Part shown: positions 1-38,925 of the stretch, one piece after another | Layout of the letters: every line of letters begins with the position of its first letter | Position numbering within the stretch: the stretch's first letter is position 1 | Assembly: GCA_031265495.1 (NCBI GenBank) | Contig: JAISCP010000148.1 | Span: forward strand, 1-38,925 | Source of the DNA: Heliobacteriaceae bacterium | GTDB taxonomy: Bacteria > Cyanobacteriota > Vampirovibrionia > Gastranaerophilales > Gastranaerophilaceae | Direction: 5' to 3' | DNA length: 38,925 nt | Notes under the pieces: generated by a model | What the model was told of the DNA's origin: nothing | The model's database searches: none | What the model saw: the letters and a program-made list of their open reading frames with translations, nothing else | Position numbers and translations under genes: made by a program

Positions 1-69
1 TGTAAACCGTTCAAACACCCAATTTTGCTGTTTTGTAACTTTTTTTAACAAAATGGGGTAAACCTTTTC

Positions 70-153
70 CTACACCGTTAAAGCCCCCCCCCCCCCCCCC
101 CCCGAGAGCGGTACTACACCTGCATTGCAGCCTTTTTTAAACATTTTATCCAT
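70..153 (-). CDS. Small ORF with poly-G tract (MDKMFKKGCNAGVVPLS-GGGGGG-ALTV*), possibly phase-variable; frame after the tract depends on tract length
   Basis: Read by hand on the minus strand: ATG at 153, G20 tract (C20 at 84-103 on +), stop at 70-72 in the given tract length; consensus sigma70-like promoter upstream; homologous to the ORF at 38773. Confidence 0.35.
   Translation of the reverse strand: MDKMFKKGCNAGVVPLSGGGGGGALTV
84..103. repeat. Homopolymer C20/G20 tract
   Basis: Direct reading. Confidence 0.9.
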
Positions 154-189
154 AAATCATACCCCCCGCTTTCGTAATCGACGAAAACC

Positions 190-218
190 ATTATACTGTT
201 TTAATAAAAACTTGTCAA
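190..218 (-). promoter_or_regulatory. Sigma70-type promoter, TTGACA-17 nt-TATAAT, reading toward the 70..153 ORF
   Basis: Minus strand TTGACA (218-213), 17-nt spacer, TATAAT (195-190); both hexamers match consensus. Confidence 0.7.
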
Positions 219-247
219 GCTGATGTTTTTATCATAAATTAAGTATT

Positions 248-1300
248 ATGTATTTCAGGACTATTAAGGATTTTGAGAAAAAAGACGGCAAATATATATG
301 GTTCAAGGGGAAAAAACTTTTAAATCTTTCATCCAACAACTATTTGGGGTTTGCGGATAACAGGACGATTACCGAACGCTTTTTGAACTCAGCCGGCACA
401 GACTATTCTTTCGGAAGCGCGTCCGCAAGACTCTTGACAGGCTCGCTGCCGGTCTACAAAGAATTGGAAAACCTGATAACGGATTTATTCAAAACCCAAT
501 CAACCCTTCTTTTTAACAGCGGATACCACGCAAATGTCGGGATTATGAGCGCAATAGCCGCAGACGTAATTTTCAGCGATAAACTTAACCATGCCAGCAT
601 AATTGACGGAATGCGGCTTTCAAAGGCAAAGTTTTTCCGCTTCAGACACAACGACACCGCCTCTCTTGAAAAACTTCTGAAAACCAAAGATTTTAAAAAC
701 GCTGTTATTGTGTCAGAAAGCGTATTCAGCATGGACGGCGATATTGCCGATTTAGCAAAACTCGTTGAGCTCAAAAAAAAATACAATTGTCTTCTGGTAA
801 TTGATGAAGCGCATGCTTTCGGGGTTTTCGGGCAGAAAGGACTCGGCATTGCGGAAAAACTCGGACTGATAAACGAAACAGATTTAATTATGGGAACATT
901 CGGCAAAGCAATCGGCTCAAGCGGAGCATTTGTTACCGGCAAAAAAGCGCTTATAGATTATCTGATAAACAAAGCGCGCCCGTTTATTTTTTCAACTGCA
1001 ATGCCGCCAGTAAATGCCGCGTTCTCAAAATGGATAATCGAAAATGAACTGCCCAAAACTCTTGAAAACCGGAAGAAAATGCTAGAACTTGGCGGAAAAC
1101 TCGGCAGCGAAAGCCATATTATACCCGTAATAGCCGGCGGCGAAACCGCAGCGCTGTGTGAAAAACTGTTTGACAACGGTTATCTGGCGCTGCCCATACA
1201 CCCGCCCACCGTACCTGAGGGAACTTCCAGAATGCGAATATCACTTACAACGGAAATTAACAAAAAAGATTTGGAGGCGCTGTGCAGTATTATTGGCTGA
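248..1300 (+). CDS. bioF: 8-amino-7-oxononanoate synthase (BioF-like, PLP-dependent)
   Basis: SSNNYLGFADN, NSGYHAN, VIDEAHAFGVFG, MGTFGKAIGSSGAF motifs; followed by bioG and bioC. Confidence 0.9.
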   Translation: MYFRTIKDFEKKDGKYIWFKGKKLLNLSSNNYLGFADNRTITERFLNSAGTDYSFGSASARLLTGSLPVYKELENLITDLFKTQSTLLFNSGYHANVGIMSAIAADVIFSDKLNHASIIDGMRLSKAKFFRFRHNDTASLEKLLKTKDFKNAVIVSESVFSMDGDIADLAKLVELKKKYNCLLVIDEAHAFGVFGQKGLGIAEKLGLINETDLIMGTFGKAIGSSGAFVTGKKALIDYLINKARPFIFSTAMPPVNAAFSKWIIENELPKTLENRKKMLELGGKLGSESHIIPVIAGGETAALCEKLFDNGYLALPIHPPTVPEGTSRMRISLTTEINKKDLEALCSIIG

Positions 1301-1974
1301 ATAAACAGGCAAACAAAAAGTTAATACTCTTTTTTGCAGGCTGGGGTTTTGACGAAAATCCTTTCAAATTCCTTGACTGCGGGGAATACGATGTTTTGAT
1401 GTTCTATGACTACCAAAACATTGAAAGCAGGTTACCGGACGAATTATCCGGGTACAAAGAAATTAACTTAATTGCATGGTCTATGGGGGTCTTTGCAGCG
1501 TATCTGCTGTTCAGCCGGTCTGAAATTAAATTAAACAAAAAAATTGCCGTAAACGGTACTGTGTATCCGGTTCACGATGAATTTGGAATTCCGGTCAAAA
1601 TATTTGAGCTTACACGCAAGCACGCAGCAGCCGGTTTGCGGGAAAAATTCTATAAAAATGTTTTTGAAGAAGATTTCGAGCGTTACATGCAAAACCCCGT
1701 CAAACGCACCATAGAAAACCGCACTGCCGAACTTGAAAGTCTGTATGAATTAATCAAACAGCAGCCCCGCCCGGAAAGAGCATTCTACGACAGAGCAGTA
1801 ACAGGCGTAAACGATAAGATTATCCCCGCAAAAAACCAGCTTGCATTTTGGCAGCTTCCGACCGTAACCCTTGAAGCAGGACATTTTCCGTTTTATAATT
1901 ACAAGAGCTGGAGCGAAATTTTGGCACACCATAACCTATACAATCCTGAACGACCGGATTGCTTCAGGTTCTGA
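1282..1974 (+). CDS. bioG: Pimeloyl-ACP methyl ester esterase BioG-like (DUF452)
   Basis: LILFFAGWGFDENPF and NLIAWSMGVFAA motifs; GTG start overlapping the bioF end; bio context. Confidence 0.8.
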   Translation: MQYYWLNKQANKKLILFFAGWGFDENPFKFLDCGEYDVLMFYDYQNIESRLPDELSGYKEINLIAWSMGVFAAYLLFSRSEIKLNKKIAVNGTVYPVHDEFGIPVKIFELTRKHAAAGLREKFYKNVFEEDFERYMQNPVKRTIENRTAELESLYELIKQQPRPERAFYDRAVTGVNDKIIPAKNQLAFWQLPTVTLEAGHFPFYNYKSWSEILAHHNLYNPERPDCFRF

Positions 1975-2160
1975 CTACAAAAATATTCAATACCTTTAAG
2001 CTTTACTTCCCCGTATATAAGGCAGATTCTGAAACAAGTTCAGAATGACATAAAAAAGGCGGCAAAAGGTAAAACCGACTTGAAAGGGCATAAAAACAAT
2101 AAAACCCTCACCCGCCCTGCGGGCACCCTCTCCCAGAGGGAGAGGGAAGAGATAAAAAAC

Positions 2161-2298
2161 CGTTAAGCGCGTTCAACAAAACAAGCAGAGGAGTTGCGGG
2201 ACAACTGTCGGAAGCCGGATAAAGGCAAAGTGTATAAAACAAAACTAAAATCTTTAAAAGGCGCCAATAGGTAAAACTAACTTGAAAGGGCATAAAAA
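2161..2298 (+). repeat. 138-bp dispersed element, copy 1
   Basis: Ungapped alignment by eye to 16633-16770 (+) and 35115-35252 (-). Confidence 0.85.
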
Positions 2299-2396
2299 GC
2301 AAAACAGGCAGGTAACAACAAACAAAAGCCGGCAATGGGTAAAGCTGATAAGTAATGAAATAATCCCTGACAAAGGCGGCAAAAGGTAAAATTGAC

Positions 2397-3095
2397 TTGA
2401 AACGAATAAAAAGACAGTTTGAGAAAAGCATGGATAAATATGATGAAAATGCAGTTGTCCAGCGGATTATGGCGGAAAAACTCGTACGAGAACTGCTGAA
2501 AATCCGCGCTGAATTTGACACCGTTCTTGAAACAGGAGCCGGAACAGGAGTTTTAACAAAAGAATTAACCGGAAAAATTCAATACAAAAACTACTGCGCA
2601 AACGATTTATCCGAAAAATCAAAAAAGTATCTGGATAAAATTTTAAATAAATATACATTTATTGCGGGAAATGCGCTAAAAATTAACAAAAAAGCGGATT
2701 TAATCATTTCAAACGCAATGTTTCAGTGGCTCAAAGATTTCGGCTGTTTTTACAACATGCTTGAGCCCGGCGGAATTCTGGCGTTTACAAGCTTTACAAC
2801 AGGGAACTTCCGGGAAATCAAGGAGTTGACGGGGCTTTCGCTGGAATACAAATCCATGAATGAGATTAAGCAAGAGTTAAAAGATTACGAAATCCTGTAC
2901 ACGAAGGAATTTGAACATAAGATGAGCTTTCAAAACCCGCTTGAACTTCTTGCCCACATGAAGCACACCGGAGTAAATTCGCTTGCGCACTGGACTTTTG
3001 CGCAGGTAAAAGATTTCTGCGAAAAATATAAACGTAAATACCCTGAAATTACTTTAACCTACACGCCCGTTATTGTTATTGCACGAAAAAATTGA
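2397..3095 (+). CDS. bioC: Malonyl-ACP O-methyltransferase BioC-like
   Basis: N-terminus LKRIKRQFEKSMDKYDENAVVQ, SAM motif VLETGAGTGVLT; TTG start; bio context. Confidence 0.8.
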   Translation: MKRIKRQFEKSMDKYDENAVVQRIMAEKLVRELLKIRAEFDTVLETGAGTGVLTKELTGKIQYKNYCANDLSEKSKKYLDKILNKYTFIAGNALKINKKADLIISNAMFQWLKDFGCFYNMLEPGGILAFTSFTTGNFREIKELTGLSLEYKSMNEIKQELKDYEILYTKEFEHKMSFQNPLELLAHMKHTGVNSLAHWTFAQVKDFCEKYKRKYPEITLTYTPVIVIARKN

Positions 3096-3141
3096 CAGCC
3101 GCAAGACGTACGCTAAAAACGCGTCATGCCGAACTTGCTTA

Positions 3142-3365
3142 CTCTCTCCCTGCGGGAGAGAGAACAAACACTTAGCGAAACCACAGGTTGAGCTTAGTGT
3201 TTGGAGTGAGGGGGCAGGCTGCACGACAAACACGGCAAGCTATTCCGTAGCGGTGTCAATTACATGTGTTCTATCCAAGATTTATTCTGTTTTGCGCCCC
3301 CTCACCTGAATTTCTAAACTCACACGTTCGTTAAGAAATTCTTCCTCTCCCGTATGGAGAGGCTT
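3142..3365. repeat. About 224-bp palindrome-rich dispersed repeat, copy 1
   Basis: Matches 29198-29432 over most of its length; internal inverted repeats AAACACTTAGC/GCTTAGTGTTT and GTGAGGGGGC/GCCCCCTCAC. Confidence 0.8.
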
Positions 3366-3406
3366 TGCCGTATCAATGAAAAGCTAACAACGCCTTCAAG
3401 GAATAG

Positions 3407-3634
3407 TCAAGAAAAATTGTAATAGGGCTTTGTGCGTACAAATTTCAATTCATAACCCAATATATCGCCTATTAATTTAGCTTCTTCGTACTTAAGAGTA
3501 CTCCGCATTAGTTTTTGAGAGATATTAGAACGCGAATAGTGTTTGCCGGTTACTTTTGACATTTCAAGCGCAAGCCATGTAATTGACACTTCATTTTCAT
3601 TTAACAGCGCTTTTATATCTTTTCTTACACTCAT
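3407..3634 (-). CDS. Small HTH DNA-binding protein (putative regulator)
   Basis: SITWLALEMSKVTGKHYSRSNISQKLMRSTLKYEEAKLIGDILGYEL resembles an HTH domain; adjacent perfect inverted repeat. Confidence 0.55.
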   Translation of the reverse strand: MSVRKDIKALLNENEVSITWLALEMSKVTGKHYSRSNISQKLMRSTLKYEEAKLIGDILGYELKFVRTKPYYNFS

Positions 3635-3654
3635 CCTGCTTCTCCGTAATTATA

Positions 3655-3683
3655 TTGACATATATGTTCCTATTTAGTAAAAT
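3655..3683 (+). promoter_or_regulatory. Putative promoter TTGACA-17-TAAAAT for the 3759 prepilin-like gene
   Basis: TTGACA 3655-3660, TAAAAT 3678-3683. Confidence 0.55.
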
Positions 3684-3721
3684 ATGTTATTATAAAGGAA
3701 CAGAGGTTACTAAATAGGAAC
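3666..3721. promoter_or_regulatory. Perfect 15-bp inverted repeat GTTCCTATTTAGTAA...TTACTAAATAGGAAC in a divergent intergenic region (operator candidate)
   Basis: Arms 3666-3680 and 3707-3721, 26-nt spacer. Confidence 0.7.
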
Positions 3722-3758
3722 GAATAATTTAACAATATTAACTATTAGGAGAAAAAGT

Positions 3759-4445
3759 ATGAAAAAGAGGGATTTAGGATTTACACTTGCAGAGGTGCTG
3801 ATAACACTGGGGATTATCGGTGTTGTGGCGTCGCTGACCATGCCCGCTCTTATTTCTAACTACAAAAAACAGCACACAATTACGGGGTTAAAACGTGAAT
3901 ATGCGGTTTTGGCACAAATGGTTAAGCTTTCGCAGGCAGATAACGGCAACTTTGACGAATGGGATTGGAGTTTGAATTTAGCTGATTTTGTAAACGCCTA
4001 TCTGGCTCCGTACCTGCAATTAATCAGGAACTGCGGCATAACAGATAATACCTGCTGGCTGCCGGATAGTAAAATATACGATACAAACGGCAATGCTAAG
4101 TATGATACGACATCTGCAAATTATTACACAGGAGTGCTAAACAACGGTACTTATGTTGCGTTTGAGAAGCAAGACAATAATCACCTGCACTTTTACATTG
4201 ATATTAACGGAGCCAAACGGCCGAATAAGCTCGGAGTAGACAGTTTTCTTTTCACATTTACAAGAGCTCCGTTTCTTGAAACGGGTGTACATAATATTAG
4301 TCATTCAGGATTACATTTTTATGCACAGGGGATGCCAACAGCAAACCACGTTTCAAATTGCAAAAAGGCAAGTACAGGCACTCATTGCGGAGCATTATAT
4401 GTACAGAGCGGCTGGCAAATCCCCGATAGTGTGGATATATTTTAG
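3759..4445 (+). CDS. Prepilin-like protein with type III-like/IV N-terminal methylation motif (GFTLAEVLITLGIIGVVASLTMPAL)
   Basis: Clear prepilin N-terminus; RBS AGGAG. Confidence 0.8.
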   Translation: MKKRDLGFTLAEVLITLGIIGVVASLTMPALISNYKKQHTITGLKREYAVLAQMVKLSQADNGNFDEWDWSLNLADFVNAYLAPYLQLIRNCGITDNTCWLPDSKIYDTNGNAKYDTTSANYYTGVLNNGTYVAFEKQDNNHLHFYIDINGAKRPNKLGVDSFLFTFTRAPFLETGVHNISHSGLHFYAQGMPTANHVSNCKKASTGTHCGALYVQSGWQIPDSVDIF

Positions 4446-4560
4446 TTTTTAGTGCACAATAAATGAATAGGAAAGAGAGTTGAAAGGTTTATCCTCCCTT
4501 TGAGGAGAGTGTTGATTTTCTATTGCTTTGTCCTCGCAATGACACTTATTCTCTAATGGA

Positions 4561-5880
4561 TTATACAACAACCCCGAACAGGTCGTAGGCGTCAACGGTT
4601 TCTATCAGAACTTCCTCAATATCACCCGGTACAACCGGCTTTTCGGTACGGGCGTAAACCATGCCGTCGATTTCGGGCGCGTCATACTGTGAACGCAAAA
4701 TAACGCCATCGTCAGTGAAACCCTCCACTATGCACGGAAGGGTTTTGCCGATGTAAGTTTCGTTGATTTCGCGCGAAATCCCCTGCTGTAACGCCATAAG
4801 CTTATTGCGGCGCTGCTTTTTGGCTTTCGCGCTAATCTGCGGTTTCAAGCCGTAAGAATACGTATTCTTTTCCCGTGAATATTCAAATACACCCATTTTT
4901 TCAAATCGCATGCGTTTAACAAATTCATATAAATCATTAAACTGTTCCTCTGTTTCGCCGGGATAACCCGTAATAAAAGCTGTTCTCACGGCAGCGCCGG
5001 GAATTTTCGCACGAATTTTCTTTATCAGCGCGCTGTAATCAAAAACCGGACGGCGCATAGCATGCAGAATTTCCGGATTGGAATGCTGGAGCGGCAAATC
5101 AATATATTTAACAACTTTATCCAGCCGGGCAATCGTATCCAGCAGTTCGTCCGTCAGGTTTGACGGGTAAGCGTACATTACTCTAATCCATGACAAATCT
5201 TCAATTTTGTTTAATTCCTCCAACAGCTCAGGCAAAGCCAATTCCCCGTACAAATCCTGCCCGTAGCTTGTCGTATCCTGCGCTATAAGAACGATTTCCG
5301 CAACCCCTTTTTGCGCAAGCGATTTTGCTTCGGCAATTATGTTTTCAACCGGGCGGGAATGGTATTTGCCGCGCAGCTGCGGGATTATGCAGTAGCCGCA
5401 CCGGTAATTGCATCCGTCTGCTATTTTTATGTAAGAGCTTGCACCCACAGTAATCTGCCGGCGCGCAACCGCTTCAGGGTAAATATAGTCGGGGTTTTCA
5501 GACACATGAGAAGTATATTGCGCTTCACCGGCAATCTTTTCCACAATGCCGGCTATCTCCCGCAAATCGGAAGTTCCGGCCATGCCTGCAATCTCGGGAA
5601 TAGCTTCTTTTAATTCGTCTTTGTATTTCTGGGGAAGGCAGCCCGTTACAATAACCTTCTTCCCGCTGTTGACCGCGCCCAGAATACTGCGCACAGACTC
5701 CTTTTCAGCATCATGAATAAAAGAACATGTATTAACCACAACAATATCCGCGCCGCTGTCGTCCATTGTAATTTCATGTCCTTTTTCCGCCAGAAGCCCC
5801 AGCATAAGTTCAGCGTCAACCAGATTTTTAGCACATCCGTGATTTAATAACGCTATCTTCATTTCCCGTTTATCTTGCAC
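4561..5880 (-). CDS. rimO: Ribosomal protein S12 methylthiotransferase
   Basis: LNHGCAKNLVDAELMLG, radical SAM ADGCNYRCGYCIIPQLRG, TRAM-like C-terminus. Confidence 0.93.
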   Translation of the reverse strand: MQDKREMKIALLNHGCAKNLVDAELMLGLLAEKGHEITMDDSGADIVVVNTCSFIHDAEKESVRSILGAVNSGKKVIVTGCLPQKYKDELKEAIPEIAGMAGTSDLREIAGIVEKIAGEAQYTSHVSENPDYIYPEAVARRQITVGASSYIKIADGCNYRCGYCIIPQLRGKYHSRPVENIIAEAKSLAQKGVAEIVLIAQDTTSYGQDLYGELALPELLEELNKIEDLSWIRVMYAYPSNLTDELLDTIARLDKVVKYIDLPLQHSNPEILHAMRRPVFDYSALIKKIRAKIPGAAVRTAFITGYPGETEEQFNDLYEFVKRMRFEKMGVFEYSREKNTYSYGLKPQISAKAKKQRRNKLMALQQGISREINETYIGKTLPCIVEGFTDDGVILRSQYDAPEIDGMVYARTEKPVVPGDIEEVLIETVDAYDLFGVVV

Positions 5881-6680
5881 TGCAAGCCTTTTTTAACTAT
5901 AAAATTAATCCATTCCTGAGGAAGTTTAGACAGAATTTCAGCAAATTTTGCGTCCGCGCCTATTGTGTAAGAGGGCTTCGGGTTCTCGCACGCATCAATT
6001 TTCAAAATCAAATCAGCAACTTTCCGTACATCCAGACCGCCTGTCCGGTTTTTGCGGGCGTTTGCCAGCATATACTCCATAGCCGCGCTGTAACCGTCTT
6101 TTGCTTTTTCAATCGACTTTTTATTCAAATCAATTGATTTTTCCCACAGTGCAGTGGCTGTTACTCCGGGTTTTACGGAAACAACCTTAATCCCTTTTTC
6201 GATATACAATGAGTTAAACAAAATATCCAGCGCGCGTTTTGAGGCGCAATACGGCGCAACAAACGGAAATATTCCAAAACTCGACATAGAGCTTATATTG
6301 ATAATTTTGCCTTCCAGCGCCGGCAGAAGCCTCTGTGTGAAATCCAGATGTGAAAATGTATTTACCTCAAACTGCTTTCTTACATCATCCACATCAATAT
6401 TTTCAACAGCGCCGGCAGCAACGCAGCCCGCAGCATTAATTATTGTGTCAATTTTACCGGACTCCGGCAGTTTAGACTTAATATAAGCCGCAGCCTGACG
6501 CACGGAAGATTTTTTAGACATATCAATGTAAAACGGAATAACATTTGGGGAGATTTTTTTCAGACTGACAACAAAGTCTTCATTTCTGTAACCCGCAAAA
6601 ACAATGTTATCATCGGCAAACGCTTTAACTAAAGCGTTTCCTATTCCTGATGTCGTTCCTGTTATCACGTAAGTTTTCAT
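5859..6680 (-). CDS. Short-chain dehydrogenase/reductase
   Basis: TGTTSGIG nucleotide motif, NAAG, YCASK catalytic motif. Confidence 0.88.
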   Translation of the reverse strand: MKTYVITGTTSGIGNALVKAFADDNIVFAGYRNEDFVVSLKKISPNVIPFYIDMSKKSSVRQAAAYIKSKLPESGKIDTIINAAGCVAAGAVENIDVDDVRKQFEVNTFSHLDFTQRLLPALEGKIINISSMSSFGIFPFVAPYCASKRALDILFNSLYIEKGIKVVSVKPGVTATALWEKSIDLNKKSIEKAKDGYSAAMEYMLANARKNRTGGLDVRKVADLILKIDACENPKPSYTIGADAKFAEILSKLPQEWINFIVKKGLQCKINGK

Positions 6681-6692
6681 TTTTGCCTCTCT

Positions 6693-7925
6693 CTAATCTG
6701 TAATATAAGACTGGAACAATGGCAGATACAATGCTGACGCCAGAACTAATACGATACCTCCGATTACGATTAACATCAGAGGTTCAATCATTTTGGTAAT
6801 GGCATCTACAATGTTATCAAGCTTTTTATCAATATAAGCCACTGCCTGCAAAAGCATTTCACCCAAACGTCCTGACTGCTCTCCGGTAGCAATCATGAAC
6901 AAAATCATTCTGGGGATTACATGAGTGGCCCGCAGCGCAACCGACAGGTGCTGTCCCTGCTGAACCTTCAATGCAGCGCCTTCTATGCTTGTTTTTAAAA
7001 CATAATTTGTAAGCGTCATATTCGATAAATACAAGCACTCAATAATGGGAACACCCGCGTCATACGCAACCTGCAGCACCGCTATGAAATTTGAAAAATT
7101 TGAAAACTGAACCATATCGCGCATAAGAGGAATTCTTAAAGAAAGTGCATCAATCATTCTCTTTGAAGGTCCCCAGTTGAACAGAAATATTGCGGAACCG
7201 ACTATGGAAAACAGTATTACCGGCGCCATAAACCAGTAAGTTTTCAGGAAAACCCCCGCATCCATCAAGACTTGCGTAATCCAAGGCAGTTGTTTTCCCA
7301 TATTATCAAACATATCCTTGAAAGTAGGGAATACAAACATTAACATAACAAGCACTATTACAATAGCAAGAAGTATTACGAACGCCGGATACATGAGCGC
7401 TCCGATAACTTTACCCTTAATTGCGGCTTCTTTCTGCTGAAGCTCCATCAAACGTTCGAGAGTTTTTTCCAGTTCGCCGGAATCCTCACCCGCTCTGCAC
7501 AAGCCTATATAAATCTGGCCAAATTGCTGCGGATATTTCGCAATCGTATCGGAAAAAGTTGAACCGGCTACAATCTGTCTTCTGAGTTCTTTTGCCACTT
7601 TTCTGACTCTCGGTCTCGCCGCATCGTTTTCTATAAACATCAGAGACTCAATAATCGGAATTCCCGACTGCGCAAGAATTTGCATTGTTGATGTAAAATC
7701 CATACGTTCATCAAGAGTAAGCTTATCAATACGTCTGGCTTTCGTGTTTACAACCGCCGGAGTTTTATCCTCTATGGCGCTGGCTATATCCTCAAGAACT
7801 TTTGTCGGGACAAAACCCATATTGCGAATATTCTCGCGCGCTTCCCGAAGACTTGCCGCTTCTATTTTGCCCTTAATTATATCCTTGTTGTCTTTTAAAG
7901 CTGTATAATTGTAAATCGCCATCAA
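6693..7925 (-). CDS. Type II secretion/type IV pilus inner-membrane protein F (GspF/PilC-like)
   Basis: Two GspF-type domains; AGEDSGELEKTL and ATGEQSGRLGEML. Confidence 0.9.
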   Translation of the reverse strand: MMAIYNYTALKDNKDIIKGKIEAASLREARENIRNMGFVPTKVLEDIASAIEDKTPAVVNTKARRIDKLTLDERMDFTSTMQILAQSGIPIIESLMFIENDAARPRVRKVAKELRRQIVAGSTFSDTIAKYPQQFGQIYIGLCRAGEDSGELEKTLERLMELQQKEAAIKGKVIGALMYPAFVILLAIVIVLVMLMFVFPTFKDMFDNMGKQLPWITQVLMDAGVFLKTYWFMAPVILFSIVGSAIFLFNWGPSKRMIDALSLRIPLMRDMVQFSNFSNFIAVLQVAYDAGVPIIECLYLSNMTLTNYVLKTSIEGAALKVQQGQHLSVALRATHVIPRMILFMIATGEQSGRLGEMLLQAVAYIDKKLDNIVDAITKMIEPLMLIVIGGIVLVLASALYLPLFQSYITD

Positions 7926-7933
7926 TAACTTCC

Positions 7934-9922
7934 TTATTCGTTCACAACGCCAAGCACACGGATAAATTCATCAACCGTTGTTTTACCGGTAAGGATATGA
8001 TTAAGGCAGGATTTGCCCAGAGTTATCATCCCGTTTCTAACGGCAATTTCTTCAATATCCATGTCATGCGCGCCCATTGCGATTAACTTTCTAATCTCTT
8101 TGGTCATCGGCATAATCTCATATAAGCCCATACGGCCTCTGTAACCCGTAAAGTTACAATGGCTGCAGCCTTTAGGCCTGTAAATGGTTTTTGTAATAAA
8201 TTCCTCAATCGCAGCTTCATCGGATATAATTTTGCCTGCTTCTTCGCGTGTTGCAAAATATTCTTCCTTGCAGTCATCACAGAGGCTTCTTACCAATCTT
8301 TGCGCAATTACGCCGGACAGCGTTGAAGCTACCAGATAATCTTTTGCGCCCATTTCAATCAAACGGGTAATCGTTGCCGCAGATGAATTCGTGTGAACCG
8401 TGCTGAACACAAGGTGCCCTGTGAGCGCCGCTGCTATTGCAATTTCGAGTGTCTCATAGTCCCGGATTTCACCGACCAGAATAATATCAGGATCCTGTCT
8501 TAATATTGCACGCATAGAGGAAGCAAAGGTTATACCTGCCTTGTTGTTAACCTGCGACTGGTTAATACCCTCAAGCCTGATTTCTATCGGGTCTTCAATC
8601 GTGGTGATATTGACGTTTTCACCGTTCAAATGCTTCAGGACAGAATAAAGCGTTGTGGTTTTTCCCGAACCCGTAGGACCTGAGGTTAAAATAACACCGT
8701 TCGGACAGGTTATCATGTCTCTGATTTTTGCAATATCTTCCTGCGTAGCGCCCATAATCTCAATCTGTCTGTTGTCGGCGTCCAAGCTTACCGCAGGTGC
8801 AAGAACACGGATTACGACTTTTTCCTTGCCGGAAATTGAAAGCGTATTTATACGAAAGTCATAAGACAGCTCTTTATATTTAATAGTAAACGTACCGTCC
8901 TGCGGCCGTCTGTGCTCGGCTATGTTCATTCTGGCAAGAACTTTAAAACGGGCAATAACAGCGCTTTCCACCTTTGGCGGAATATCAAGAACTTTGCGCA
9001 GCATGCCGTCTTTGCGGTAGCGCACTATGTAACCGGAAAGACGCGGCTCTATGTGTACGTCGGAAACCTGCGTATCAATGGCAGTGGTGATAATCTGGTT
9101 AACAAACTTTGCTACGGAACCGGTTGAATCCTGCAATTCACTGTCAACCTGATCCCATAAGCTTTCCTCTTGTTCAATTTCCGCAGTTTCTTCTTCAATC
9201 TGGCTGATAATTTTTTGGGTTTCTTTTTTCTGTGTACTGAAAAACAAATCCATAGCATCCGCAAATTCAACATGTGTCATAAGCACTTGCTTAGGATTTT
9301 GTCCGGTAAGGTAGATAATCTCTTTTAATATATCCTGCTTAACAGGGGATATGACTCCTATGGTCAATGTTTTTCCGTCAGAAAAAATCGGAATAATATT
9401 ATTGGTTCTGATGAAGTCTTCCGGCAGTAAACTTATGAACTGTTCCTGCTCGTTCAGCTGCTCGGGAGTAACCATATCCAGTCCGGTTTGTAATTGCAGA
9501 ACTTCTTTTAACTGTCTGAGCGTTATAAATCCCAATTTAAATAAAGTCGAACCTAAAGGCGTTTTCAAACGTTTACTTTCGGCAAGCGCCTGCAGCAGCT
9601 GAACATCCGATATGTAGCCTCTTTGAATTAACATATCCCCGATTTTGGTGCTGCCGTCATTTGATGCATTTAACTTAACAACGTCAATAAGCTCGCTCAA
9701 ATCCTCATCGGGAATCTGCATAAACTTAACCTGTTCGGAAAAATAGCCTTTCAGATGCGCGTTGATGGTATCTTTATCAGACTGTGAATTGACTGCAACA
9801 TACAGAAAATTATTTTTCAAATTTATCGGAACAAATCCGTGCAGTTCAAATAAATTGCCTTCTAATCTGCTTATTACCTGGGGGTTTATACTGTTTTTTA
9901 ATCTGTTTAATACTTCGTTCAT
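7934..9922 (-). CDS. Type II secretion/type IV pilus assembly ATPase (GspE/PilB-like)
   Basis: Walker A GPTGSGKTTTLY, Asp box, Walker B ILVGEIRD, His box, C-x2-C zinc motif, N-terminal MshEN-like region. Confidence 0.92.
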   Translation of the reverse strand: MNEVLNRLKNSINPQVISRLEGNLFELHGFVPINLKNNFLYVAVNSQSDKDTINAHLKGYFSEQVKFMQIPDEDLSELIDVVKLNASNDGSTKIGDMLIQRGYISDVQLLQALAESKRLKTPLGSTLFKLGFITLRQLKEVLQLQTGLDMVTPEQLNEQEQFISLLPEDFIRTNNIIPIFSDGKTLTIGVISPVKQDILKEIIYLTGQNPKQVLMTHVEFADAMDLFFSTQKKETQKIISQIEEETAEIEQEESLWDQVDSELQDSTGSVAKFVNQIITTAIDTQVSDVHIEPRLSGYIVRYRKDGMLRKVLDIPPKVESAVIARFKVLARMNIAEHRRPQDGTFTIKYKELSYDFRINTLSISGKEKVVIRVLAPAVSLDADNRQIEIMGATQEDIAKIRDMITCPNGVILTSGPTGSGKTTTLYSVLKHLNGENVNITTIEDPIEIRLEGINQSQVNNKAGITFASSMRAILRQDPDIILVGEIRDYETLEIAIAAALTGHLVFSTVHTNSSAATITRLIEMGAKDYLVASTLSGVIAQRLVRSLCDDCKEEYFATREEAGKIISDEAAIEEFITKTIYRPKGCSHCNFTGYRGRMGLYEIMPMTKEIRKLIAMGAHDMDIEEIAVRNGMITLGKSCLNHILTGKTTVDEFIRVLGVVNE

Positions 9923-9971
9923 AATATTTACCTGTCTGCTGTTTCATAGGAGTCTCGAAATCCGGGACAAA

Positions 9972-11825
9972 TTATAATGTTTCTGTGTTGACTATGGAAT
10001 CTTCCGAATCAGTGATTATCTTCGGAGTAATCATGATAATCATTTCTTCTTTACTTTTTTCGGTAAGCGTGCTTCTGAAAAATGTTCCCAACCCCGGAAT
10101 GTCTCCCAAAATAGGAACTTTCTTAACGTTTTTGGTTTCATCTTCACGAATCATACCGCCTATAATAAGAGTCTCTCCGTCTTTAATCCGGACATTTTTA
10201 AGATCAAGATTTCTTCTTTGAAGCAGGGTTGCCTGCGGAATAATATCGCCGGAAGTATCTTTGGTTGTTACGCGGTCTTTAATAGTTGCGTATTCGGGAG
10301 CAATGTTAAGCGTAACATAACCGTCAGGGCTTATAAACGGCGTTATGGAAACCTTAATACCGTTGTCGTCCGCTATTTCATAAGTCCTCTGAACAGCGCC
10401 CGCCAAAGAACCGGCAAGAACTTCCGACCTTACTGATTTAACATAATCAGAAGTCAAATCAATTGTAGATTCCTGTCCGTTGGTTATTAAAATACGCGGA
10501 TTTGCCACAACTCTGCCCTTTCTGTTTTCTATTAAGTAATTAATAGTATATTGAACTACCGGACTGCCCGAATATTTTGCCAGATTAGGCATGTTGGGGT
10601 TCTTGCTGCCGGCAAAGAATATAGGATAACCCGGATCGCCTTCTTTAGCCGGAAGAATATTACCTGTTTTGCCGTTGTTGAAGCTTGCGGAGAAAAATCT
10701 TGTATACATTTCCCAAGTATTATCAAGAGTTTTACTTCCCGCTTCACTCAGTTCTATAATTGAAACTTCCAAATAAGCCTGCGGCTGTTTTTTATCTGTT
10801 TTTGCAATAAATTCTTTAATCATTTCAACCTGCTGCTCGGAACCGCCGATAACATTAACCGTCCCCAGCTGGGTGTAATACGAAACCGAAAGGCTCCGAA
10901 GCGCAATAGATGACAGTGCGCCGGCTTCTGTTTTTGACTCATAAGAACATGCTATGGTACCTTCATTTAGAGAAATATCACCGCCGCCGCTGCTGCCGGA
11001 GCTGCTGCTGCTGCCGCTGCCGAAACCGCTGCTGCCGCTGCCAAAACTGCTGCTTGCCGCGCCGGTCATAATTCCGGCCGCGCCGCCTGTTGAACTTCCT
11101 TCAATGCCGAGTGCGTTCGGAAGTAACAATTTACATACCATATCCGCCATTTGCGCGGGAGTTGTATGATTTACCTTAAAAGCCGCTGTTGTCGGTTTTT
11201 TATCAAATTTGGCGACAACTTTTCTTGCAATCGCAACTTCATTTTGCGTGCCGAAAATCAACAATTCATTAGTTGCAGGGTTTGTTACGGCAACTTCTCC
11301 GCCTGAAATACCCGGTTTATTTATACCGTAAATGTTTTTATTCAAAAAACCCGCTATTGTTGTTGCATCGACATATTTAACCGGAATTGAGGTTAATTCC
11401 TGCTTAGCTACGTTAAAATCTTTAACAGATGTGGGCGCTATGATGATTGTATTTCCGTCCAGAACATACGTCAGCCGGGAAATCTCCATAATCAGTTCAA
11501 AAGCCTTATTCAGAGGAACGCTGACTAAATCCAGCGTTACGGTCTGGTCTTTGACCTCGGGGTGCAGAATAATGTTCAAACCCGCTTTGTCCGCAAACAT
11601 TCTCAAGACTTGGGTAACATCGGATTCTCTAAGACTGAGAGTAATCGGCGTGTTCTTTTTCGTGATACTGATTTCACCTTTAAGCGGCATTGACTCATCC
11701 TGAATTGCTTCCCGCAGCGCAGGCTGGGAATAAGTATCCTGCGTTGCCGGCACTGAAGCGCCGGTAAACAAAAATGCCGTTAAAATTGAAAATGTAGTGA
11801 TTTTTTTTGTAATGTTATTTTTCAT
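9972..11825 (-). CDS. Secretin (GspD/PilQ-like); start placed at MKNNITKK rather than the longer ORF start
   Basis: STN-like/N domains and C-terminal secretin core (VPILGDIPGLGTFFRSTLTEKSKEEMIIMITPKI); RBS GGAG before 11825. Confidence 0.88.
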   Translation of the reverse strand: MKNNITKKITTFSILTAFLFTGASVPATQDTYSQPALREAIQDESMPLKGEISITKKNTPITLSLRESDVTQVLRMFADKAGLNIILHPEVKDQTVTLDLVSVPLNKAFELIMEISRLTYVLDGNTIIIAPTSVKDFNVAKQELTSIPVKYVDATTIAGFLNKNIYGINKPGISGGEVAVTNPATNELLIFGTQNEVAIARKVVAKFDKKPTTAAFKVNHTTPAQMADMVCKLLLPNALGIEGSSTGGAAGIMTGAASSSFGSGSSGFGSGSSSSSGSSGGGDISLNEGTIACSYESKTEAGALSSIALRSLSVSYYTQLGTVNVIGGSEQQVEMIKEFIAKTDKKQPQAYLEVSIIELSEAGSKTLDNTWEMYTRFFSASFNNGKTGNILPAKEGDPGYPIFFAGSKNPNMPNLAKYSGSPVVQYTINYLIENRKGRVVANPRILITNGQESTIDLTSDYVKSVRSEVLAGSLAGAVQRTYEIADDNGIKVSITPFISPDGYVTLNIAPEYATIKDRVTTKDTSGDIIPQATLLQRRNLDLKNVRIKDGETLIIGGMIREDETKNVKKVPILGDIPGLGTFFRSTLTEKSKEEMIIMITPKIITDSEDSIVNTETL

Positions 11826-11844
11826 AGCTTCTCCTGCTTTTTTA

Positions 11845-12510
11845 TTACTTTCTGTTCTTTGTTCCGCCGAACTTACTTTCCAAATTGGAAACCGTGTTAT
11901 AGTTAAGTCCGTCCGTAGCAAATAATTCGCCGACTCCGGCTTTGTAAATATTTTTTCCTAATTGTACTGTAACATTTGTTTTGCCAATTGACAAAACTTT
12001 ATAATTATGAATATAATCACCTGATCTTACAAGGTAATCAGAACCGTCTAAATTAATAATTGCGGAAGGATTATACTGGTCGTACAAAATGCCGGTAACT
12101 TTGGTATTAATGACATTGGACGCGTCAGAGTCAATCGTAATATTATCGGGCGGAGCTATCATATCGGAAGATATATAATCTCCCATAGTTTCAAATCCTC
12201 CTGCGTCGGGTACGAACGGATTAACGCGGCCTATGCCGTCAATGGTTACCGCAACCGTCTTGTCTCCCGAGCCGGGAATATCTCCTGCAATGCCGGCTTT
12301 AATTCCGTCATTTCCTATGGTAACCGACTCTTGGGATTCAGGAACACTGAGTTCCTCCGAGTCGTCTTTTTTTTGCGTACATCCTGTTGTATTAATCAAT
12401 ATGACAATCAAAAACAACGCGGCAAAAATCAGGCCAAGCTTCCTGTTTAGGCTTTGGAAACTATTTTTGTTATTTTCTTTGGCATATCTTTCTATAAAGT
12501 TTTCGTTCAC
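11845..12510 (-). CDS. PilP/GspC-like pilus assembly protein
   Basis: N-terminal hydrophobic segment with TTGC, C-terminal VTGILYDQYNPSAIINLDGSDYLVRSGDYIHNYKVLSIGKTNVTVQL; upstream of secretin. Confidence 0.6.
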   Translation of the reverse strand: MNENFIERYAKENNKNSFQSLNRKLGLIFAALFLIVILINTTGCTQKKDDSEELSVPESQESVTIGNDGIKAGIAGDIPGSGDKTVAVTIDGIGRVNPFVPDAGGFETMGDYISSDMIAPPDNITIDSDASNVINTKVTGILYDQYNPSAIINLDGSDYLVRSGDYIHNYKVLSIGKTNVTVQLGKNIYKAGVGELFATDGLNYNTVSNLESKFGGTKNRK

Positions 12511-12715
12511 GTCTCACCTTTTAACTTTACTACCTATAATATTGTAATAAAATTAATTAAATAGCGTATCAACTGTTTGATGTATTTAATTCAAATAATT
12601 AAGTGAATAGGTGAATAGGAAATTAAGAGGTATAGAGGGCTGGAGGTATTGAGGTATGGCTAAAATTAGTAAACAGGAAAGAGGGAACAGCAAATAGCGC
12701 CCTCCGGCACTGATG

Positions 12716-12829
12716 AACTCACACCATAACCTCCCTGTCATCCTGAATTTATTTCAGGATCTGGCACTTTGCAACTCACACCATAACCTCCCTGTCATCC
12801 TGAACTTGTTTCAGGATCTGGCACTTTGC
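12716..12829. repeat. 57-bp direct tandem repeat, two copies, containing GTCATCCTGAA[C/T]TT[G/A]TTTCAGGATCTG
   Basis: Direct reading; period 57. Confidence 0.8.
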
Positions 12830-12947
12830 AAATCGCACTATCCTCCCAATCTTATTTCCGCACCTGTCCATCTGCACGGGAGAGAGAACTTTACAGGAAT
12901 TGCATATTTTTATCGGTGGACAGATCCTGAAACAAGTTCAGGATGAC
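12794..12947. repeat. MITE-like element, about 154 bp, with terminal inverted repeats GTCATCCTGAACTTGTTTCAGGATCTG, copy 1
   Basis: TIRs at both ends; interior homologous (inverted) to 24220-24365. Confidence 0.7.
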
Positions 12948-13005
12948 GTGGATGATGACTGTTTCCTCTTTCCTATTCACCTAATCACTTAATATCGACA
13001 GGGAA

Positions 13006-13031
13006 ACACGCGTATGTAAACATACGCGTGT
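13006..13031 (-). terminator. Strong hairpin (ACACGCGTATG-TAAA-CATACGCGTGT) just downstream of the S74 prepilin gene
   Basis: 11-bp perfect stem, 4-nt loop; only a weak T-tract follows. Confidence 0.5.
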
Positions 13032-13056
13032 GGATTAAAAAGGAGCTTTCGCTCGT

Positions 13057-14616
13057 TTATTTCTTGTTTTCAAGCTTCAGAAGCTTTGCTTCCAGAGCTT
13101 TATTTTGTTTCAATATATCATTCTGAACTCTCGCCATGTCATCCTGAACCTGTTTCAGCATTTTATTTTGCTCTTTTAGTTCTTTATTTTCTTTTTTAAG
13201 CGTCGCAATGTCGTTACGAACTCCCGCCACGTCATTCTTAACGGAAGCAATGACATCATTTATTTTCTTATCCAACTCTTTTACTGCATTGACTAAAGCA
13301 TAGAGAATGTCCTCTGTGCGAACCGCCAAAAATCCACCGGAACCTTTGCTTACCGCGTCAGGAAATATTTTCTGTAAATCCTGCGCAATTACGCCGACTC
13401 GCGGTGTTTTTGCCTTGTCGTCTTTAAGGGTGTAATTGAATACTTTTATCTGTTTAATCTTTTCAAGCCCGCTGGTGTTTTCGCTTTTAATATTTTTCAG
13501 GCGTTTATCGGAGGTAACCTGTGTTCCGCCAACATAAAGGCTGCCGGGTATATAAACAGTACTGTTGCTTACACCTATCCACACTTGATTTGCGTCGCTG
13601 GTTTTATCATCCTCAATGCTGGTCGGTCCTGCACCTATTCCTATACAGGTCTTGTATGAACCGCTGGTTACGTTATAGCATGCATTATAACCCACACCGG
13701 TATTATAACTCCCTGCGGTGTTATACAATGCATTATCCCCCAAGCCGACGTTAGCACCACCTGCGATGTTGTTATACAATGCATTACGACCCAAGGCGGT
13801 GTTATTACCCCCTTCGGTGTTGTTATACAATGCATAATGCCCCACGCCGGTGTTTTGCCCCCCTTTGGTGTTGTTATACAATGCATAATACCCTAAGCCG
13901 GTGTTATTATTCCCTCCGGTGTTAGAACGACCTGCATAATTACCGGTAAATGTATTGTAACTCCCGGTAGTGTTAGAGTAGCCTGCAACAGTACCGATAA
14001 AAGCATTATTAGAACCGCTAGTGTTAGAATAGCCTGCGTAATTACCGAGGAAAACATTATGATGACCTGTGGTGTTGGGATAGCCCGCAGCATGACCAAT
14101 AAAGACATTATTATTCCCGGTAGTGTTAGAATAACCTGCAGTATTACCTATCGCTGTATTATAACCGCCGGATGTTCCGAGATTTGCCAACGCCCCCAGA
14201 CCAAAAGACGTATTATAAGACATCTTATTAGCCGGAACACTTCCAAAATACATATTTGTATTGTCTATGTACAAACCTGCATTGGCAGTACCGCTTTGAT
14301 TTTTAAAAAGCATGTGGTTTTGTGCGGCTGCTCCTTTTTTTAATATCAAACGGGCATTGTCATCATCTGCTTTGCTGTTAGCTCCTATGACTACATTTTC
14401 TCCGTAATATATACCCGGACCGTTCGCGGTCAATTCGCTCCACAGCGACTCGCCGCCTGAACCGCCGGAGCTTTTCATCCGGCGCGTCATCATAGGTGCA
14501 AACGCCGCCAGCATTATCGCCAATATCAGCAGAACAATCATCATTTCAGCCAGCGTGAATCCTCTGTCTGAATATTTATTATTAACTTTTCGATTTTGCA
14601 TCACCATGCTAATCAT
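13057..14616 (-). CDS. Prepilin-like N-terminus + Asn/Gly-rich tandem repeats + C-terminal S74/endosialidase-type intramolecular chaperone with coiled coil
   Basis: GFTLAEMMIVLLILAIMLAAFAPMM; repeats such as 'NTAIGNTAGYSNTTGNNNVFIGHAAGYPNTTG'; SDKRLKNIKSENTSGLEKIKQIKVFNYTLKD...RVGVIAQDLQKIFPDAV...LYALVNAVKELDKKI. Confidence 0.85.
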   Translation of the reverse strand: MISMVMQNRKVNNKYSDRGFTLAEMMIVLLILAIMLAAFAPMMTRRMKSSGGSGGESLWSELTANGPGIYYGENVVIGANSKADDDNARLILKKGAAAQNHMLFKNQSGTANAGLYIDNTNMYFGSVPANKMSYNTSFGLGALANLGTSGGYNTAIGNTAGYSNTTGNNNVFIGHAAGYPNTTGHHNVFLGNYAGYSNTSGSNNAFIGTVAGYSNTTGSYNTFTGNYAGRSNTGGNNNTGLGYYALYNNTKGGQNTGVGHYALYNNTEGGNNTALGRNALYNNIAGGANVGLGDNALYNTAGSYNTGVGYNACYNVTSGSYKTCIGIGAGPTSIEDDKTSDANQVWIGVSNSTVYIPGSLYVGGTQVTSDKRLKNIKSENTSGLEKIKQIKVFNYTLKDDKAKTPRVGVIAQDLQKIFPDAVSKGSGGFLAVRTEDILYALVNAVKELDKKINDVIASVKNDVAGVRNDIATLKKENKELKEQNKMLKQVQDDMARVQNDILKQNKALEAKLLKLENKK

Positions 14617-14766
14617 CCTTTAATAAATAATTATAGCAGAGTCATAAAAATTTTGCAAGAAGATATTTTTTTAATTAGTTACATAATTATTAGTAAACAG
14701 GATTGTTAAAAACCATAACCATCCTGTCATGCTGATATAAGCGAATAGGTGAATAAGAGGTCTTGA

Positions 14767-16380
<1,614 letters not shown>

Positions 16381-16501
16381 GCAATAAGGTTGAAAAGTTG
16401 AACGGTTGAATGGTTGAATGGCTGATAAAAACTGTTAAACATGTTCAGCAAAACAAGCAAAGGAGTGAATAGGTGAATAAGTTCATCTAAGAAAAATTAA
16501 A

Positions 16502-16593
16502 TCTCATATCGAAATCGGTATGAGACCCCACCCCGAAATTTGCTAAAGCAAATTTCGACCTACCTCTCACGAAACGATACTTAATCGTTTCGT
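16502..16593 (+). other. Three consecutive hairpins in the atpD-atpC intergenic region
   Basis: TCTCATA..TATGAGA; CGAAATTTGC-TAAA-GCAAATTTCG (16534-16557); ACGAAACGAT-ACTTA-ATCGTTTCGT (16569-16593). Confidence 0.75.
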
Positions 16594-16632
16594 TCGGCAG
16601 AGTCTCAAGGGGAGGGTAAAGATAAAAGGTAG

Positions 16633-16770
16633 CGTTAAACACGTTCAACAAAACAAGCAAAAGAGCTGCGAGGCAGCTGTCGGAAGCCGATTTAGGGTAG
16701 AATATAAAAACTAAAGGTAAAAACATAAAAAGGCGCCAAAAGGTAAAGTTGACTTGAAAGGGCATAAAGA
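16633..16770 (+). repeat. 138-bp dispersed element, copy 2, ending at the atpC start codon
   Basis: Ungapped alignment to 2161-2298 and 35115-35252 (-). Confidence 0.85.
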
Positions 16771-17162
16771 TGCATTTAAAAATAATTACACATGAAAGAG
16801 TTGTTTTTGACGGAAATGTTGACGCGATTTACACCAAAGGAACCGATGGCGAATTCGGGGTATTAGAAGGACACGTTCCTGTTATGGCTGCGCTTGACGT
16901 TGGCGTAACCCGGGTTGTTCATGGGAATGAGCAGAGATTTTTCACAACTATGGGCGGAATTTTCCAACTCAAAGACAATCATGCTTTAATTCTCACTAAT
17001 ACCGCCGAGTGCGGCGATGAAATTGATGCGGCAAGGGCAAAAGAATCATTAGACCGTGCACAGGCGAGACTTTTGGAAGCTAAAGCGGAAACCGATGCAA
17101 AACGGGCGGAAGCTGCGGTTGCAAGGGCAATGGTACGTTTAAAAGCAATATCAAATAAATGA
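16770..17162 (+). CDS. atpC: F0F1 ATP synthase subunit epsilon
   Basis: MHLKIITHERVVFDGNVDAIYTKGTDGEFGVLEGHVPVMAAL; downstream of atpD. Confidence 0.93.
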   Translation: MHLKIITHERVVFDGNVDAIYTKGTDGEFGVLEGHVPVMAALDVGVTRVVHGNEQRFFTTMGGIFQLKDNHALILTNTAECGDEIDAARAKESLDRAQARLLEAKAETDAKRAEAAVARAMVRLKAISNK

Positions 17163-17719
17163 CAATCTATGACATTTTTAAAACATTTTTCAAGATGGGA
17201 ATAATATTATTCGGCGGCGGTTTTGTTATTCTGCCGGCTGCACAGGCGGAACTTGCCGAAAAAAAACAATGGCTTACGCATGAGGAAATTTGCGAATTTT
17301 ATGCATTGGCAAGAAGTGTTCCGGGCATTGTGGCGCCGAATTTTTCCGTATTTGCCGGGTATAAGCTTAAAAAAATTAAAGGAGCAATTGCCGCGTTAAC
17401 AGGGCTTATCATGCCGGCGTTTCTGAGTATTGTAATTCTTGCTGAAATTTTTGAAGCAGTGATACACATGAAATTTGTCCGGAGTATGTTTTGGGGAATA
17501 GGCATCGGGGTTGTTATGCTGATTTTCCTGTCAGTAAAAGAAATGTGGGAAAACAGCGTAACGGAAAAGCTTTCTTTTGCGCTGTTTTTTGCAGCTTTCG
17601 TGCTGTCGGCATGCTTCAAAGTATCGCCTTCCGCAATTATACTTACGGCAGCTGCTCTGGGAATTGCTTTGCAGTTGAAAAACGAAAGCTCCAAAGCGAA
17701 CGGGGAGGAAACTGAATGA
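17159..17719 (+). CDS. Chromate transporter family, half-size protein
   Basis: FFKMGIILFGGGFVILP... motif; paired with the next ORF. Confidence 0.85.
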   Translation: MTIYDIFKTFFKMGIILFGGGFVILPAAQAELAEKKQWLTHEEICEFYALARSVPGIVAPNFSVFAGYKLKKIKGAIAALTGLIMPAFLSIVILAEIFEAVIHMKFVRSMFWGIGIGVVMLIFLSVKEMWENSVTEKLSFALFFAAFVLSACFKVSPSAIILTAAALGIALQLKNESSKANGEETE

Positions 17720-18249
17720 TTTACACGGAATTATTTACGGAATTTTTCCGCATAGGTTTTTTCTCATTTGGCGGCGGGCATGCCACACTGCCGTTTTTGT
17801 ACAACATCGCAGCGGTTAAACACTGGTATACCGTCCGGCAGCTTGCGGATATAATAGCAATTTCCTCCGTAACGCCCGGGCCTGTCGGAGTAAACGCCGC
17901 AACATTTGCGGGGTATTCGACCGCCGGTATTGCCGGAGCGTTAATCGCAACTGTTTCGGTGGTGCTGCCTTCGTTTATAATAATTATAATAGTTTCACAT
18001 CTTCTCAAACAGTTCAGGGAAAACAAGTACGTTCAATCAGTAATATATGTTATTAAACCGGTAAGCTGCGGGCTTTTGGCGGCTGTCGGAGCAGAAATGT
18101 TTGTAAATAATGTTAACAATATTTTCGGGTTTGCGCTCCTTGCCGCACTATTCGTTACAAATATTTACAAAAAAAGAAAACCTGCCTTTTTCCTTGCAGT
18201 TTCGGCATTTGCAGGTTTCGCCGCAGGATTTTTTAATCTGATAAATTGA
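17716..18249 (+). CDS. Chromate transporter family, half-size protein
   Basis: FFRIGFFSFGGGHATLPFL, ISSVTPGPVGVNAATFAGY motifs. Confidence 0.87.
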   Translation: MIYTELFTEFFRIGFFSFGGGHATLPFLYNIAAVKHWYTVRQLADIIAISSVTPGPVGVNAATFAGYSTAGIAGALIATVSVVLPSFIIIIIVSHLLKQFRENKYVQSVIYVIKPVSCGLLAAVGAEMFVNNVNNIFGFALLAALFVTNIYKKRKPAFFLAVSAFAGFAAGFFNLIN

Positions 18250-18310
18250 AAAACTAGCAATTTTTTTTTTTAGGGATTTTAAAATTAACTGAAAGAAAAG
18301 GAGAATTATT

Positions 18311-19087
18311 ATGATTACTGGGGTTAATAATAGTCCAAATTTCGGTACATTGAATCTTTCAATAAGAAGCTGCAAAAAAGCGCAGGAAATAATAAGTGTC
18401 CTGCAGGATGTGCATGGAAGAAAATTAGTTCCGGCTAATATTTCAATTACTGATGTACTTAATCAATCGTCAAAATTGCATGAAGTACGCGGAGCACTTA
18501 AATATGGTGAATTTGTTCATATAAGTGATAATAATAAACATTTATTGATTTCCCAAGATGAGGAATCCGTAAAGCATCTTTTAACAATGCCCAGATTTAA
18601 TCAAAATGCATATGATAAAGCAAAAACTCCTGCTGCGAGAAAAGCTGCTTTCCACATTAGCCTCGATAAAAACCCTAAATTTATAGATGACCTCACTCCT
18701 GACGCAATGACGCAGATGAAAACGATTTTCAAACAATATGAGTCAAAAGAGCCGGATATAGAAAATGCAATAAAGAAAGCCGGCGGCAAAGATGCTCTTT
18801 CTGCGTATAAGGCAAAGCGTGCAGACTTTAAGCTTGATGAGCATAACGACGAAGTAAATAAAATGATAAAATTTATGCGCCCTGATAATGGAGTAGTAAA
18901 AACAAAGGGCGACATTTTAGACTTGAGAGGCACGCCAAGTGTACCTACACAGGCAGAACTGAAAAATGCCGCAATAGAAGACGCTATTTTTAATACCGGC
19001 GGCATGGATTCACTTCATATATACCGTTTGATAACAGGAAATCCATTCCCTAATGAGATTTTTGTTGGCTTTACCCGTTATAATTAA
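18311..19087 (+). CDS. Hypothetical protein with N-terminal 'SPNFG' motif
   Basis: ORF with RBS AAGGAG; leader shared with the next gene. Confidence 0.6.
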   Translation: MITGVNNSPNFGTLNLSIRSCKKAQEIISVLQDVHGRKLVPANISITDVLNQSSKLHEVRGALKYGEFVHISDNNKHLLISQDEESVKHLLTMPRFNQNAYDKAKTPAARKAAFHISLDKNPKFIDDLTPDAMTQMKTIFKQYESKEPDIENAIKKAGGKDALSAYKAKRADFKLDEHNDEVNKMIKFMRPDNGVVKTKGDILDLRGTPSVPTQAELKNAAIEDAIFNTGGMDSLHIYRLITGNPFPNEIFVGFTRYN

Positions 19088-19142
19088 AAAACTAACATTT
19101 TTTTAGGGGTTTTAAAGTAATTGAAAGAAAAGGAAAATTATT

Positions 19143-19434
19143 ATGATTAACAAAGTTGAAGCATCACCGAGTTTTGGTTTTAGATTAAATCAACTCAATC
19201 GAAAAAAAACTTGGCAACATGCCTGTATCTGACATTGCTAACCGATTGGACACTGTTGGCGGCCTGGAATGGAGCAACAGATGGTTCCTGCGCAAAGCTA
19301 AGGCTAATATAGGGGACAATGAAATAACCTTTCTCAATACACAAAAACCCGGAAAAAAGGGATTTAACGAAATGGTCGGCAAAAATGTCTTTACTGAAAA
19401 CGCAGCGGCAAAAGCGCTGGGATTAATTGTATAA
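19143..19434 (+). pseudogene. Frameshifted 'SPSFG' N-terminus hypothetical (A8 homopolymer at 19202-19209 separates two frames)
   Basis: ATG at 19143: MINKVEASPSFGFRLNQLNRKK then frame loss; continues as ...LGNMPVSDIANRLDTVGG... one base out. Confidence 0.6.
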
Positions 19435-20955
19435 CAAGCTTTCTTTTTCAAACATTCTGTATTGCAGCGCCTGCATGAGGTGCATTTGTGTAATGCATTC
19501 AGAGCCGTCAAGGTCTGCAATTGTTCTGGCAAGTTTTAGAATACGGTCGTAACGCCTGCCCGAAAGCCGGTATTTTGCAGCCGCAGTTTTCATAACTTCT
19601 TCGCCCGCGCCGTCAATACGGCAATACTTTTTGATAAGTTTGGGAGTAAGTTCCGAATTCGTTAAAATTCCGTCATTTGCGTACCTTTGCGCCTGAATTT
19701 TACGGGCGTCAACAACACGTTTGCGGATTTGGGCGGAAGTTTCGGCTTCCGGGTTTAAGCTCAAAAGTTCTTCTGATGTAAGTCGGGGGACGTTAATCTG
19801 CAGGTCAATCCTGTCCAAAAGCGGCCCCGAAAGCCGTGCCAGATACCTGTCCACCTGAAAATCAGAACAGGTGCAGTGTTTTTCTTTATCCCCCAAAAAA
19901 CCGCACGGACAAGGGTTCATTGCACCCAAAAGCATAAATTTTGCCGGGTATCTGATGGAATGCTTTGTGCGTGAAATAACAATTTCACCGTCCTCAATCG
20001 GCTGGCGCAAGACTTCCAGTACATTTCTGGGGAACTCGGCCATTTCGTCCAAAAATAAAACCCCTCTGTGTGCAAGCGTGATTTCGCCGGGCTTTGGAAC
20101 GGTTCCCCCGCCGATAATCCCGTTTGGCGAAGCCGTATGATGAACCGCCCTGAACGGTCTTTGGGTCATTAAAGGTTTCTCCAAAAGCCCGCAAATACTG
20201 TAAATCTTTGTCAGTTCAAGAGCTTCGGACAATTCCAGAGGCGGCAAAATAGACGCAAAGCATTTTGCCATAAGAGTTTTACCCGAACCCGGCGAGCCGG
20301 TCATCAAAAGGTTATGAGCGCCGGCAGCCGCAATCTCCAGCGCACGTCTGGCTTTTTGCTGCCCTTTTACATCCTTGAAATCATAAACATAATCCGCTGT
20401 CCCGCCTGATTGCAAATACTCCTGAATATTCACGGCCGTCGGCTTAATAGGGCATTCAAAAAAATGATTTACAACTTCATTAAGGTCTTGTGCGCCAAAG
20501 ACGGTTATACCTTCGACAAGAGCAGCTTCCGCCGCGTTTTTTGCCGGAACTATGACGTTTTTGACTCCCCGCAGTCCGGTAACCAGAGGCAAAACCCCGT
20601 TAACCGGACGGATTGCGCCGTCCAGTGATAATTCGCCTATGAATGCATAGTCTTTGATTTTTTCCGTGTCCAATACTTCTTCTTCAACCAAAATCCCCAT
20701 TGCAATAGGCAAATCAAAATTTGAACCTTCTTTTTTTAAGTCCGCCGGAGCAAGATTTACCACAACTTTCTTTGCGGGAAAAGTATAGCCGGAATTTTTC
20801 ACCGCTGAACGTACTCTGTCACGCGCCTCGTTAATAGCTGTATCGGGCAGTCCGACAATGGCAATCTTTGGCAGAGAGTTTACCACATCAACCTCTACAT
20901 CAACCTTATATGCTTTCAGACCTATTACCGCCGCTGTTATGACCTTATTCACCAT
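19423..20955 (-). CDS. comM: YifB/ComM-like Mg-chelatase family AAA+ ATPase
   Basis: GLPDTAINEARDRVRSAVKNSGYTFP, GSPGSGKTLMAKCFASILPP, FLDEMAEF, AMNPCPCGFLGD. Confidence 0.92.
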   Translation of the reverse strand: MVNKVITAAVIGLKAYKVDVEVDVVNSLPKIAIVGLPDTAINEARDRVRSAVKNSGYTFPAKKVVVNLAPADLKKEGSNFDLPIAMGILVEEEVLDTEKIKDYAFIGELSLDGAIRPVNGVLPLVTGLRGVKNVIVPAKNAAEAALVEGITVFGAQDLNEVVNHFFECPIKPTAVNIQEYLQSGGTADYVYDFKDVKGQQKARRALEIAAAGAHNLLMTGSPGSGKTLMAKCFASILPPLELSEALELTKIYSICGLLEKPLMTQRPFRAVHHTASPNGIIGGGTVPKPGEITLAHRGVLFLDEMAEFPRNVLEVLRQPIEDGEIVISRTKHSIRYPAKFMLLGAMNPCPCGFLGDKEKHCTCSDFQVDRYLARLSGPLLDRIDLQINVPRLTSEELLSLNPEAETSAQIRKRVVDARKIQAQRYANDGILTNSELTPKLIKKYCRIDGAGEEVMKTAAAKYRLSGRRYDRILKLARTIADLDGSECITQMHLMQALQYRMFEKESLLYN

Positions 20956-21107
20956 AATAAAGTAAATATAACATAAAAATAGTGATTAGGGAATTAGAGG
21001 TATAGAGGGCTGGAGGGATGGCTGAATTAGTTGAAAGGTTGAATGGTTGAAAATACTGGTTTCTAGTCCCTAACCCCTAGTCTCTAAATGAGGGTTTTAT
21101 TGATAAC

Positions 21108-21208
21108 GTCATTGCGAGGCGCTTGCATGGCAAGCAACGAAGCAATCCAGTCAAGACTGTTGATTTTCTGGATTGCTTCGTCCTCATTACATTCGTCCTC
21201 GCAATGAC
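21108..21208. repeat. MITE-like element with 12-bp terminal inverted repeats GTCATTGCGAGG/CCTCGCAATGAC
   Basis: Also internal inverted GAAGCAATCCAG/CTGGATTGCTTC; further partial copies at about 4525-4545 and 23954. Confidence 0.7.
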
Positions 21209-21341
21209 GAAACAGGTATAGAAGGCTGGAGGGATAGAGGTATGGCTAAAATTGGTAAATAGTAAACAGAAAGAGGGAACAGCAAAGGATTGTCACAGCC
21301 CGCCTTAACCTCCCTGTCATTATTTGCCAAGAGGAATAATA

Positions 21342-21440
21342 GAAAACAACACCCGGAAATATTATCTTGTGGCAGTAGTGGATGATTGTACAAGAATAGC
21401 TTGGTGTGAATTAGTTCAAGATATTACAAGTTTGACGTAA
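21342..21440 (+). pseudogene. Fragment of a DDE (rve) transposase, IS481-like: ENNTRKYYLVAVVDDCTRIAWCELVQDITSLT*
   Basis: Hand translation resembles the first-Asp region of rve-type transposases ('YYLVAVIDDCTR'). Confidence 0.6.
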
Positions 21441-21510
21441 GAATCTATTTCCTGTTCCCTCTTTCCTATTCACCTAATCACTTAGTTACCTATTCACTTA
21501 GCAGCTACTA

Positions 21511-22359
21511 TCAACCCCACCGGTTTAAGCCGCTGTTTGCCGCCATAAAATCAGCGTCCATAGAATTTGTCATTCTGTTCCCGTAAAGCATTTGCTGCAT
21601 TCTCATTAAGTCAGCCTGAGAATATCCCGGAATATTATAATCGGGTATTTGGTTGTAAGCTTGCTGCTGCTGCGTAGCTTGAGGTTGCGCTGTTTTGGCT
21701 TTTTCAGCTGCTTTTCTTTGAGAATAGCTTTTTCCGACAAGTTTCCCCGCTATCCATTCACCTGCCAGCCAGCCAACCAGCCCGCCGACAAGCGGAATAG
21801 GAATTAACGCAGAGCCAAGCGCCGCACCAACCATGCCGCCGCCAACCCGTGCACCTGCCTTAACTGTTTCCGCAGCGCCTGAAACAATGCCTTCATTTAC
21901 CGTTGCTTTAAATATATTAGGTAATTCAAATGCAAGTATAAGCAAACTTCCGATAAGCGGCATTTTTTTAGCAATTCCGCTGCCTAAACCTTTTGTGCCG
22001 CCCCAGAGTTTGTTAAAAAACCCGCTGCCGCCGTTATATCCGGTTTTAATGCTTTGGCCGATATCAGGGAGTAATTTTCTCAGATTTCCCTTCATAGTCT
22101 TCCAGAAGCCGCCGGCGCATTCTTTTGCCGATTCTTTTTCAATTAATTTAAAACAATCTTTCAATTGTTTCCAGATACCTTTAAAGTACTGACCCTTTTG
22201 AACAACTTGCTTTGTAACAGGATCCTTAACGCCGTAGAACGTCCCCTTTAAAAGCTTTGTTCCTGATTCAGCGCTTGTGCCGAATACTACACTCGGATAC
22301 GCTTTTAATGCACGTCCCGCATAATGAACAACTTTAGCCGCTATTGCGCCTATTGACAT
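21511..22359 (-). CDS. Hypothetical protein with glycine-rich, glycine-zipper-like hydrophobic region
   Basis: ORF; ARVGGGMVGAALGSALIPIPLVGGLVGWLAGEWIAGKLVG. Confidence 0.6.
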   Translation of the reverse strand: MSIGAIAAKVVHYAGRALKAYPSVVFGTSAESGTKLLKGTFYGVKDPVTKQVVQKGQYFKGIWKQLKDCFKLIEKESAKECAGGFWKTMKGNLRKLLPDIGQSIKTGYNGGSGFFNKLWGGTKGLGSGIAKKMPLIGSLLILAFELPNIFKATVNEGIVSGAAETVKAGARVGGGMVGAALGSALIPIPLVGGLVGWLAGEWIAGKLVGKSYSQRKAAEKAKTAQPQATQQQQAYNQIPDYNIPGYSQADLMRMQQMLYGNRMTNSMDADFMAANSGLNRWG

Positions 22360-22489
22360 AATTAACCTACCTAAATTTTCCTTACTACACTTATATAAAA
22401 AAATTTTTATTGAAGAAATTGCCTGAAATATGTTTTTATTAACAAAAGTTTACATTTACAAATATAAAAAATAGGAGTATAATCTTTAT

Positions 22490-22702
22490 ATGTACTGCGT
22501 TGACGGGAAAATTTACATTGAAGATGACGACCAGTGTATTGACTGCAAGAATTACGCTGTCGGCGTGGCGTGTCCTTTACTGATGGCTTTGGGGCAGGGG
22601 GTTGTTTATATGGAAGACAGCCTTACCGTCAGAGACTGCGGGTTTTACGTAAGATTTTCACGCCATTTGCACGTGGTCAGAAATAACGGGGAAGAAAAAT
22701 GA
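22490..22702 (+). CDS. Small cysteine-containing protein (CIDC-x9-C) translationally coupled to the following dehydrogenase
   Basis: ORF of 70 aa, ATGA overlap with the next gene. Confidence 0.6.
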
Positions 22703-23694
22703 TTACGTTGATTAACGGCGACGGAATCGGACCGGAAATATCGGACGCTGTTGTTAAAATTATTGAAGCTTCAGGGTTAAAGATTGACTGGGATGTTCAG
22801 ACCGCAGGCGAAGACGTTATTGCCGCAGAAGGAACTCCGCTTCCGCAAAGGGTTTTGGACTCAGTCCGGCGTAATAAAACAGCGCTGAAAGCGCCTGTTA
22901 CAACTCCGATTGGCAAAGGTTTCCGCTCGGTTAACGTTCAGCTGCGCAAAGAACTGGATTTGTACGCAAGCCTGAGACCATGCAAGAATTTACCCAATAT
23001 TAAAACTAAGTTTGAAAACGTTGATATTGTTGTTGTAAGAGAAAATACAGAGGACTTGTACGCCGGAATTGAGCGGAAGACAGACGAAAATACTGCGGAA
23101 AGCGTTAAAATTATTACGCGCAGTGCGTCCGAGCGCATAGCGGAGTTTGCATTTGATTACGCGGTCAAGAACGGGCGCAAAGAAGTTTGCGCAGTTACAA
23201 AAGCCAATATTTGCAAGCTTTCGGACGGTTTGTTTCTGGAAGCTTTCAGAAAAATTGCCGCCCGGTATCCGCAGGTTAAGTCAAATGAAATCCTGGTGGA
23301 CAACCTGTGCATGCAGCTTGTTTTGAAGCCTGAAAACTTTGATGTTCTTGTACTGCCTAACTTATACGGCGATATTGTATCTGATTTGACTGCCGGTTTG
23401 ATTGGCGGTCTCGGGGTTGCGCAGGGGGCGAATATCGGGGCGGATTATGCGGTGTTTGAGCCTGTGCACGGCTCAGCGCCTGATATTAAAGGGCAAAATA
23501 AAGCTAATCCGGCTGCGCTTCTGCTTTCCGCTTTGGAAATGCTCCGATATATCGGAGAAAATAAATACGCCGAAAAAATTGAAAGAGCGCTTTTTAAAAC
23601 TTTTTCTGACGGCATTTTCACGTGTGATTTGGGCGGGAATGCTTCCGCTGCGCAGTTCACGGATGCCGTAATCAGCCGCTTAGCCGGTGAATAA
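22699..23694 (+). CDS. Isocitrate/isopropylmalate dehydrogenase family protein (likely NAD-type isocitrate dehydrogenase)
   Basis: [43 protein letters not shown]. Confidence 0.88.
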
Positions 23695-24219
23695 GTGATT
23701 AGTTGAATGGTTGAATGGTTTAATTCCTTCTCCCTCTGGGAGAAGGTGCCCCGGATGAGGGTTTTATTGAAATTAGTAAATGGCGCTTAGTAAATAGTAA
23801 ATAGCATTGAATAAATCTCGGGTAGAGCACAGCATTTTGGGTGCAGGCTCAGCCTGCCCCTCTCCATACGGGAGAGGGTACAAACACTTAGCGAAACCGT
23901 AGGTTGAGTTTAGTGTTTGGGGTGAGGGGGCAATGGTAACTTCTTACTATTTCGTCATTGCGAGGAGCTTGCATAGCAAGTGACGAAGCAATCCAGTAAA
24001 TTCAACGTTTTTTGACTGGATTTTCCTCTCATAAAACGATAATTTGTCTTGGATTACCGGCAGTTCGCAAAAGCGTGGTTTTGCTCACTATGGGCGTTTC
24101 ACGCCCGCCGGAATCCGCAATCGCTTTGTTCGGTACAGTGCTGCGCTCGCAATTGTACATGTTAAGTAATTAGTTACATGATTTTAAAAAAATTTGCCAC
24201 ATCATTCCACCCTCGTCCC

Positions 24220-24365
24220 GTCATCCTGAACTTGTTTCAGGATCTGACCACCGATAAAAATATACAATTTCTGTAAAGTTTTCTTACCCGTACAGATGCT
24301 GAAATAAAATTGAGTAGATAGTTTGATTTGTCATGTGCCAGATCCTGAAACAAGTTCAGGATGAC
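24220..24365. repeat. MITE-like element with GTCATCCTGAACTTGTTTCAGGATCTG terminal inverted repeats, copy 2
   Basis: See 12794-12947; interior in opposite orientation. Confidence 0.7.
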
Positions 24366-24465
24366 GGGATGGTTATGGCGGGCTGTGACAATCCTTTGCT
24401 GTTCCCTCTTCCCTGTTTACTATTTACTAATTTTAGCCAGCCCTCTATACATCTCCATTCTGCTT

Positions 24466-24759
24466 TTAATCGGTTAACCCCAAATCCCTTAAAAAACGGG
24501 AATTATCAGCAAGCTGTTCAAGTTTTTCATCCTCAAACGGGTCAATTATTCCGTTTTTAAACAGCTCGTCCATGCCTGAAATATCATCTAAGTTATCCAT
24601 GACCATTTTGGAAAAATACTTTATATCACACTGTTTTTCGTATAAGCTTAATGCTGTTTTGGACAATTTATTCAAAAACATCCTGTCCACAACCGGTGTC
24701 GAATACTCTCTTTTTTTTGTAATATTAAGCTTTTGCGCCAATTTTTCAAACATATGCAC
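24466..24759 (-). CDS. Hypothetical protein
   Basis: 97-aa ORF between repeat tracts, no recognised motif. Confidence 0.4.
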   Translation of the reverse strand: MHMFEKLAQKLNITKKREYSTPVVDRMFLNKLSKTALSLYEKQCDIKYFSKMVMDNLDDISGMDELFKNGIIDPFEDEKLEQLADNSRFLRDLGLTD

Positions 24760-24855
24760 AACATCCCCTATTTTTATTATACCTTATTTTTGAAAAAATG
24801 CTATCCACCTGCTGATTTATGTGATAAAATCTTCATATAAGAATAGGAATTTGAA

Positions 24856-26118
24856 ATGCTTGACATAAAATTGATTAGAGAACGCCCGGAAAAAATAAAC
24901 GAATTGCTGCGCCGCCGCAATTCTGAATTATCCGTTGATGAAGTTTTGAAAATCGACACGGAGCGCAGAAAAATTCAGACACAGGCGGACGAACTGCGTT
25001 CAAAAAGGAAAAATGATTCACAAAAAATCGGAGAACTAAAGAAAAAAGGAGAGAACACCAACGAAATTCAAGAATTGGTTAAAAAACTCGGCAATGATAT
25101 TAAAGAACTGGAAGAAAAAGAAGCTCAACTGGACGAGGCACAGCGCAGTCTGCTGCTGAATATCCCGAACATTCCCGATGAAACAACGCCAATCGGAAGT
25201 TCCGAAGCCGATAATGTTGTGGTAAGCAGGTTCGGCGAACCCGCAAAATTTGATTTTGAGCCAAAAGCCCACTGGGATTTGACGGAAGAAAAAGGGCTTA
25301 CGGATTTTGAACGCGGGGTAAAGATTTCGCAGTCAAGGTTTGTCATGTATCGCGGCAAGGGGGCTAAGCTTGAACGCGCTATTATAAGCTTTTTTCTTGA
25401 TGAACACACCAAAAACGGCTACGAGGAAATTCTGCCGCCGTTTATGGCAAATGCGCAGACTATGACGGGAACAGGACAACTTCCAAAGTTCAAAGAGGAC
25501 ATGTACAAATGTGAGGAAGAAGATTTATACTTAATCCCTACGGCTGAAGTTCCGGTAACCAATATTTATGCAGATGAAATTCTTGCCGAAGATGATTTGC
25601 CCAAGTATATGACGGCTTATACTCCGTGTTTCAGGCGTGAAGCGGGTTCTGCCGGCAAGGATACGCGGGGGCTTATACGCGTTCACCAGTTTAATAAAGT
25701 GGAGCTGGTAAAGCTTTGCACTCCCGAAACAAGCGCGGCGGAGCACGAAAAGCTTACGGCCGATGCTGAAAGGATGCTGCAGCTGCTGGAACTGCCTTAC
25801 CGGAAAGTTGCGCTCAGTACGGGCGATATAGGGTTTTCAGCGAATAAATGCTGGGATTTGGAAGTATGGATGCCTTCTTATAATGATTACAAAGAGATTT
25901 CAAGCTGTTCTAACTTCGGGGATTACCAAGCGCGGCGCGCGAACATCAGATACAAGGAAAAAGCGTCGGGCAAAAACCGTCTTGTACACACGATTAACGG
26001 TTCAGGACTCGCTGTCGGCAGAACTTTTGCCGCAATTCTTGAGAACTTCCAGCAAGCGGGCGGAACAATTTTAATACCGGAAGTGTTAAGAAAGTACACC
26101 GGCTTTGACATGATTTAA
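24856..26118 (+). CDS. serS: Seryl-tRNA synthetase
   Basis: [27 protein letters not shown], class II motifs [21 protein letters not shown]. Confidence 0.96.
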
Positions 26119-26315
26119 ACACCTTCATTGCTAAAGGCGGATGTAACAGCTTCCGAAAAGATTACAAATTTATTCTTCCAAAATGAGAAAGATTTTTCGT
26201 ACGAAGATAGTAAAATAAACTACTTTTTCAAGAACTTTTTTGTTATAAAATACTTTAAAAAATATAATAGATATGTTATAACTTTTTAGTGAAATTATAA
26301 TAAAAAGGTTATAAT

Positions 26316-26759
26316 ATGTCAGATGATAAAAAATTAATGCGACGTTCGCTGGATAAAAAGTTTAAAGGATTATCAAAACTTGAAGAAAAGCCATTACAAG
26401 GCTGGATTAAAACAATCCGTGAAGCTGTCGGAATGACTACAAGCCAACTTGCAAAACGCATGGGAATTACACAGCCTCGCATTGCAAAAATTGAGGATAA
26501 TGAAAGTAACTTAAAAATTTCAACACTGGAAAAAGCGGCAGAGGCTTTGAACTGTAAACTTGTTTATATGCTTATTCCTAATGAACCCTTAGAGGAAATG
26601 GTACAAAAACGAGCTAAGAAAAAAGCTATGGCATTACTGAAAAAGGTTAATCAAAATATGGAACTTGAAAATCAGGGCATTGACACACAAGAACAGTTAG
26701 AAGACGCTGCGCAAGACTTGTTAAAAGGCACACTAAGCAGAATATGGGATGAGAAATGA
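26316..26759 (+). CDS. HTH protein, mobile mystery protein A-like
   Basis: GWIKTIREAVGMTTSQLAKRMGITQPRIAKIEDNESNLKISTLEKAAEALNCKLVYMLIP. Confidence 0.75.
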   Translation: MSDDKKLMRRSLDKKFKGLSKLEEKPLQGWIKTIREAVGMTTSQLAKRMGITQPRIAKIEDNESNLKISTLEKAAEALNCKLVYMLIPNEPLEEMVQKRAKKKAMALLKKVNQNMELENQGIDTQEQLEDAAQDLLKGTLSRIWDEK

Positions 26760-27084
26760 GTAATATTTTTGAAGCTGACGATAGTTCAATACCATTGTCG
26801 GAAGAAGAAAAACAGGATTTAAAACAAAAGTGGGTTACGGTAAGACAGGAGTTAAACGAACTTGAAGCGAGAGGCATATTTGAGGCGCAAGTTTGGCTTT
26901 TAAAGTATAAAAAAGAGGTTTTGAATGTATCATTTTTGCAGAAACTTCATAAGAAAATATTTGCGAATGTTTGGAAATGGGCCGGAAAATTCAGGGTTAC
27001 AGAAAAAACTATATCAATGCTCTAAGAAAAGCCGATAGCGGGGATTATTCAGAATTGTTGGAATTTATAAACCAGATTTTTTGA
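26756..27084 (+). pseudogene. Mobile mystery protein B-like (Fic family), internally deleted: N-terminal part to 27025, C-terminal remnant NYINALRKADSGDYSELLEFINQIF* out of frame at 27007-27084
   Basis: N-part ends FANVWKWAGKFRVTEKTISML*; C-part in another frame; no Fic HPFxxGNGR motif between. Confidence 0.65.
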
Positions 27085-27105
27085 AAACTCTGACACAAAA
27101 GAAAC

Positions 27106-27176
27106 TCCCCAGACTGGACTCGAACCAGTAACCTACCGGTTAACAGCCGGTTGCTCCGCCATTGAGCTACTGAGGA
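27106..27176 (-). tRNA. tRNA-Asn (GTT)
   Basis: TCCTCAG/CTGGGGA acceptor stem, GGTTCGAGTCC T-loop, anticodon GTT in CTGTTAA; CCA not encoded. Confidence 0.9.
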
Positions 27177-27360
27177 ATAATCTTGTTATTTAGTTGTGGG
27201 CGGAGCAGCTTGCTCCGTAATATTGAATTTGCCTCGTGAACTCGGCATAGGAGCTACTGAGGAATAATCTTGTTATTTAGTTGTGGGCGGAGCAGCTTGC
27301 TCCGTAATATTGAATTTGCCTCGTGAACTCGGTATAGGAGCTACTGAGGAATAATCTTGT
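27164..27360. repeat. 87-bp tandem repeat carrying copies of the tRNA-Asn 5' end (gagctactgagga)
   Basis: gagctactgaggaataatcttgtt starts at 27164, 27251 and 27338. Confidence 0.85.
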
Positions 27361-27390
27361 TTTATTCATTAATTATAAAATAAAATTTTT

Positions 27391-29130
27391 TCATGTCAAC
27401 GCTGACAATTTTACCAGATTTTCAAAATCCGCATGCCGCGCGGACAATTCCGCAAAGCCGCCTACATCCACAATCTGACCGTCTTTCAGGTAAACCAGTT
27501 TGTTACAGGCTTTCAGAGTCGAGAGTCTGTGGGCAATTGCTATAATTGTTTTGGAACCGCCAAGAACTTGCAGCATCTGTGTTATTTCGCTTTCCGTCTG
27601 GACATCCAGCGATGAAGTCGCTTCATCAAAAATAAGAATTTCAGGGTTGCGGTACAAAGCCCGTGCTATCGCAAGCCGCTGCTTCTGCCCCTGCGAAAGC
27701 CCGTTAGGAAACGCTTCAATATCCGGTACAAAATCAATTCGCGCTGCGTTCAATGCTTTCGTTACACCTTCCGTATCAATTTCATTTTCAGAAAGCCCCC
27801 AGACAACATTTTCTCTGAAAGATTTCTCCAAAACCTCAACCCGTTGCGGAACATAACCCGTTATATTTCTAAAGTACGGAAAGTTCTCCGCGGTTAAGCG
27901 AACGCCGTCAACGGTAATTTCACCCGAATCAGGCGGAAGCAAGCCGAGCAGTATGTCCGCAAGCGTGCTCTTTCCGGCGCCGGAAAGCCCGATTATACCT
28001 ATAAAATCGCCTCTGTTAATTGTCAGAGAAAGATTTTTAATAACAGGTTTATCATTATTGTACGAAAAATTAATATTCTTTAATTCAATTGAGCTTTTAA
28101 AATCAAGCTTTTTTGCAGGGTCGTTGTTATAAACTTTAAAATGCGCAAAATCACATTTTTCATACTCGTCGTTTATTCTCTTAATAAACCCTCTTGAGGC
28201 GTTAATATTTACAATTGCAGTTTGAATACGGTTGAGCGCAGGCGCAATTCTGAACAGCGCAGCGCCGATAACAGCAAAAGACGCAATCAGGCGCGGGTTA
28301 TTATCAGGATTTTGGAAAGAAATCACAGCAGCAAGAACTATTACAGAAATTACGACAATAATTTCCAGAATGTACGGCGGAATTGCCGCATAATATTCAC
28401 TCAAAGCCTGAACATTCCTGTACGATTTTTCATTTTGCAAATACCTTTCAAAGAAGAATTTTTCCGCAGTAAGAATTTTCAACTCTTTCAGGTTATTAAT
28501 ATTTTCGAGCACTGAAGAATTGTATTTTCGATATTCATCAGCCAAATCAGCAGCAAGAACCGTTGTACGTTTTTTTAAAAACTTATTTTGTACAGCCATG
28601 CTCACAGCCGCCACAACCATTGTAAGAAGCGCAGCCGCAGGAAATTTAATCAGCAGAAAGGCTGTTATTATCATTACTATTATGGAATTTATAAGCAAAT
28701 TCAAAGTCCGCATAATAAAAGTATCAACGGATTGTGAACATAAAGTGTTCACCACATACAGCTTATCAGCCTGCGAAGTATGCATTACATCACAGTAAGG
28801 CGCATAAATATAATATTCCATAAACTTTTTACTAATATCTCTTTTCCAATTTGAAACAAATTTAGTTTGTGCAAACTGGGTAAAGACCATAAAAAGATTT
28901 TTGAAAATGAATATAAACAATACAACAAACGCAATTACAGCAGGGGCAACATTCAGTGTAAAATTAAAGCTTTCAGGGTTAATCATCAAAATTACGCAGG
29001 GATAAATCAGCGCAATCCCGGCAAATTCCAAAAAACCGGCGGCAAAAGACATTGCCGCAAATCCCAGAATACAGCTGATGCGTCCTTTTCCGTAGTATTT
29101 TATGAATTTTGTGAAGTTTTCCAAAAACAT
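27391..29130 (-). CDS. ABC transporter, fused permease/ATP-binding exporter
   Basis: IIGLSGAGKSTLADILLGLL, LSQGQKQRLAIARAL, ILIFDEATSSLD. Confidence 0.92.
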   Translation of the reverse strand: MFLENFTKFIKYYGKGRISCILGFAAMSFAAGFLEFAGIALIYPCVILMINPESFNFTLNVAPAVIAFVVLFIFIFKNLFMVFTQFAQTKFVSNWKRDISKKFMEYYIYAPYCDVMHTSQADKLYVVNTLCSQSVDTFIMRTLNLLINSIIVMIITAFLLIKFPAAALLTMVVAAVSMAVQNKFLKKRTTVLAADLADEYRKYNSSVLENINNLKELKILTAEKFFFERYLQNEKSYRNVQALSEYYAAIPPYILEIIVVISVIVLAAVISFQNPDNNPRLIASFAVIGAALFRIAPALNRIQTAIVNINASRGFIKRINDEYEKCDFAHFKVYNNDPAKKLDFKSSIELKNINFSYNNDKPVIKNLSLTINRGDFIGIIGLSGAGKSTLADILLGLLPPDSGEITVDGVRLTAENFPYFRNITGYVPQRVEVLEKSFRENVVWGLSENEIDTEGVTKALNAARIDFVPDIEAFPNGLSQGQKQRLAIARALYRNPEILIFDEATSSLDVQTESEITQMLQVLGGSKTIIAIAHRLSTLKACNKLVYLKDGQIVDVGGFAELSARHADFENLVKLSALT

Positions 29131-29197
29131 TTTTTGCTCTTAATTATAATATTAGCATATAAAAGTAGCAGAACAAGTTCGGGATGATGGGGCGAGT

Positions 29198-29432
29198 CTC
29201 TCTCCCTGCGGGAGAGAGTACAAACACTTAGCGAAACCATAGGTTGAGCTTAGTGTTTGGAGTGAGGGAGAAGCTGTACGATAAACAAGGAAAGCCATTC
29301 CGTAGTTTAACAGGGCGGAGTAGCATCCATGACATGTGTTCTAAATTTATTCTGTTTCGCGCCCCCTCACCTGAATTTCTAAATTCACACTGCGTGTTCA
29401 TTAAGAAATTCTTCCTCTCCCGTATGGAGAGG
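29198..29432. repeat. Palindrome-rich dispersed repeat, copy 2
   Basis: Matches 3142-3365. Confidence 0.8.
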
Positions 29433-29725
29433 TATTTAGGGCGTGTTGACATTAAAATTCGATTCCCGTCACCCTGATATCAGTGATTAGGTGAATAGGA
29501 AAGAGCAAAAAGACCATCAGTATATGCAACCATCCTGTCATCCTGAACTTGTTTCAGGATCTGCACATAGCAAGCCACGCTATCCTCTCAAATTTCAGGA
29601 TGATGGGGTGGGAATGAGTCTTTCTCCCTGCGGGAGAGGTATTTAATAATACATCACATAAAAAAGTTGTTAAAATTACAATAATGTGTTAGCATATAAA
29701 ATATAAGAAGTTAAGGAGGTAAAAA

Positions 29726-30487
29726 ATGTCCAATCCGATTTTAAATGAAAATTTTGCATCTCAGGAGAGAATTCTCAGCAGCGAGCCTATGACGATTAAC
29801 GGTGCGATTACAAAGACAGCGCTGTTGCTTGCGCTTGTTGCGGTAAGTTTTATTTACACGTGGTCGCTTGCATTTCAGGGGTTTACCGATAAAGTCCAGA
29901 TGCTTATATGGATAGGTGCAATCGGCGGCTTGATAAGCGTTCTTGCCGCAGCGTTTACTACGAGAGCTTCTATGGCAAAAGGAGAAAATCCAACGGCCGT
30001 AATCTGGCTGGCGCCGGCTTACGCTATTTTCGAGGGGTTGTGTCTGGGCGGAATTTCAGCCGCTTATGAAGCTTTTATGGAAGGAATTGTTTTGCATGCG
30101 ATTGTTGCAACATTTGCCGTAATGCTTGTTATGCTGGCGCTTTTCAGAACCGGCGCCATCAAAGTAACTGAAAAATTCCGTTCTGTGCTGCTTACGGCAA
30201 TGCTGTCTATTCTTGCGATATACTTAATTCAATTTGTTGCACAGTTTTTCGGACGCGGAATACCTGTGATATTTGGTTCCGGCATGTTCGGAATAGGGTT
30301 CAGCATTGTGGTAATCGCGATTGCAGCGTTAAACCTTATAATAGATTTTGATTTTATAGAACAGGCGTCTCAAAACCTCATGCCAAAGAATTACGAATGG
30401 TACGGCGCGCTTGGGTTAATGGTAACGCTGGTATGGCTCTACCTTGAAATACTCAGACTGCTGGCTAAACTAAACAGCAGACGTTAA
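29726..30487 (+). CDS. BAX inhibitor-1/YccA-like integral membrane protein
   Basis: Multiple TM segments, DFDFIEQASQNLMPKNYEWYGALGLMVTLVWLYLEILRLL. Confidence 0.88.
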   Translation: MSNPILNENFASQERILSSEPMTINGAITKTALLLALVAVSFIYTWSLAFQGFTDKVQMLIWIGAIGGLISVLAAAFTTRASMAKGENPTAVIWLAPAYAIFEGLCLGGISAAYEAFMEGIVLHAIVATFAVMLVMLALFRTGAIKVTEKFRSVLLTAMLSILAIYLIQFVAQFFGRGIPVIFGSGMFGIGFSIVVIAIAALNLIIDFDFIEQASQNLMPKNYEWYGALGLMVTLVWLYLEILRLLAKLNSRR

Positions 30488-32554
30488 ATTGCCGTTTGCA
30501 TCCAGTTTTAACTGATATTGGTTAATATATCCCGGGAAAGCATCCATAAATTTTTGTTCTGCCGGTGTTAATGAGCCGCCGGAATTTTGTTTTGCAATTA
30601 AATCCTTATGAATAGCAACGCGTGTACATATCTCCTTTGCTTCCATTCTGGCTTTTTGACGAGCAGTATCTAAATCACTGCTGGTTGCTTTTGCTCTACC
30701 ATATCTAAATTGTCCGTCACTAATTCGTTGTTTTGGTTTTCCTATAAAGAATTCTTCAAACTGTAAGTTTGCACCAAAACTCGTACTGTTTTTTATATCG
30801 AGTGTTCCGTCATCATTTAGTTTATAAAGACCTGAATATTTTTCGCCCGTCGCGACTTTCTGGTCATTAGCTGTCTGAACTGAATTATCTGACGCTGCTG
30901 CTATGTTATCGGACTTTACTTCTGAACCTTGTGCCGCTTGTGAGTTTGTTGCAGTTTCTGTGATGCTGTCATCTACATTTGTTGAATTAACTAAGTTACC
31001 CTCTTTGTCCGTTATAACTTTGCTGTAGCTGCCGTCTGTACCTCTTCTAATTGTTGTGGTGTTGCCATTTTTGTCTTCTGTAATTTCGTGTCTGGTATCG
31101 TCATGCCATTTTATAATTTCTCTGCTGCTGCCGTCTTTGCTTATACTCTTTTCTGAAGTGTTGCCATACCATTCTTTTTTTATTGTTGTGTTGCCGTCTG
31201 CGTCTACATCTATTGTCCTTTTTCTGCCGTCTATGTAGTTTATAGTTGTTTGACTGCTACCGTCCTTGTTTTTTGTAGTTTCTTCTATTCTTTTTTCGGC
31301 GCTGTCCGCATATCCTTGAATTTGTTTTCTGTGGGTGCCGTCTTCGTTTTCTGTAACTTCTATGCTGTAACCATCTTTGAATGTTGTAACACTTTTGTAG
31401 CCGCCACCCGGATATGTTATAACTTCTTCGGTGGTGCCTTTGCTTGTGTCTGTTATAATTGCTTTGTAGGTGTCATCCGGGTATGGTGTAACTTCTCTGG
31501 TGACGCAGGTTTTGTCTGCGAGCGTTGTAACAATTTTATAGGATCCATCTATGTTTGTTGTATATTCTGAAATTCTGCCATTTGTCTCTTTTTGAACGTG
31601 TTTGTAGGTTCCATCTGTGTTTTTTGTATATTCTCTGATGTCGCCATTTGCGAATTTGTCAACGCTTTTGACGATGCCATTTGTGTATTTTATAACTTGG
31701 TTGTAGGTTCCATTTTGGGGGTTTTCTGTATATTCTTCAATGGTGCCGTCTTGGAATGTTTTAACCTCTCTGGTGTTGCCATCTTGGGATGGTGTAATTT
31801 CTGTGGCGACGCAGCTGCTGCCTTCGTATCGTTCAACTTTTTCTGTGCTGCCTTCTGCTCCTTTGGCGGCAGTATCGTCAGAGGCCGGGAGTGTGCCGGC
31901 AGAACCTAATTCATTAGCTCTTTTTTCTATTGTTCCTTTTAGAATATCTAATTGGACGGAGTCAGATACCCCATCAAGAGATATAGCATTAAGCTGCTCT
32001 ACGTCAGTTGCTTCATTTATCTGCGTTCTTATACTTAAAATGTCTTGCTGTTGTTGGTTTTTTGTTTGTATTTCCTGACGTTTCCGGTCTATACTTGCTG
32101 TTATATCAGTTTGTACGTCATTACTCAAATTCGCAGTTTTCAAACTGTCAGCTATTGCACTGAGGTCTTCTTCTGTCATTGCATTTTTTATTTTTGCATC
32201 AAAGTCTGCCGTTGTTGCTGCACCAAAGTCAGGTGGAGCTGCATCAGTCAACATCTCTTGATCACGAGTAAAAGTCTGTTTTAAAGCTTGTGTTTGTGTG
32301 TTAGCAGGGGCTGAAGGCACTGGTTGTGACGGCTTGGAATCAAATATTGAAGTTGTCAGTTCTTGACCCGGTTTTATCATGCATTTGCCGTTATCATCAA
32401 TTTGAAGTCTATTCTCTTTGGCAAGCTTTCGAACCATATTAGCAACTTCTGTATCAGATGCCTTTGGCATCCGGTCTCTGCATATTTTCCAAAGACTATC
32501 GCCTTTTTGTACTGTGTATTGTTGGTTCGGATTAGTGCTCACGCCGTTAACCAT
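30470..32554 (-). CDS. LysM-domain protein with about 20-residue tandem repeats
   Basis: YTVQKGDSLWKICRDRM...; repeats like 'DGTIEEYTENPQNGTYNQVIKYTNGIVKSVDKFANGDIREYTKNTDGTYKHV'. Confidence 0.75.
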   Translation of the reverse strand: MVNGVSTNPNQQYTVQKGDSLWKICRDRMPKASDTEVANMVRKLAKENRLQIDDNGKCMIKPGQELTTSIFDSKPSQPVPSAPANTQTQALKQTFTRDQEMLTDAAPPDFGAATTADFDAKIKNAMTEEDLSAIADSLKTANLSNDVQTDITASIDRKRQEIQTKNQQQQDILSIRTQINEATDVEQLNAISLDGVSDSVQLDILKGTIEKRANELGSAGTLPASDDTAAKGAEGSTEKVERYEGSSCVATEITPSQDGNTREVKTFQDGTIEEYTENPQNGTYNQVIKYTNGIVKSVDKFANGDIREYTKNTDGTYKHVQKETNGRISEYTTNIDGSYKIVTTLADKTCVTREVTPYPDDTYKAIITDTSKGTTEEVITYPGGGYKSVTTFKDGYSIEVTENEDGTHRKQIQGYADSAEKRIEETTKNKDGSSQTTINYIDGRKRTIDVDADGNTTIKKEWYGNTSEKSISKDGSSREIIKWHDDTRHEITEDKNGNTTTIRRGTDGSYSKVITDKEGNLVNSTNVDDSITETATNSQAAQGSEVKSDNIAAASDNSVQTANDQKVATGEKYSGLYKLNDDGTLDIKNSTSFGANLQFEEFFIGKPKQRISDGQFRYGRAKATSSDLDTARQKARMEAKEICTRVAIHKDLIAKQNSGGSLTPAEQKFMDAFPGYINQYQLKLDANGNLTSAV

Positions 32555-32698
32555 AAATCTCTCCTCTATTTTATACTCTCTTATATCTATAAAAACAAGC
32601 AGCGCCTAAAAATTTCAATGTTGTAAAATTGTTTTTACAATTCTTCATAATTGTTTACAATTGCCGCTTTTTTTTGTATAATTTAAACTGGAGGGTTT

Positions 32699-33445
32699 AT
32701 GAAAATTGGTATAATAGGTTTAGGCTTAATCGGCGGTTCTGTTTTTAAGGACTTGAAAGCGCTCGGATACGATGTTATTGCTGTTTCCAAGTCCCGGCAA
32801 GGCGAAGGTATTTTCAAAAATTATGATGTCCTGAAAAATTGCGATGTTGTTTTCGTCTGCACTCCGATGAACAACACCCTGGCCGTACTTGACGAGCTCG
32901 AAACCGTACTGCCTGAAACTGCAATCGTAACTGATGTTTGCAGTCTTAAAGAGTTTGTGTGCACAAAAAAACGTCCTTACAGGTTTATTCCTTCGCACCC
33001 TATGGCAGGAACCGAAAACAAAGGGTTTGAAAGCTCTTTTGAAGGACTGTTTAAGGGCGCTAAGTGGGTTATATTAGAGGATAACGCCGAGTTAGCTGAA
33101 ATTATTAAAGCGCTCGGCGCAAAACCTGTTTTTATGAGCGCAAAAGAACATGACGAAGCTGCTGCAATGATTTCGCACATGCCTATGGTGATTGCGCAGG
33201 CTTTGTTTCTTGCCGCAAGCGAAAACCCTCTTGCGCTGGAGATTGCCGCAAGCGGTTTTCGCGACATGACCAGACTTGCGTTGTCAAACGAAGAAATGGC
33301 GGCAGACCTGGTAAATATGAATGCTGAAAACATTCAAACCGCTATTCTCAAGCTTTACGCCGCAACGGGAAAGTTAATGACAAACGATTACCCTGAATTA
33401 ATCTCGGAAATTAAGACTAAACGAGGACAGATGTTTAAAACTTAA
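32699..33445 (+). CDS. tyrA: Prephenate dehydrogenase (TyrA-like)
   Basis: IGIIGLGLIGGSVFKDL, CTPMNNTLAVLDEL, SHPMAGTENKGFE. Confidence 0.88.
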   Translation: MKIGIIGLGLIGGSVFKDLKALGYDVIAVSKSRQGEGIFKNYDVLKNCDVVFVCTPMNNTLAVLDELETVLPETAIVTDVCSLKEFVCTKKRPYRFIPSHPMAGTENKGFESSFEGLFKGAKWVILEDNAELAEIIKALGAKPVFMSAKEHDEAAAMISHMPMVIAQALFLAASENPLALEIAASGFRDMTRLALSNEEMAADLVNMNAENIQTAILKLYAATGKLMTNDYPELISEIKTKRGQMFKT

Positions 33446-33552
33446 CGGGATAGCCGTCCGGGATTTTCCGGCTGTTCAGCCGGATTAGTTTAGCAAAACC
33501 GCGATAAGCTGATTAAGCAATTAACAGGGGGGAAGGTAAGCTCTGCGCCTGT

Positions 33553-34911
33553 TCAACCCTGTTTACTGTTTTTCCTTTTATAGTAATCTTCAATAAATCC
33601 GGTGTTAAAATTCCCGGAAATAAACACCTCGTCTTCAACGATTTCCTGATGGAACGGAATTGTGGTTTCAACGCCCATTACAACATATTCTTTAAGCGCG
33701 CGGTACATTCTGCGCCGGGCCTCATTACGTGTTCTGCCCCAGCAGATTAACTTGCCTATCATTGAGTCGTAATACGGCGGGATTGCGTAATCCTGATACG
33801 CATGCGAATCCACACGGACTCCAAATCCGCCCGGTGTTACGTAACCCGTAATTGTACCCGGATTAGGCATAAAATCTTTTTCGGGATTTTCCGCGTTAAT
33901 CCGGCATTCAATGGCATGCCCGCGCAAAATTATATCATTCTGTGCAAAATCAAGTTTTTCTCCGGCGGCAATAAGGATTTGCTCTCTTACAAGGTCAATA
34001 TTGGAAATCATCTCTGTTACACAGTGCTCAACCTGAATACGGGTATTCATTTCCATAAAATACCACTTTCCGTCATGGTCCAGCAAAAATTCACAAGTAC
34101 CGGCGCCCTCGTAGTTAATCGCTTTTGCCGCACGAACCGCTGCGGCTCCCATTTCAAAACGGGTTTTCTCATCAATTGCGGGGGAAGGCGCTTCTTCGAT
34201 TAATTTCTGGTGGCGGCGCTGGATTGAGCAGTCTCTTTCTCCCAGATGAACAACATTTCCGTACCGGTCGCCCAAAATCTGAACCTCGATATGACGCGGA
34301 TTTTCAAGATATTTCTCTGCGTAAACACCGGGATTTCCAAAAGAATTTTGAGCTTCCTGCCTGCACATGTTCATGTTTGACTCAAGTTCAGCGTTATTGC
34401 GGACAATTCTCATGCCTTTGCCGCCGCCGCCTGCCGTTGCCTTGATAATAACCGGATAACCGGCTTTTTTGGCAAATTCCCGCACATCATCAACAGTTTC
34501 AACCAAATCGGTTCCCGGAGTGACCGGAACATTATTTTCAATCATTGTTTTTCTTGCGGTTGCTTTATCGCCCATTTTTTTCATGGCTTCAGGGCTCGGG
34601 CCGATGAACTTAATTCCGTGCTGTGCGCAAAGCTGTGCAAAATCCGCTCTTTCCGCCATAAAACCGTAACCCGGATGAATAGCGTCCGCACCCGCAGCCA
34701 TTGCCGCAGAGATTATCGCCGGAATGCTCAGGTAACTTTGCGCGCTCTGCGCCGGGCCTATACAGTAAGCTTCTGTGGCAAGCCTTACATGAAGCGAATT
34801 TGCATCCGCCTGAGAGTAAACCGCAACCGTCGGAAGCCCGAGTTCCCTGCACGCTCTTATTATTCTTACCGCTATTTCACCGCGATTTGCTATCAATACT
34901 TTCTTAAACAT
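33553..34911 (-). CDS. accC: Acetyl-CoA carboxylase biotin carboxylase subunit
   Basis: [57 protein letters not shown]. Confidence 0.97.
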
Positions 34912-35114
34912 TTTTTTATATTCGCCTCAAGTTAATTTTACCCATTTTCGCCTTTTTACAGTTTTACCTTTAGTTTTTATGTTTTACCTTCAATCGGCTT
35001 TTCGTTGTTCTACCTGTCTGCTTTGCTTTTTTTGCTGAACGCATTTAGCAATTTTTATCTCTTCCTTCTCCCTTTGGGAGAAGGTGCCCGTAGGGCGGAT
35101 GAGGGTTTTATTGT

Positions 35115-35252
35115 TTTTTATACCCTTTCAAGCTAGCTTTACCTTTTACCGCCTTTTTAAGGTTTTACCTTTATTTTCTGTATTCTGCCTTTATCCGGCT
35201 TCTGCCAGTTGCCCCGCAACTCCTTTGCTTGTCTTGCTGAACGCGCTTAACG
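35115..35252 (-). repeat. 138-bp dispersed element, copy 3
   Basis: Reverse complement aligns ungapped to 2161-2298. Confidence 0.85.
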
Positions 35253-35302
35253 GTTTTTCAACCATTCAACTGTTTTACTAGTCTCTAACCCCTAGTCTCT
35301 AA

Positions 35303-35725
35303 TTATTCAATGTACATCAACGTTTGCCCGAATTCTACCGGCTGAGCGTCTTCAACGCAAATCTCGATAATTTTGCCGGAAAATTCCGACTCAATCTCGT
35401 TCATAAGCTTCATTGCTTCAATAATACAAACAACATCTCCGGCATTAATTGTCTGCCCGATTTCCACAAAAGGTTTTGCGTCAGGGGAAGAAGCTTTGTA
35501 AAAAGTTCCCACCATAGGGGAGGTTATTGCCCGGCCTTTCGGCGTTTCCGCCGCCGCCGCAGGCGCAGGCGCTGCTGCCGGAACTGCCTGTACAGGCGCT
35601 GCAATTTCCCTTTTTACGGTAATAGCCTGCTGGCCGTCTTCCAGTGAAATCTCCGTCAGTGAATTCTCTATTATTATTTTAGCTATTTTTTTAATATATT
35701 CTATATCTAATTTCATTCTTTTCAC
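35303..35725 (-). CDS. accB: Acetyl-CoA carboxylase biotin carboxyl carrier protein (GTG start at 35725 or ATG at 35716)
   Basis: Ala/Pro linker, CIIEAMKLMNEIESEFSG biotinylation motif. Confidence 0.95.
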   Translation of the reverse strand: MKRMKLDIEYIKKIAKIIIENSLTEISLEDGQQAITVKREIAAPVQAVPAAAPAPAAAAETPKGRAITSPMVGTFYKASSPDAKPFVEIGQTINAGDVVCIIEAMKLMNEIESEFSGKIIEICVEDAQPVEFGQTLMYIE

Positions 35726-35898
35726 CCTTTCAAGTTGGTTTTACCTTTTGCCGCCTTTGTCCGGAACTACTTTATTACTTATCAGCTTTACCCATTTCCG
35801 GCTTTTATTAGTTGCTACCTGTCTGCTTTGCTTTTTTTATCTCTTCCTTCTCCCTCTGGGAGAAGGTGCCCGTAGGGCGGATGAGGGTTTTATTGTTT

Positions 35899-36471
35899 TT
35901 ACGCTCTGTCCAAGTACTCGTTGCTTCTGGTGTCCACTCTTATTCTGTCGCCGTTGGAAACAAAGAACGGAACATTCACTACCGCGCCTGTTTCAAGAGT
36001 TGCCGGTTTTGTTCCTCCCTGAGCCGTGTTGCCTCTTTCCGCAGGCGGTGTGTCCGTAACTTCAAGTTCAACATGCGCCGGAATATCCACCCCGATTACA
36101 CGCCCGTCGTGCAGAAGAACGGAAAGTATCATGTTCTCTTTCATGTACTTAACCCCGCCGCCAACCTGCTCTTCGGAAAGGTGAAGCTGTTCATAAGTTT
36201 CGCTGTCCATCATAACAAACTCTTTGCCTTCTTTGTACAAATACTGCATTTCCCGTCTGTCAAGCATGGCTTTCGCCACTTTTTCACCGGCGCGGAAGGT
36301 CTTTTCAATAACGTTTCCCGATTCTGCGTTTTTTAGTTTGGTTCTGACAAAAGCCGCGCCTTTACCGGGCTTTACATGCAGAAACTCCACCACAGACCAT
36401 AAACCGTTATCCAGTTCAAGCGTTAACCCTGTTTTTAAATCATTTACACTTATCATTATAATCTCCTTCAA
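35899..36471 (-). CDS. efp: Elongation factor P (start probably at MISVNDL)
   Basis: VEFLHVKPGKGAAFVRTKLKN, TDTPPAERGNTAQGGTKPATLETGAVVNVPFFV. Confidence 0.96.
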   Translation of the reverse strand: MKEIIMISVNDLKTGLTLELDNGLWSVVEFLHVKPGKGAAFVRTKLKNAESGNVIEKTFRAGEKVAKAMLDRREMQYLYKEGKEFVMMDSETYEQLHLSEEQVGGGVKYMKENMILSVLLHDGRVIGVDIPAHVELEVTDTPPAERGNTAQGGTKPATLETGAVVNVPFFVSNGDRIRVDTRSNEYLDRA

Positions 36472-36898
36472 GCTTAGTGACCGGGTGTTAGAGACTGGGG
36501 GTTAGCATTGCGCCGGTCTCCAGTCACCAGCCCCTATAACTGTTTCGCTTTTGAAAACGATATTACCACAAATATATAATTTATCAAAATATGATAAATT
36601 TTGTTAGGTAATAATATACAAGTTTACACTATTTTGTTCATTTAAACTTATGAGCAATGCCTCCCCGTCATTCTATCATATCAGCATGACAGGGGTGCGA
36701 TGAGCCGTCAAATTTAGGAATTACGGAAATTGTTGTCTTCTTAAAAAATCATGTAACTAATTGACTTAACATGTACAATTGCGAGGAGGGCGTTAGCCCG
36801 ACGCGGCAATCCTAAACTCGTTTCAGGGTATATCAGTTTGATTTATTTTTACTAACAAATTTTTTTATGTTTACTTTTTATATTTTAATGAGGTAATA

Positions 36899-37510
36899 AT
36901 GTTGATTACAGCAGGAATAACAAACTTTTCTAATAAAATCAATCCGGCCGGACAAAGAACGGTAAATAATAATTATCCGGGAAGAAACCCTAAAAATGAC
37001 AGCTTTGAAATTATTTTCGGGCATGCCCCTGATGAAGAAAAATTAATCTCTTCTCAGTCTCTGTTGCTCAAAAAGCTTGCAGAAATCAAAAGGAAACATC
37101 ATTTTTTCCCTTTTCTAAAAGAGCGGATGTTTTCTTCTGAAAATATAGCCGAAATTGTATTATCCGTAAAAGAACCCCAAGAGGCCGAATTAAAATTGAA
37201 ACTGGCAAAAACCCTCGCAGAATCAAAAAAGCCGGACGGTTCTTACAGATTTCGCGATACAAGCGCAACATGGATATTAGAAGTTATTCATATTCCCGAA
37301 CAGGTTTTGCTGGCGGAAGAACTTATTAAATTAACAAATAGTGACGGTAAGCCAAGATTTAATTTTAGCGAGATAGAGGTTTTGCTCTTAGTATCAAAAA
37401 CGCCTGAAAAAGCTTCGCTGACCGGAGAGCTCATTGGATTAACCAATGATGACGGCAGCCCCGAATTTGACTGGCTTGCTATAAAACGGATGGTATCGCA
37501 GCCGGGCTGA
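36899..37510 (+). CDS. Hypothetical protein
   Basis: 203-aa ORF, no recognised domain. Confidence 0.5.
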   Translation: MLITAGITNFSNKINPAGQRTVNNNYPGRNPKNDSFEIIFGHAPDEEKLISSQSLLLKKLAEIKRKHHFFPFLKERMFSSENIAEIVLSVKEPQEAELKLKLAKTLAESKKPDGSYRFRDTSATWILEVIHIPEQVLLAEELIKLTNSDGKPRFNFSEIEVLLLVSKTPEKASLTGELIGLTNDDGSPEFDWLAIKRMVSQPG

Positions 37511-37737
37511 AAAAGGAATATGGCAGTCCTGTTATTTTGATATTATTAAAAAATGTTAACAAAAAATAACCTGTTTGAATGATGTGTTATTATTCAATTT
37601 CAGTCATATTGAACGAGTAAAAATACGGAAATTTTAAATAAAAAATGTCAAATTTACAAATTTTCGGATTTTTATTGTAATATAAAAATTGCGTTATAAT
37701 TATATGTAGATGAAAATACATCAAGGAGGCACATGAA

Positions 37738-38187
37738 TTGGCAGTAACTTCACCATTTTCAACGTTTCGGGAAAACGGCAAAATCCACTTAGGACAACAT
37801 GTTTTGGCAGAATTCTTTGAATGCGACCCAAACACATTAAACAGTATTGACAAAGTAGAAAAGTATATGGTGGATGCCGCCCTTGAATGTGGTGCGACTA
37901 TTGTCCAAAAATGTTTCCATATGTTTAACCCTTACGGTGTATCAGGAGTTGTAATTATCTCCGAAAGCCATTTGGCAATCCATACATGGCCTGAGCTGGG
38001 TTACGCTGCGGTTGATTTGTTTACCTGCGGGGATAAATGCGATCCTCTTGTTTCTTATGAATTTCTAAAGAAAAAATTCAATTCCCAAAAAGCGGTTTTC
38101 ACTGAATTGAAGCGCGGAATTATTGATGAAGAAACCCTTAAAGTAGAGCAAAAGTCTTTTGAAATTGCAGAGGAATTTGTAAGTTAA
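37738..38187 (+). CDS. speD: S-adenosylmethionine decarboxylase proenzyme (SpeD); TTG start
   Basis: GVSGVVIISESHLAIHTWPELGYAAVDLFTCG with pyruvoyl-serine site; RBS AAGGAGG. Confidence 0.92.
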   Translation: MAVTSPFSTFRENGKIHLGQHVLAEFFECDPNTLNSIDKVEKYMVDAALECGATIVQKCFHMFNPYGVSGVVIISESHLAIHTWPELGYAAVDLFTCGDKCDPLVSYEFLKKKFNSQKAVFTELKRGIIDEETLKVEQKSFEIAEEFVS

Positions 38188-38277
38188 ATTATTGCGAATT
38201 ATTAAATCATGTAAATTTTCAATTTATTTACATGACAAAGAGGCAGGTTTTCAATTATCATGTAAATTGGAGGCAGG

Positions 38278-38757
38278 ATGCCCGAAGATATTATTGAAAC
38301 AAAATCAAAATTTGACTTAACTTCCAAGAGTACGTTTTCGACGGATGATGATGTTTTCACGTCGCGTTCGATTGCGGCTTTTCTGGCTAAAAGCCATGTA
38401 CCTGTTTCGCACAGAAGAATTGCGGATAATTACTTAATTATAAAAAAGATTTTTAAATTTCAGGCTGTATTAAGCAGGATTTCCAATGTAGAAAAGGCTC
38501 TGCTGGGCAAGTACGGTTTTAACACTCTGGAATTCACGACTGTTAAACGTATGTATGATGAGCTTGCTTTGCTGCAGAAATGGGCGGCTTCGCCGGATGT
38601 GAGATTAAAAACGGATGCGGACGAGATTGTGGAAATCAGGGTTAAAGAATTGAAATTTATTACTGCAAACCGTTACACAAGTATTTCGAATGAAATTTAT
38701 AAGGGGTATGTAGTATTTGAGAATTACTTGAAGGAAATAAGCAAATTTTACGATTAA
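38278..38757 (+). CDS. Hypothetical protein
   Basis: 159-aa ORF with RBS; directly precedes the poly-G ORF. Confidence 0.55.
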   Translation: MPEDIIETKSKFDLTSKSTFSTDDDVFTSRSIAAFLAKSHVPVSHRRIADNYLIIKKIFKFQAVLSRISNVEKALLGKYGFNTLEFTTVKRMYDELALLQKWAASPDVRLKTDADEIVEIRVKELKFITANRYTSISNEIYKGYVVFENYLKEISKFYD

Positions 38758-38772
38758 ACGGAGGGAAGAGGG

Positions 38773-38913
38773 ATGAAAAATCAAATTACGGGACGGAATA
38801 TTTCAGGTAAGACGTTTGGGTCGGAGTCAAGTGCCGGAAATACAGGTGTAGTGTCACTTTCGGGGGGGGGGGGGGGCTTTATAACAGCTTCCGGCAAGGC
38901 TTTCAGCCCGTAG
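38773..38913 (+). CDS. Small ORF with poly-G tract (MKNQITGRNISGKTFGSESSAGNTGVVSLS-GGGGG-FITASGKAFSP*), possibly phase-variable
   Basis: RBS GGAGG 8 nt upstream; G15 tract 38862-38876; homologous to the 70..153 ORF on the opposite strand. Confidence 0.4.
   Translation: MKNQITGRNISGKTFGSESSAGNTGVVSLSGGGGGFITASGKAFSP
38862..38876. repeat. Homopolymer G15 tract
   Basis: Direct reading. Confidence 0.9.
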
Positions 38914-38925
38914 ATAATAAACCTA

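Follow-up and report, generated by a model that had tools for sequence, protein, structure and literature searches.

The poly-G open reading frames (ORFs) found at both ends of the stretch analyzed here are, with a probability of about 0.82, the starts of type IV prepilin genes under a homopolymeric G switch, and so part of a large phase-variable pilin set. This reading draws on the leader family, its frames, promoters and Shine-Dalgarno sites, the pilin fusion, the length differences between near-identical copies and the conservation across genera, all of which are read from the DNA itself. The leader family lies in or beside Candidatus Gastranaerophilales. The stretch, referred to as the window, is the whole of contig C12 (38,925 bases), from an assembly of 2.05 Mb in 153 contigs that is 95% complete.

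The proposed mechanism is as follows. The ribosome would start at a well-placed ATG, read a short conserved peptide and then enter the G tract. If the length of the tract falls into the right class (mod 3), the frame would be kept across the remaining leader, which in-frame palindromic repeats enlarge here, and into an A or G followed by FTLAEVLITL, and the prepilin peptidase could take off the leader. Tracts of the other two classes would lead to a stop within a few codons and to no pilin. Replication slippage of the tract could then turn each of roughly 25-33 pilins randomly on or off. Slippage in the cell, translation, processing of the long leader and display on the surface would be expected from this arrangement.

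The Two Poly-G Leaders of the Window

The sequence-only reading had described one poly-G ORF at 38773 (+) and another at 153-70 (-), and both are present, with the sequence and the product of each length class as described. The right copy is a predicted leader ORF of a phase-variable prepilin gene (38773-38925, + strand), homologous to ~33 leaders in the genome. It starts at the ATG at 38773 and, with the tract as assembled, its product ends in ...GNTGVVSLSGGGGGFITASGKAFSP before a stop. The tract (38862-38876, + strand) is a G15 homopolymer, that is 0 mod 3, and lies out of the expected pilin frame, the ON class being assigned from sibling loci. Tracts of class 1 mod 3 would leave the frame open up to the contig end (LYNSFRQGFQPVDNKP), and those of class 2 mod 3 give an immediate stop. 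The class 1 frame, LYNSFRQGFQP, corresponds to LSNGFLQGFPP, which in intact copies leads into the pilin. On the 3' side of the tract, a conserved block common to other copies (CTTTATAACAGCTTCCGGCAAGGCTTTCAGCCC..., 38877-38925, + strand) is cut by the end of the contig, and the pilin part of this copy would lie beyond it. The right copy sits directly 3' of a 159-aa ORF and has no standard promoter block.

The left copy (MDKMFKKGCNAGVVPLS-Gn; 70-153, - strand) reads outward from the contig and contains a G20 homopolymer (84-103, - strand). Starting at 153, its observed product is ...VVPLSGGGGGGALTV and a stop, and class 0 mod 3 would give GFNGVGKG.... The 83 bases available before the contig end contain no pilin. 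This copy has a Shine-Dalgarno site of its own and a promoter at 190-218 (- strand), with a -35 box TTGACA (218-213), a 17-base spacer and a -10 box TATAAT (195-190); the same block precedes most copies.

A Dispersed Leader Family

The two copies had been proposed to belong to a multi-copy family, and a 20-base match had been noted before their tracts. The match is real and far above chance, and a search with a 159-base consensus returned 35 places in the genome, with E values from 9e-68 to 3e-4. Together with a BLAST search of the right copy, this places the window's copies among ~33 leaders. A phage origin was considered and rejected, as 50,697 phage records gave no match. Aligned, the leaders share the layout TTGACA-17-TATAAT, ~20 bases, AAGGAGG, ATG, 15 codons, G11-G22 and then CTTTCTAACGGCTTCCTGCAAGGCTTTCCGCC. 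The promoter of a typical copy is sigma-70-like, and the conserved peptide starts are of the M-REVFKNGCNAGVAPLS or M-DKTIKNGYNAVIEALS types. The tract lengths, which as assembled may err by one or more, are 14 (11 copies), 15 (five), 16 (four), 18 (four), 17 (three), 20 (two), 22 and 11. Per-class translations bear out that the tract lies inside the translated frame and that its length mod 3 sets the C-terminus.

The further suggestion that such copies break the assembly was also correct. A contig end follows within ~215 bp downstream in 13 of ~33 leaders, where ~0.5 would be expected for 153 contigs and 2.05 Mb. Contigs, including both ends of C12, stop at leader loci because leaders and repeats are common to the copies, and pilins without a leader start at the ends of C64, C60, C75, C25, C149 and C26. 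Two contig ends look like artefacts, probably of failed assembly at such tracts: C75 starts with G65 (L073) and C112 ends in a mixed C/G/T run (L074). An in-frame G11 was also observed at ~1204 of L076 (G000:C11:11203), within a frame of 270 codons whose product is similar to electron transfer flavoprotein beta (KLGGGAEVTALTMGP); it is possibly a further contingency site, or else chance.

The Reading Frame from Leader to Pilin

A pilin lies on the same contig as 19 of the leaders, and 15 of these loci, chosen because they are open, were taken as intact. In all 15, the frame of the leader ATG runs without a stop into a type IV prepilin (FTLAEVLITL...) for exactly one tract-length class. The leader of this ON class places 72-186 codons ahead of FTLAE, and 200-500 aa follow where the contig is long enough. 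The connecting frame of the 15 loci has no stops in 1558 codons, whereas 175 (5.7%) of the 3092 codons in the other two frames are stops. Such a stop rate over ~100 codons would leave almost no open loci, so that 15 open loci of 19 are notable despite the selection. The other four (L043, L048, L049, and L054) connect in no class. The ORFs, which the sequence-only reading had treated as stand-alone with meaningful short tails, thus appear to be the 5' leader parts of type IV prepilin genes, and the relevant frame is the one that opens into the pilin. The homopolymer is placed where its length would decide the frame of expression, as in a contingency locus.

The conserved block is followed on its 3' side by palindromic repeats, e.g., CGTCATTGCGAG...CGACGAAGCAATCC, and then by a prepilin start such as AAFTLAEVLITLGIIGVVAALTMPAL. 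This repeat is dispersed over at least 40 places in the genome, and where it lies inside a leader it is always on the strand of the pilin. At L047, L050, L055, L060, and L072, and at L118 of genome G124, the pilin start is interrupted by palindromic repeats that have a copy of the AFTLAE coding sequence on either side, as though insertion had re-created the cleavage site. The leaders are long, with 72-186 aa here and ~20 to >50 aa in most relatives, and so depart from the usual prepilin leader, which is short and cytoplasmic, has roughly 5-30 aa and is far shorter than those of this genome.

Pilins and Pilus Machinery

The genome contains 81 prepilin N-termini (N_methyl places). Most have an ordinary short leader and a Shine-Dalgarno start within ~20 codons, including the two in the window: a type IV prepilin (N_methyl) without G-tract (3759-4445, + strand) and a fusion of a prepilin with a Peptidase_S74 (endosialidase chaperone) domain (13057-14616, - strand), a body type also encoded at G-tract loci. 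The 16 prepilins bounded by a G-tract have no Shine-Dalgarno start near the pilin, with the exception of L063, which has one in frame 3 codons ahead of it. Pilins linked to G-tracts have the type IV prepilin N-terminus, a G or A followed by FTLxE and a hydrophobic helix; most score above the PF07963 cut-off, and that of C62 is just under it. According to Pfam, bodies of ~310 aa have an end like Lcl_C that stays below the cut-off, those of 420-570 aa have Peptidase_S74, and one of the ~215-aa bodies has DUF6613. AlphaFold gave a poor model (pLDDT 59) for a G-tract pilin from a relative, and searching the PDB with it was uninformative.

The window also encodes components of the pilus machinery, namely a type IV pilus/T2SS inner-membrane protein (PilC/GspF-like, T2SSF; 6693-7925), an assembly ATPase (PilB-like, T2SSE and MshEN; 7934-9922) and a secretin (PilQ-like; 9972-11921), all on the - strand. 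A prepilin peptidase (Peptidase_A24) is present in the genome.

Two features of the pilin bodies were observed in addition. The prepilins at 13057-14616 of the window and at L045, L047, L058, and L074 combine a repeat stalk with the Peptidase_S74 chaperone domain, resembling phage tail fibres. The ~310-aa G-tract pilins of L061, L055, L046, L065, and L072 have a C-terminal Lcl_C-like (C-type lectin-like) part, in which a loop region varies by copy. Diversification of these ends by a DGR was rejected, as the genome has no reverse transcriptase (no PF00078 match).

Occurrence in Related Genomes

A search with the 159-base consensus did not recover the exact leader of this genome from the other two genomes of its genus. 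The device is nevertheless common across the taxonomic family, and the motif MTTTC-G10+ turns up in 72 of 383 genomes (19 of 41 genera), far above the reversed control. TTTC-G10+ reaches up to 68 places per genome (G208) and, within the order, is nearly confined to the same taxonomic family. The reversed control is near zero in relatives and is confounded in the own genome, because CTTT comes after the tract.

At 29-30 loci of relatives, one length class joins the tract to a prepilin, and the leader and downstream sequences are unrelated to those of this genome. Examples are MLKRRRRANF-Gn-FLANLLDKKKNA followed by FTLAETLIALG in bacterium RGIG8857, and MKKVYCPVIS-G11-...FG followed by FTLAEV in genome G073. 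In most fused loci the stretch from tract to pilin contains no Shine-Dalgarno site with a start in frame, such starts being present at 4 of 29 loci in relatives. Some relatives have an internal promoter ahead of the pilin, and genera g7 and g22 keep an internal -10 box and ATG. The element TATACTAGTGATATGAAACATCACT, a -10 box combined with a dyad, is conserved between tract and pilin at loci L330-L379 (G058 and G073); its ATG, missing in some copies, could start a leaderless message.

A Possible Attenuator in One Genus

Most loci of genus g11 (G012, G208, and G049; L310-L321 and L380-L399) are not fused. The short ORF at these loci (MQKSLIDRIS-G11) precedes a hairpin and T run, behind which the prepilin has an ATG and a Shine-Dalgarno site of its own. 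This arrangement of leader ORF, terminator hairpin and T run is that of a transcription attenuator. The hairpins are CCGTGCC..GACACGG-TGATTTTT or TCAGCCA..TGGCTGATTTTTT (z -2.1 and -4.1), and only these terminators stand out; folding of the whole g11 leader RNA gave no excess stability (z 0.25). At the observed length, translation would stop 1-2 codons past the tract, and one other class would reach to within ~14 bases of the hairpin or pass through it, suggesting that the opening of the terminator by ribosomes depends on tract length. Across 30 copies, the open frame f1 of G012 and G208 is free of stops but lacks a third-position excess. For the post-tract frame, codon-position tests of selection gave weak or mixed results, and protein-level selection in these two genomes is not claimed. 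There may be a promoter behind the hairpin.

A tentative extension, held with clearly less confidence than the main reading, is that this genus uses a phase-variable transcription attenuator. The G tract would lie in a separate leader ORF of 15-40 codons, upstream of an intrinsic terminator and of a prepilin that has its own ribosome binding site, and pilin transcription would be switched in that only one length class lets ribosomes reach and open the hairpin. The family as a whole would then amount to tens of default-OFF pilin genes per cell.

Tract Length Variation and Alternative Explanations

The variation in tract length observed here is among paralogues and related genomes. Paralogues with 1-5 differences in ~65-80 flanking bases carry unlike tract lengths. 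In one genome, G12 (ON) and G11 (OFF) copies have a single difference over 65 flanking bases; another pair, G10 and G12, also has one flanking difference, and a G15 and G11 pair in the own genome has four. As assembled, none of the 15 intact loci of the own genome is ON (P 0.002 if one third is expected), and 5 of 29 are ON in relatives (P 0.045 on the same expectation), P values that are indicative only, the loci being related by descent. Near-universal OFF is odd for a random switch, and would be consistent with a population that is OFF by default and contains rare ON cells. G012 and G208 have G11 at every one of ~30 analyzed loci, a uniformity that free slippage does not explain and that does not look like hypermutability.

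These observations bear on an unlikely alternative, in which the tract is fixed out of frame and partial slippage by transcripts or ribosomes gives a constant low level of pilin from every locus. Such recoding agrees with the prevalence of OFF lengths, which extends to 35 of 35 attenuator-type loci, and with the invariant G11 of G012 and G208. However, a recoding site would have no need of G14-G22, and the lengths span G11-G22 in the own genome and differ between near-identical paralogues in several genomes. Slightly less probable is that the G-tract ORF encodes an independent regulatory leader peptide or a small secreted peptide, with the pilin made from its own start and the fusion frame incidental. 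The separate start behind the hairpin in g11, the conserved internal -10 box and ATG of g7 and g22 and the start of L063 all point this way, but the scarcity of such starts at fused loci argues against it, as does a frame that stays open across up to ~164 codons of repeats.

Instead of switching frames, the repeated leaders might mainly supply homology for recombination, by which pilin-body cassettes would be shuffled in the manner of gonococcal pilE/pilS. Leaders and repeats are indeed common to the copies, and G-rich DNA is able to promote recombination (Neisseria pilE G4). This is nevertheless improbable: a promoter and a Shine-Dalgarno site come with each typical copy, leaving no split into silent and expressed copies, the role does not need a conserved frame, and the tract context is kept in other genera despite divergent leaders. 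Least credible of all is that the tracts are sequencing or assembly artefacts, such as dark-cycle poly-G. The artefact-like runs at the ends of C75 and C112 could be read so, but tracts lie within contigs, have flanks conserved on both sides and recur in many genomes from independent studies, always in the same gene context.

Significance and Comparison with Known Systems

If the frame-switch reading is true, a common, mostly uncultured gut lineage would be among the richest known users of repeat-driven phase variation, acting on the pilin subunits themselves at up to ~68 tract-bearing loci per genome. It would explain many assembly breaks in these genomes, and would mean that such pilins are missed or cut short in annotation. 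Given the all-OFF bias and the attenuator-like version, one may ask how one or a few pilins get chosen. Pili have been reported in the non-photosynthetic cyanobacterial gut lineage (PMC5877343). A literature search, confined to papers outside subscription, found nothing joining Melainabacteria or Gastranaerophilales with pilin phase variation.

The closest parallels are found in Neisseria. The type IV pilus tip-adhesin gene pilC1 contains a poly-G tract, in which a change from G10 to G9 switches expression from on to off (PMC5231331). In both systems a G run with lengths near G10 lies within the sequence encoding a type IV pilus surface protein, the frame deciding expression. By contrast, the switch described here would act on the prepilin itself, in dozens of copies and in a non-photosynthetic cyanobacterial lineage, and the bodies are N-methyl pilins with Lcl_C, Peptidase_S74 or DUF6613 (Pfam) instead of the PilC/PilY1 type. 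Opa proteins carry CTCTT repeats in the leader-peptide region of ~11 genes (PMC3960869, PMC3745409). They too form a dispersed multi-gene family of surface proteins with a repeat switch in each leader-coding region; the Opa repeat is a pentamer in the signal peptide of an outer-membrane protein, whereas here it is a homopolymer in a prepilin leader.

More distant likenesses exist. The poly-G contingency loci of Campylobacter and Helicobacter, which affect flagellar, LOS and capsule genes, have G8-G12 tracts in ORFs and switch frame. The present loci share tract type and predicted frame switching, but lie in prepilin leaders and reach G22. Rickettsia palindromic elements are inserted in reading frames, and the dispersed palindromic repeats described here are likewise in frame inside coding sequence; they differ in sequence, pile up in the part predicted to be removed on maturation, and some are accompanied by a duplicated AFTLAE. 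The device is not a member of the Neisseria or Campylobacter gene families, but would work like their contingency genes.
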